Shown here piece after piece: positions 1 through 64,000 of a stretch of DNA of 64,000 bases. Source of the stretch: Erinaceus europaeus (taxonomy: Eukaryota; Chordata; Mammalia; Eulipotyphla; Erinaceidae); the NCBI RefSeq assembly GCF_950295315.1, contig NC_080165.1, forward strand, positions 9,780,723 to 9,844,722, read 5' to 3'. The notes under the pieces were generated by a model. It was not told where the DNA came from. It worked only from the letters and a program-made list of their open reading frames with translations, and did no database searches. Each line of letters starts with the position of its first letter. Position 1 is the stretch's first letter. The translations under genes and the position numbers were made by a program.

Positions 1-104
1 CTCCCCTGCAGGTGGGGAGCCAGGGACTCCAACCCATATCCTTACGCAGGTCCTTGTGCTTCGCACCATGTGCACTTAATCCACTGCTCTATGCCCGACC
101 CCGC
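1..104 (-). repeat. SINE type A, head only, cut by window edge
   Basis: Reverse complement carries the tRNA-related head of the type A SINE, with the promoter-like stretch and the conserved run around CTGCAGGTGGGGAGCC. The rest lies outside the window. Confidence 0.85.
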
Positions 105-705
105 TTTATACTGTTTCTACAGTGACTACACTATAATAAATGACTGCCAACAACACGCGAATGTTCCAATTTCTCTGTACCTTTGTCTTGCTTATTATTT
201 TTTTGTGTTTTACTAATTGTTATCCTCAGTGAAGTTGCTTTGTATTTATTCAAATATGTTGTCCATTTTTAATTGGATTGTTTTTGTTACTGAGTCATAG
301 GGGTTCTCTCTATGTTCTGTATTTTATCTCTTTTTATGGTTTAACTAATGATATAATACTTGTTTACAAAGTGACAAGTTCTCAGGGATCGTTTCACACT
401 TGTGCATGTATACAATGACAAATCCTTGTGACTACCCTTCCCTGAATCTCCGATAACTGCTATAATTTTTACAAAGTCTAGGAGACAGTTTGGCTGTTAA
501 TAATATTATTATTTCTTTGGAGGTCCATGTGTTTTAGTTATCTGAACTCGACATTGAGCTAAAACAGTAATTGTCTTTTACCTTTTAACTTCAAATAGCA
601 TTATCACCTCCGGTTCCCTCTACCTGGTCCTGAATGATACAATTTGATCTTTTTAATTATAAAACAATAGTCCATTGAACATAAGTATGACACATTCTTT
701 ATGAA
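105..705. other. AT-rich stretch without a supported feature
   Basis: No repeat seen elsewhere in the window and no convincing coding frame. Parts could be very old antisense L1, but the match is too weak to assert. Confidence 0.4.
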
Positions 706-709
706 ATAG

Positions 710-915
710 AGAGTATGTGGAGAAAAAGGAACTTTGGTATGCTCTTGGTGGAAAAGCAAACTGGTATAGCTTATATGGAAAACAATAAGGAGTGTTCTTA
801 AACTAATAAATGCAGATAAACCTTGTGATCCAGCAATACCATTTCTAGGTATATATCCAAAGGGCATAAAAACCATTATTTGAAGAGATATATGCACCTC
901 TATATTGATGGCCCC
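710..915 (+). mobile_element. Old L1 3' fragment
   Basis: The sense strand shows the conserved mammalian L1 3' region: 'gtggagaaaaaggaac', then the stretch on counting by cells of the 'ggtatatatccaaa' motif. The same block is seen better preserved at 51.9-52.2 kb. Strongly diverged. Confidence 0.7.
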
Positions 916-969
916 GCAACAGGAAAGCTATGGAAGCAGCTGAAATACCTGCCAACAGAAAGACTGGAT

Positions 970-2545
970 GTTTTCTGTTTTCAAATATTTTCTCCCATTC
1001 AGTGGATTGACTTCTGCTTTTATGATTTCCTTTGCTTTGCAGTTGTAAAGGTAGATTTATCGTTTCCCAATTTTTTTAATTGTAGAATGTTTAGTGCTCT
1101 GGGTTGACATTTTCAGATAGAAAGAGAGAGAAGCAAAGAGACAAAGAAAGAGAAAGCTACCACAACACTGACATTTACTCCAAGATGGGGAGGACTGGGC
1201 TCTGACTTGGATCAAGCACTGCAATTACTTCTGTGTGTATCTGGTAAATCACTGCCAAATGCAATTTTAAAAATATTTCTCCCTGTGTTTACTCCAGGGC
1301 TTTTTAAAATCGAGTCTTTGTGTTTGTGCCTTTAAATAGTTTTCAGTGAAATTTTGCTTATTTCATTGAACAAGCATTCGATTTGGATCATTTGTGTGTG
1401 GGTATCCAATTGTCTCAGCATCAGTTGTTCAAGACATTTATTTTCTAGTTTGTAGCATTAGCATATTTAGAGGCTATTTGATCATATGTGTCCTTATTGT
1501 GGGTTCTCTTTATGTTTTGGAATCAGAAAGTGTGAAATCTTCAATTTTGCTTTTTCTTTCTCAAAATTGTTCTTATTATTTTGAAAGCTCTGAGCATGTA
1601 TATGGATTTTAGAAATTATTTTTAGGTTCATAGAAAAAATGTCTTTGTCATTTTATTTTGTCATTTTATTCTATTGAATCAAATGTGTAGGTCACTTTGG
1701 ATAACATAAGTATTTGAACAAAATTATGTCTTCCAATCAATACACACAATGTATTTCCAACTATCTGTGTCTCCTTTAATTTCAATAACATTTTGTACTT
1801 TCTAGAGTGTGTGGTCCCATCTCTCTCATCACCCTTATTCTTAGGTATTTTATCCCTTTTCTATCATTACAAATTACATTGATGTCTAATTTTTATTTTC
1901 AATTGTTCAGTGGTAATTTGTAGAAAAGCAAATGGTTAGGGGTAACAAATTTCTATGTGGAGCCTAACTGGTTTGGTTTACTGACTTTATTTGTTGGTAA
2001 TAGACATATAAGTTCTTATGATCTTCAAACACATAGTGTAATTTATTTCTTTCTACATTTTGATTATTCCTTATTTAATTGCTTTGAGTAGGATTTCTAG
2101 TGCTATATCAAATAGATGAAATAAGAATGGGCATTATTGCATTTTTGCTGATATTAGAGGAAAATCTGTTATAATTGAGTGTGATGATACTTTTAAACTT
2201 TCCATAGTTTAACATAAGAAGGTAATCCCTTTTATTATCAGTTTGTTGAATGTCATTGTAATGAGTGTTGAATTTTGTCAGATGTTGCCTCTATATTAAT
2301 TGAATCAACTATTTTTTTAACCCTTTTTGAAAGGTATTACATTGATTAATTTTGTATATTGAACCCCTTTTGCATTTCAGAAATGAATCCCATATAATCA
2401 TGAAGCACTATTCCTTTAATTAACTGTGGAAATTATTTCCTAAGATTAAGTAAAAAAAATTGCATTGATATTCATCAGGGATATTCTTCACCTCTTATAA
2501 TTTCTTTGTCTATTTTTTGTCAGGCTAATTATAACTTTAAAAATT
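970..2545 (-). mobile_element. Old L1 ORF2 region, antisense, broken
   Basis: The + strand reads as the reverse complement of a mammalian L1 ORF2, from the 'ttttctcccattc' block near 1,000 to the 'ggaaaatctgttataattgag' region near 2,160. There is no usable frame, so this is a decayed pseudogene. A type C SINE interrupts it at about 1,109-1,255. Confidence 0.65.
1109..1255 (-). repeat. SINE type C, degenerate
   Basis: GA-rich tail followed by a reverse-complement tRNA-like body ('gggctctgacttgg'), lying inside antisense L1. Assigned by resemblance to better copies at 60.8 and 61.3 kb. Confidence 0.5.
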
Positions 2546-2551
2546 AATTGA

Positions 2552-2975
2552 GGCCAGGGAGGAGGTGGTACATCTGGATGACTGCATACATTACACTGTG
2601 AAAGGACTGAGATTCAAGCCCCTGGTCTCCACCTGCAGGTGGAAAGCTTTGCAAGTAGCGAAGCAGGGCTGCAGGTGTCTTTCTCTTTCTCTCTCCTTTA
2701 AATCTTTATTTACTTTTCGATAGAGTCAGAAATTGAGAGTGAAGGGAAAGATAGAGAGGAAGAGAGACAGAGAGACATCTGCAGACCCACTTCACCACTC
2801 AGAAAGCTTTCTACCCTGCAGGAGGGAACTGCAGGGTTTGAACTCAGTCCTTGTACACTGTAATATGTGCACTCAACCACGTGTGCCACCACTAGGCCAG
2901 TGTGTCTCTCCCTCACTACCTCCCCCTTCTCTCTCAATTTCTGGCTGTCTCTATCTAATAAGTAAAGATAATAAA
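2552..2975 (+). repeat. SINE type B, split by another type B
   Basis: The head (2,552-2,698) has the tRNA-like box B region and CCACCTGCAGGTGG. The CT-rich 3' part resumes at about 2,900 and ends in an A/T-rich tail near 2,975. The intervening 200 bases are a reverse-oriented type B copy, so this one is the older host. Confidence 0.8.
2699..2899 (-). repeat. SINE type B nested in type B
   Basis: Full reverse copy running from a T-rich end (2,699) through GAGAGTGAAG-type repeats to the head at 2,899. It lies within the CT-rich part of the plus-strand copy, giving a foldback of two near-complementary heads. Confidence 0.8.
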
Positions 2976-2984
2976 TAATTAATT

Positions 2985-4890
2985 TGGGGCAGGCACCAGG
3001 TGTAGTAGCCTCTGAAGAAATACTCCCATGAACAACTAGATAAAGTAATTAAAAGAGACCTGAAACTTCACAACATTACAACTGGCTCTCTTGAAGATAT
3101 CCACTGAGCCATAGGTGGGTTAAAGGTACATGTTCAAAGAGGTATAGGAGAAACTCTGAAGACAAAAACAGTTTGAACCAGGAACCATCAGCCAGTAGCC
3201 AGCAGCTGGCATCATTTTGAGATCGGAGGAGATCAGGCATGTTCAGGCTGGTATGGCTGGGTATTCTGGTACTATTTTTGATAGCTAACCAGTGTAACAC
3301 TAGTATGGTCTTGATGAAGTGGGGAACCTATGTAGGAAAAACCTGATAAAAAACTAAAGCTGTGTGCTCTACCCTAACTGGGGTAGTAGGCTTAAAGAAT
3401 CAAGAACACAAGTGATACAAGGAAGATTTAGATTTTATCTAAATATTCCCAGGATCACCTGGAATATTCCTCCTCCACTCTCACTACAATCTATAAACAT
3501 TAAAAACATGGTGACTGAATAGGTGAAACCACACTTAACCAAAACATGGAAAAATACCATTATTCATACACACAAAGAAATGCCAAAGATTGAATTCAGA
3601 AAACTCATTATGAAGGTGATTCAAAAATCTGACCATGACATCCAGAAACAAATTCAAGAGCTCAGAAATGAGTTTCATAAAAGAGTTTCATAAAACACAC
3701 AAAGAAACTCTGAATATAGCTACCAGAGGTGAAGTGGTGAAGTGCCGGGCTAGTGTGAGGGTGTTTCTTCCTGGGCACGTGCTCCCTGGGCTGGAGAGAA
3801 CTCAACGGGAGCCAACCGGGGCTGCTGCTTACTCAGTGACTTGGGAGAGAGACCAGGAACTCGTGGTGGAGCAGGAACTCAATGCCTCTTTATTGATCAG
3901 AGACAATGCTTTTATATATTTAGAACCGGAAGTGGCAAGTCGGAAAAGGAAATGGCTGGGAAAGGGGGTGGAGAAAAAAAGAGCGGGAAGGTAGAAAGCT
4001 TCTGCAGCAACGGTTGCTAGGGTTTTAACTGGTGGGATTAATGTACCCTGCATGCAGGGCCGGTCGATCTCTAGGTAGAAAGAAGATAGATCAGGCAAAA
4101 CAATGATTATGTAAATAGGCCACAGTGTCAGCGATGGACAATGGAGCAGAGCAGGGGGGTCTGCCCAACTGTGAAGGACCATTTAGATGGATTTAAAGCA
4201 TATGTAAGAGGCCTAGTAATTAAAATAAGTTAGCTTAAGGAGAAAACATTAAGGTTGGAAGATAAAGCTGCCATGTTGTGTGAGTTCAAAGTTGTTGGAG
4301 AGGAGAGGTTTATGAAAAATAAATCAATTTTCCGTGAAATAGAATACTTGATCAGAAAAATAAATGTGAGAGTTAGTGGGATACTTGAAGATAAAGAGAA
4401 GGCGAGAGGGGCAGAGAACACATTCAAAGAAACCATCAGAGAAAGTTGTCCATTCCTTGGTAACATTCCAAATATAGACATTCAAAAAATTGAACACCCA
4501 AGTTCCGGAATCCAAAATGCCCCACAACAGGACGCATTATAGTAAAACTATCCAAAAGCAAAGACAAGGAAAAGCATTGTAGACTTCTAGGCAAAGGGAG
4601 AATCTCACAAGCAAAGCTAGAACCATCTGACTTTCATCAGATTTCTTCATCATAAAACCCAGAGACAAGAAAGGAGTCAATGACATATTCAAAGTATTAA
4701 AATAAAATAATTTCCAGCCATGGATACTCTATCCTGCCAAATTATTTTTCAAGTATGAAGGAGAAATAAAAGCCTTCCCAAAGATGGATAAATGGCAGAA
4801 ATTCATTACCACCAGTCCTGTCTTGCAACAATTAGTGAAAGCAGTACTACATGAAAATAAGCCAAAGGATTCCACAGAGTGAGGGCCATG
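2985..4890 (+). pseudogene. L1 5' flank and ORF1 remnant, split by an LTR
   Basis: From about 3,560 the plus strand reads as a diverged L1 ORF1, the RNA-binding chaperone of the L1 particle. An N-terminal part (KFRKL/QKQIQELRNEF-like, charged, coiled-coil type) runs to about 3,736. After a nested LTR it resumes as an RRM-like segment (4,255-4,542, frame open for 95 residues, with 'VRVSGILEDKEK'). A C-terminal domain follows at about 4,700-4,880 ('FQPWILYPAKLFFKYEGEIK'). Frameshifts and stops separate the parts. Sequence from 2,985 to 3,560 has no coding potential and is probably 5'UTR. Assignment rests on the known ORF1 domain order; subfamily unknown. Confidence 0.75.
3743..4170 (-). mobile_element. 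Solo LTR of an endogenous retrovirus (family 1)
   Basis: A 428-bp block inside L1 ORF1, flanked on both sides by the exact 6-base repeat GTGAAG (3,737-3,742 and 4,171-4,176). Read on the minus strand it matches the LTRs at 8,864 and 26,831, including the 'tatttacataatcattgttttg' region and an AATAAA signal (TTTATT on + near 3,890). Its 5' terminal TG appears mutated to AG. A 6-bp duplication fits a class II (ERV2/betaretrovirus-like) integrase. No internal retroviral sequence is attached. Confidence 0.8.
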
Positions 4891-5083
4891 TTGGTGAACC
4901 AAGTCCAATAATAAAAAAAAAAAAGATATATGTAAATATTGTATACTAGACACAATGCTCAGAGTAGCCTAATAACATTATACTAAGAAACTGAACAACT
5001 TGTCCAAAAATTTGTGTGGAAACATGAAAGAACCATGAACTGTCAAAGAACCCCAGAAAAATAAGGAAAAAATTGGAGAAATT

Positions 5084-5365
5084 GGGAGTCCGGCGGTAGC
5101 GCAGCGGGTTAAGCGCATGTGGCGCAAAGCACAAGAACCTTTGGAAGGATCCTGGTTCAAGTCCCGGCTCCCCACCTGCAGTGGAGTCGCTTCACAGGCA
5201 GTGAGGTAGGTCTGCAGGAGTCTATCTTTCTCTCCCCTTCTCTGTCTTCCCCTCCTCTCTCCATTTCTCTCTGTCCTATCCAACAACAACAACAATAATA
5301 ACTACAACAATAAAACAAGGGCAACAAAAGTGAATAAATAAATAGCAAAAAAAAATTTTAAAAAT
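5084..5365 (+). repeat. SINE type A, full length, with TSD
   Basis: Complete copy: GGGAGTC head, tRNA-like box B ('ggttcaagtcc'), CT-rich middle, CAACAA block and A-rich end. Flanks ATTGGAGAAATT (5,072-5,083) and ATTGGAGGAATT (5,366-5,377) form a 12-base TSD with one mismatch. Confidence 0.92.
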
Positions 5366-5459
5366 ATTGGAGGAATTATGCTCCCCCACTTGGGTTTATA
5401 CTACAAAGCAATAATGACTTAGAAAGTATGACACTGCAATGAAAATGGACACCTGAGTC

Positions 5460-5571
5460 AATGGAGCAGACTCACATACCCAGATACAATGGAGCAGACT
5501 CACATACCCAGATACAATGGAGCAGACTCACATACCCAGATACAATGGAGCAGACTCACATACCCAGATAC
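5460..5571. repeat. 28-bp minisatellite, four identical copies
   Basis: Four head-to-tail 28-base units beginning AATGGAGCAGACTCACATAC (5,460, 5,488, 5,516, 5,544), with no difference between them. They lie in a strongly decayed L1 ORF2 remnant, so the expansion is much younger than its host. Confidence 0.95.
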
Positions 5572-5948
5572 AAGCTTGGACATTTATGGCACTTAATATA
5601 GAACATGGGTGCCAATACCACTCATGGGGTCCAGGGAGAAAGTTTCTCTCAACAAACAGTGTTGGGAAAACTGGACATAAGACTGAATTTGTGTGACAGT
5701 TAAAAAAGACAAACAATCAAAAAAGAAACAAACAAAACAACATGGGATGAAAGTGAGACAGGGTTTGGTGCACTATACAAAAACAAAGCACTCTGGTAAT
5801 GGTGAGGAGGGAATCTTAAGTTGTGGAAGAGAGTGTTTTGCAGAAACTCCGCACTTGGAGTTAGAGAACTGCTATAACTTACTAACTTTCCAATAAAGGG
5901 AGGAAGAAAAGAATGAAATTGGAAATGGTGTCATCCTCTTCATTTTTT

Positions 5949-6234
5949 AAAAAATATTTAATTTAATTTATTTATTCCTTTTTGTTGCCCTTGTTGTTTT
6001 ATTGTTGTAGTTATTATTGTTGTTGTCATCGTTGTTGGATAGGACAGAGAGAAATGGAGAGAGGAGGGGAAGACAGAGAGGAGGAGAGAAAGATAGACAC
6101 CTGCAGACCTGCTTCACCGCCTGTGAAGCGACTCCCCTGCAGGTGGGGAGCCGGGGTTCGAACCGGGATCCTTATGCCGGTCCTTGTGCTTTACGCCACC
6201 TGCGCTTAACCCGCTGCGCTACAGCCTGACTCCC
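5949..6234 (-). repeat. SINE type A, full length, with TSD
   Basis: Reverse copy with intact box B ('gttcgaacc' on +) and CAACAA-complement block. The direct repeat CCTCTTCATTTTTT is exact at 5,935-5,948 and 6,235-6,248. Confidence 0.92.
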
Positions 6235-6248
6235 CCTCTTCATTTTTT

Positions 6249-6415
6249 TAGAAGAGTTTGAGAAAGTTTTCTGCTAATTTGTTAGGATTCTTCATTGTAA
6301 CCATCATGTTCTTTCATTTTTAGATCTTTTGGCTAGGCCTTATTAATTCAATATCCTATCAGCTGTCTGGAGTTTCTTCAATTTCTTCTTGAATCAGTCT
6401 TTGTTAGTTATATCA
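6249..6415 (-). mobile_element. Antisense L1 ORF2 fragment
   Basis: Reads as reverse-complement L1 ORF2 ('ttagatcttttggctagg', 'gaatcagtctttgttagtta'). Decayed; no frame. Confidence 0.5.
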
Positions 6416-6599
6416 GAAATTTATTATGTGGTCTCTCTCTGTCTATCTCTCATTAAAATAAATAAAACATCTTGAAAAAATTGTATTCAGTTTTCAATAT
6501 GTTGTCTGATTATTCACAAATATCAAGCACTATTATCTTTATAATAATAAAGGAAATGTCTCTTATTTCACTTTTAACTATTGTTATTTGAACTCTTTT

Positions 6600-7385
6600 T
6601 TCTCCCAAATTAATTTATTTTGGCCTACAGCACCATTGTTGACACATGGGTACTTTTTCATTTCCCTGTGATGTCTATGTAGAAAACACCCTCACCCCAA
6701 CTTCGGTCCTTTTCTGCTCTCATATACCAGGACCTACGACCCCTTTCAGCTCCTCCTTCCCTGTTTTCTTTTGTTTGGTTCAGTACACAACACAAAAGCC
6801 CACTTTTACTTTTTGTTTTTCCTTTTCTTTCTGTTCTTGCATCTTAAGTTCCAGCCACAACTGAGATGACCTAATATTAATTACTTTTTTTTTTGGCTTA
6901 TCTTATTTGGTATTATTCCTTCAAGTTCTGTTCAAAATGAAGCAAAGGAGATGACTTCATTATTTATTTATTCATTTATTTACCTCCAGGGTTATCACTG
7001 GGGCTCTGGGCCTGCACTATGAATCCACTGTTCCTGGAGGCCATCTTTTTTCCCCTTTGTTGCCGTTGCTGTTATTGTTGTTGTTGGATACAACAGAGAG
7101 AAATTGAGAGAGGAAGGGAAGACAGAGGAAAGGGGAGCGAAAGACAGACACCTGCAGACCTGCTTTACCACTTCCTGGGGGTGGGGGTTTGGCACTGGGA
7201 TCCTTGCGTGGGCTCTTGTGTTTCATACTGTGTTTGCTTAACCCAGTGTGCTACTATCCTCCACCCCCCAACTTAATAGTTTATAATTGATGAATAGTGT
7301 TATTACTATAATATACATTATGTCTCTATATCACACTTTTCTTAGCCACTCATCTTTCTTTGGGCATATGGATTGTTTCCTATTT
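6600..7385 (-). mobile_element. L1 3' end, antisense, split by a SINE
   Basis: Reverse complement of the L1 3' region, in the same order as the copy at 8.4-8.85 kb: 'cacatgggtac', 'caggacctacgacc', 'ttggctta', then 'cttagccactcatctttc'. The block is interrupted at about 6,957-7,263 by SINE A-long. Confidence 0.75.
6957..7263 (-). repeat. SINE type A-long
   Basis: Reverse copy of the longer subtype. Before the CAACAA-complement block it has the extra 3' segment ('cctccagggttatcactggg'), which the standard type A lacks. Confidence 0.85.
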
Positions 7386-7905
7386 GAATTTTTTCTCTTT
7401 CTTTGTCTAGTTGAGAGACAGGCCCCATTATTCTTGCCCCTCCCCCATAATCTTTTGTTTCTAATTTATTTTATTTTTCACTAGAATGGTCACTACTGTC
7501 ATTGTAAAATAACACTCTATATACACACAGTTTAGATTTTTAGATGGGAATGCAAGCCAGTAGATGCTGAGATGGTATATTGTCTCAATTTTCTCAGTCA
7601 ACGATTATAAAATGCCATTGATTCCATGATTACAGGAGAATCAGCTTTGTCATAGTTCAGAGTACCAGGTCAGTCTTGTTGGATTGGTTTCTGGTGTGAG
7701 GGATCTTATTGACTTGTGGCTTCTTGCCTTCTTTTATTGATGTCATCTGATAAAGAACAGATTCTCATGCATTTCTTTTCATATTTATGGTAATCTTACA
7801 GAATAAACGCCATACTTCTATGACCTTAATCACTTCTTTTTGTGTGTGATTCCTCTCCCCTTTTTTCTTTAAACTGTACCAGTTCTTGAAAGATATTTAA
7901 TATCA
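7386..7905. other. No supported feature
   Basis: T-rich sequence without a repeat shared in the window or a coding frame of note. Confidence 0.4.
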
Positions 7906-8180
7906 CGAGTCGGGGTGGTAGTGCAGCAGTTAAGTGCAGGTGGCTCAAAGAACAAGGACATGCATAAGGATCCTGGTCTGGGCCCCTAGCTCCCCACCCG
8001 CAGGGGAGTCACTTCACAGGTGGTTATCTTCAGGTGTCTGTCTTTCTCTCTCCCTCTCTGTCTTCCCCTCCTCTCTCCATTTCTCTCTGTTCTATCCAAC
8101 AATGAAGACATCAATAACAACAATAAAGAAAACTCAAGGGCAACAAAAAGGGAAAAATCACTAAATAAATATTTAAAAAA
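7906..8180 (+). repeat. SINE type A, full length
   Basis: Head at GAGTCGGGGTGG, body and A-rich end at about 8,180. Abuts a reverse copy with no spacer. Confidence 0.88.
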
Positions 8181-8339
8181 GAGGGGGAGAGAAAGATAGA
8201 TACCTGCAGACCCACTTCACCCACCTGTGAAGTGACTCCCTGCAGGTGGGGAGTCAAGGTCTTGAACCGGTATCTTTATGCTGGTCCTTGTGCTTTGCAC
8301 CATGTGCACTTAACCCACTGTGCTACCACCTGACTCCCT
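8181..8339 (-). repeat. SINE type A, 3'-truncated, inverted neighbour
   Basis: Head and CT-rich middle only, in reverse, directly joined to the preceding plus-strand copy. The CAACAA part is missing. Confidence 0.88.
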
Positions 8340-8344
8340 CAATT

Positions 8345-9680
8345 TTCTTCTGAGAACTTTTTTTTCTGTCTTTTTTATTGAAAGTTTAGTAGTATAGATA
8401 TTCTAGTACATTTGTTGACACATAGGTACAATTATTCCTCTCACTATGATAGGTGTCCTAAAAACACTATCACCTCCAAATTAAGTCCTTCTCTATCACC
8501 AAGTCCCAGGACCTGAAAGCTTCTCTTCCCCCTCCCCCTCTCCCTATTCTCTTTCCACAGTGTCTTTTGTTTTGGTGCAATACACAAAACCAGACAATAT
8601 TTTACTTTGTATTTCCCTTTTCTGTTGTTGCATCTTAAATTATGTTTATTAGGAAGATTGCCCCATCTAAAATCTATTCATCTGGCTTATCTCACCAAAC
8701 ATGATTTCTTCAACCTCCCTCCAGACTGAAGTAAAGAAGATAACTATCATTTTTACACCTGAGTAGTATTCCACTGTGTATACACACCATGATTTTCTTA
8801 GCCACTTATCTTTAGTTGGACACCTGTGTTGCTTCTAAGTTTGGGATATTACAGGTTTTATGCTGTTGGTCTGCTTCTACTTCTGCTTCTAAGACCCTTT
8901 CTGTTTTGATCATCATGTTAGGTTTGCTTGCATTGCTTAAGCTGTGGTCTATTTACATAATCATTGTTTTGTCTGAGACCTGTACTGGTTTAATCCCACT
9001 GGTTCATACTCTTTTCGCTCCGCCCCCTCTCCTAGTCACATCCTGTTTTCCACCATTTAATCCCCACTGGTTCAAGTGATTTTTCCTTCTCCCCACCCCC
9101 TCTCCTACGTACTTCCTCTTCCTGACACTTCTGCCTCAGGAGATATAAAGGACAGCACTTTCTAATGAATAGAGATTGATTGATTGCACTGCATCCCTGC
9201 TCATCTATAAAGAACTGAACTGCATTCCCAGCTCAGCCATGAGTCCCTGGTCATCTCTCTCCTACCTGCGAAGCTAGCCCTGCATTATGCTGCTAGAAAT
9301 ATAGATATACAAACATATCTTTGGATGGATGTGTTTATTTCAATAGGACATATCCACAAAAGAGGAATTGCAGGGTCATAGGGTCAGTCCAATTTTAGCT
9401 TTATGAGAGTTTGACTGTAGAAGGCTTTCTACTTGGATGACAGTTTATTTTGCTTTGCAGAAGCTTTTCAATTTAATGCAGTCTCATTGGTTTTTGTATT
9501 TTTGGCTATGAATGGATTTGAATCATTGAAGACACCTTCAAAATTTAAATTGAAAGTGTTTATCAGATGTTTTCTTTTAAATATTGTGTGATTTCTGGTC
9601 TAACACCCAAGTCCTTGAGACATTGGGAGTTTACTTTTGTATGTGGTGAGATTAAGTGATTCAATTTTATTCTTCTGGAT
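8345..9680 (-). mobile_element. L1 3' half, antisense, split by an LTR
   Basis: Antisense L1 from its 3' tail ('ttttttattgaaagtttag') through the 'gtagtattccactgtgtatac' block, interrupted at 8,864-9,284 by an LTR. It continues from 9,285 ('gctgctagaaatatag') into ORF2 C-terminal sequence ('cagaagcttttcaatttaatgcag'). The sequence rejoins across the LTR through a 6-base duplication. No open frame. Confidence 0.8.
8864..9284 (+). mobile_element. Solo LTR of an endogenous retrovirus (family 1), intact ends
   Basis: A 421-bp block starting TGTTGG and ending CTGCA (TG...CA), flanked by exact TTATGC on both sides (8,858-8,863 and 9,285-9,290). Inside, a GC-rich promoter-like region ('cgctccgccccctctcc' near 9,018) is followed by a TATA-like box ('agatataaagg', 9,141). 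No gag, pol or env is attached, so it is a recombined solo LTR. Shared with 3,743 and 26,831. Confidence 0.9.
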
Positions 9681-9733
9681 GTGTTGGAGGTATAGTGGTG
9701 AGCATAGCTGCCTCCAATTTTATTCTTCTGCAT
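9662..9733 (+). repeat. 34-nt tRNA-Gly 5' half inserted in L1, with 19-bp TSD
   Basis: Bases 9,681-9,714 match the first 34 or so nucleotides of mammalian tRNA-Gly, from nucleotide 1 to the anticodon loop. The D-arm and box A region ('tatagtggtgagcatagctg') is identical to the canonical tRNA and only two or three bases differ elsewhere. No 3' half and no A tail are present. Both sides carry CAATTTTATTCTTCTG followed by GAT (9,662-9,680) or CAT (9,715-9,733), a 19-base direct repeat with one mismatch that is itself L1 sequence. This fits a tailless tRNA retropseudogene made by L1-type target-primed integration. Confidence 0.8.
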
Positions 9734-10097
9734 CTTTTTATTTCTAATCTTTTAAATGAAAAGACTATTGGCATGGTGATTTTTTAACCAACAACAGCAG
9801 AGTCCCATTTTAATCTAAAATCATCTGCAAGATCATTTTCTGAGCAGTTCTTATAATTGAAAATCATTTCTTCCATGATTTCAGTATTAAAACAGATTAA
9901 GTATCACATTTGGTAAATGAAGCACACACATTAACAATTTCCATCATTAATTTCTCCCTCAATGTTTCCATTTTGACAGAATAATATTTTTTTTATTTTA
10001 AAACAGATGACTAAAAGTTGTTATGTGACTTATACTCCTTTGCTTTAATTTTTGTAAAGTCAGAATAATCTCAGAGTCAATAAAATTTAAGTTCTTT
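9734..10097. other. No supported feature
   Basis: May contain further decayed antisense L1, but no block could be matched with confidence. Confidence 0.4.
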
Positions 10098-10318
10098 CAC
10101 ACAAGTAGAACCTGAACTGGAATTGGTGTATTGCACCAAAGTAAAAGACTCTGGGGTGGGGGTGGGGAGAATACAGGTCCAAAAAGGATGAGAGGACCTG
10201 GGGGGGGGGTTGTATTGTTACATGGAAAACTGGGAAATGTTATGCATGTGCAAACTATAATATTTACTGTCAAATGGAAAACATTAATTGCCCAATAAAG
10301 AAATTGAAAAAAAATTAA
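10098..10318 (+). mobile_element. L1 3' end with A-rich tail
   Basis: Sense L1 terminal block: 'ggaattggtgtattgcaccaaag', a G-rich run, 'ggaaaactgggaaatgtta', AATAAAG and an A-rich end. A G-rich tract just before the terminus is usual for L1 3'UTRs. Confidence 0.78.
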
Positions 10319-11084
10319 GTTCTTTTTTGGATTACAACCACAGAAAGATAGTTACTAAAAGGAGGGTGTGATCCTGTTGCAGATAGAGGGTGTTGTTTAG
10401 TTGTCAGTAGAAAATTGACTGGACATTTGATAGTGGGCATGTTTTGACATATATAGTTGTTGAACTAAGAAACTCTGCATCTTAAAACTATACAGCATTT
10501 CAAACCTGTACCACCTCAGCTGAAATAATACCAAAAATGATTAATTTTATCTTATGGAAAATTTCCTACAGAACTTTGTTCACCACCCTTTACATTTCTC
10601 TCTCTACTCATTTCTGAATAAAATTCCACAGCTTTGTGTTCATTTCCCTAGAAAATTGCTCAACAGAATTGATATTATGGGATTCAAAGAGATGTGACTA
10701 GTACAAATATATGGTATAAGGCTTTGGCAAAGCAAATTTAAAGAATAAAAATAAAAGGCAGGACTTATCTGAATTTTTATTTTTACTCTCTGGATCTCTG
10801 CTTGCTTCTCCTATTATTTTATTTTGGCTTACATAAAGTGAAGAGACACCAGAGCTCTACATGAATCCAAAGGAATTATATGAATAGAGAGATAGATAAG
10901 GAAGGATATCATACATATGTTTTCTCTTTCTTGACTTTTCTTTCCACTTGAAGTTGAACAGAATTTCACTCTATTCTAACAGTATTTTTAAATTTCACCT
11001 ACTATTTGTTTCTCATTCTGCTTTTTATTTAACACTTCCATAAGTTTGTTCAGTGTAAGCTAATTTGTATTCCCTAAAGTGAAT
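10319..11084. other. No supported feature
   Basis: Single-copy within the window, no coding frame of note and no recognisable repeat. Confidence 0.4.
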
Positions 11085-11123
11085 TATTTTTACTTTTTGC
11101 CTCCCCAGGGTTAGCACTGGGGC
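11085..11123 (-). repeat. Fragment of SINE A-long 3' extension
   Basis: 'gcctccccagggttagcactgggg' resembles the reverse complement of the A-long 3' segment seen at 6,985 and 19,100. Directly joined to Vingi sequence. Confidence 0.45.
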
Positions 11124-11300
11124 TAACGATACGAGAATCCGGCATGAAGCCCAGCCAGTCTATCTTGGCGTTACTCTCGATCGCACCCTGTCATTTCACG
11201 AACATCTCATAAAAAACTGCAGCAAAGGTGGGCGCGAGGAATAACATCATTGCAAGACTGGCCAGCTCCTCATGGGGCGCGAGCGCTTCCACACTACGAT
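11124..11300 (+). mobile_element. Vingi non-LTR retrotransposon fragment running into an assembly gap
   Basis: Sense sequence matches the reverse-transcriptase region of the Vingi copy at 15.3-16.3 kb, from 'acgatacgagaatc' (corresponding to about 16,135 there) through 'cttggcgttactct' and 'gcaagactggccagctcctc' to 'cttccacactacgat', where the gap begins. One extra A in the run near 11,212 shifts the frame. The element is 5' truncated; how much lies in the gap is unknown. Confidence 0.9.
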
Positions 11301-11500
11301 NNNNNNNNNNNNNNNNNNNNNNNNNNNNNNNNNNNNNNNNNNNNNNNNNNNNNNNNNNNNNNNNNNNNNNNNNNNNNNNNNNNNNNNNNNNNNNNNNNNN
11401 NNNNNNNNNNNNNNNNNNNNNNNNNNNNNNNNNNNNNNNNNNNNNNNNNNNNNNNNNNNNNNNNNNNNNNNNNNNNNNNNNNNNNNNNNNNNNNNNNNNN
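11301..11500. other. Assembly gap, 200 N
   Basis: Exactly 200 unresolved bases, a round number that suggests a placeholder. The left edge cuts a Vingi copy, the likely cause of the assembly failure. Confidence 0.99.
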
Positions 11501-11665
11501 GATAGTTATAGAGATGATGGTTGGCTCATGTCTACAACCTTAGGAGAACTATGGTGGATTGCAGTGTAGAGACTGAAGATTCAGAACTCTGGTGGTGGGA
11601 CTGGTGTGGATTTAAATCCCTGTTAACATGTACTGTGTAAAATAAATATATAAACAAATAAAGGA
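11501..11665 (+). mobile_element. L1 3' end
   Basis: 'ggagaactatggtggattgcag', then 'aactctggtggtgggactggtgtgg' and a terminal AATAAATATA, the L1 3' block in sense. The left part is hidden by the gap. Confidence 0.65.
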
Positions 11666-11764
11666 TTACAATTATCCTAACTAAATATCTATAGAAGTTA
11701 TCCTCTAAAATAGGTTCACTTGACTTATAAAACACTTGACTTATACAACAGATATGACAGAACT

Positions 11765-11890
11765 GTTTTTTTTTTATTTTTACTTTTTATTAGTGTTTTA
11801 ATATTGATTTGAAAAACTATGGGACAATAGGGGTTTAATTCCACATCATTCCCACTACCAGAGTTGTGTCACAGACATGGGTCAACTATT
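11765..11890 (-). mobile_element. Short L1 3' end, antisense
   Basis: T-rich start, then 'attcccactaccagagttgtgtc', the terminal L1 3' block in reverse. Truncated; followed at once by a longer copy of the same block. Confidence 0.75.
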
Positions 11891-11904
11891 ATTTCTTTTC
11901 TTTC

Positions 11905-12560
11905 CTAATTTTTTATTAGTGATTTAATAATGATTAACAACATTGTAGGATAACAGGTGTACAATTCCATACTGTCCCCACCACCAGAGTTCTGTGTCTC
12001 ATCCCCTCTATTGGTAGCCTTTTTATTCTTTATCCCTCTGGGATTATGGACCAAAATACTTTATGTGGTACAGAATGCAGAAGGCCTGGCTTCTGTAACT
12101 ATTTCTCTGCTGGACATGGACATTGGCATATTGATCCATACTCCAGGCCTCTTTCCACTTTTCCATAGTGTGGCAGGGTTCTGGGGAGTTGGGGTTCTAG
12201 GACTCCATGGTGAGGTGTCTGCCCAGGGAAGTTAGGATGGCACCATAATACTGTCTGTAACTTGGTGGCTGAAAGATTACCATCTTAGAGATGGTTTAAT
12301 AAATAGGAACCTGAAGATAGAAATAGAACAGTTGAAATTAGAAGTCTTTGGGTAATAAGAAGCTAAGAAGTCTATATTAGGCATGTTCAAAGGGACCCAC
12401 GACTTTAGTAATTTTTGCCTGAGCCTGATAGCTAACCTGCAAGTGGACTGAAAATATTGTCTGGGAAGATGGTGTCAGAGTTAAGGTTAGGACTAGAAAG
12501 CAAGATCAGGCCAGAGAGTATCTCCCAAACATGAGGAAAGAATACAAATACTATTAAGTA
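11905..12560 (-). mobile_element. L1 3'UTR, antisense
   Basis: From 'tttattagtgatttaataatg' through 'ccaccaccagagttctgtgtc', 'gcagaaggcctggcttctgtaa' and on to 'gtcagagttaaggttaggac'. Same order as the 3'UTR copies at 20.7 and 61.5 kb. Confidence 0.85.
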
Positions 12561-12570
12561 TTTACCTCAT

Positions 12571-12885
12571 CAAGTGCATGTGGTGTGAAGTGCACGGACT
12601 GGTGTAACGATCCCTGTTTGAACCCCTGGCTCCCCACCTTCAGGCGAGTCGCTTCACAGGCAGTGAAGCAGGTCTGCAGGTGTCTGTTTTTCTCTCCCCC
12701 TCTCTGTCTGCCCCTCTACTTTCCATTTATCTCTGTCCTATCTAACAACAATGACATCAATAACAACAATAATAACTACAATAACAATGAAAAACAACAA
12801 GGTTAACAAAAGGGAAAATAAATAAATATAAAAATATAAAATATAAATAAAAATAAAAATATAAAATAAATATAATTTTTTAAAA
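12571..12885 (+). repeat. SINE type A, head slightly truncated
   Basis: Starts at CAAGTGCATG (about 15 head bases missing) and runs through the CAACAA block into an AT-rich, expanded (ATAAA)n tail. Confidence 0.85.
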
Positions 12886-13155
12886 AAATCAAGAGCAGTA
12901 TACTATGGTTCCCTGGAGGGGCAGAGACCATTCAAAACTGCTGTTACTGTTCAGGTATGGGGCAAGGTGACCTTTGGTTGTGGGTTTCAGGATCTTTTAT
13001 GCCAGCCACCTTGCGATGTGTTTCATTAATGGATGACGGTGTTCTCCTAGAGGGCAGCAGTTCTGTCTCTGGCATTTGGAACCTGGGGTGTGGGTATGTG
13101 CTATAAAGGTCAGTGAGACAGGAGTCAGATAGTAGTGAGACACTGGTAAACTTGC

Positions 13156-13208
<53 letters not shown>

Positions 13209-14269
13209 CTAAATCTAACAGAAGAAAAGAAAGAACCTATCAAAACTCAGCTATCACAGTGTAAGGAGTACAGACAGAGAAAGAATAAATGTACTAACAG
13301 CAGCTATTGACTCTCAAAGGGAGATAGAGACATAAGCTGGAAACACAACAGAACAATAAAGGAGAAAGAGAATATATATTTCCACATAATTGCAATCACA
13401 GAAAGATGATAGAGACAAGCAACAGTTGGGGGCACAGTTGGTTAGACGAGGCTTCTCCAATTTTCCAGAGTTCCTTTCTCTCTAATTCCCACTTTAAGTA
13501 GTGATGAGTGGGCACAGCTTGGGCTTGGGCTTGGGCTGAAGGTGTGGCTTAGTTGTTTCAAGTGGTAGGTCAACAGCCTGTCTGTTTGTTTTAGGTCTAT
13601 CTGCAATTCAAGACCAGTCATGGAGAGGTTGTATACACTTGCCCTGCTTTCATACTCCAGGAAGACTGACCTAAAGACAGGCTAGTCTTTCAAAGGGTTC
13701 CCAGTCAGGTTTATAGCCCAATACCACTGGGGACCTTCAGTGATAGCAGTAGGTCTGGGGTCTCAGTCTAGACACAACACTGAGACTAGGGTAATCTGAG
13801 TAGTAAATTATATTTTCTGGGCAGTTTAATCTCCTAGATTCCAGTAGCCAAGCAGTTCAGTGGACTTCATCTATAGCAAACCTACTATTCACTCCCCAAA
13901 ATATCCTCTAGAGACCAAAAGCCTCTGCTCACTCCATCATCCAGTCTGAATACTGCACAAATGGCATTAGGCCTACTTAAGTGTCTTGGTGTGCTGCTGA
14001 GTCTAGCACACTTGTGATTCCCTTTTCTGGTTCTGGCAGTCTAAGCAATTTCACAGCAGACTCTCAAGTCTAGAATGACATTTTACAAGCTCTTTCAGTA
14101 GCAACTGAGTGCCTGCTCACATCAGAGATTCAGTTTCCCCAGACTTGAGCCCCAGTATTCAAGGCTTAGGGGTAGTAAAAGAGAAAAAAAAATAGACTAA
14201 TTTTCTTTTTAGTTTTAGAGGACAATTTACCTTTAGCAAATTACCTTTAGCATTTTTTCTGCCTCTGGT
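12886..14269. other. No supported gene; contains a CA repeat
   Basis: No coding frame or shared repeat apart from the microsatellite at 13,156-13,206. A short GGGCTT triplet run occurs near 13,522. Confidence 0.4.
13156..13206. repeat. (CA)n microsatellite
   Basis: Uninterrupted CA dinucleotides over about 51 bases. Confidence 0.98.
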
Positions 14270-14980
14270 TGCTGGTGCTCACGTGGAGTGGCTCCAAGAG
14301 GGCGTGGGGGAGTGGAGGTAAGCCTCCAACCCTCCCTCACCAGCTTTAGTGGCTGTGTGAATTAGAAAAAGGCATCAGGTGATATTCTGGTATGAGCATC
14401 TGTTTATTTGGAGATGGGTACAGAATTTTATACTGAGTTAAACAAAGAACATTTTTCACATATGTCAGAAATTACAGGTTTCTTAAATGTCAGCTTGCCC
14501 CCATGACAGGGGGTTGGTATGACAAGAACTGATGAGATACATAAAGGTCAAGACAATTAGTTTCCATGATGCAGGCAAGTTAATTATCTAAAGGTATTTG
14601 AGAGAAGCATAGGGGTTAAACCAGTAAGGTGAAGTACAGAAGAAGAAAAACAAAGCTTGATGTAAATCACAGATATAAAAAGACATAAGGAAATAGAATA
14701 TGGGGTCTCATTGCCAGGTAGTGGCATGGGTGTATGATAGTGTATTCTCCTATATGATCAAAAGTTGAAGTTATAGTGAATGTATGAACTTTGAATGACC
14801 ATCATGAACTTTGAGTGAACCCTAAAGCAGGCAACCATTTGGCCTGCTGCTAGCAGGGGAAACTAAGTGTGAGAGGCTTGTAGGCTTTCTGTGAGCTTGA
14901 CAAACTAACAAGGAGAAACTGAGTCTGGAAGACTTTTCCCTCTGGGCTCATCTCTATAAGGAGAGAGGCTAACAAGTGTG
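14270..14980 (-). repeat. Possible degenerate LTR, unassigned
   Basis: About 700 bases with LTR-like traits on the minus strand: a candidate TGTTAG start at the right, an AATAAA complement (TTTATT near 14,404) and a TG at the left end. No second copy in the window and no clean TSD (TCTGGT against TGTGGT is the best, 5 of 6). Could equally be unique sequence. Confidence 0.3.
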
Positions 14981-15094
14981 GTGTCTTTCCAGACCTCCAT
15001 CCAAGGATTGGAGAGCTCCCCTAAGCTCTACCAAGCTTTCACATAGTCCCACATCTGGTCAAGCTATAGAAAACAAAATTGAAGAAAAAAATCT

Positions 15095-17565
15095 TTGGGG
15101 GGGTGGTGTGTGGGTACAGAGTAGCAGCAGTTGTGTCTCTCTCCTCTCCTTGGTCAACTAGGAATGACAAAGAAGATCACCTGAGAACACAAGAAAGACT
15201 AGGATTACTTTGGTAATCTACCAAGTCATGGGTCAGTGGACACATTCGTGGTTCATGGACAGAGAGCAGCCTAAGGAGAGATTCCTGGGGCTTTTCTTCT
15301 TCTAGCATTTGCCCTTCTTCCGTAGCCAGTCAACAGCGTCAGGTTGAGCCTGATGTAAAGTTTCGAGACCTCCTTTGAATCTGGAGAGGTGGCAGTCATT
15401 GACTATGTGGGTCATAGTCTGTCTGGAGCCTCAGGGGCAGTTCGGGTCATCTCTGGCTCCCCAGCGATGGAACATAGTGGTGCACTGGCCATGGCCTGTT
15501 TGATAGCGATTGAGGAGGGCCCAATCATAACGTGCTAGGTCAAAGACGGGTTGACGCTTGCAGGGATCTGTGATGAGGTGTTTGTTCTTGACCTCAGCTG
15601 ACTGCCAGCTCTGTTTCCAAGAGTCTGGAAGAGAAAAGTTCAGTGTAGGCGTAGGGGACCAGATTGGGTGACGAGACGTCAAGCATTGGACAGGGTGGGC
15701 GAAGATATCCGCGTATATTGGCAGGTCCGGTCGAGCGTAGACGTGGGAAATGAACTTAGATGATGCCGCATCCCGACGAATATCTGGTGGGGCGATGTTG
15801 CTAAGAACTGGCAGCCATGGAACCGGGGTGGAACGGATGGTTCCAGAAATTATCCTCATGGAGGACTATAATTTGGAATCGACCAAGTGGACATGGTGGC
15901 TACGGAACAATACTGGGGCACAGTATTCTGTAGTGGAATAACATAATGCCAGAGACGATGATCGTAGTGTGGAAGCGCTCGCGCCCCATGAGGAGCTGGC
16001 CAGTCTTGCAATGATGTTATTCCTCACGCCCACCTTTGCTGCAGTTTTTATGAGATGTTTGTGAAATGACAGAGTGCGATGGAGAGTAACGCCAAGATAG
16101 ACTAGCTGGGCTTCATGCCAGATTCTCGTATCGCCAAGCTGCACATTAAGCTCACGCGAGGCCGAGGCATGGTGTAGATGGAAAACAGATGATAGCGTTT
16201 TTGCAGTGCTAGGGATTAGTCACCATTTTTTACAGTAATCAGATATCAGAGACATGTCTTTCGTGAGTGTTTCCTCGAGGATGTCGAACTTGGATGCCTG
16301 AGTTGCACAGCAGATGTCATCGGCGTAGATGAAAGTTTGTATCTCTTTGGGAGAAACTGGTAATAGTCCAACAGTTTAGTTGAGTACCACCTCTAATCTG
16401 ATTTTGCTCAACAAATAAACTGCTGACAGGAGGAGAGGATCCCCTAAGTCTCACAAATGCAACTGTGAGTCTCCATTGCTACTATCCCTTGGAGGCTGGA
16501 GCAGCAGCAGGGAGGCCCTGTGCTGACATTGGGGGCAGAGAACTGATCAGGCAATTCAGGAGAAGACATACACTCGAGTGGTCTGGATGTGAGGCTGTAT
16601 AGTGGGAGCCATTCCACATTGTTCTCCTAATGAATATGGAGACATGTTGAATAATTACCTCAGAACCCACAGAGTAAAAACAGGAAATTTGTTTAGAAAT
16701 TCACAGGGCCAAGGACTGCTGCCCAGCTTGGTTCTGGCTACTGTTAGAGAAGCTTATTTGCGTCTGGGGCTTCTGGCCCTTGGGGCATTGGAGTCTCTTT
16801 GTATAACCACTGTGCTATCTCTCCCCACCCTGTTTTATCTCTAGGTTAGGAGTGAGTAATTAAGCTAAAAAAATCTACTTATAGTTTAAAAGCCTGCAGG
16901 CTCTGTTAGCCTACAGGGAAAGTAAAGAACAAAAGAGGGTTTAACAGCCACTGTGCTTCATCTGAAGGATTGAGACAACATTGAAACAACTGTTCATTCC
17001 CACAACTGTGAACTCTTTAAATACCTTACTTAGACACAAGTCAATCCCGGCAAGTATGATTAGTGGATTGAATAGTACTGAGATAGGAACCTCATAATGC
17101 ACCATATACAATGGTTAAACCAAGAAGAAACATTGGAGACATGACCCAGGACAAAAGCCCAGACACCCCAAAGGCAGAAACACATAACAATGAGGACAGG
17201 ATCCAAACACTAATTGAGGCATTAATCAGAGAAGTGAGGAAAGCATTCAAAAGTAATATCATCAAGAATGGGGAAACAGCAAATGAGACTCTAAAAGAAA
17301 ATACGACCTTCAGGTAATTAGAGAGATGAAAGCTGAAATAGTTGACCTAAGAGCACAACTAGTTGAACAAGCTAATATAGAGTAACAAAATAGCTGAGCT
17401 ACAGAAAACAACAGTGTGGAGAGAGAATAGAATATGTGAGGCAGAAAAAAAGTTTTAGCAAGATTAAGGATGAATTAGAGAAAATTAAGAAATAAGTAAG
17501 AGATCTCAAAAGAGATATTAAGAGATACTGAAAACAGCAACAGAGACATATGGGATGACTTCAAA
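15095..17565 (+). pseudogene. L1 5'UTR and start of ORF1, carrying nested Vingi
   Basis: Shares an extended block with the L1 at 47.6-48.9 kb: a non-coding 5'UTR ('gatcacctga' at 15,177, 'ctaaggagagattcctgg', 'tcacagggcc', 'acaactgtgaactctttaaa'), then ORF1 beginning at ATG 17,111. ORF1 is open for 68 codons (MVKPRRN start, identical in the other copy), then broken. It encodes the N-terminal, charged part of the L1 RNA-binding protein. The copy ends near 17,565, where a SINE begins and L1 sequence does not resume. A Vingi element replaces the 5'UTR segment at 15,293-16,338. A G-rich run at 15,099 may mark the true 5' end. Confidence 0.82.
15293..16338 (-). pseudogene. Vingi retrotransposon, 3' half of the ORF, three stop codons
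   Basis: The minus strand encodes the C-terminal part of a non-LTR reverse transcriptase in one continuous frame from about 16,333 to 15,310. It opens with the catalytic palm motif FIYADD (16,333-16,316), continues through 'VYLGVTL' and 'SSWGASASTL' (thumb region), then the connection region and a C-terminal Cys/His motif. Three in-frame stops break it: TGA at 16,220-16,222, TAG at 15,866-15,868 (Tyr in the 43.5-kb copy) and TGA at about 15,431-15,433 (Cys in the 43.5-kb copy). Upstream RT motifs and the endonuclease are absent (5' truncation). No RNase H domain is visible, as expected for Vingi. It is nested in an L1 5'UTR; a clean TSD was not found. Confidence 0.92.
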
Positions 17566-17569
17566 AGAA

Positions 17570-17868
17570 GCAAACTATGCACACATAGTATGGAGCACAA
17601 GGACTGGTGCAAAGATCCTGGCTCTAGCCCCGGCTTCCCACCTGCAGGGGAGTTGCTTCACAGGCAGTGAAGCAGATCTGCAGGTGTGTCTTTCTATACC
17701 CCTCTCTGTCTTGCTCTCTTCTCTCAATTTTTCTCTGTCCTATCCAGAAACAACAACAGTAATAACATTAACAACAATAACAAGGGCAACAAAATGGGAA
17801 AAATGGCCTCCAAGAGCACTGGATTGATAGCGCAGGCACAGACCCTGGAGGCAGGTAAAAAAAAACAA
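17570..17868 (+). repeat. SINE type A-long
   Basis: Body from 'gcacaaggactggtgc' through CAACAA to the extra 3' segment ('gcctccaagagcactgg') and an A-run. The head is diverged. Confidence 0.82.
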
Positions 17869-18825
17869 AAAGGAAATCATGTTTGTATTAGGTTACTGGA
17901 GCTATTATCTTTCTTTTTCATAGTAAACTGGTTCTATATTTACATATCAATTTCTATGTGTAAGCTGGTTCTTCAAATTGAGAATACCATACATAAAAAT
18001 CAAGTAGCAATTAGGGATGTGGATGACAAAACAGAGTAGTGCTATAAGATCAATGTTTAATACCTAAAAATTCAAATGTGGAATCCAGGGATGACTAAGA
18101 TTTCTGGTCATGTAGCATTCTTCTGTGTGTGCTGTGACATTAGGTATGACTCACATTTTCCACAAATAGAGCGTATTTGTTCTGTTATAATACTTTAACT
18201 GCTTTGTCAACTATCATCCGCTTGTAATGATAGCCTGGTTGGCTGTGATGTTGATATGGTTTCTAGAGTCAAAGCTGTTTCTAATGATAAACATTGAGAT
18301 GGCAGAAAGTGCTGGTGGCATGCACTGTTTATTTGTGTTTATTTAGCACTCCTGTGCTAAATAATATTTTCTTATTGATCTGAAGTGGGTGATTTTGGTG
18401 CTTAGTGAAGTCTTAGGCTCAACAGATCCAGATCTTTCCTCTTTTTTGCTGCTCTGGTGATAGATGGAGAATTAACACTTTTTTCATTAGTTGTATTCAA
18501 TAATAAAGTTGAAATGCCAACAGTTCATATTAAAATGTAGGAAGCTATATTGAAAGACTAGATGGTAGAAAGACTTATGTTTATTTTGTCTTTTCTTCTA
18601 GAAGTTGTACGCCCCATGTCCTGGAGTGCTACAAGGTCTTTAAGAGTAAGACTCAGTTTTTCTTCTTGCGTACTGATACATTGACCCTAAAATGCAGTCA
18701 AATGGATACAAAGATTAGTCAAGTGAGAAAGAGGGAAAACTGAAGGTGATATTTTTTAACATATTGAAAACAACAAAATACTATCTCTTTGATTTTAGAT
18801 TCCCATCTTAAAACATATTGTGATA
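17869..18825. other. No supported feature
   Basis: About 950 bases, single-copy in the window, without a coding frame of note. Confidence 0.4.
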
Positions 18826-19182
18826 GAGGGTTGGGGGGTTGTGCAGCAGATTAAGCACATATGGTGCAAAGCACAAGGATTGGCATAAGGATCCTGGTTT
18901 GAGCCCCCAGCTCCCCACCTGCAGGGGTGTCACTTCACAAGCAGTTAAGTAGGTCTGCAGGTGTCTATCTTTCTCCCCCCTCTCTGCCTCCCCTCCTCTC
19001 TCAATTTATCTCATCCTATCCAACAGCAATGACATCAATAACAACAATAATAATAACCACAACAATGATAAAACAACAAGGGCAACAAAAAGGGAAAAAA
19101 ATAGCCTCCAGGAGCAGTGGATTTGTACTACAGGCACCGTGCCCCAGCAATAACTCAGGAGGCAAAAAAAAAAAAAAACTTA
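18826..19182 (+). repeat. SINE type A-long, full length
   Basis: Head to A15 tail, including the extra 3' segment ('tagcctccaggagcagtgg' to 'aataactcaggaggc'). One of the best copies of the longer subtype here. Confidence 0.88.
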
Positions 19183-19689
19183 TCATGATAAAAGAATGAT
19201 GTACAATTATTTTGCTTTTTAGTTTTCTGAAATTTCTAGTAAATAAAAAGGTAACTGATTATGTATCTGTATTATAGAGATGAAAAACTGGTTCAGATAT
19301 TTAAAGTGAAAGATGATTTCTGAAAATTGGAGAAGCACTTTGAAGCAAAAGTAGGAATCCAAGTTTGAGGGAGGAAAGTGAAGAATTCTCACCAGAGACT
19401 GATATTAAAATATTAATAATATTAAAATATTATTTCCCAAGAAACCTAGGGGCTTCCCCCTCCAACTATAGATTTTCTACAGCCGCTCAGGAAACAATGA
19501 AGAGAATAAAAGTTTGCTCTTGCTTTTTATTAGCGTTCAGCTCTTCAGAGTCCCTTCTGGATGGATGCCAACACACTCTTTGCTGATTCGGGATCCAGTT
19601 CACTACATGGCATGGAACATTATGTTCTTATTCTTTAGATTATATCTCTCGATTCCAGTGAAGTCACCTCCTAATATTGTTTTTATTTT
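19183..19689. other. No supported feature
   Basis: Two overlapping frames of 73 and 85 codons occur (19,365-19,771) but run into antisense L1 and have no recognisable motif. Confidence 0.4.
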
Positions 19690-20060
19690 ATTTATCATTT
19701 CATTGGAGAGGGGGATAGTTATTCACAGTGCAGTCATGGACACATGGGTACGATTTCTCTTTTCCTTGTGAACATTCTCTAGAGAATACTCTCAGCCATG
19801 CCTTTTACCTCATCATGTGCCAAACCCCACATTTCTCTTCCATCTCCCTCCTTCCCCAGAGTCCTTTTCTTTGATGCAATGCACCATACCCAATCCAAGC
19901 TTCACTTTCTGTTCTCTCTCCCTGTTCTTATTAATAAATACCACATATAAGTGAGATCATTGGGTATTCAACTTTCTCTTTTTGGCTCATCTCACTTAAC
20001 ATGAAGTCTCCAAATTCCAAAGAAGATTATGTAAAGGAAATGGATGACTTAATAATCTAA
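19690..20060 (-). mobile_element. L1 3' end, antisense
   Basis: Reverse L1 3' block: 'catttcattggagaggggg', 'cacatgggtacgatttc', 'gcaatgcaccatac', 'tggctcatctcacttaac'. Confidence 0.72.
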
Positions 20061-20172
20061 AATAAAATAAATTCCAGAAACTTAACTTAGCTCCATTTCT
20101 CATGTCTTTCACTGTTTAAAACTCCCCCTTCCCCAAGTGATATAGAATATTAGTTATATGAAAGAAATATCT

Positions 20173-20468
20173 GGGGAGTCAGCAGTAGTGCAGCGGGTTA
20201 AGCACATGTGGTGCAAAGCCCAAGAACCAGTGTAAGAATCCCAGTTCAAGCCCCCCGCTCCCCAATTGCAGAGGAGTCACTTCGCAGCCGGTGAAGCAGG
20301 TCTGCAGGTGTCTATCTTTCTCTCCCCTCTCTGTCTTCCCCTCCTTTCTCCATTTCTCTATGTCCTATCCAACAACGACAACATCAATAACAACAATAAT
20401 AACTACAACAATGAAAAACAAGGGCTACAAAAGAGAAAAGAAAAAAAAACATAAAAAATTTTTAAAAA
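20173..20468 (+). repeat. SINE type A, full length
   Basis: GGGGAGTCAGCAG head to A-rich end. Flanks AAGAAATATC (before) and AGAAACAAATATC (after) look like a diverged TSD. Confidence 0.88.
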
Positions 20469-20734
20469 AGAAACAAATATCAGAAACACTACTCTTCTTA
20501 CATTGCTTTTCTTTTTTATTTAAATTTTCTGAGACTCAAGGTCTCTTGTTTCATGCCTACATTTCATAGGGAGATGGCACTATAGGTATTCCAAAGAGCA
20601 CTTCTGTTTGTGACTAGTCTATGTTTCAGGTTCTTTTATAGAAGGAAACATAGCTACATGGAAACATACTCACCAAAGATAATTTTGATATTTCACATCA
20701 TTTTTTCATAAAATTGTGAAATGACTCAAAAATC

Positions 20735-21605
20735 TTTTTTTTTAAGTATTTATAAAAAGGAAACACTAGCAAAAACCATAGAATGAGAAGGGCACAACTC
20801 CACACAATTCCCACCACCAGAACTCCGTATCCCATCCCTACCCTGATAGCTTTCCTATTCTTTAACTCTCTGGGAGTATGGACCCAGGGTCATTGTGGGA
20901 TGCAGAAGGTGGAAGGTCTGGCTTCTGTAATTGCTTCCCCGCTGAACGTGAGTGTTGACAGGTTGATCCATACTCTCAGCCTGTGTCTTTCTTTCCCTAG
21001 TGGGGCAGGGTTCAGGGGAAGTGGAGTTCCAGGATACATTGGTGGTATTGTCGGCCCAGGAAGTCTGGTTGGCATCACGTTAGCATCTGGAACCTGGTGG
21101 CTGAAAAAAAAAAGTTAACATATAGAGCCAAACAAATTGTTGACTATTCATGAACCTAAAGGCTGGAATAGTTCATATGAAGAGTTGGGGGGGTCTCCAT
21201 TTTGTAGATAGTTAGTAGTCCTATTTTAAACATATTCCAAAGGGCCTGTGGCTATACTAGTTTTTTGTTATTGTTTTTTTCCTGATACTGACATCTGATA
21301 TGCAGGTGAATCCAAGTTATTGTCTGGGAAGATGATGTCATGGCTGGAAAAACGACCAGAAAGCTGGATCAGGGAAGAGAGTAGCTCCCAAATATGGGAA
21401 AAGTGTATAAATATTGTTGACTGTAAACCCCATCGATTTGATCTGATTTGGGACCATATTCAGCTTAGAAGCCTATGTGACCTCTGCATCCCTGTAGATC
21501 TGAGCTCATATTCTGTGGTCTATCTTTTAAGCAAATCAATTTTAACAATTATAAATACATTGTTTAGCAATATGAAAGCTTCAATTACTTACAGTGTGAA
21601 ATAAA
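20735..21605 (-). mobile_element. L1 3'UTR, antisense, long copy
   Basis: Antisense from the A-tail end ('agtatttataaaaaggaaac') through 'cacaattcccaccaccag', 'gcagaaggtggaaggtctgg', 'gggcctgtggctatac' and 'gatgatgtcatggctgg' to 'cctctgcatccctgtagatc'. Longest single-orientation example of the terminal 3'UTR here. Confidence 0.88.
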
Positions 21606-21697
21606 ATATTGCCATGGAATTCACTCTGAAAGAATAAAGAATAGTGTACAGTTTTAAAATGTAGCCCCCACATTCAAATCCTTGGTTTGGACCAAGT

Positions 21698-21702
<5 letters not shown>

Positions 21703-21747
<45 letters not shown>
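21703..21747. repeat. (GT)n microsatellite
   Basis: Unbroken GT run, followed by GCG and a G-run. Confidence 0.97.
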
Positions 21748-21750
<3 letters not shown>

Positions 21751-21754
21751 TTTG

Positions 21755-21845
21755 GGGGGTATGGTTCATGAGTAGTGAAACTTTGCTGCAGGTGTCTCTC
21801 TTCCAGTCTCCTCTTATCTCAATTTCTTTCAAGTAAAAAAGAAAG
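21755..21845 (+). repeat. SINE type B, 3' part
   Basis: 'catgagtagtgaaac' to 'ctgcaggtgtctctc' and the CT-rich end. The head, if present, is distorted by the adjacent GT expansion. Confidence 0.6.
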
Positions 21846-21849
21846 GGGA

Positions 21850-22741
21850 GTGGGGAAGAAAAGAAAATGTGGTAGTTATCAAGTATAATTTAAACCTTTC
21901 AATCTAGAGGTGCATGCATTTTCAAAAGTTGTATTAGGCTAACTTTGAAGAGAACTGGTATTTAATATCACTATTGCACTGTCCTTTGGAGACTTCATAT
22001 TTATTCATTTCTAAGTCAAAGAATTCCGTAGTTTACTTCATTTTATTCCCCACTGGTATCCAGTATTTAGTTTTCTTTTGCCCTTAATAAGCTTTTAAAT
22101 TGCTACCACTATTAGATTTTACTGTCTTTGAGAGATTTGCTAAGACATCAGTGATCAAAATTCAATGCAATCACCATAAAATATTAGATGCTAGGCATGA
22201 ATCACTTTTAGAGGTTAATCTTTAAATGAATGGCATAAATGTATACCTTTTAGTACCTTCATTGTTCGACATTTAGTAGACTGCTATATTGTTCCTGAAA
22301 TTTTAAAGCATAGATGGCCATGGTTACTGAACAGGGCTTCCCACTGGTTAATTTTATTGTCCTGGAATTTCCCTTACTCCAGATGGCTAAAAGTATGACT
22401 AATATGCACAGCTTCCCTGTTTAAGAATAGGTTGTGTTCCTCCAACTTGTGTGGGATGTGGGCTCCAAAGGCTTGCTTTCTGGAATAAAGATTCAAGAAC
22501 TCTGAGTCATGACACAAGCCCATGACTCAGCAGCAGTAGTTTTCAAATTCCTTTCCTTAGTTTTACAGATTTTTTTTATTACTTTTTATCATGGTCAGGA
22601 ATATAATTTCTCCTTTTCAGGCAAATTACCCATGATTTATATTTCTATCAAAATTAAGTTATAATATATTGAACAGTTGTCTTGAAAACAAAATCCTAGT
22701 GTAATAGAAAATTAGGTTAAGCAACCACTTTTGAAATTTCT
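21850..22741. other. No supported feature
   Basis: Nearly 900 bases, single-copy in the window and without a coding frame. Confidence 0.4.
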
Positions 22742-23205
22742 TTCCTTTATTTATTTATTTATTTAAGAAAGGAGACATTAACAAAACAGTAGGATAGGAG
22801 GGGTGAAACTCCGCACAATTCCCACCACCCGATCTCCATATCCTATCCCCTCCCCTGACAGCTTTCCCATTCTCTATCCCTCTGGGAGCATGGACCCAGG
22901 GTCATTGTGGGTTGCAGAAGGTGGAAGGTCTGGCTTCTGTAATTGCTTCCCCGCTGAACATGGGCATTGGCAGGTTGATTCCTACTCCCAGCCTGTCTCT
23001 CTCTTTCCCTAGTGGGGTGGGTCTCTGGGGAAAAAGACCTCCAGCACACATTGGTGGAGTTGTCAGTCCAGAGAAGTCTGGTCGGCATCATGCTGGCATC
23101 TGGAACCTGGTGGCTGAAAAGTGAGTTAACATACAAAGCCAATCAAATTGTTGAACAATCATGGACCTAAAGGCTGGAATAGTGTAGATGAAGAGTTGGG
23201 GGGTA
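22742..23205 (-). mobile_element. L1 3'UTR, antisense, part of an inverted L1
   Basis: Terminal 3'UTR in reverse ('cacaattcccaccacccg' to 'gaagagttgggggg'). Continues into a segment of opposite orientation. Confidence 0.87.
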
Positions 23206-23330
23206 CTCACTGCAGACTCTTTTGTACTTCTGCTTTCAGGTATATATTTTGCCCAGGTTTATGGACACGTGTGAACGTATGCTCTATCTCAGGGGAAATT
23301 TATTTCTATGTGCTACTATGTACTAAATTT
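23206..23330 (+). mobile_element. L1 3'UTR spacer, inverted 5' piece
   Basis: 'actcactgcagactcttttg' to 'tgctctatctcaggg' matches 38,655-38,745 in the same (sense) orientation, whereas the adjoining 22,742-23,205 is antisense. Typical of a 5' inversion during L1 insertion. Confidence 0.8.
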
Positions 23331-24607
23331 ATGGTCTTGACAAATCACTCAGTTTGCTAAGTTTATGTCTTCATATAAATTTCTGTACAGAGACAATGTT
23401 GATAATCATCTCTTATTGCCATCTGTCTTCAAATAGAATCTAATATCAACCATGGTAGTATCTTTAATTCTGAATCTGTTGACCATACACTTGAGATTTG
23501 AAACCTCATCATAAGTGAGAGAAACATTAATTATTATTAAGAGACAAAATTTTTAAATCAATTTATGGTTTTAAAGATTTATAATATTGTTTTCATGACC
23601 ACTTTTGCATATGGACACATAGTATTACATGATCTGACACTATTAAATAATTGCTTTTAGAGTCTCTGCCAGTTGAATACACTTACCTACATGAAGAGTT
23701 TGGCTAATACATTGTGAAATTCAAAAGTATTGACACTTCTAAATTCCACCAAGGAAATAAAATGAAAAATATTCAAAAGCACAACTATTCATCCACATAG
23801 TGTGTTAATCTTCAGACCTTTACTATTTCTGCTAATAAGTGGAAGAACAACTGAGTCATAATGACTATCATGGGGTAAGTTAGAAGCAAGTAAGTCAAAG
23901 TTATTTTAATTTACATGCAAGGTAGTAACATCAGATTGACTTTTTTATTAATGTAGCAGGGATACTAAATGTCCCTAAACATTACTAACATTATTAAAGT
24001 CAAAAGACAAAAGGTAAAAATGGATAGTAAGCAGTAATATACGACACCGCTCCCAAATTACATTCGTTCTCTCCATAGAAGCAAAAAAAAAAAAAAAAAA
24101 GACCACTATAGACTGCTGGACTGATATATAAAAGCATTGTACAAGACATGAACTGATTAAAAAAAAAAAAAGCAATCTTTTCCATTAAGGAAGCAGGGGG
24201 AAATCATAATGAAATTTGTGAGCATTTTTGAATTACTGCTGCTGTTCTCCATAATTGTTTCTGTACAACACTTGACTTGGCAACTCTTTTCACATGCTGA
24301 GCTTTTTCTGGTACGATTTTATAACAAATCCACAGCACATAATGCACAGAGAGTGTTTTTGGCAATCTGACATTGTTGAATTACTGCTTTCAGAATCATC
24401 TCTATAATTTCTGAAGTATCTAGCATTGCCTTAGGAAAAAGTCTGGGTCCTTTCTTGTTTTCTTTCTATTTTTCACAGATGCAGGAGAACTTTTAATATT
24501 GGGTTTATGGGGGAAAAGTCAGTTATTTCAGCCCTTGCCAGGTAAGTTTATGATTTCTCTAGATATATTCTAACGTTATCGCAATCTACCTTAGTGGGAT
24601 AGAAGAC
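23331..24607. other. No supported feature
   Basis: About 1.3 kb of single-copy sequence with two A-runs (24,084 and 24,158). No coding frame of note. Confidence 0.4.
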
Positions 24608-24755
24608 ACTATTTATTTATTTTTACTGATTTAATAATGATCAGCAAGACCATAGGATAAGTGGGGTACAATTCCATGCAATTCCCACCACCAGAGTTCC
24701 ATATCCCATCCCGTCGATAGGAAGCTTTCCTATTCTTTATCCCTCTGGGAGGAAG
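24608..24755 (-). mobile_element. L1 3' end, antisense, truncated
   Basis: Terminal L1 block in reverse ('gatttaataatgatcagcaag', 'attcccaccaccagagttcc'), stopping at 'ccctctgggagg'. An (AT)n run of about 24 bases follows. Confidence 0.83.
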
Positions 24756-24807
24756 ACTATATATATATATATATATATATATTTAAGTGAAGCCTCATGT
24801 TCACTTT

Positions 24808-25111
24808 ATTATTATTTATTTATTTTCCCTTTTGTTGCCCTTGCTGTTTTTTGTTGTTGCTGTTGTTATTGTAGTTATTATTGTTGTTGTTATTGATATC
24901 ATTGTTCTTAGATAGGACAGAGAGAAATGGAGAGAGGAGGGGAAGACAGAGAGGGGGAGAGGAAGACAGACACCTACAGACCTGATTCACCACCTGTGAA
25001 GCGACTCCCCTGCAGGTGGGGAGCCGGGGGCTCCAACCAAGGTAATATGCTAGTCCTTGCTCTTCTTGCCACGTGCGCTTAACCCGCTGAGCTACCGCCA
25101 GACTTCCATCT
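24808..25111 (-). repeat. SINE type A, full length, with TSD
   Basis: Reverse copy with the complete CAACAA-complement block. TGTTCACTTT at 24,798-24,807 and 25,112-25,121 is an exact TSD. Confidence 0.92.
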
Positions 25112-25121
25112 TGTTCACTTT

Positions 25122-25590
25122 TAAGAAATGACGTCTAAGTGTATGCATACATATCTCCACTAATTACCTGATAAGCAGACCACCATCTGCGAAATGTTCC
25201 CTCATGATCTCATTTCTTACTTACCCAGACAATGTTAAGCTCTGGACTTCTAAATCTAGTTTAACTTCGACTATTAAACGATTAACATATATAACCAAAA
25301 TCACACACATATATACATCTTACTGTCTGATTATTTTCAGGATCAATTAACTCAATAGTTGTGAATCATATATTTATTGCTACTTCTCTGCATGGATGTG
25401 ATTTATTCTTACTATACCATAATAATTCATTGTGGGTTTATTATGAGTAAAGTTGTCTATACAGCATTCTAAAAAATAACATTGCTGAATAAATGGAAAC
25501 ATTTATTTAGGTATGTGAATAACATATGGGATTTTGATTTTTTTAAATATCCCTGCCACTTATTTGACAGCACCTTCTTTTATTAAAAAA
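25122..25590. other. No supported feature
   Basis: AT-rich, single-copy in the window. Confidence 0.4.
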
Positions 25591-25604
25591 AAAATGAAGT
25601 TATG

Positions 25605-25870
25605 GGGAGTCAGGCAGTAGTGCAACGGGATAACTGCAAGTGGTGCAAAGCACAAGGACCGGAGTAAGGATCTCAGTTCCAGCCCCCAGCTCCCCATATG
25701 CAGAGAGGTTGCTTCACAGGCAGAGAAGCAGGTCTGCAGGTGTCTCTCTTTCTCTCCTCCTCTCCTGTCTTCCCCTCCTCTCTTCATTTCTCTCTCGCGA
25801 CATCAGACAACTACTACATCAACAATAAAAGGGCAACAAAAGGGAAAAAATATATATAATATAAAAAAAG
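25605..25870 (+). repeat. SINE type A, full length
   Basis: GGGAGTCAGGCAG head to A-rich end. AAAATGAAGTTATG before and AAAATGGGGTTATG after give a 14-base TSD with two mismatches. Confidence 0.88.
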
Positions 25871-26155
25871 AAAATGGGGTTATGTTTTCAAATAGGAATA
25901 TTGCATGCTGGCAAAATAACTCTCCTGCGTATTGTGTGATTCTACGTTGCCACGCATACAATCAGATCTAAACCTGGCCCCCACTATGTTGGAGAAAGCC
26001 CTGGTGTCGTCCCTCTCTGTTTGTGCCTTTCTAGCTGAAAAATATGAGCCAGAGGAGTGAAAACATGGTGCTGACACCAGCAGAAAAGAATGAAAACAGT
26101 GGGCTATATTGTACTTATGTGTTCCGTTTAGTAGAGAATGTCAAAAATGTTAAAC

Positions 26156-26369
26156 GGGCCTCGGTGGTGGCGCACCTGGTTAAGTGCATGTATTACAATG
26201 CACAAGGACCGGGGTTCGAGCCTATGGTCCCCACCTGAAGGGAGAAAGCTTTATGAGTGGTGAAGCAGGAAGCAGGGCTGCAGGTGTCTCTCTGTTTCTC
26301 TCCCTCTCTATCACCCCCTTCCTTCTTAATGTCTGGCTATCTCTATCCCATAAAGATAATAAAAAAAAA
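26156..26369 (+). repeat. SINE type B, full length, with TSD
   Basis: GGGCCTCGGTGGTGGCGCACC head, intact box B ('ggttcgagcc'), CT-rich part and A-run. GTTAAAC at 26,149 and 26,370 flank it exactly. Confidence 0.9.
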
Positions 26370-26414
26370 GTTAAACATACCAAGTAACCTGCCTACCAAT
26401 AACATGTTACAGTC

Positions 26415-26635
26415 ATGGTTAAGCACTCAAATTACAATGCACAACGTCCCAGGTTCAAGCCCCTATCCCCTCCTGCAAGGGGAAATTTGAAGAGTAATGA
26501 AGCAGGGCTGCAGGTGTCTCTCTGTCTCTTTCCCTTCCTATCTCCCTCTCTCTCAATTTCTCTTTGTCTCTATTCAATAATAAATAAAAATATTTTTAAA
26601 ATATTAAAGAAAAAACCCTGGTAGCAAAAAAAAAA
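26415..26635 (+). repeat. SINE type B, second tandem-placed copy
   Basis: Body from GGTTAAGCACTC to an A12 tail. Flanks AATAACATGTTACAGTCA and AATAATGTATTACAGTCA form a long TSD with a few mismatches, so it inserted independently of the copy 45 bases upstream. Confidence 0.85.
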
Positions 26636-26830
26636 AACTAATAATGTATTACAGTCACTGTTTTTCTACAACTTTCCTATTTGTTATCTTCGCTTATTCT
26701 GATATCTGGGTAGTGATATTTCATTGAGATGCTAACTTGCATTTAAGTAATGAGACTAAATGCTGTTAACATTAAGAACTTGATTTTTCGTACTTTTTAA
26801 GTGAGCTTCACCCTTGAAGGTGCTCCCAAT

Positions 26831-27207
26831 TGCCAGGCTAGCTTCCTGGGCTGAGACAGACGACCAGGGACTCATGGCTGAGCTGTACGAAGTATCTCTT
26901 TATTCATGCAGAACGCAGCACAATCTAAGCCAAGCTAAGCTAAACTAAAACTAATATACTCACCAAGTAGGGTGTAAACAGGATGTGATGTAGAGAGGGT
27001 GGAGAGAAAAGTGACTGGTGAAAATCAGGGTGTGACAAGGAGGGGGGCGGAGCAGGCGAGAGTTCTACCACTGAACCACCAATGCCCTGGAGGGAGGGTG
27101 GTGCTTAGTTAACAGTGGTTATGTAAATGGAATAGTGTTAAGCAGGGGGGATTAAACCAAATGAAACAGAAGGGGTTTTTAGAAGCAGAATTAGAAGCAT
27201 ACCAACA
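26831..27207 (-). mobile_element. Solo LTR of an endogenous retrovirus (family 1), older
   Basis: A 377-bp minus-strand copy of the LTR at 8,864: begins TGTTGGTATGCTTCTAATTC (right end on +), has an AATAAAG signal (complement near 26,897) and ends ...CTAGCCTGGCA. Flanks CCCAAT and CCTTAT share 4 of 6 bases, so any TSD is eroded. Confidence 0.82.
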
Positions 27208-27439
27208 CCTTATGGCAGCTATAAAGCTATAGGTGGCTCACCTTGTAAAGCACATGTGATACCAGACAATTTTACTTTTGGTAAGTCGAGGAGGTTGCCA
27301 ATTATACAACTAATAAACTTTCTTATTACTTCAACATCATAATTGACATTTAAAGGTGTTAAAAATTGTTGGAAATGTTTGGTACCCTATTTTGTGAACA
27401 TAAGAAAATAAAACAACAAAAGAAGGTACAAAGAGATAG

Positions 27440-27590
27440 TTTACTTTCAAAGGTGGGTGCCTTGCCTGTGTGACCCAGATTCAAGCTCCCAGAACCACAT
27501 GGGAGTATTAGAGCGATGGAAGAGGCTCTGGTGCAGTGGGTGCCTTCCTCTCTATGCTTGCCTCTCCCTTTGTTTCTCTGTTTATGGATT
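27440..27590 (+). repeat. SINE type C, degenerate
   Basis: 'gtgacccagattcaagctccc' and 'ggagtattagagcgatggaag' match the type C body; CT-rich end. Confidence 0.55.
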
Positions 27591-27599
27591 TAAAAAAGG

Positions 27600-27805
27600 A
27601 AAATCCACTTTCTGCAACTCCTAATGATCCTGGGTTCATACTCCCATAGGATAGAGAATAGGAAAGCTTTTAAGGGAGAGGAGGGGAAATGGAGTTCTAG
27701 TGGTGGGAACTGTGTAGAATTGTTCCTCTCTTATCCTATGGTCTTGTCAATATTTATATTCTATAAATTAAAATTTGAAAAATAAGAAAAATAAAATAAA
27801 ACCAA
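27600..27805 (+). mobile_element. L1 3' end with A-rich tail
   Basis: Sense terminal L1 block: 'ataggaaagctttta', 'gttctagtggtgggaactgtg', 'ttatcctatggtcttgtc' and a long A/AATAAA-rich end. Confidence 0.85.
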
Positions 27806-28174
27806 CCTAAGGTTTGTAAAATTATATGTGTGTGACGTTCTGAGGACACAGAAAAAAAATCCAATGGAAGAGAGAAATATAGGAGCCAGATGCAGTCTTT
27901 ACAATGCTTCTCTTCTGATTGAAGTCATAAATTCTTATGGGAATTCATCTAATATCTAGAAGTCAATTTCTTGATATATAAGCTTTTTTTTTACTCCAGA
28001 AATTCGTGTTTATTCAACTATCTGATATCCATTCTTTAACCAAACAACAACATGTTTCTAATAGAAAGTTTGAAGACACAAATTTTCTTTGACAATTTAC
28101 TTATAATTTACCATATCATTACTGGAAACTGCATCCTCTAGTAGATCAAATCCAAACCTCATCTCTGCAGGGAG
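27806..28174. other. No supported feature
   Basis: Single-copy in the window between two L1 3' ends. Confidence 0.4.
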
Positions 28175-28645
28175 GGCAAAACTTAAATGTTTGAGGGCCT
28201 GGGTTTATTTCCTTGTCAGAGCTAAGCAATGCTCTCCTGTTGCATTATATGTTAACTCTCTTTTCAGCCACCAGGTTTCAGATGCTGCCATGATGCCAGC
28301 CAGACTTCCCTGGACAGACAACCCCACCAATGTGTCCTGGAGCTCCGATTCCCCAGAGCCCTACCCCACTAGGGAAAGAGAGAGGCAGGCTGCGAGTATG
28401 GATAGACTTATCAACACCCATGTTCAGCGGGGAAGCAATTACAGAAGCCAGACCTTCCACCTTCTGCACCCCACAGTGACCCTGGGTCCATACTCCCAGA
28501 GGGATAAAGAATAGGAAAGCTATCAAGTGAGGGGATGGGATAAAGGAGTTCTGGTGGTGGGAATTGTGTGGAGTTGTTCCCCTCGTATCCTATGGTTTTG
28601 TCAGTGTTTCCTTTTTATAAATAAAATACAATTTTTAAAATATGA
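28175..28645 (+). mobile_element. L1 3'UTR, sense
   Basis: Terminal 3'UTR in sense, from 'atatgttaactctcttttcagcc' to 'tttttataaataaaatac'. The 107- and 82-codon frames over it arise from this non-coding repeat and recur in other copies. Confidence 0.88.
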
Positions 28646-29039
28646 TCATTTTCCCATAAGCTATGTTCTATTTATCATCACTTGACTCTACCATCAAAAT
28701 ATATGCAGAATCAACAAATTACTCTACTTTTCAGTACTGTCATGACTGGCATTGATTATTAAACTTTCTCCCAGCTGGAGACATTTTTCTTCATAATCTA
28801 AGCTGAAAGTAACCCCATTCACATGTGTGACAGAGGTTTGCGTGTAGGAAGCAGGTAGAGGACATTCCTTTTATGACGAGATCCTGGCACCACGTACCAT
28901 GGGATGGTCTAACCGTCTAACCGTCTCCAAATCCTTGTTAAATATTTAAAAAGATAATATTGAAAACATGAAAGACTAAGTAAAATAATAGAGTAATCTC
29001 ATTTACTAGTTTAAGTTTGTAGACAAGAACTAGTCGTGG

Positions 29040-29087
<48 letters not shown>

Positions 29088-29665
29088 ACATATCTCATAA
29101 CAAGAAGTCAATGCCTGGGAAACATTGATATATTCCCAAAATAGGTCAATGGATTCATTTCCCTGTTAAGAGTATCGCTTTTTAGTTACAGTCCTTCAAA
29201 TTGGATGTTTAGTTTGCTGCTTTAAGAAACACTAACATCTGCCTGCCTGATATTCTTCCCCGGCTCCAGCAGGTGAGTGGACTTTCTAAACAGCAAGCCT
29301 TATTCTAATGAACAGAAGTTATAACCCCCAAGATGTCCATTTGGCAGGGTTATTAAGCTTTTCTCAGCATTTATCCAAACTTGCTTTTTTCATACTTCTT
29401 TAGTTCTGAGGAAAAAAAAAAAACTTCAAAGATTTTCAAGAGCAAAATAGAAAATGTCATGATATTAAGTGGCTACAAAATGGATTTCTAGCCAGTTTAC
29501 TGGAACAAATCAACCACTTTCAATCCCATACATACTTTAGTACTTTCAGCTCTCTGTTATATATATATTTAGTAATGGGACTGTTGGTGTACTGCAGTTA
29601 TATAGGTGACTCATGGATCACAGTTCTTTTGTACAGTACTAATATATTCTTGTCTAGACATTTCC
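28646..29665. other. No supported gene; contains a TG repeat
   Basis: Single-copy apart from the (TG)n at 29,041-29,084. TCTAACCG is duplicated at about 28,910. Confidence 0.4.
29041..29084. repeat. (TG)n microsatellite
   Basis: Uninterrupted TG dinucleotides. Confidence 0.97.
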
Positions 29666-29879
29666 TTTTTTTTTTTTTTTAGCTAGGACAGAGAGAAATG
29701 GAAAGAGGAGGGAAAGATGGGGGTGGGGGAGAAAAAGATAGACACCTGCAGACCTGCTTCACAGCCTGTGAAGCAACTCCCCCGCAGGTGGGGAGCTGAG
29801 GGCTCTAACCAGATCCTTACATTGGTCCTTGTGCTTTGTGCCACCTACGCTTAATCCTCTTTGCTACCACTCAACTCCC
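29666..29879 (-). repeat. SINE type A, 3'-shortened
   Basis: Poly-T then directly the 'aggacagagagaaatgg' part and head; the CAACAA block is missing. Confidence 0.85.
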
Positions 29880-29881
29880 TA

Positions 29882-30066
29882 TATTTAACTTCTTTATTGG
29901 GGAGTTGGTGGTTTACAGTCAACAGTAAAATAGTGCGTACATGTGTAACATTTCTCAGTTTTCCATATAACAATTCAACACCATCTAGGTCCTGCTCTGC
30001 CATCATGTTTCAGGACCTGAACACTCCCCTCCACCCAAGAGTCTTTTACTTTGGTGCAATAAACAT
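29882..30066 (-). mobile_element. L1 3' end, antisense
   Basis: 'ttctttattggggagttggtgg', 'cagtcaacagtaaaatag', 'caggacctgaacactc', the same terminal subtype as at 31,380 and 58,790. Confidence 0.78.
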
Positions 30067-30274
30067 ATTTTTTTAATTTAAAAATTATTATCTTTATCGA
30101 ATAGCCAGAAATCAAGGGGGGGACAGAAAGGAAGAGAGATAGGGAGACACCTGCTGCACTGCTTCACCACTTTCAAAGCTTTCTCCCTGCAGGTGGAGAC
30201 TGGGGCCTGGAATGTGGGTCTTTGTGCATTGTAACGTGTGAACTCAACCAGGGGCACCACCACCTGGCCCCACT
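30067..30274 (-). repeat. SINE type B, full length
   Basis: T/A-rich end through 'ctgcaggtggagactgggg' to the head 'gcaccaccacctggcccc'. Confidence 0.87.
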
Positions 30275-30408
30275 CTGTATAATATTAAGGCTACCTTATA
30301 AAGTGTTCCCGTTGGGAGCTTATTGCGAGTCTAAAGCTATTTAGGTAAATATGGTTAGAATTTGGTGAACTCTGAGCATTTTATTAAAATCATAAGTGAT
30401 GTATTTCT

Positions 30409-30702
30409 TTTTGTAAAAAATGTTTTTTAAAATATTTATTTTATTTATTCCCTTTTGTTGCCCTTGTTGTTTTATTGCTGTAGTTATTGATGTCACTGTT
30501 GTTGGATAGGACAGAGAGAAATGGAGAGAGGAGGGGAAGACAGAGAGGAGGAGAGAAAGATAGACACCAGCAAACCTGCTTCACTGTCTTTGAAGTGACT
30601 CCCCTGCAGGTGGAGAGCTGGGAGCTCGAACCAGAATCCTTATGCTGGTCCTTGTGCTTCCTGCCACGTGCGCTTAACCCTCTGTGCTACCGCCCGACTC
30701 CC
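30409..30702 (-). repeat. SINE type A, full length, with TSD
   Basis: Complete reverse copy. AAGTGATGTATTTCT (30,394) and AAGTGATGCATTTCT (30,703) form a 15-base TSD with one mismatch. Confidence 0.92.
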
Positions 30703-30796
30703 AAGTGATGCATTTCTAATAATTGCTTGATTACACACATAACCATGCATTCAATTTTTATGTAGTGCCACAGAATTTACCCAGAGTAATGCTCCT

Positions 30797-30886
30797 TTAA
30801 AAAAAAATGATTATCTTTATTTATTCGATAGAGACAGTCAGAAATTGAGAGGGATGGGGGGATATAGCAAGGGGGGGGGGAGACAG
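30797..30886 (-). repeat. SINE type B, truncated, in duplicated flank
   Basis: 3' portion only, ending in a G-run. Its left flank also occurs at 31,940 next to a full copy (see findings). Confidence 0.75.
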
Positions 30887-30889
30887 GAG

Positions 30890-31300
30890 AACTATGTGTA
30901 TATATGTCTTTTTGGGGTTACTTTTATTTCTTTTTATTTTATTAGTGATGGAATAGTGACCTGTTCGATTCCGAGTACAAGGTATGGTTCTACACAATAT
31001 CCACCACCAGTAATCACCCAATAATAGCCACCATAGTTCTCTGAGAATCTTAGAGGCAGGTGGACTACTCCTTTTGGACTTTGTCTTTTTTGCAGGTTCC
31101 TATTAATTTATTCTCTAGATGCCTTATAGAAGCAAAACTACCTGGTGCTTTGTTATTCAAACCTGCTTACTTCATTCAGCAGTAGTATCCTTGTTTCATC
31201 TATTTGGTCCCAAAGAACATATCATGTTTTAAAAATTATTTGCATGTGTCTGAAAGGTCTTGGACCATTTAATTTATGTTTTCTACATAGGGAACTTGGA
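30890..31300 (-). mobile_element. L1 3' end, antisense, diverged
   Basis: 'tattttattagtgatggaatag', 'acacaatatccaccaccag', then 'gctttgttattcaaacctgc' and 'catttaatttatg'. A different L1 3' subtype. Confidence 0.6.
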
Positions 31301-31374
31301 GGAATGGTGATGCTTTTTCTTTTTTTTTTCCACGTGCTCAATAGTACTTTTTATTTAATTTATTTTTTTTCTCT

Positions 31375-31608
31375 CTTCTTCTACAATTTATTTATTTATT
31401 TTTTTAAACAATTTATTTCTTTATTGGGGAATCAATGCTTTACATTCAACAGTAAATACAATAGTTTGTACATGCATAACATTCCCCAGATTCCCATTTA
31501 ACAATACAACCTCCACTATGTCATTCATCATCTTTCATGGACCTGTATTCTCCCCACCCACCCACCCACCCCAGAGTCTTTTACTTTGGTGTAATATTCC
31601 AATTCCAA
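31375..31608 (-). mobile_element. Short L1 3' insertion, antisense
   Basis: 'ttctttattggggaatcaatgc' to 'ttactttggtgtaat'. TGATGCTTTTTCTTT occurs before (31,308) and after (31,610), suggesting a TSD that brackets a longer T-rich 3' end. Confidence 0.72.
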
Positions 31609-31614
31609 TGATGC

Positions 31615-31662
31615 TTTTTCTTTCTTTCTCTCTTTCTTCCTTTCTTTCATTCTTTCTTTCTC
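31615..31662. repeat. (TTTC)n-like simple repeat
   Basis: Imperfect TTTC/CTTT tetranucleotides. Confidence 0.85.
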
Positions 31663-31777
31663 CCTTTATGTGAAAATGCTTTTTTTAAAAGTTCACCAAA
31701 ATAGTGTTTTCATTCTAATTAGAAAGGTAGAATAAATGACAAATAGTGAGAAGACATTTAGTGTGAGAAGTTATTTT

Positions 31778-31905
31778 TCATATTTTATTTACTAACTGAA
31801 TAGATACAGAATTTTAGTAGAGAGAGAGAGAGAGGGAGGAAAAGAGACAGACCCCTGTAGCAGTATCACTTCTTCACTGCTCACAGGTCACTTGCCTGTT
31901 CACAC
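31778..31905 (-). repeat. SINE type C, degenerate
   Basis: GA-rich end and 'tcttcactgctcacagg', reverse orientation. Confidence 0.5.
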
Positions 31906-31966
31906 ACATCAGCAGGTGTTCAGTTTGTATGGAGCTCCACAGAATTTACGCAGAGTAATGCTTCTT

Positions 31967-32184
31967 TAAAAAAGAAATTGATTACCTTTATTTATTTGAT
32001 AGAGACAGACAGAAATTGAGAGGGAGAGAGAGTGAGAGAGAGAGAGAGAGGGAGAGAGAGACCTACAGCACTGCTACACCACTCATGAAGCTTTTCCACT
32101 GCAGGTGGGGACTGAGAGCTCAAACCCAGGTCCTTGCACACTGTAACATGTACGCTCAACCAGGTGCGCCACCACTGGCCCCTG
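31967..32184 (-). repeat. SINE type B, full length, with TSD
   Basis: Complete reverse copy with an expanded (GA)n at 32,016-32,062. GAGTAATGCTTCTT is exact at 31,953 and 32,185. Confidence 0.92.
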
Positions 32185-32219
32185 GAGTAATGCTTCTTAA
32201 TTGCTGCCCTGGCCCAATT

Positions 32220-32960
32220 TTTGTTCTATTTATTGAGAGGGTGGGGGTGGGGGTAGGTCATGATATCAAAACACCATTCCATTTTTCATGGCTTCCCAAG
32301 GCTCATGCCCAGAGCACTCCCGGCTGCTGCTTGTGATCTCTCTGTCGGCCTCCACAATGGTGAGACGTGTGCTTTATAAAGCACTGTGCTGACAGATCTA
32401 ATTGTGGCTTCATCAATTGATTCACTTTTTTTTTTCTTTTGAGAGACAGAACCCTCCAGCACTGCTCCCTGATATACTTTTCAGGGACTCAGATCCAGGC
32501 CCTCGTACATACAAAGCACAAACTTAACCCATGGAATCACATCACTTCCTTGACCAAAATGGTGTATTATATTTTATTTTTCTAATAAACGGTATTTTCA
32601 CTTTGATATTCAGCTTTGTTTTAATAATAATTGATGACGCTACATTCTACCTAAGACTTTTATGCCTAATCAAGGGCACAGTTTTCTTCTAAAAAAACAT
32701 CTTGTTAGCTGTCAAGTACAGGTCATACTTCATGTTGAATAATTTCTTGTGTGGAATGAGAAAAATGTCATTACTTATATAAATATGGGATTACTGGCTC
32801 AAGGACTGATTACTTTCCAGATTCACTCATTCTTATGAGAAGAGTGTGAGACAGAGAGAGAGAGAGACAGAGACCCTTAGTATAAGCATATGTGATATAA
32901 AGGAAAAAAGTGCAGCTTCAGATTTGCAAGGCCCGTATTCTACTAATGAGATATCTCTCT
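32220..32960 (-). repeat. Three degenerate type C SINE remnants
   Basis: At about 32,220-32,395, 32,428-32,560 and 32,838-32,960: each has a GA-rich end ('gagagacaga') and a reverse tRNA-like body ('gggactcagatccagg', 'gcagcttcagatttgc'). Old and diverged. Confidence 0.45.
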
Positions 32961-33229
32961 GTCTATATTTAAAAAAACTAGTTTAAATATGTTACTTGTC
33001 CCTTTGGTACTTTCCCAAGGTAGCTATTAAATAAAAGATGGTCCTCAAGTCAAATTCCTGAACTAACCTAGTTGTCCACTGGCTACTGTTGGATGTGTTC
33101 CTTGACCAAACTGGAGAATTCTTCCGGTGGGAAAAGTGGGGCATGGAGTAAAAAATAAAAAATAAAAATCATTAAGTGTTTTGATAATTGTAAAAGAAAA
33201 GGAAAGGGAATATATCTAGATACAGAAAT

Positions 33230-33420
33230 CCAGGGTTGGGCAGTGCCATGCTCAGTTGACACTCATCACTAAGCATAAGGACCTGGCTTCAAACCCCTGC
33301 TCCCCACTACAGGAGGTTGTTACATGAGTGGTCAGGACTCTCTCTCTCTTTCTCCCTCCCCCTTTTCAATTTCTCTCTGACTTCAAACAAAATAATATTT
33401 TTAAAGAATGAAAAAGGAAA
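33230..33420 (+). repeat. SINE type B-like, diverged
   Basis: 'gcataaggacctggcttcaaac', 'gctccccactacagg', then CT-rich and A-rich ends. Confidence 0.65.
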
Positions 33421-33464
33421 TGGAAAGGAAAAGAAAAAAATTAAAGAAAGATAAAGAGAGATTC

Positions 33465-33525
33465 TCTTATCCACTCATTTGTTATTGGGCATCTGGGTTG
33501 CCTCCAAGTTTGGGCTACAGAAAAA
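33465..33525 (-). mobile_element. Tiny antisense L1 fragment
   Basis: 'atccactcatttgttattggg' and 'ttgcctccaagtttggg' match the L1 3' block at 8,800-8,850. Confidence 0.55.
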
Positions 33526-33655
33526 AAAAAGAAAATATACTGTAATTATACATAGTGCAAATATATATTATTAAAGTGAAAATTATTCTGAAATTTTTTA
33601 CATATTTTATGGACTTGCCTAACCTGGATTATGAGCAACAATAATCCAGAAATAG

Positions 33656-33862
33656 AGACCGGGCAGTGGTTCACTTGGTTAAACTTACATAGTACTAAGC
33701 ACAAGGATCAGGGTTTGAGATTCCTACTCCCCACCTGCTGGGGATTCACTTCACAAGCAGTGAATCAGGTCTTCAAATGTCTCTCTTTTTCTTTCCTTCT
33801 CTGTCTCCTCCTCTCTTCTCAATTTCTCTCTGTCCTATTGAATAATAAAAAAAAAAAGGTAA
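33656..33862 (+). repeat. SINE A/B intermediate, diverged
   Basis: GACCGGGCAGTGGTTCACTTGG head of type B character with a type A-like middle ('ggggattcacttcac'), ending in A11. Confidence 0.7.
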
Positions 33863-34672
33863 AAAAATCTGAAAATAGTCTCGTTAGTATCTACTGCTGC
33901 AATTACTTGAACATTTGTAGTACATGAACTATTGTGTTAAACATGTAACCTGCATTAATGTTCCTGATATTCAGCACATTCATACTGCACATGTGTTATT
34001 TCGCATCTGAAAAAATTGATCAGCAGTAACTAAAATTAAGCGATTCTGAGCAAAGGATGCTGGGAATGGAATGCAGGTTTGACTCTATCGTTTTTGTTTA
34101 TAATAATAATAGTGTTGTCCCTTTATTTGCTCTATTTCTTCCATTAGTTTCCTACTGTGATGTTACAAGTCAATACATTTTTTCTGTGAATTAAAATGTT
34201 TTTTGTTGAATAGGCTCATTTAGCTCTCTAATCTTAGTCTGAAAAGTTCATGATTAAGATAGTAGTTGTAGCGACCGAGTTAGCAGTTCAGATTCCTCTT
34301 TCAGGATTACCCATGTTATTCACAGAAATCACACTCTTGCATCAGGGGTCTGAGTACTGTTTCCTTGCTAGCACTCAGAGGTTTGAGACTTCTGTGACTT
34401 CAGTCACATGACTTCCTTTCATCAAAGTATCTTACTGTGTAGCTACCAAATGTTGAAACCCATTTATTATGTCAGTAGTTTTTTTAATAAATAAAATGAA
34501 AAATTAAAAAAAGAAGAATATAAGTACACTGCCAAGATGCCCCTATTGGTGTTAATCAGGAATTCTATGCAAATGTTTTGGGCCGGTTTTCTTCGTGGGA
34601 CTTGTGGGCCATGTGAAACTCTAAATAAATTGACCTTATTAGGAGGGAACATTTGGCATTACAGATGTCCTC

Positions 34673-34675
<3 letters not shown>
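33863..34675. other. No supported feature
   Basis: Single-copy in the window, no coding frame of note. Confidence 0.4.
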
Positions 34676-34724
<49 letters not shown>

Positions 34725-34725
34725 T
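34676..34725. repeat. (GT)n microsatellite
   Basis: GT run of about 48 bases, flanked by unique sequence. Confidence 0.97.
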
Positions 34726-35089
34726 TGTGTGTCAGTGTATATAAATTAATGTTTCATGGCAAAGGGTTGGAAATAACCTAAATTTAGTTAAAATGGTATG
34801 TTTAAATAAATTTATATGCTAGAGAGGAAGACATTTTATATATCCTAGATTGTTAGCAACAAAAGCCTCACTGTATAGGTCAGTAACCACAAATATTTTA
34901 TAAAGATATATGTGTGTGATATGATTATTGTAAGTATAAATGAGAAATTAAGAAGTTGGCTCATATTGGTGACAGCAGGGCATTTAAATGTTATTGCTTT
35001 TTCATCTTGTTATACTCTCCTAAGTACACTGGTAAGTTTATGCTTTCTCTTTATTTAGGAAACATTTGTTTATCCATATACTTTATTTT
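34726..35089. other. No supported feature
   Basis: AT-rich single-copy sequence. Confidence 0.4.
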
Positions 35090-35315
35090 TTTTTTATTTT
35101 AAAAAAAGTTTTATTATCTTTATTTTTTTACTGGATAAAGACAGCCAGAAGTAAAGAGGGAAGAGGGTGATATGGAGAGAAGCAGAGAGACACCTGTAGC
35201 CCTGCTTCACCACTCGCAAAGCTTTCCCCCTGCAAGTGGGGGCCAGGGGCTTGAACCCAGATCCTTGGGCACTGTAACATATGTGCTCAACCAGGTGAGC
35301 CACCACCTGGCCCCC
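35090..35315 (-). repeat. SINE type B, full length
   Basis: T/A-rich end to head 'agccaccacctggccccc'. CCATATA before and CCATATT after may be a short TSD. Confidence 0.88.
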
Positions 35316-35417
35316 ATATTTAGTACTGTTTCTAAAAATAGCTTATTTCATTGCACTTTTAAGTTTCATGTTGATAAAGATAAGGTGAGAATATTTCACT
35401 TTTATTTATTCATTTTT

Positions 35418-35580
35418 ATTTTTTATTATTAGAAATACTCAACAGTTTAAGTCCAATGCTGGAATTCATTCAGTTTACATATTTGAAACATTAAGTGCTT
35501 AGACTAGGGGAATATGTGCTCAGAACTGAAATCTAGGCGCTTCAATTGCAAATGTTCAATCAACAGTGCATATTAGTGAT
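35418..35580 (+). repeat. Unclassified sequence repeated at 51.5 kb
   Basis: About 160 bases with a colinear counterpart at 51,535-51,690: 'attcagtttacatatttgaaac', 'aagtgcttagac', 'tcagaactgaaatcta'. Belongs to none of the SINE, L1, LTR or Vingi families described here. Confidence 0.65.
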
Positions 35581-35719
35581 AAAGAGAGATGATTACTTAA
35601 AAAATTTGTATCTCAAGACAGAGTAAAGCACTTCATATAAGGACTATGTTATTTATTTATAGTGTGACCTTAAAAGAGATATGCCTCTAAGTTTGAGGAA
35701 TGGAATGAGGCATGACTTT

Positions 35720-35890
35720 AAAAATATACTATGTTTTATTTACTTTGATAGGGAGGGAAAGGTGAGATAGAGAAAGAGAGAGATACTTACAACCTTGCAT
35801 CACTACTCATTAAGCTCCCCCAGCCCCTGCAGATAAGGATGGGGGGGTTCTGGATCCTTGTCCCAGAGATACTCTGCTAGAAGCTCCACC
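35720..35890 (-). repeat. SINE type C, degenerate
   Basis: 'atttactttgatagggagg', GA-rich block, then 'gggttctggatccttg'; reverse orientation. Confidence 0.5.
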
Positions 35891-36054
35891 CTTTGAACTC
35901 AGGGGATGGCTTTCTGAAGATGGCTTTTAATGGGTATCTTCAGCAAATTTTTTTGCTTGTGGAATAAAGATAATTAAGACACATGAACTTTCACACAAAT
36001 AAAGAGAGAAGTAGATAAGCTAACTCTACTACTTTGTGAGAATTCTACAGTTAT

Positions 36055-36160
36055 GAAGAGGAGCACAGAACTCTGGCAGTGGGTATGATGTGGAAATTTA
36101 CTCCAATATTCTTATAATCCTGTAAACCATCCAATCACTAATTAAAATAAGGATAGTTCT
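36055..36160 (+). mobile_element. Short L1 3' end
   Basis: 'cacagaactctggcagtgggtatg' to 'caatcactaattaaaataag', the L1 terminal block in sense. Confidence 0.6.
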
Positions 36161-37204
36161 TCATATTAGGGAAGGTGAAGTAGATCTAAACATAGAGACA
36201 GAATGAAGAGCCTATAAAAACCTAGGGATTTGGAGCTTAAAGGTTTGTATTTGGAGACAAAATGACAGGTTATATTATTTCCCTTTTCACAAATTTATTT
36301 TATTTTTGATGAATTAATTGATGATAGTTTTTGGACTTGATTAGTAGTTATTATTAGATACAAGAAGATATTTATGAAACTCAATAGATTCAACTTTCAT
36401 AGAATATTGTTTGGGTAGAAACTGTGATAAGACTATAAGATAGGTGATAGCATCTGTGGATGGGAATACAAAGATGATTGATCATCAAATTCTTTCCAAA
36501 TGAAAATCTTGAGCTGAGTTCACTCTATCTCATTAAGCATTTTGTTGGTAGTTTCACTGCTAATCCTCAGAGACTGGCACAAAAAGCAAAAGGAAAATGC
36601 TAGGCCTCCACAATTAAGCCCATGACAGGAAAGTTGATCTTTTGTTAACTCAATAGTCAGAGAAAATTGGTAATCAGTACAAGTATCCCAAGGCTACCTA
36701 TGCAGTCATTTCCTACTTAATAAGCTGACTCTGTGACTGTTATCTTTGTTCAAGTTGTGCTTTGGGGAGTGCTAAAGCAAACACACAAGCTCCTGGAATT
36801 TGCTGCACTCCAAGTAGACACACAGATGCTAACACATTCCTATATGGCATGAGGGAAATAGAAGTACTCATGACTTAACTCTAAAAACTACCAATAAGAT
36901 GAATTCCAACAGTAAACCCCACTGAAATTCCTCTCACAGAAGCAGGTTTGTTAATTACTTACTGGGAAGTTACAGTAATAGAAGGATTCTAGTGCTGCTA
37001 ATTCAGCAAAGGATGCTTACATTACATGACGCTTTCTACCATACTCTCAGAAACAGGAGGAGTCAAGCCATGAAGTCACATTTAGTTCTGAATGTGACAA
37101 AGCACTATGGAGAGTTCTGTAGATATTTTGGTCAGGTCACATGTTTTCATATAACACACCTAACCAAAACAGAGCAGCACATTGTATACTACTAAATGTA
37201 AGCT
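36161..37204. other. No supported feature
   Basis: About 1 kb of single-copy sequence, no coding frame of note. Confidence 0.4.
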
Positions 37205-37880
37205 CAGTTTAGACAAAAGGGACAGAGATGCAGAGAGAGAGAGGGAGAGAGAGGAAGAGAAAGAGAGATAGATAGATAGAGTGAAAGAGAGAGAGAGAGA
37301 GAGAGAGCGATAATAGCACCAAAGCCTCTTTCAATTTAGTAGGACTGGACCAGAAATTAGATTACTCACTTGGAAAACAACACTGTACCCAAGTGAGATA
37401 TTTCTCTGGCTCTTAACTGGGAGATTTAAGTCTTTTTTTATTTATTGTTTTTTAATGAAGATTTGAATGACAGAAACAGGGCACCAGAGAGCACTCACTT
37501 ATGGTGGTCAAGCTTGGAACTGCTGAGCCTCGGGCATGAAAGACTGGTGCATTGCCATTGCCTTGTTTTGTCCAAAATATTAAATGGTTTGTTCATATAT
37601 CATGAGAGAGAAAGACGGGGGAGGAAAAAAAGCAAGAAAATGTGCTCTGCAAGCTCTGGCATCTAGAGGTGGCAGAGATGGAAGCCGCAGACTCTGAGAC
37701 CTCAGGAATGCACACTGGTGCTCCTGCAGACAGACTGCGTGGTCTCTTGATGTGTGGTGTTAGCTCAAAACACTCTTGCCTTAAGATTGATCCTTACTAC
37801 AGGGACCTCTCTAACATAGCACTTAATGCCATCAAAGTACTTAAACTCAGGTACAGAGTCCAAGAAAAAATAGTATGAAA
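37205..37880 (-). repeat. Cluster of type C SINE remnants with (GA)n
   Basis: Three reverse remnants in a row: 37,205-37,415 (GA-rich end with GATA units, body to 'gtgagatatttctctgg'), 37,430-37,560 ('agagcactcacttatggtgg', 'cctcgggcatgaaag') and 37,600-37,760 ('gctctggcatctagagg', 'gagacctcaggaatgc'). Confidence 0.5.
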
Positions 37881-38051
37881 GAAGATAGAGTAGAAATTAT
37901 GAATACTTCTGTATCCCTGTAGGTCTAAGCTCACATTTTGTGGCCATGAGTAGGAACCTTCCAAGCTGCCCCAATATCAGGACCCATCTTCTTCAGGTGT
38001 AGCATAGAGTCTGTTGTCCAGCCTCCCTTTGAGGGTGGAACATTCTCTACC

Positions 38052-38303
38052 ATTTTTTTATATATATTCCCTTTTGTTGCCCTTGTTTTATTGATGTAGT
38101 TATTATTGTAGTTATTGATGTTGTTGCTGTTGGATAGGTTGGACAGAAATGGAGAGTGGAGGAGAAGACGGGGGGTGGGAGAAAGATAGATATGTGCCGA
38201 CCTGCAGATGGGGAGCCAGGGATTGAACCGGGATCCTTAGGCCAGTCCTTGCACTTCATGCTACATGCACATAACAGGCTGTGCTACTGCCTGACTTCCT
38301 CTA
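38052..38303 (-). repeat. SINE type A in L1 3'UTR
   Basis: Reverse copy with the CAACAA-complement block and head. L1 sequence resumes on the far side; CTCTAC occurs on both sides. Confidence 0.87.
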
Positions 38304-39709
38304 CTGTTGTTGATCCAAGTTGAGGGCAAGGTCTTATGGGGCCCACAAAGAGGTTTCCTTGTTCCTGATAGAGATGACCAGTAGGGATAGAGAGATGGAT
38401 TTATTCAAGGTCTAGGCCCATCAAGTCTGTTTTGGAATCTCAGGACTCCCCAACTAGGGCCCCAGCTGATGGGATAGCCTGATAGTGACTAAAGTGTCCT
38501 TGTTAAAGGATGCCAGTCTCTTGCCCTTATTCAGCTTTTGCAGTCCTTGCTTTGATAAAGTTAGCTTGGGAGTGAGTGAGAGAACTGCAATAGGAAATAG
38601 GTGAGGAGGGTGTCTATGTCTAAGTAGACAGTATTTCATTATGAACTTCATACTGACTCACTGCAGACTATTGTGTACTTTTGCTTTCAGGTATATATTT
38701 TGCCCTAGTTTATGGATATATGTGAACATATGCTCTATCTCATGGGACTTGGTCTATATCTATGTTTTGGGACTTTGTTATGGAGTGAACCACCTGAAAT
38801 GGAATTAGAGAATCCTATGAAACGAAAGGTCTCACCCGAGTAATGAGGCTGAAGGGTTGACATTCCATGCCTGACTTCTCTGGACACAGTCTGAAGTTAA
38901 GCATGCTGAGGTGGTACTCATTGCATTGATCAGATTGGGGTCAGAAGATGAGATATAATTTGGTATGAATTGAGAGGTGCATGCAGGAATGTGAGCCCCA
39001 CTCTAGAAGTTCCAGGACTAGGGGAAATATAGGCTCTATAGAGGAAGTGGGAGGTTCCTGCTGTCTTAGGCTTAAGAAGGGATGCAGGGATGCAGAGGTC
39101 ACATAGACTCCTAAGCTGAATATGGGCCCCAAATCACATCAAATCGATGGGGTTTACAGTCAACAATATTTATACACCTTTCCCATATTTGGGAGCTACT
39201 CTCTTCCCTGATCCACCTTTCTGGTCCTTTTTCCAGCCATGACATCATCTCCCCAGACAATAACTTAGATCCACCTGCTTGTTAGATTTCAGGCTCAAGG
39301 GAAAAAAATAATATAGCCACAGGCCCTTTGGAATATAACTAAAATATGCCTACTAGCTGTCTACAAAACGGAGACCCCCCCCAACTTTTCATCTGCACTA
39401 CTCTAGTTTTTAGGTTCATGATTAGTCAACAACTTGTTTGGCTTTATATGTTAACTCTTGTCAACCACCAGATTCCAAATGCTAGCATGATGACTTCCCT
39501 GGACAGACAATACCACCAATGTTTCCTGGAGCCCCACTTCCTCAGAACCTCACCCAAATAAGGAAATAGAAAGACAGGCTGGGAGTATGGACCAACCTGT
39601 CAACACCCATGTTCAGCGGGGAAGCAATTACAGAAGCCAGACCTTCCACCTTCTGCATCCCACAATGACCTTGGGTCCATACTCCAAGAGGGTTAGAGAA
39701 TAGGAAAGC

Positions 39710-40004
39710 GGGAATCGGGCTGTAGCACAGCGGGTTAAGCGCAGGTGGTGCAAAGCACAAGAACCGGCATAAGGATCCCGGTTCGAACCCGGCTCCCCAC
39801 CTGCAGGGGAGTCGCTTCACAGGTGGTGAAGCAGGTCTGCAGGTGTCTATCTTTCTCTCCTCCTCTCTGTCTTCCACTCCTCTTTCCATTTCTCTCTGTC
39901 CTATCTAACAACGACAACAACAATAACTACAACAATAAAACAACAAGGGCAACAAAAGGGAATAAATACATAAAATAAATATTAAAAAAAAATTAAAAAA
40001 AAAA
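39710..40004 (+). repeat. SINE type A in L1 3'UTR, exact TSD
   Basis: Full copy with intact box B ('ggttcgaaccc'). AGAATAGGAAAGC is exact at 39,697-39,709 and 40,005-40,017, and the L1 3'UTR continues uninterrupted after it. Confidence 0.95.
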
Positions 40005-40140
40005 AGAATAGGAAAGCTCTCAGGGGAGGGGATGGGATACAGAGATCTGGTGGTGGGAATTGTGTAGTTGTACCCTTCTTATTGTATGGTTTTGTCAGTA
40101 TTTCCTTTTTATAAATAAATTAAAATAAAGTAAATAAATA

Positions 40141-40540
40141 AAAAAGAAATAACTAATGCATTAGTTAAACTGGAAAAAGGACAATAGAGGGACCCACAAG
40201 AAGAAAACCAGAAATGAAGGGTTAAAGAGGATGAATAGTACAGGAAAATAGTAGAGGGATAAATCTACAGGCTAAGGAGCAGAGGAAAATTTAAGGAAGA
40301 AAAGAATGAAATAAAAGAGCAAGATGACAACCTCAAAGTATAAAATTTTATATCACGGAAGTGCCAAAAGTATAAGACAGAGAGAATGGGATAGAATTTT
40401 TTTTTTAGAAATAATGACCAAAATTTTTCTCAAACTTCAAAGGATAGATGTTCTGGAAGTTCTAAGAATTCTAAACAAAACAAATTGAAACCTAGGATCA
40501 ATATGGCTCCTAGTCATTAAAATGGCAAGTTGCAAGACAA
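40141..40540 (+). pseudogene. Possible L1 ORF1 remnant
   Basis: A-rich sense sequence with L1 ORF1-like fragments ('aattttatatcacggaag', 'ccaaaatttttctcaaac'). No open frame; assignment weak. Confidence 0.35.
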
Positions 40541-40544
40541 AATA

Positions 40545-40880
40545 TTTTTAAATCTTTTTATTAGTAAGTTAATATTGATTTACAAAATTATAAGATAACA
40601 GGAGTGTAATTGCACACCTTTCGTACTACCAGAGTTCTGTGTCCCCGTTCTCTTCACTGGAAACTACAGTAGCTCTTCCAAGATCACAGATTTGACTATT
40701 ATGTCTATAATTATATATTTGCTGTGGTTCTGCCTTCTCTTCCTTTCTAAGTGACATCTACTGCTTCCGAGTGCCCTCCCCCTTTTCTCTCTGGTTTTTT
40801 GATGGAATTGGAGTTCAGAGGCCTCTGTTCATCTTCCCCTAATATTTACTTCTCTGGGTGTTTGGACCAAAATTCAAAGA
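40545..40880 (-). mobile_element. L1 3' end, antisense
   Basis: 'ctttttattagtaagttaatattg', 'ctaccagagttctgtgtcc', then 'ctggttttttgatggaattgg', the same subtype as 11,765. Confidence 0.72.
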
Positions 40881-40884
40881 CAAA

Positions 40885-41140
40885 ATTTTAAAGCAGTGAG
40901 AGAGAAGCAAAGACTTTGCCTCCAAAAGAGCCCACGTGACATGGTCAGCCGATGCATTGCCATGAGCTTGACCCAGACAAGCACTGAAGAAAATGTCCTC
41001 CCCCACAGCATCCTGGAGTTTCACAAGCACCATTTCCTTCAGAGAGAAAGGGAGAGGCACTGCAGCGCTGGTGTTTCTGCTGGTGTTTCTGCTAGGGCCT
41101 TTGTAGCCTTCCCTTCCTGCTAGGCTTAAACCAGGGCTCC
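40885..41140 (-). repeat. SINE type C-like, diverged
   Basis: Reverse tRNA-like body ('gccgatgcattgcc', 'agcgctggtgtttctgc'). An internal TGGTGTTTCTGC is tandemly doubled near 41,070. The 116- and 75-codon frames here are not conserved in any pattern I recognise. Confidence 0.4.
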
Positions 41141-41569
41141 CCATATAGCAGAGCAAGCAACCCTGCCCAGTGAGTTCTCTCTTTAACATAAAGGAACATT
41201 TGTTTTTCTTTAAATATCCAGGATTAATAAGCCATTCTGTTTGTTCCTTGCCCCAGAAGGAACTGTCACCTTACTAAATAAATTATTATGAGATCCCCAT
41301 GATGATGCAAAAGGAAAAGTGAAATAAACCAGTCTCAAACACACAGTACATTGCCAATAATGGTAATGGCAGCTTTTGGAAGAGATGCAGTAGAAGACAC
41401 ATATTGGTTCAGAGGAACATTGGTGACTTACTATTTCAGAATGCTATCAAAATTTAACAGGCACAGAATGCACCCTGCCATCTGCAATCTGTAAACATAA
41501 ACACTCATTGATGGACTCCATGGAATGGAGACATTAACTCTCAAAGTTAAAAATTTGGCATTTTAAGGT
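41141..41569. other. No supported feature
   Basis: Single-copy in the window. Confidence 0.4.
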
Positions 41570-41583
41570 AGTTACACTGTTTT

Positions 41584-41847
41584 TAAAAATATTTTTAAAT
41601 GTTTATTCTCTTTTGTTGCCCTTGTTGTTTTATTTTTGTAGTCGTTGTTGGATAGGACAGAGAGAAATGGAAAGAGGAGGGGAAGACAGCGAGGGGGAGA
41701 GAAAGGCAGACACCTGCAGACCTGCTTCATCGGCTGTCAAGTGACTACCCTGGAGTGGGGAGCCAGGGCCTTAAACCAGAATCCTTTTGCTGGTCCTTGT
41801 GCTTGGCGCCACCTGCACTTAACCCGCTGTGCTACCGCCCAATTCCC
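41584..41847 (-). repeat. SINE type A, full length, exact TSD
   Basis: Complete reverse copy; AGTTACACTGTTTT is exact at 41,570-41,583 and 41,848-41,861. Confidence 0.94.
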
Positions 41848-41998
41848 AGTTACACTGTTTTACTTTGTTCTGCAGCTTTTATTTTTCCCAGTTTGTTCTA
41901 TTCACTAATGTATGAATAGTAGATCTGCCATATTGTGGATGTTTGTGATTTTGTGTGACAATAAAATGAAAATGCTTACCTGCTAGAGACATATTTGG

Positions 41999-42188
41999 GG
42001 GCCAGGTGGTGGCTCACCTGGTTAAGTGCACACATTACAGTACACAAGGACCCAGGTTCAAACCCCTAGTCCCCACCTGAAGAAGAAGCTTCATGAGTGG
42101 TGAAGCAGGGATCTCTGTCTCTTTCTCTCTCAATACCTCCCTCTCCCCTCTCAATCTCTCTCTGTCTCTATCCAACAATAAATAAACG
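41999..42188 (+). repeat. SINE type B, full length
   Basis: GGGGGCCAGGTGGTGGCTCACC head, box B 'ggttcaaaccc', CT-rich part and AATAAATAAA end. ACATATTT lies on both sides. Confidence 0.9.
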
Positions 42189-42302
42189 CATATATACACA
42201 TATTTGTTCCACTATGTCCTGACATAGAAAAAGAGATAGTGTCATAAACAGCTGTGGATCCGAGAGTTGCTCATAGTATATGCTGGGAAAAAAAAGTATC
42301 AC

Positions 42303-42490
42303 ACATGAGCTGGATAGCAACACACTTGGTTGACAGCACTCATTACTTCACTCAAGGAACCAGGTTCAAGACCCCAGTTCCCACCTGGAGGGGGATGTAC
42401 TTGGCAAGCAGTCAGCAATGCTACATATGTCTTTCTGTCTCCTTCTCTACCCTCCTCCCCTCTCCATTTCTCTCTATAAATAAAGAATAA
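42303..42490 (+). repeat. SINE type B, diverged
   Basis: 'gagctggatagcaacacac' head, 'caggttcaagacccc' box B region, CT-rich end. Confidence 0.75.
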
Positions 42491-43504
42491 CATACAAACA
42501 ACATTTTCTAAAACTCTACAACTGCAGACATCAGTGACCATGCTGCCATGCTGTACTTGTTGATTTACATGCAGATGAGCGTATCAGCCAAACCCTTTAC
42601 AACTGCAGGAGACTGGTGACTCAGATAAGAGACCCTGTAACAGCATTTTAATTTATTTTGCTAGAAACTATTCTAACCAAAAATCGTAGTTATTAGAACA
42701 ACTGAGGCTCACCTCCTCTGAAAAAGTACTTAGTGTAACTGTAGTTGAGGCAAGTTGACTGCTACATGGATTTAAGAACCAAAGAGAGAAGATTTTCTGT
42801 TTGTTTCAGGGAGATCTAAGGAAGAAAGTTGTCAGATTAGGAATAATAGAAAACAAGATACAGAATTTCTATACAAACTGAAAATTTTTTCTGGCAATTG
42901 ACCAAACTAAGGGAGATAGTGATCCTCAGAGCAATTTATGAATTGAATATTTGTGAACATCCCATTGAATTCTACATTTGAACTGACAAAAAGCACACAA
43001 ACACAAATAAAACAGATGAGGAAAGCATTTTTTAATGTTTTATTGCACACTAAAATGTGTAAGCCTTTTCACTTATCTATTCTAATTTTGGACAATACTC
43101 CTGAATTTTTATTCAGTTTGAGGAACAAAGGATCACTAGGAAATGGTAATAGAATAATATAAAAACAAAAAGACTCAGACATACTAATTAATGTATTTCA
43201 AGGTATGAAAGAAAATCAACAGGCTAATCGGTTCTCATTTATCCTATAGAAATAAAAACATGATTAAATTTGGTATAGCACTTTCTAATTTACATAGCTC
43301 TGGTTCTTACAAGCTAGTTGATCTTTGTGCTGTACTAGTGAGACAAAAAGTGTAGATTTTCTTCTTATCCTTGATAACTGGAAGCCAGAAGAGAGGTCCA
43401 ATGTTATTTGACTAATACAGATGCTATAAGTGCAATGAATCTGATATTGAATTCACTTCATTCCTATCCAGACCCTGACTTTTTCCTACCAGTCCCTGGG
43501 CATC
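42491..43504. other. No supported feature
   Basis: About 1 kb of single-copy sequence leading up to a Vingi insertion. Confidence 0.4.
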
Positions 43505-43515
43505 AGTCATATGGA

Positions 43516-44275
43516 ATCGAATCGAATGCAGCAAAGGTGGGCACGAGGAATCACATCATTGCAAGACTGGCCAGCTCCTCATGGGGCGCGAGTGCTTCCA
43601 CACTACGATCATCATCTCTGGCATTATGCTATTCCACTGCAGAATACTGTGCCCCAGGATGGTTCCGTAGCCCCCATGTCCACCTAGTCGATTCCAAATT
43701 ATATTCCTCCATGAGGATCATTTCTGGAACCATCCGTTCCACCCCGGTTCCATGGCTGCCAGTTCTTAGCAACATCGCCCCGCCAGATATTCGTCGGGAT
43801 GTGGCATCATCTAAGTTCATTTCCCACGTCTACGCTCGACCAGACCTGCCAATATACACGGATATCTTTGCCCACTCTGTCCAACGCTGGACGTCTCGTC
43901 ACCCAATCTGGTCCCCTACACCTATACTGAACTTCTCTGTTCCAGACTCTTGGAAACAGAGTTGGCAGTCAGCCGAGGTAAAGAACAAACACCTCATCAC
44001 AGTCCCCTGCAAGCGTCCACCCGGCTTTGACCTAGCACGTTATGATTGGGCCCTCCTCAATCGCTATCGAACAGGCTATGGCCGGTGCGCCGCTATGTTC
44101 CATCACTGGGGAGCCAGAGACGACCCGAACTGCCCCTGCGGCTACAGACAGACTATGACCCACATAGTCAACAACTGCCACCTCTCCAGATTCAAAGGAG
44201 GTCTCGAAACTTGACATCAGGCTCAACCTGATGCTGTTGACTGGCTACGGAAGAAGGGCAAACACTAGAAGGAGA
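43516..44275 (+). mobile_element. Vingi retrotransposon, 5'-truncated, exact TSD
   Basis: A 760-bp insertion framed by AGTCATATGGA at 43,505-43,515 and 44,276-44,286, exact over 11 bases. Contains the last third of the Vingi ORF and a very short 3' tail ending 'aaacactagaaggaga'. There is no poly-A, unlike L1 or the SINEs here. The frame joins in-phase to about 36 codons of host flank upstream, which is chance. Confidence 0.95.
43526..44214 (+). pseudogene. Vingi reverse transcriptase, C-terminal third, early stop
   Basis: About 230 codons are open (the surrounding frame, from 43,408, is 268 codons, the longest in the window). It would encode the thumb and C-terminal part of a non-LTR reverse transcriptase, which copies element RNA at the nicked target. 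Visible: 'SSWGASASTLRSSSLALCYS', 'RIISGTIRSTPVPWLPVLSN', and a C-x1-C-x7-H-x4-C zinc-knuckle-like motif (residues 242, 244, 252, 257 of that frame). The catalytic YADD part lies upstream and is lost. TGA at 44,212 replaces a Leu codon (TTA in the 15.3-kb copy); the frame would otherwise run to a TAG about 48 bases on. Family assigned from memory of hedgehog Vingi-1; no search was possible. Confidence 0.9.
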
Positions 44276-44286
44276 AGTCATATGGA

Positions 44287-44734
44287 GTGTTGGACAGGTA
44301 ATTATTTCATCACATTTAATTAGTTCGTCATGTTTTAAAGAGAATGTCATCATATATCAGAAAATTCCTGAAGCTAGGTCAGCCTGTCTCCTATTTCAAA
44401 GGCCAAGTTGAGTGTTTCTCAGAGAATGGCTTGAATCAAATCTGCATTTGTCAGAACTGGTTGCTTGCTAAAACCCTCTCATCTCAATACAGTACCTCAA
44501 CCGGCCCCACTGTGTTGGACTGTATTGAATAGACAAGGAATACTACTTAGTTCTCAGACAATGTTTTCATAACAGAGTTTATGGTCCAATACCACCATGC
44601 ACAGGTTTAGAAACTGTGTGACTTTTACCACTGCAGTCATCTTACTGCCCAGTGAAGACCACACGGGGTAAGTTGTGACAGAGATGAGTGTGAGAAGCCT
44701 CTGATTTCCACAGCTCTCCATTACCAGCAATGTT
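44287..44734. other. No supported feature
   Basis: Single-copy in the window. Confidence 0.4.
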
Positions 44735-45003
44735 TGTATTTTATTTTATTTCCCCTTTTGTTGCCCTTGTTGTAGCCTTGTTGTGGTTATTATTGTTGTT
44801 GTTGATGTCGTTCACTGTTGGATAGGACAGAGAGAAATGGAGAGAGGAGGGGAAGACAGATAGGGGGAGAGAAAGATAGACACCCTCAGACCTGCTTCAC
44901 TGCCTGTGAAGCGACTCCCCTGTAGGGGAGCCAGGTGCTCTAATTGGGATCCTTACGCCCGTCCCGCACCTCTTGCGCTTAACCCACTGCCCTACCACCC
45001 AAC
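44735..45003 (-). repeat. SINE type A, full length
   Basis: Reverse copy, T-rich end to 'accacccaaccc'. Directly followed by a reverse L1 3' end. Confidence 0.88.
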
Positions 45004-45007
45004 CCTT

Positions 45008-45255
45008 TATTTTAAAATTTTTATTTATTTAATAATCATGGACATGACTGTAGCATAAGAGGGGTACAATTCCATACAATTCCTACCACCAGACTTCCGT
45101 ATCCCATCCCCTTCTTTGGAAGCTTTCTCATTCTTTATCCCCCTGGGAGTATGGACCCAGGATCATTATGGGGTGCAGAGGGTAGAAGGTCTGGCTTCTG
45201 TAATTGCTTCTCCACTGGACATGGTCTTTGGAAGGTCGATCCATACTCCCAGCCA
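45008..45255 (-). mobile_element. L1 3'UTR, antisense, part of an inverted L1
   Basis: Terminal 3'UTR in reverse ('tacaattcctaccaccag' to 'ccatactcccagcc'). Confidence 0.87.
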
Positions 45256-45430
45256 GGCAAAAATTAGTAAAACCATGGGCCCCTTGGAATATACCTAAAG
45301 TAGATCTAGCTTTATCCAAAATGGAGACCCCAAATCTCATCTGCTCTATTCTTACCTTTAGATTCCTGATTACCAAACAATTTGTTCTGCTTTATATCTT
45401 AATGCTTTTGTAGCCACCAGCAAATCTTAA
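45256..45430 (+). mobile_element. L1 3'UTR, inverted 5' piece
   Basis: 'gccccttggaatatacc', 'caaatctcatctgctc', 'acaatttgttctgctttatat' match 39,325-39,475 in sense, opposite to the adjacent segment. A second 5' inversion in the window. Confidence 0.82.
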
Positions 45431-47102
45431 TTACCTATAGCATAGTAAAATTATCTCCTATACAGATAAACATCTTTACATTAATCTCTGCCTCTTTTAG
45501 TTTTAAAAGAAAGTATTCATAAAACTTAGCATTTGGTAATGATTCTTTAATGTTTATTTTTACATATTACTGACTTTGTCTTATTTTAAAACTTGTAAGA
45601 AAAATTATCTAGTCTCTGAAAGACAAAGTATATGCTTTCTGAGAATACAGAAATGCATAGCTCAGTGGTAGGGTTATAAAGGTCAGCAAATGAATGATTT
45701 TTGTATTCACTTATTTACATGTATTGCTTGTGTGAGATGAGTATTGGAAGTCATCACTGTACATAACATGTAGAGGTAGGTTAATAGTTAGATCATTCCT
45801 GCACAGCCACCTAGTATTGACTTCATGATATTCAGGCAGCTACTTCAGACTTCTGAGAGCACTACTAAATTTCACTACTTACTGTATGTTTATAGAACAT
45901 AAAAAGCTCCATTAAAATAATAGAATCTTGGTGTTGCAAAAAAAAAAACCATTAGGTCAAACTTTTTATTTTTCTCTCTTAGTAGGTGGTAGGGGATGAT
46001 ATAATCATATTCTAAAGCCATTTGCCTAAGGTTTTATTTTTGTCCCAATTATATAAACTATATTGTAGTTATTTAAATTCTAGCAGAACTATATAAATAT
46101 ACTGTGTGTCCATGTCTATATTATCTTTCCGCTTAAGCTGGAACATGATGCTGAATCAGAGAAAACAGATACAAAACCACTCATTAACAGAGTCTTATAT
46201 CCTCTGTCACCATAGAAACATTCACTAGAAATTCATTCTCTACTATAAGGTGAGTCAGCATTCTTACAGAGAGGAAACTATCCCAGGTCTACTTTTCTTG
46301 TTGATTTACTGTCAGTTTCTGTTTGAATTAATTCGACTTTGGGTTGAATACAAAACAGAATCATTTCAGTCTCCCTAATGATTCCTTCAGGGGACTGTGG
46401 CATGTGGTTCACTGCTTAGAGTTAGAGAAAATAAAATTTAAAAAATGATAGATATACTCCCTTAAAACTCATCCTCTTTCTCTCTCTCCAGATCTCAGAG
46501 GTGTAATGAACTATTTTTAGAGGTACAGAAGAACATAGGGATATAGAGAGGGAAAATGGAGTGTTTATAAGGGTGCCGTGTTCAAAGATTCTAGGTTACT
46601 ATCTTGACGTGGACTCTTTCAGTACCATATACCATAAAGTAAAGCAAAATTAAGTAGGCTTAAACAAATACTAATTTTGTAGATTAAACCTCTCATTTTG
46701 AAACTGGACAGGATAGTTTAACTTTCTCAAACACTGAAATTCACCCAGACTACTGATGTAGTCATGTAGTCATGATTGCTCATGTTCTTGGACTCTGATT
46801 CCCTTGCTTGCATTCATTTTCCCATCACCTCTCATACTCTCTCTTTCACATATGCTTCTTTAAACCCATCTACCAAACTGTTAAGAACTCTAAAATCACC
46901 CACGTGGAAAAATCTAGGTATAAAGGAATGGAGGTCCATTCAGAAGACAATATCTACTACCAGACATAAGTAGCAGAATTGTCAAAGGGAATCAGTACTT
47001 CAACCTTACGAACATCTGTTTGATAACAAGAAACAGAGGAAAATTTGTCTCCATATAACCCCACCCAATTTCCATATCAATAGAAGTGATAAAATAATAA
47101 CT
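45431..47102. other. No supported feature
   Basis: About 1.7 kb of single-copy sequence, one of the longest repeat-free stretches here. No coding frame above 65 codons. Confidence 0.45.
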
Positions 47103-47273
47103 GGTGGGAGTCAGGGTGGGAATGCAGCTGGTTAAGTGCAATGATGTGAAGCACAAGGACCAGCATAAGGATTCCAGTACAAGCCCAGGCTTCCCACCTG
47201 CAGGGGAGTAGCTTCGCAGGCAGTGAAGCAGGTCTGCAGGTGTCTATCTTTCTCTCCCCCTTTCTGTCTTCCA
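47103..47273 (+). repeat. SINE type A, 3'-truncated
   Basis: Head and CT-rich middle, stopping at 'ctttctgtcttcc'; joined to a type C-like SINE. Confidence 0.85.
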
Positions 47274-47400
47274 GTGACAGTTATCATAATGGTTATGCAA
47301 AGAGACTCTCATGCCTGAGGCTCCTAAGTCTCAGGTTCAGTCCCCTGCACCACCATCAGACAATGGTGAATAATGCTCAAGTAAAAACAAAACAAAACAT
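47274..47400 (+). repeat. SINE type C, well-preserved head
   Basis: 'ataatggttatgcaaagagac', 'catgcctgaggctcc', 'ggttcagtcccctgcacc' (tRNA-like box B) and an A-rich tail. Useful reference for the type C head. Confidence 0.75.
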
Positions 47401-47595
47401 ATAAATACACATAAACATATGTAATATAATAAAATCTCAAACATATTTGACAGAAATATACAGAAGTTAAAATTATAAAGGTAAAGATATGTGTGTACCA
47501 TTAAAAATAATAAATATAGAACATGTATTAATAGGATCATATTATAAACATTCAGTAGGTTTAATGTGGCCATAAAAAATGTATATATTTTCAAA

Positions 47596-48467
47596 GATCA
47601 CCTGAGGCTTCCACAAGAGGAGACTGGGACTACTTTGGGAGCCCACCAAGTCACCAGTGAGTAAAAACACATGTGGCTCATGGACAGAGAGGAGCCTAAG
47701 GAGAGAGACTCCTGGGGCTAAAGCCCGTATCTACTCCCAAGTGGCTGGTAACAGTCCAGCAGTTTTCCAGTTGAGAAGCCACCTCCAGCCTGTTTCACCA
47801 ACAAAGACACTGCTGAAAGAAGGAGAAAACTCCCCTAAGACTTACCAAATGCAACTGGGAGTCTCCATTTTCTACTGCCCTCAGAGGCTGGAGCAGCAGG
47901 GGGGAGTACCTGTGCTGACATTTGGAGCAGAAAACTGACCAGGAGAAAATCTATACCTCAGTGTTCTAGCAGTGGGGCTGTATAGTGGGAACCTTTGCAC
48001 ATTGTCCTCCTGATGATAACATGGTGCATAATTGCCTCAGAACCTACAGACTATAAATGGGACTCATTTATAAATTCACAGGGCCCAGCTATGCTACCTG
48101 GCTTGGCATAAAAGCCGAATTGAGCCTAGAGGTTTGGATCCTTGGGGTGTAGGAGTCTCTTTGCCTAACCACTGTGATATTTCCCCCCACCCCGTTTTAT
48201 CTCTTGGTCAGGAGTGAGTGATTAACATAAAAAAATCTACTTATAGGTAGAAATCCCTCAGGCTCCCATAGCCTACAGGGAAGAAAAAGAATAAAAAGGG
48301 CTTTAACAGCCACTGTGCTTCAATTCAGGGATTGAGATAACATTGAAACAACTGCAATTTCCACAACTGTGAACTCTTTAAGAACTTTATTTAGACACAA
48401 GTCATTCCAGGCAAGAGTGACCAATGGACTGAAGAGTGCTGAGAGAAGGAACTCGTAACACACTATA
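47596..48467 (+). promoter_or_regulatory. L1 5'UTR
   Basis: Non-coding 870-bp leader preceding an L1 ORF1, shared with 15,170-17,110 once the Vingi there is set aside. Mammalian L1 5'UTRs hold the internal promoter; I see no defined element. Bases about 48,130-48,195 match the head of SINE type C in reverse (see findings). Confidence 0.78.
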
Positions 48468-49425
48468 ATGATGGTTAAACCAAGAAGAAACATTGGAGAA
48501 AAGTACCAGAATAAAGGTCCAGGTAAAAGCCCCCCCAAAGGTAGAAACAAGAAGAATGAGATCAGCATCCAAACTCTAGTTGGGGAATTAGTTATAGGAG
48601 TGAGGAATGAGTCAGAAATAATTGTCGTCAGAAATGCAAAAACAACAAATAAGACTCTGAAAGACAGCACTAGCTATCTCAAGGTAATTAGAGAGCTGAA
48701 AGCTGAAATAGCTGGGCTAGCTGAACAATCTACTAAAGTATCAGAACAGGGTAACAAAATCGCTGAGCTACAGAAAACAACAGAAGGGAGAACAGAAAAA
48801 ATGAGGCAGAAAACAGAATTGGCAAGATTGAGGATGAATTAGAGAAAACTAAGAGGTAAAAAATCTCAAAAAGAGATTAAAAGATACTGAAAACAACAAC
48901 AGAGACATATGGGATGACTTCAAAAGAAATAATATATGCATTATAGGCTTACCAGATGAAGAAAGAGAGGGAAGGGAAGAAAGGCTTCTACAGGGCATAA
49001 TAGATGAGAACTTCTCTGGTCTACACAACATCAAAGACATAAAGGTTCAAGAAGCCCAGAGGGTCCCAAACATAATTGATCCAGACTTAAAGACATGAAG
49101 ACACATCATATTTATAATGTGGAAAGGAATAAGGTTAAAGAAAGTATCCTGGAGGCTGCAGGAGAAAAACAAAGAGTCACTTACAGAGGAAAACCCATAA
49201 GATTAGCAGAAGATTTCTCCACACAAACACTTAAGGCCAGAAAATTATGACAAGGTATCTATTGAGTGCTCAAACAGAAAGGCTTTCAACTAAGACTACT
49301 GTATCCTGCTAGACTGTCATTCAGACTAGATGAAGGCATAAAAACCTTCTCAGAGAAGCAGCAGTTTAAAGAATCAACTATCACCAAGCTTGCCCTAAAA
49401 GAAGTTCTGAAAGTTCTCCTATAAA
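48468..49425 (+). pseudogene. L1 ORF1, broken
   Basis: ATG at 48,468 opens a 124-codon frame with the MVKPRRN start shared with 17,111. It is lysine/glutamate-rich with heptad-like spacing (coiled coil, residues about 65-120). After a frameshift, RRM-like sequence ('YALLAYQMKKEREGKKGF' region, about 48,940-49,090) and a C-terminal domain region (to about 49,420) follow with several stops. Intact ORF1 is roughly 300-plus residues in mammals. Function known for the family: trimeric RNA-binding chaperone. This copy cannot make it. Confidence 0.82.
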
Positions 49426-49469
49426 CAATCAGATCACCATAAATATGCCATATATCAGAACACTCTAAA

Positions 49470-50025
49470 AACCTATAATAATGGCATTAAAATATCTTCA
49501 ATCTATGATATAAAAAATGTCAATGGCCTGAATTCACCTATTAAAAGGCACAGAGTAGGAAGATGGATCAGAAAACAAAACCCAACCATATGTTGTCTGC
49601 AGGACTCCTGCCTAACTCAACAAGACAAACACAGACTCAGAGTGAAAAGATGGAAAACTATCATACAAGCCATTAGACCACAAAAAGGGCAGCTATGCTC
49701 ATATCTGACATGATAGACCTTAAAACAAATAAAATTTAAAAAGATGGGGATGGGCATTACTTACTACTCAGAGGATCAATCAATCAAGATGACATAATGA
49801 TTATCAACATCTATGCACCCAAGGAGAGGCCATCTAAATACATCAAACATCTACTGAAAGAGTTACAACAATATATTAATAGCAACACAGTAATAATAGG
49901 ATACTTCAATACCCCACTTTATCAACATGACATATCATCCAGGCAGAAAATAAAGAAATAAACAAAGGAACTAAATGAACAGATAGACAAACCAGAACTG
50001 CTGGACATTTTCAGTGTAAAAATGG
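49470..50025 (+). pseudogene. L1 ORF2, endonuclease part only
   Basis: Sense sequence encodes, in pieces, the N-terminal apurinic-like endonuclease of L1 ORF2: 'INGLNSP'-like start near 49,525, 'RGSINQDDIMIINIYAPKE' (about 49,770) and 'NSNTVIIGYFNTPL' (49,880). In the last, the family's catalytic GDFN Asp is replaced by Tyr. 'SSRQKI' follows at 49,935. Stops and a frameshift break it. The frame ends near 50,025, where sequence jumps to the 3'UTR; reverse transcriptase is missing. Confidence 0.82.
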
Positions 50026-50029
50026 TGAT

Positions 50030-51340
50030 TTCACCATTTTGAGCCCATTTTGGATGGAGCTTGAAGAAATCATGATAAGTGAAATAAGTCAGAAGCAGAA
50101 GGATGAATGTGGGATGATCTCATTCACAGGCAGAAGATGAAAAACAAGATGAGAAGAGAAAACACTAAGCAGAACTTGGACTGGAGTTGGTGTGTTGCAC
50201 CAAAGTCAAAGACTCTGGTTATGTCAGAGTTGAGAATAGGACTAGAAAGCTGGATCAGGGCAGAGAGCAGCTTCCTAATGTGGGAAAAGTATATAATTAC
50301 CTTTAACTGTAAACCTACCAATCTGACCTAGGGTCCCTGTCTATTTGTATTTAGCAGAGGAGTCTCTTCAACCTCTGCATCCCTGTAGGTCTGAGCTGAC
50401 AGTCTTTGGTCATGGCTAGGAACATTCTAGGCTGCATTTCTTTCAGAACTAGTTTTCCTAGAGAGACAGAGTGTATTGATCCAGCCTCTCTTCAGAGAGT
50501 GAGGCAGTTTCTACCATTGCTTTTCTACATTGAGCACAATGTCCTGTAGAGGTACACAGAGGGTTTATGGTGTTGTTTCTGATGGAGATGACCAGTGATG
50601 ACAAAGACAGGGATCTAGGCCCATCATATGTGTGTGGGCATCCCAGGATTCCCTGACTGGAGCCCCAGATCATAGAGGGGCCTGGTAGTGACCAAAAGGG
50701 CCATCGTTAAAGTGTGCTGGTCTCTTGCCCTTATCCACTTTGTAGTCCTTATATTATCTCACAAGGTTAGTCTTAGAGTGATTGAGGGAAGTGAAACAGG
50801 AAGTGAGGTGAGGAGAGTTACTAAGCCTAACTAGAAAATATTTGATTAAGTACTTTATGGTGTCTTTTTTAGGTCTTTCTACTTACTTGCTGCAATTACT
50901 GAGTCAATGCAAATTATTGCATACTTTTACTTTAAGGTATATATTTTCCCCTAACTTATGGATACATGTGCACTTGTGCCCTATCTTATGGGACCTGATC
51001 TATATTTAGGTTCTGTAACTTTGTTAAAAAGTGCACCACCTGGAATGGAACTAAGGAGTCCTATGAGATAGGAAAGGTCTCCCAGAGTAATGGAGCTGGA
51101 GTGTTAACTTCCCAGCCCTGACATCTCTGGACACAATCTGAAGTGAAATGTGTGGAGGTGGCACTGATTTCCTTGATTTGGTTGAGCTCAGCAGATGCAG
51201 TATCAAATAGTGTGGATCAAGAGAAGCATGAAAGAAAACAAGCAAAGCCCCAAAGGTACCGGGACTGGGAGAAATACAGATTTTTCAGAGAATGAGAAAG
51301 GTTCTTTGCTGTCTTAGAGTTTAAGAAGGCATGAAATAAT
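50030..51340 (+). mobile_element. L1 ORF2 end and 3'UTR, sense
   Basis: Begins with the L1 3' block 'ccattttggatggagcttgaag' (compare 52,285), then 'ggagttggtgtgttgcaccaaag'. A 3'UTR arm follows (50,222-50,440), then the spacer shared with 37.9-39.08 kb. It stops near 51,340, before the terminal part. Confidence 0.85.
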
Positions 51341-51534
51341 TATTATAAGCAAGTTTTTTGGGAACTTGGTTTACTTTGAAAATCCCGTAGTAAGGATTTA
51401 TTGTACCATACAAGACCTCACCATGATTTATGTCATTTAATGCTATTTACAGGCAACTCTAACTTAGATACTGACAGGACCAGCTGCTTCTGTTCTCCCT
51501 GGTCTAATATTATAGATGATTTAGTATTTAAAAA

Positions 51535-51690
51535 AAACAGTTATTATTAGAAATGCATTAATAATTTAAGACCAGTATTAGCATTCAATCAGTTTACAAA
51601 TTTGATACCTCAAGTGCTTAGATTAAAGGAATATATATTCAGAACTGAAATCTATGAATTTAAAAGCTTGAGACATTCAATTTATTTTCC
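51535..51690 (+). repeat. Unclassified sequence repeated at 35.4 kb
   Basis: Second copy of the block at 35,418: 'attcaatcagtttacaaatttg', 'aagtgcttagattaaagg', 'ttcagaactgaaatcta'. Roughly 75-80% alike by eye. Confidence 0.65.
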
Positions 51691-52470
51691 CCCTCTCAGA
51701 CAAGAGGCTAGTAACCAAAATATATAAAGAGATCACCAAATTTAGAAACAAAAAAGAAAATGACTTAATTCAAAAGTGGAGAGAGGATCTGAACAGAATA
51801 TTCACTACAGAAGAGTTACCAGAAGCCAACCAACATGAAAAATTGTTCCAAGTCACTGTCTGTCAGAGAAGTGCAAATAAAGACAACAATGAGAGAGAGA
51901 CCACCTCACCCCTGTGAGAATGCCATACATAAGAAACAACAATTGCTGGAGAGGCTGTGGGGAAAAAGGAACCCTCCTGAACTGCTGGTGGGAATATAAA
52001 TTGGTCCAACCCCTGTGGAGAGCAGTCTGGAGAACTCTCACAAGGCTAGAAATGGAACTTCCTTATAACCCAGAAATTCCTTTCCTCGGGATATATCCTA
52101 AGGAATCAAACACACCCATCCAAAAATATATGTGTACACCTCTGTTCATAGCAGCACAATTTATAATAGTCCAAACCTGGAAACAACCCAGGTGTCCAAC
52201 AAAAGATGAGTGACTGAGAAAGTTGTGGTCTATATACACAATGGAATACTACTCAGCTATTAAGAATAATGAATCCACCTTCTCTGACCCATCTTGGATG
52301 GAAATTGAAGGAATCATATTAAGTGAGATAAGCCAGAAAGAGAAGGTTGAGTATGGGATGATCTCACTCATAAATACAAGTTGAGAAAGAATAACAGAAA
52401 GGGAAACACAAAATAGAATTTGACTGGGTTTGTAATATTGCACCAGAGTAAAAATCTCTGGTTGGGGGGG
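51691..52470 (+). mobile_element. L1 ORF2 end and 3' region, sense
   Basis: Well-preserved block: 'caaaagtggagagaggatctg', 'tgctggagaggctgtgggg', 'gaacccttctgaactgctgg'-like, 'atatatcctaaggaatcaaac', 'caatggaatactactcagc' and 'gaatttgactgggtttgtaat', ending in a G-run. The 99-codon frame over it is partly ORF2 C-terminal sequence. Confidence 0.88.
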
Positions 52471-52589
52471 AGGTAGATTTTCAGCTCTACTCCACATGGT
52501 TGGTGATAGGGACACAGACCATTGATGGTGAAAATGTAGTTAACATATACTCCTATTAACTTATAATGTCCATATGATTTTACTGGGTG

Positions 52590-52660
52590 AGCCATCTTAC
52601 AGAGAGAGAGAGAGAGAGAGAGGGACAAAGAAAGAGAGCAAAACACTACAGAACCAAAGC
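52590..52660 (-). repeat. (GA)n with possible type C SINE end
   Basis: AGAG run then 'gagcaaaacactacagaacc'. Confidence 0.45.
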
Positions 52661-53439
52661 TGGGGGCCATTACACAACTAGATCATGAGAACAGCAAAGC
52701 AATCAACTTCACAAGTAAGCTCTATCATCAGCCCTTAAATTCTAAGTTTTTAATATATGCTTATCCCACATTAGCATTTATCACTTTGAAACTCATTCCA
52801 ACTCATTAGGAAGTCACAAAACTTACTACCTCCATCATCATTCTTAGTTGTGATATGAGACAATAGATACTGGAATTATACCCCTATCATCTTGTAAAAT
52901 TCTATCGAGTCACTACTAAACAAACAGTAGTTTTTTTAAAACTGGTCTTAGAATAGTGGTAATGTTAGAAAATATGATTCTTCTGCGGTACTGAAAAAAA
53001 TAGCTTAGCTAGGGAGTCAAGATTCAGTGGATGATATTTCTCTGCCCTGTTCAATGTCCCAGACATTTTTAAAAAGGTTATGTAGAGAATTTATTAAATG
53101 TAAAAATACCTTGCTTCTATAAGGAGATCTCTAATTATATTTCAATTGAAATTCAAATGAAATACAGAAATTAGCAAGTAATTTTTTAAAAATTGCATAA
53201 CTCTTAAAGTTTTCTTTTTGTGCAGTCATACACCTTACATTTATTAAGGTGTAAAAAATAAAAGGAAAACTCATGAGGTAAAGAAACCCCACATTTTCTA
53301 TAAATGGTCACTTACCTCTGAGCATCTAAGGGAATGCCTTGTCCCTAAATCCTAATTTAATGTACATCTTAAGGGTTCTCATGACCATCAATTTACAGTG
53401 CTTCTTGTCTAATGGAATATATAGTTCCCAAGATGGGTT
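52661..53439. other. No supported feature
   Basis: Single-copy in the window. Confidence 0.4.
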
Positions 53440-53618
53440 CTTTAAAGTGTAAGCATAATGGTATACAGAAGGGTCAGCAGAAAGTTCATCCAATATAGCA
53501 GGTTCCTTAACATGCAAGAGCCCCAGGGTTCAGTGTTGGGACCACATGAGAGCACCATTAATAGCACCAGGGCAGAATTCTATGGAGATGGGAAAAGTGA
53601 TCTAGTTTCTGTCCCTCT

Positions 53619-53680
<62 letters not shown>

Positions 53681-53700
53681 CTCTCTGTCTCTCATCTAAA
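53440..53700 (+). repeat. SINE type C with expanded (CT)n
   Basis: Body 'gttccttaacatgcaagagcc', 'agggttcagtgttggg', then a CT run at about 53,617-53,678 and a short A-rich end. Confidence 0.6.
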
Positions 53701-54154
53701 TAATGCAGAAATGTAAGCTCAGGGAGTCTAGATAGATACAGAAAGGCACAGAGAGATTATAATATACATGCCAGACTCTAAGTTTATTGCCCTATGTTGC
53801 AAACAGAAAGAGAAGAAATAAAACCAGCTTAAAAACTAATAGCAAAAGAAATATAAATGAAATGCTTAAGGCTTACTGTTCCTTGTCACTGATGAGTGAC
53901 ATTGTCATAAGCATAAAATAATAACCTTTGTATTCTTTATATAAGTTTAATAGTGCTGAAAAATTCAATCTTAGGTGTTCCCATATGATAGAGTTGACCT
54001 AATTGGTCTCCTGTAAAATATATGTGAATGAGTAAATATTTAAAAATGTAAAATAACTTAATCAAACAAACAAATGAGTATGACTCTTATGCACTGCAAC
54101 AGAAGAACAATTTGCCAGATTGGGAAGAAATGGATAAAAGGGTAGGATAAGAAA
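53701..54154. other. No supported feature
   Basis: Single-copy, AT-rich. Confidence 0.4.
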
Positions 54155-54558
54155 TTTCTTTGTTTTTTGAATTTTAATTTATAAAATAGAAATATTGACA
54201 AGACCATAAAATGAGAGAGGTACAATTCCACACAGTTCCCACCAATAGAACTTTAGATCCTGTCCCTTCCCTTGATACCTTTCCTAGTGTTTATCTCTCT
54301 GGGATAAAATATAAAGCAGAACAAACTGTTGACTAACCATGAACCTAAACACTGGAATATTTCAGATGAAGATTTGGGGTCTCTGTTTTGAAGATAGCTA
54401 GTAGGCCTATTTTAGCTATATTCCAAAGGGCCCATGACTATACCAGTTTTTTCCTAAGCCTGACCTCTGAAATGCAGGTGGACCTAAGTTATTGTCTGGG
54501 GAGATAATGACATGACTGGAAAAAGGGTTACAAAGCTGAATCAGGAGAGAGAATAGTT
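54155..54558 (-). mobile_element. L1 3'UTR, antisense, internally deleted
   Basis: Terminal 3'UTR in reverse; jumps from 'tctctgggat' to 'aaaatataaagcagaac', losing about 250 bases present in other copies, and ends at a SINE. Confidence 0.83.
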
Positions 54559-54787
54559 GTTCTTTTTAAAATTTTATTTATTTTCCCTGTTGTTGCCCTT
54601 GTTGTCTTTTTATTATTGTTGTTATTGGTGTTGTTGTTGAAAGGACAGTGAGAAATGGAGAGAGTAGGGGAAGACAGAGGGGGGAGAGAAAGACAGACAC
54701 CTGCAGACCTGCTTCACCGTCTATGAAGCAACTCCCCTGCAGGTGGGAGCCGGGGCCTTGAACTGTGATCATTATGTCTGTCCTTGT
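54559..54787 (-). repeat. SINE type A, head truncated
   Basis: T-rich end, CAACAA complement and body to 'tatgtctgtccttg'. The last head bases are missing at the junction with retroviral sequence. Confidence 0.85.
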
Positions 54788-55150
54788 AGTCATGTGGTCT
54801 AGTGGATGATGTCAGAGTGTGCAGGGGTCCAGATGTTTTTTCCAGGGATTCCTGTAGAAACACAAACAATCTGCTTCCCGTGGTTAACAGGGCATCTGAT
54901 TCTAATTTTTTATAGAAAAAGAGGTTTGGTGCCTTAGCCAACTGAATATTGGAGGGATGTATGTCCTCGTATTTCTTTCTTTAATTAATTGGGCCTAGGC
55001 ATTTGACGGGCCTTCTCAACAGCCATTTGTCTTTGGGGGTAGTAAGGAATGTCTGTGGCATGGGTGATGTTATAAAGGGAAAAATCTTTAAATTGTTGGT
55101 TGACAAAGGCAGGCCTATAGTGGCAAAACGAGATACACCAGTTAAGTGTA
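54788..55150 (-). pseudogene. Retroviral integrase core remnant
   Basis: Minus strand shows the end of a retroviral integrase catalytic core. A 'RPAF..QQF' stretch is followed, after a frameshift near 55,082, by IPYYPQ and a downstream V-E pair, where the family has its catalytic Glu. Another shift leads to 'NIQLAKA' at about 54,945. Stops at 54,986 and elsewhere. Integrase joins viral DNA to the host chromosome; this copy is inert. Resemblance is to betaretrovirus-like (class II) elements. Confidence 0.65.
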
Positions 55151-55916
55151 GAAAAATATGTGAATGTTGTTAATTCACATAAGTTGTATATGGAGGAACT
55201 TCTTATAGTTTAATACTTTATCATATGAGTGGATGCTTCTTCATGTGAAGTTTTTGACATAGTTGTAGTTAATTAATTGTGAAAAAAAAACTTTTAACAA
55301 GTCAGAAGTTTACTATAATTGATAAATCAATGATTATAATTGGTTTAAGAATCTTTATCATTTTGTTTAAAGGTCATCTAATATAGCAGTCTCTACAACA
55401 GGATATTCAGACCAATTTTAGTTAAAATATATATTGATTTTTTAACTGTTTTTACTTTGCACTATAAACAGACTCAGGTTACTTAGAAAGTTAACACATG
55501 TTAGTGACAATGGTTTTACTATTTATAGTGTCAGATTGATGCCAGATCTATTGTGGATTAATTTCCAAGATTAGTTTACAGGGCACTTTTGGCACTTTTT
55601 TTTTGTATTTTGGTTTTGGAGATATATTGTCACATTAAATATTTAGACTTTTACCTTAAATAGTTAGTTAGTTTTTGTAAATTAATTTCACCTTGCCTGG
55701 TAATAATGTAGATTCAATGTTACACTGTTAACCATTAAGTTAATGTTTACCAAACTTGAAATATATCCATAAACATTTAGTTATAACACACAGGAGAAGA
55801 AAAAAATTTGTTATGAAAGCATATCATTGTAAAAAAAAAACTGAATTTTTTCTTTGGACTGTTTCTGGATATCTCCAGAAACCATGGCTGCATCCAGCAT
55901 TTTTATATAAAGTCAA
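55151..55916. other. Unassigned sequence between retroviral fragments
   Basis: AT-rich, about 770 bases; no retroviral motif found on either strand. Confidence 0.4.
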
Positions 55917-56160
55917 TTAAGTTTCAGAGTACTCTGAGCAAAATGGGTCATACAGAAATTTTTGGTCATCCAACACACTCACTGGGTCCTGGGGTACATC
56001 CTGCATCCAGTCCTCTTGCAGTATTTCTTGTTCCTCAGGGATAGCAGCGCCATCATGCGGGTATTGCCGGACATGGCAGGCAGGAAGCCAGACAGGTTTT
56101 GAGTAACTCTGTGGGAAAACACATGCGAAATCCCTCCTCATGGTCAATAGAGGGTCAGGC
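55917..56160 (-). pseudogene. Retroviral integrase C-terminal remnant
   Basis: An open 76-codon minus-strand frame starts with FACVFPQ and PVWLPACHVR, a pattern typical of the DNA-binding C-terminal domain of betaretrovirus-like integrases. An acidic stretch follows to a stop at 55,917. It lies upstream, in element orientation, of the integrase core at 54.8-55.15 kb, the reverse of the normal order. Confidence 0.6.
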
Positions 56161-56261
56161 TAACATGTCTATCTCGGTAAGGAGTCTTGGCGCTCCTCCT
56201 ACTGGCGTATGAAGCCACTTGAGAACCCCATAGTTCTGCCACAGTGCCCCCACTACTGTGG

Positions 56262-56348
56262 GGGTGGAGTTCGAATGAGGTGCATGTCTTGGAGGGCCTG
56301 GTTAGCCCTTTCCAGTGTCAAGGAGGCTTCAGGAGTTAACATATGTTT
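56262..56348 (-). pseudogene. Possible retroviral RT connection fragment
   Basis: Minus-strand stretch reading LTPEASLTLERANQALQDMH, reminiscent of the region after the RT thumb in class II retroviruses. Only about 28 codons, so tentative. Confidence 0.4.
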
Positions 56349-56379
56349 TGAGGAGGGCTGTTTGTTTGGGCCACATGGA

Positions 56380-56675
56380 GCTAGCAAAATGGCCGCCTCC
56401 TGCTATGCGCAGCGACCCTCCTCCATGTCCGCAGGTGAAGGGGCTAAGAGAACGAGGGACGGAAGAAGTAGGGCTTTTATGGGAGAAAGTCGGGACAGGA
56501 TTGGCTAGGAAACAAGGCCCTCAGGGATAGGATCACAGCTCTCACAGGAGGGGGAGGAGCAAACAAGGCATTCCGTGATAGGATAACAGTTCTTGCGGGA
56601 ATGGGAAGGAGTAAACAAGACACTCCAGGATTATATTATCAACTATTATATTATTGACAGTGCCCTGAGGGGACA
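56380..56675 (-). promoter_or_regulatory. LTR-like GC-rich block
   Basis: On the minus strand it starts TGTCCCC (56,675), has two short repeats of 'cctatc' context, a TATA-like 'ccataaaag' (about 56,482) and CpG-bearing sequence after it. Could be part of an LTR of the adjacent retroviral remnant; not related to LTR family 1. Confidence 0.4.
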
Positions 56676-56707
56676 ACATGGTGGATGTGACCTCATCTGC
56701 ATAATTT

Positions 56708-57182
56708 CTCAGCACCATGATGCCAACCTGACTTCCCTGGGCAGATGACCCCACCATGTGTCCCTGAGCCCCACCTCCCCAGATCTCTGCTGCACTAGGG
56801 AAAGAGAGATAGGCTGGAAGTATGGATTGACCTGTCAATGTCCATGCCAACCTGACTTCCCTGGGCAGACATTCCCATCAGTGTGTCCTGGAGCCCCACC
56901 TCTTCAGAGCCCTGCCCTGCTAGGGAAAGAGAGAGGCAGGCTGGGAGTATGGATCGACCTGCCAATGGCCATGTTCAGCAGGAAAGCAATTACAGAAGCC
57001 AGACCTTCCACCTTCTGCATCCCACAATGACCCTGGGTCCATACTGCCAGAGGGATAGAGAATGGGAAAGCTATCAGGGGAGGGGATGGGATATGGAGTT
57101 CTGGTGGTGGGAATTGTGTGGAGATGTACCTTCTTATCCTATGGTTTTGTCAGTGTTTCCTTTTTATACATAAACTTAAAAA
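56708..57182 (+). mobile_element. L1 3'UTR, sense, with internal tandem duplication
   Basis: Terminal 3'UTR in sense to 'tttttatacataaac'. Bases from about 56,722 to 56,845 are repeated at 56,849-56,972 (each begins CCAACCTGACTTCCCTGGGC and ends at a CATG). Confidence 0.88.
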
Positions 57183-57220
57183 TAATAATAACAATAATAA
57201 TAATAATAATAATAATAATG
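57183..57220. repeat. (TAA)n microsatellite at L1 tail
   Basis: TAA/AAT repeats grown from the L1 A-rich tail. Confidence 0.9.
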
Positions 57221-58144
57221 AATCCAAGTTAGGAATGAGAGTGTTTTTCAGAGACTTATCATGGTAAGATGACAAATCGTACCCATGTGCCAACAACTGT
57301 ACTGCAAACCATTGACCTTCCAATAAAAATAAAAAAGATTACTACAAAAGAAACTTTCCAGTGAAAGAAAGAAAGAAATGAAATGACACTAGAAGTTGGG
57401 TGTAATAAGACTTATTACCCTTCATCAGGTGTGAAGCTGTACTCTCCAAGTATATATGAAATTGCAAATCAGTGGTAGGTCAGCTTTTTAATTAAAAAGA
57501 TAATTAATATGAGAATAAAGGGGCTGATATCATTTCTGTAGATACTCATCAGAGTTTACAGTTCAGTTAAGTGCATCTCTATTTCTACTATAAGATTGCT
57601 CTGGGAAAAAAATAGAACTAAAAGGTTTTCTGGTAATTAAACCTTTGAAGAAATGGGCAGACATGTTAGAGATAGAGAAGAAATTATTGGTCGAAATCCC
57701 TGCCAATTCTCATTACTTATTTCCATCTATTGTAAATTTCAGCATTTTAGCATATCATATCTAAAATCATGGGTAATGCAGAAATCTTATGAATGTATAA
57801 AAGGAAATCAAACTCACCTGAAGTTAGAAGTAATAAACTTAACCACTGATTTACCCTTTCATTTATTTTTAGTCCAGGTTTTCATGTTAGCAAAGCTGAA
57901 TGGCTTTATATCCTCATTTGTACCCTTCAGTCTGCTGTACTTCTAGTGGAACTGGTATTTTCAAATTACAAAAGATTCTCATCATATCATGAATCGTGAT
58001 CCTTAAACATGAGAAAAAAGCCGAGACTAATTATTCAATATCCATTTTTAGTACCATAATTGTGTGATTGTCTAAAATGTAATGAAATACTCTCTCCATC
58101 CAAATTGGTAAGCAAAGTAGGAGTTATAAACAGACCCACAGGGC
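57221..58144. other. No supported feature
   Basis: Single-copy in the window apart from a short (GAAA)n near 57,365. Confidence 0.4.
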
Positions 58145-58320
58145 AGACAAAATAGCTCACCAGAGAGAATACTGGCTTTCCCAGAGACTTGACACAGGTT
58201 TGAGCTTAGTGTCACCTGTAGTAGTGCAACCTCCTGGTGCTGTGATGTCTATTAAATTCTCCTGCTATTTTTCTGTTTTTGTCTCTCTATCTGAAAAAGT
58301 CAGCAATGAATAAAACAAAC
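58145..58320 (+). repeat. SINE type C, degenerate
   Basis: 'acaaaatagctcaccagag', 'cacaggtttgagcttag', CT-rich and A-rich end. Confidence 0.5.
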
Positions 58321-58366
58321 AAAAAAACCATACCCATAACCATGTATTCAAATATTTCTTACTTAG

Positions 58367-58702
58367 GGGTGCTGGGAGGTAGCACAGCAGGTTAAGTGCA
58401 CATGGCACAAAGCTCAGGGGCCGGCATAAGCATCCAGGTTCGAACCCCCAGCTCCCCATCTGCAGGGGAGTCGCTTCACAGGCAGTGGAGCAAGTCTGCA
58501 GGTGTCTATCTTTCTCTCCTCCCCTCTGTCTTCCCCTTATCTCTCCATTTCTCTGTCTTATTTAACAACAGCAACTATGACAACAATAACAACCATAACA
58601 AGCGTAACAACAAAGGCAACAAAATGGGAAAAATGGCCTCCAGGAACAGCAGATTCCTAGTGCAGGCACCAAGCCCCAGCGGTAATCCTGAAGGCAAATA
58701 TA
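58367..58702 (+). repeat. SINE type A-long, full length
   Basis: GGGTGCTGGGAGGTAGC head, box B 'ggttcgaaccc', CAACAA block and the complete extra 3' segment ('ggcctccaggaacagcag' to 'taatcctgaaggc'). Confidence 0.9.
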
Positions 58703-58774
58703 TATATTTCTTACTTCGCACTGTAGTTTATCTTTTAAAAAATATGGGACAGGAAGACAGCATTATGTTTTACT

Positions 58775-59335
58775 TAAATTTATTTCTATTCATTTTTATT
58801 GGGGGATTAGTGGTTTACAGTAAGTGCAGTTGCTGGTACATATATAAAATTTGCTCAGTTTTCTGTTAGAATCTTTCACTGGCAGTCTAGGTTCACCTTA
58901 GTCCTCCTCCACCATCAGGCACCAGGGCCTGACAGCTCACCACCCTCCCAGAGTTCAAGTTCTGCTTTGTGTTTCTCACTTCTGTTCTTGTTTCTCAACT
59001 TCTGTTCATGAGCGAGATCATCCCAATGTAAAGAAGGTAAACTCATCATTCTTAATAGCTGAGTAGTATTCCTTTGTGTATTTATACCACAACGTTTTTT
59101 AGCTACTTATCTGTTGTTGGACACCTAGGCTCCTTCCGGATTTTGGCTATTACAAATTTTGCTGCTATGAATATAGGAATATATAAATTTTTTGAATGGG
59201 TGTGTTTGATTCCTTAAGATATATCCCCAGAAAAGTAATTGAGATCATAGGGTAGGTCCACTTCTAGCCTTCTGAGAGTTCTCCAGACTGGTCTCTACAG
59301 AAGTTGGACCAATTTACATTCCCACCAGCACTGCA
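58775..59335 (-). mobile_element. L1 3' end, antisense
   Basis: 'attgggggattagtggtttac', 'caggcaccagggcctgac', 'gctgagtagtattcctttg', 'ttctccagactggtctc' and 'acattcccaccagc'. Stops at a non-L1 junction near 59,335. Confidence 0.85.
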
Positions 59336-59449
59336 CAACAATCCTGGTTCAAGCCTTGGTACCAGAGGATTGATGTGGTACCGAGGAAGACATGGTACCA
59401 TCAAACATTTGATTATCTGAAATTAAAAGAAGGAAAAAATCATCTTGGA

Positions 59450-59717
59450 AGATGCTTGGGATGATTTCAATGCTTTTGAATTTGTTGCTATTGTCATTGT
59501 GGTCTAACATGTGGTCTATCCTTGAGAATGTGCTGTGTGGATTTGAAAAGAATATGTATTCCAGTCAGTTTCTTGGCGTGAATAACTCTAAAAATTTCCA
59601 GCCCTTTTATTTTGGTCCATTAGCCTGTAGGATAGTTTTGTATTCTTTCACTTTAAGTCTGTGTTTGTTTTGTTGGGTCAGGTGGGATTCTTGCAAGCAG
59701 CCTATGGTTGGGTTGTG
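59450..59717 (-). mobile_element. L1 ORF2 fragment, antisense
   Basis: 'gtggtctatccttgagaatg', 'gaagaatatgtattcc'-like and 'gggattcttgcaagcagcc' are reverse-complement ORF2. Broken. Confidence 0.72.
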
Positions 59718-59721
59718 TTTG

Positions 59722-59972
59722 TTGTTTTTCATTGTTGTTGTAGTTATTATTGTTATTGATATTGTTGTTGTTAGATAGGACAGAGAGAAATGGAGAAAGG
59801 AGAGGAAGCAGAGAGGGGGAGAGAAGGATAGATACCTTCAGACCTGCTTCACCACTTGTGAAGAGACCCCTCTGCAGGTAGGGAGCTGGGGGCTCGAACC
59901 AGGATCCTTACACTGGTCCCTGGTCTTCATGCCATCTGTGCTTAACCCGCTGTGCTACCACCTGACACCTGA
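59722..59972 (-). repeat. SINE type A, full length
   Basis: CAACAA complement to head 'gctaccacctgacacc'. Confidence 0.88.
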
Positions 59973-60740
59973 AATTTCCTGTTTTTAAGCAGCTACCCTG
60001 AAGAGAGAGTCAGGAGATGATGTCAGGCTGCCATCTTGGCTCTCCCCAACCCCCCATGAAAAAATCATCTGGGAGTGCTGAATTTGCACAGTACCACAAC
60101 AGAATAAAAATGTTATTATTATTTTTTGCTGTCCCTTTCTGCTTTTACTTAAGAAAAATACTTTACACAGTCATTGGATATAATATGAGAAAATTGACAC
60201 AGTCATCACCTACAGTATTATCAGAGCAACGGCATTTTGCTTGATCTGAAATAACTGCCTTTTCAGTTCGGAAGCACAACCCATGCTCATGATTTCAGTG
60301 TCTCATGCATGTGACAGAATCCTGAAGTTGCCTTGCCACTAAGTGCTCTCCCCACTCCAGCTCACTCAGTTAACTTCAAGTAGGATTGGGAAAGATGTTG
60401 ATTTTCATTCTCCCAAGTAACTAATTGTATTTTAAATTCCTCTGATGTTCAAACTTCTGGAAGGAGAAAAATGAAAACATGCTATTTGGAGCGGTATCAA
60501 CAAAAGCAAATTGTCAGAGAGATAGCTCTGTAGTGGAGCAGAAGAGCTCAGAGATGATCACTAGTCTGTTATCTCTTGCATAAAAAATATATAATTTGTC
60601 TTAAGGTTCTATGCACTCTCTAATTCAATGGAACTATTTCCCTCTATAAAGTAATTTTATAGAATAGGTAAGTCTCCAGTTGATTTTACATTGGGTATAA
60701 TATTTGGGGAAAGAGATATCACAAAGACCAATCAAATGTT
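59973..60740. other. No supported feature
   Basis: Single-copy in the window. Confidence 0.4.
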
Positions 60741-60760
60741 AAACATTTTAATAATTTTCT

Positions 60761-60915
60761 TCTTTTTAAAAAATTTTATTTATTTATTTATGAGAAAGAT
60801 AAGAGGGGAGAGAAAGAACCAGACATCACTCTGGCACTTGTGCTGCTGGGGATCGAACTCAGGACCTCATGCTTGAGAGTCCAAAGCTTTATCACTGGGC
60901 CACCTCCAGGACCAC
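60761..60915 (-). repeat. SINE type C, with 20-base TSD
   Basis: T-rich end, GA-rich block, 'tgctggggatcgaactcagg' and head. AAACATTTTA plus ATAATTTTCT (60,741) against AAACATTTTA plus CTAATTTTCT (60,916): one mismatch in 20. The best type C boundary in the window. Confidence 0.88.
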
Positions 60916-61009
60916 AAACATTTTACTAATTTTCTATGAAAGACTTCATACTGTGATACCAGAAAAATTCAAGTGGGAAATTAACATAAAAAACAATATA
61001 CATTTTCAA

Positions 61010-61122
61010 AGCACTGCTCAGCTCTGGCTTATGGTGGTGCTGGGGATTGAATGATGGAGCTCAGAGTGTCCTCAGCATTAAGGTCTTTTTCCATAACCAT
61101 TATGCTGTCGCCCCAACCCTTA
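61010..61122 (-). repeat. SINE type C, truncated
   Basis: 'gctctggcttatggtggtgc', 'ggggattgaatgatgg', 'cataaccattatgctgtcgcc'; head present, GA-rich part absent. Confidence 0.75.
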
Positions 61123-61260
61123 ATATTTTTTCTATGTACTAGGTTCTATGCAAAGTGTTGAAATAAACTCTAAATAATATGTGGTTTTGATTTTTTTTTT
61201 AAAAAAAAACTTAGAATCTAGTAGAACCAATATAGATGTGCACATAAGAATTTTTTTAGT

Positions 61261-61361
61261 GGCCTGGGTGGTGGCTCAGTGGCTGAGGCACTAGACTCTC
61301 AAGCATGAGGTCCTGAGTTCAGTCTCCAGCAGCACATGTACCAGAGCGATGTTTGGTTCTT

Positions 61362-61425
<64 letters not shown>

Positions 61426-61462
61426 CTATCTTCAGCATTAATAAATAAATAAAATATTAAAA
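61261..61462 (+). repeat. SINE type C with (CT)n
   Basis: GGCCTGGGTGGTGGCTCAGTGG head, 'cctgagttcagtctcc' box B region, a CT run at about 61,360-61,425 and an AATAAATAAA end. Confidence 0.85.
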
Positions 61463-61464
61463 AA

Positions 61465-62195
61465 GAATTTTAATTGATTTAATAATTATTGGCAAGACCA
61501 TAACATAAAAGGAGTAAAATTTCATACAGTTCACAGCATCAGAGTTCTGTATCCCATCCCCTCCCTTGATAATCAAGTCCCTGTTCTTTAATCCCTCGGG
61601 AAATATGAAGCAAAGATCTCTATGGGGTTCAGAAGGTGAAAGGTCTGGCCGTGTAGTTGCTTCTCTGCTAGACATGGGCGTTGGCAGGTTGATCCACACC
61701 TCCAGCCTGTCTCTCTCTTTCCCTAGTGGGGCAGGGCTCTGGAGAGGTGAGGTTCCAGGACACATTGGTGAGGTCATTTGCTGAGGGAAGTCAGGTTGAT
61801 GTCAAGGAAGCATCTGCAAGTTGGTGGCTAAAAAGCATTAAGATATAAAGCAGAACAAATTGTTTCATAATCAAAATTCTAAAGGTAAAAATATAGCAGA
61901 TGAGATTTGGGGTCTCTATTTTGGAAGAAGCTCGGAAGTCTATTTTAGGTATATTCCAAGGTGCCTGTGACTTTGCTAAATTTTGACTGAGCCCGACAGC
62001 TGACATGCAGGTGGGCTAAAGGTATTATCTGTGGAGATGGTGTCACAGTTGAAAATATGACTAGAAATCTGGATCAAGGCAGAGAGAAGCTTCCAAATAT
62101 GAGGAAAGCATATAAACACTCACTGATCTGATCTGGGGTCCATGTCTATTCATATTCAGCACAGGAGCCTGTGTAACCTCTGCATTCCTGTAGTC
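61465..62195 (-). mobile_element. L1 3'UTR, antisense, long copy
   Basis: Continuous from the tail side ('attgatttaataattattgg') through 'gggcagggctctgg', 'gatgagatttggggtctc' and 'gactagaaatctggatcaagg' to 'cctctgcattcctgtag'. No inversion. Confidence 0.88.
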
Positions 62196-62420
62196 AAAGA
62201 CAGAGTTCTGGAAGTACTAAGTGTCAGAAAGAAGTGACCTAGTAGCAACGGAAAACAGTGATGAAGAGCTGAATGCTGCAAACATGCAAAAGAGGATGAC
62301 AAGCCGTTTTTGATTGGCAGTTAGGAACTCACAGGAGGAGTATTTTTCTGTAGTAGCTTAAAGTGTAATTGGAAGATGGAGAAGTGGATCAATTTTCGAT
62401 GCTTTCCTCTTGAAACTTGC

Positions 62421-62460
<40 letters not shown>

Positions 62461-63117
62461 TAATCATGTCTAATCAAGTAAATTTAATAAAAGGCTTTTT
62501 TTTTCAGCCAACCACATGTCTTTATATGGATAATGCAGTACAGATAGGGGACAAAGAACAGCTGATCACTCCAAAGAAACCTTGTCAAAGTCGCAGTTGG
62601 CAAAATCAGCCTTGAGCAGGAATGGATACAGTATTTCTTCTGATGCTTTAAAAACAGGTGCTGGTGCAGCTGATGTGCTGTGTCATAATTTGATGGAGTT
62701 TGTACTTGGTATTTGTCCGTGTTCTTTACAGAGTATGTTCTAAGACTTTGAGAATAATAGTGTTTATCAGTATGTGTGGGGGTGGGAGGAAGGACTAGGT
62801 GGGTGTGTATAGTGTGAAACTATATCAGTGTAATTTTATAATCTGGTTAACTGCTATTAAATCCACAATTAAATAGGAATGAGTTAAAAGTTATCAGCAA
62901 GCTCTTTAGGAAAGTGGAATGTGACTTACCATATGAGAAAAGGAAATGGATAAAACAGTTCAAATGATGAGCATGAGTGAGTATTTGTCTTTGATGGGAA
63001 ACAGAGAGTGAAGCAAGTAAAGAATCTGAAATCAGAAGACATGAGATATGTACTCTCCCTGACATCTCTAACTCTTTTTGCAAAAGTCAGTCCATAACAG
63101 AGTTCCAGAGCCCAGTT
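62196..63117. other. No supported gene; contains a GT repeat
   Basis: Single-copy apart from (GT)n at 62,424-62,459. The 79-codon frame at 62,376 runs through the GT repeat and has no motif. Confidence 0.4.
62424..62459. repeat. (GT)n microsatellite
   Basis: Unbroken GT run of about 36 bases. Confidence 0.97.
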
Positions 63118-63270
63118 AAGAAGAATGGCAGTGGTGATGAAGTGGGGAAAGCATTGGCCTCTCAAGCGTGAGCTGTCCCAAATTTGACCCCACCCCCATC
63201 AACACCACATGTGTTGGAGTGATATCCCCTTTGTATGTCTTCCTCACAATTAATTAAATCTTAAAGGAAA
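63118..63270 (+). repeat. SINE type C, degenerate
   Basis: 'gtggggaaagcattggcc', 'ctcaagcgtgagctgtcc', A-rich end at 'taattaaatcttaaagg'. Confidence 0.55.
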
Positions 63271-64000
63271 GTGGTAACAGTAATATCTTCTCTACCATAA
63301 GGATATTAGTTATACAAGTCTTTGTAATTATGTCTATGAATGTGGGTTATAAATCAATTGTATGATGGAGTTCTGATAATTTTTGAAACAAAATTAAGAA
63401 ATAGGTGCATCAGATTTGAAAAATACACCTAAGATACATATTTGGAGAGTAAATTTTAACCTGCTTAGTCATGACTTAAGGTTCCGTTGTTAACCCACAG
63501 CCTTTCTGACATAGTCCTGTATTTTGTAGATAAGCTGCATAGAGTCACCAGCAATTCAAATTCATGTTACTTGCTAACCATGATAAGGAATGTACCATGA
63601 AATTAATTCTTTGTTTTAGCAAAGGCTAAAACTGTGCAAATAAGTATAATGTAAACATAATCTGTCCTGTTTATAGTCTCACTGTCATTTCAAGGTCCTT
63701 TTGGGACACCATATGGGCTTATTGCTTAGATGACGTTTACAAATATGAATGAATAAATAATTGTTGGAGCTTTCTGGTAAGAGAAATTAAGTTGGATGCA
63801 ATGTCAAATAAATGGTACTCATTATTGCACAAAACAAATAAGGATTTATTATCACTGAAGAAACAAATTCCCAAAATATCCTTTACTGGATACAAACAAA
63901 TGTATGCATCTCCTACATTTAAATCTGTCACTTACTTGAAAAGTCATCATTTCACTGTAATAAATAAATCATCATGTTCTCAGTAACTTATTATGATTTC
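63271..64000. other. No supported feature
   Basis: Single-copy, AT-rich. The pair of overlapping 64-codon frames at 63.74-63.99 kb has no recognisable motif. Confidence 0.4.

Follow-up and report, generated by a model that had tools for sequence, protein, structure and literature searches.

The Vingi clade of non-LTR retrotransposons was reportedly defined by Kojima, Kapitonov and Jurka in 2011 as having no RNase H domain after the reverse transcriptase (RT), its RT being sister to that of Ingi. Ingi and I clade elements, whose RT is related to that of Vingi, carry RNase H. Among mammals, the 2011 study is said to have reported Vingi only in hedgehogs, and the original prediction for the DNA analysed here, which named hedgehogs as the only mammalian hosts, agrees with that report. 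However, human X12_LINE has been classified under Vingi (Kojima 2018, in PMC5753468), and the same source places Vingi in reptiles as well as in hedgehogs. Hedgehog Vingi has been counted among the older likely horizontal transfers, with families common to several species, and Vingi-1N3_EE is represented in Erinaceus by 311 copies that are less than 1% diverged (both PMC3183009).

Within the window, by which we mean the whole 64-kb stretch of DNA that was analysed, lies a fragment (copy 1). We regard it with high confidence as the dead remnant of a Vingi-type LINE copy that target-primed reverse transcription placed here and that has since decayed. The locus is made up of the following features.

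43505 to 43515, forward strand: 5' copy of the target-site duplication (TSD), 11 bp, AGTCATATGGA, exact match
43516 to 43526, forward strand: filler ATCGAATCGAA between the TSD and copy 1, not Vingi, absent from copies 2 and 3
43527 to 44275, forward strand: copy 1, 749 bp of a non-LTR retrotransposon, very likely of Vingi type, truncated at its 5' end and holding the C-terminal part of the open reading frame (ORF)
44131 to 44178, forward strand: codons of a CxCx7Hx4C motif, conserved in the aligned homologues
44212 to 44214, forward strand: premature in-frame stop TGA, 18 codons before the natural TAG
44266 to 44268, forward strand: natural ORF stop TAG, at the same place in copy 2
44269 to 44275, forward strand: the entire 3' UTR and tail, AAGGAGA, GAA-like, 7 nt after the natural stop
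44276 to 44286, forward strand: 3' copy of the TSD, 11 bp, AGTCATATGGA, exact match

Copy 1 lies wholly downstream of YADD, the catalytic motif and everything before it being absent. Homology of the two other copies in the window to copy 1 begins at 43527, upstream of which both run on in different, element-coding sequence; because this coding sequence is missing in copy 1, we place the start of the element at 43527 and regard the preceding 11 bases as filler. The coding sequence had been described as framed by the TSD copies; it does lie between them, but the element begins at 43527 and not at 43516. A templated inverted origin of the filler was considered and rejected, its best match (GGAATCGA, the reverse complement of 43688 to 43695) being only 8 nt long, with about 0.2 such matches expected by chance by a hand estimate. 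The 3' end reads TAG-AAGGAGA and, as predicted, has no poly-A. The nearly open frame that had been described is an open stretch with protein homologues, but it is interrupted by the TGA at 44212 to 44214. Truncation and premature stop together indicate a dead copy, and no function is indicated for the fragment.

The ORF of copy 1 has 156 protein homologues at E ≤ 1e-3, with a best E of 5.9e-80, the top match being 54% identical across 99% of the query length; the search kept proteins of at most 1.75 times the query length, contig ends may cut proteins, and the 120 best of the 156 were listed. Several carry an RVT_1 domain upstream of the part that matches copy 1, which confirms the predicted RT C-terminal coding sequence. 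The residues of the CxCx7Hx4C motif are conserved in 65/74, 67/72, 68/79 and 70/74 of the aligned homologues (C, C, H and C, respectively), and zf-RVT falls below the cut-off over the motif region (E 0.12 in the homologue P0004, 0.0016 in the homologue P0036). At the 37 columns that are at least 90% conserved, copy 1 deviates once and copy 2 twice. The codon at 43552 encodes H in copy 1 and in the metagenome protein P0121, and N in copies 2 and 3 and in 79 of 93 homologues; the H is possibly a subfamily mark. Searches with the copy 1 piece matched no Pfam model and no solved structure in the PDB. Of two open pieces of copy 2 searched against Pfam, neither reached RVT_1, one giving a chance-level sub-cutoff RWP-RK (E 0.057) and the other nothing.

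P0121 is a 582-residue protein from a 2072-base contig of an ENA metagenome, with RVT_1 at E 1.7e-32 and 94% identity to copy 1 (245 residues) and 93% to copy 2. At E ≤ 1 its only Pfam matches were RVT_1 and zf-CW, the latter below its cut-off, and RNase H models gave none. The 20 residues at its start correspond to the antisense strand of the element body, a pattern suggestive of a genomic copy with an inverted 5' end, so the contig is probably host genomic DNA inside the metagenome. We placed these sequences in a 66-row tree (the two copies and 64 of 213 listed proteins, P0121 being trimmed to its C-terminal 350 residues), built by a quick method with SH-aLRT support only and no bootstrap; its rows include no labelled Vingi or Ingi, and the Penaeus, Macrosiphum, Schistocerca, P0168 and Aphis rows were flagged for long branches. 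Copies 1 and 2 and P0121 form one group (SH-aLRT 100), which joins the environmental contig proteins P0122, P0123 and P0128 at SH-aLRT 93, below the program's mark of 95. The turtle row falls in a separate group (SH-aLRT 87) and the coelacanth row in no resolved group.

The remaining copies, and the site with which copy 2 can be compared, are as follows.

15293 to 16356, reverse strand: copy 2, 1064 bp, 93.5% identical to copy 1, reaching upstream past YADD and interrupted by three premature in-frame stops
47594 to 48262, forward strand: diverged paralogue of the repeat that hosts copy 2, 75-78% identity, acting as the empty site of copy 2
11127 to 11300, forward strand: copy 3, with a one-base frameshift, ending at a 200-N assembly gap (11301 to 11500)

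The original prediction held copy 1 to be the most consequential element in the window, a place that we would not give it, copy 2 being longer and containing YADD. Copies 1 and 2 are co-linear over 750 bp with zero indels and share their 3' end, the natural stop lying 9 nt from the end in copy 2 (tail AAGAAGAAA) and 7 nt from the end in copy 1. The bases directly after the 3' end are AG in both (2/2), which is only suggestive, from two cases, of pairing between the RNA end and the target. No TSD was found for copy 2; the longest common word (at least 6 nt was searched) is 7 nt and lies away from the junctions. The repeat common to 15173 to 16900 and 47594 to 48262 holds copy 2 at the first place and is empty at the second, where 25 bp (47720 to 47744) have no counterpart at the copy 2 junction. 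This would fit a 25-bp target deletion at the insertion of copy 2, or, given the divergence, one of the two repeats may instead have lost or gained sequence at a later time. The assembly gap at 11301 to 11500 may have arisen at or near a Vingi repeat.

The flanks of copy 1 support its being an insertion. AGTCATATGGA occurs exactly twice in the whole window, at the two TSD positions, and is extendable on neither side, which confirms the exact 11-bp TSD that had been predicted. The absence of a TSD around copy 2 would suit the alternative that the 11-bp repeat arose by chance and that the fragment was brought by segmental duplication, but the repeat adjoins the 3' end common to the two copies: its 3' copy begins where homology to copy 2 ends, the ungapped match reaching 44276, 1 base inside the TSD. 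Moreover, an exact 11-mer recurs 750-789 bp upstream (an interval of 40 bp) at only 8 of 62,490 window positions (about 1 in 8,000, ~1.3e-4), an exact common word of at least 11 was seen in 18 of 19,845 draws of random 35-bp pairs 700-819 bp apart, and neither the 227 bp before copy 1 nor the 331 bp from 44270 onward has a paralogue within the window at E ≤ 1e-3. We consider chance and duplication together extremely improbable. A different alternative accepts the insertion but makes copy 1 a non-autonomous Vingi-1N derivative, from an internal-deletion family, in place of a truncated autonomous copy. The young Vingi-1N3_EE copies of Erinaceus speak for such a source; against it stand the gap-free co-linearity with copy 2, the position of the start of copy 1, which adjoins the filler and the TSD and which copies 2 and 3 pass without a break, as 5' truncation would produce, and a tolerant search for the element 3' end across the window, which recovered copies 1 and 2 only. 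We judge this origin very unlikely. A TSD, 5' truncation and a common 3' end are all present in copy 1, as expected of a LINE inserted by target-primed reverse transcription, and copy 2 has the last two.

The family name is very likely Vingi, with indirect support from the lack of RNase H, the distribution of relatives, the reported clade definition and the literature. The evidence supports what had been predicted, a Vingi-type non-LTR insertion that has an 11-bp TSD and lacks poly-A. A neighbouring clade (Ingi, I or Jockey) might have supplied copy 1 instead, since the tree has no reference-labelled clades, the named arthropod relatives are 34-46% identical over 178-244 aligned residues, and a repeat table for Atelerix albiventris counts 4476 I-Jockey copies but has no row for Vingi (PMC12026660, whose main text never mentions Vingi). 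This we find unlikely, Vingi being the clade reported in hedgehogs (PMC5753468, PMC3183009). Ingi and I elements carry RNase H, whereas the ORF of copy 1 ends 29 residues past the final cysteine of the motif. Of the 120 listed homologues, 70 have this cysteine, and what follows it has a median of 30 and a maximum of 60 residues, a partial measure given the length limit of the search and the proteins that contig ends may cut. P0121 likewise matches RVT_1 and no RNase H model. The eight named relatives among the matches listed (coelacanth, turtle, grouper, beetle, two aphids, locust and prawn) accord with a clade of reptiles and hedgehogs that has relatives in other animals.

Between copies 1 and 2 there are 49 differences in 750 sites (K2P 0.069), and 29 in the 664 sites that lie outside CpG sites, so that half the pair distance gives a divergence of about 2-3.4% per copy. 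Under an assumed rate of 2.2e-9 per site per year (PMC12026660) and a single assumed source sequence, copy 1 would be roughly 10 My old without CpG sites and roughly 16 My old with them. The pN/pS between the copies is 0.52 (single-change codons only, with 3 two-change codons left out), so some of the differences may predate insertion, having arisen in source copies, and the age is uncertain to that extent. Over 245 residues compared three ways, private changes number 12 in copy 1 (including the stop), 14 in copy 2 and 2 in P0121, and 1 site differs in all three; we prefer these figures to an earlier polarisation against the 120 listed homologues, in which 27 changes were derived in copy 1 (12) or copy 2 (11) or were unassigned (4). 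Of 229 pairs drawn from 26 SINE places in the window, 3 equal or exceed the Vingi pair in identity and the median is 81%, so that, compared with these SINEs, the Vingi copies are young but not recent. The predicted recent activity of copy 1 is not supported, given its private changes, its divergence and its missing catalytic motif. Younger copies of the family do exist, namely P0121 and those of Vingi-1N3_EE as described in PMC3183009.

From these observations, we propose that copy 1 goes back to a Vingi-type LINE (Ingi-related, of the APE-RT type) and arose through target-primed reverse transcription. A protein encoded by the element itself, of which the window has no intact example, would have nicked the target before AGTC, and the cDNA would have been primed at the RNA 3' end just beyond the stop codon, from a short GAA-like tail and not from poly-A. 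Reverse transcription would then have halted early, the 5' end being joined through 11 bases of filler, in a genome that is presumably of hedgehog type. This would account for the TSD of 11 bp and for the dead fragment of 749 bp, which would have decayed since then for a time on the order of 10-16 My. Of all this, the TSD, the truncation point, the filler, the 3' end common to two copies, the stops and the relationship to the family are observed, whereas the nicking enzyme, the priming, the source of the filler and the host are inferred. We stress that a clean duplication is not universal, because copy 2 has no TSD.

Horizontal acquisition of the hedgehog-type Vingi lineage is conceivable, although we lean against it. 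The points that bear on it are the grouping with environmental proteins, the position of the turtle row elsewhere, and the number of copies in 64 kb, 3 against about 0.11 expected provided that the 4476 Atelerix I-Jockey copies are Vingi, as we suppose. Viral contigs were considered as a vector and set aside, one scan having given 7 pattern matches, none of them a relative.

Elsewhere in the window, an abundant SINE whose 3' part is rich in CT and in CAA (5939 to 6250 and 21 more matches, e.g. 44737 to 44995) resembles the hedgehog tRNA SINE, and 5459 to 5573 is a perfect 28-bp tandem repeat (4.1 copies, 100% identity). The ORF at 48459 to 48839 is presumably L1-like; a protein search with it returned 0 of 154 candidates at E ≤ 1e-3. 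The window gave no Rfam match at gathering cut-offs and no tRNA gene by ARAGORN (bacterial code).

As a single locus copy 1 matters little: it is a dead and unexceptional member of a family that was known from hedgehogs before, and no sign of present activity. What it adds, together with copy 2, is a definition of the family's ends (a 3' UTR of 7-9 nt, a GAA-like tail and AG immediately following each 3' end) and two different results of insertion, an 11-bp TSD with filler and a putative 25-bp target deletion, which could aid a Vingi retrotransposition assay or insertion markers for hedgehog phylogeny. Vingi-1_EE and Vingi-1_AAl, reportedly the hedgehog families of Kojima, Kapitonov and Jurka 2011, are like it in being RT-type LINEs without RNase H, with a compact 3' end, in a presumably hedgehog-type genome; copy 1, in contrast, is a 749-bp dead fragment, and the likeness is one of description and not of nucleotide comparison. 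The Vingi-1N families of Erinaceus share the family name and short copies, but copy 1 seems simply 5'-truncated rather than derived by internal deletion, and it has diverged further. Ingi and I clade LINEs have a related RT and an RNase H, the latter not seen here. P0121, at 94% protein identity over 245 residues, differs from copy 1 in its intact RT domain and its mere 2 private changes.
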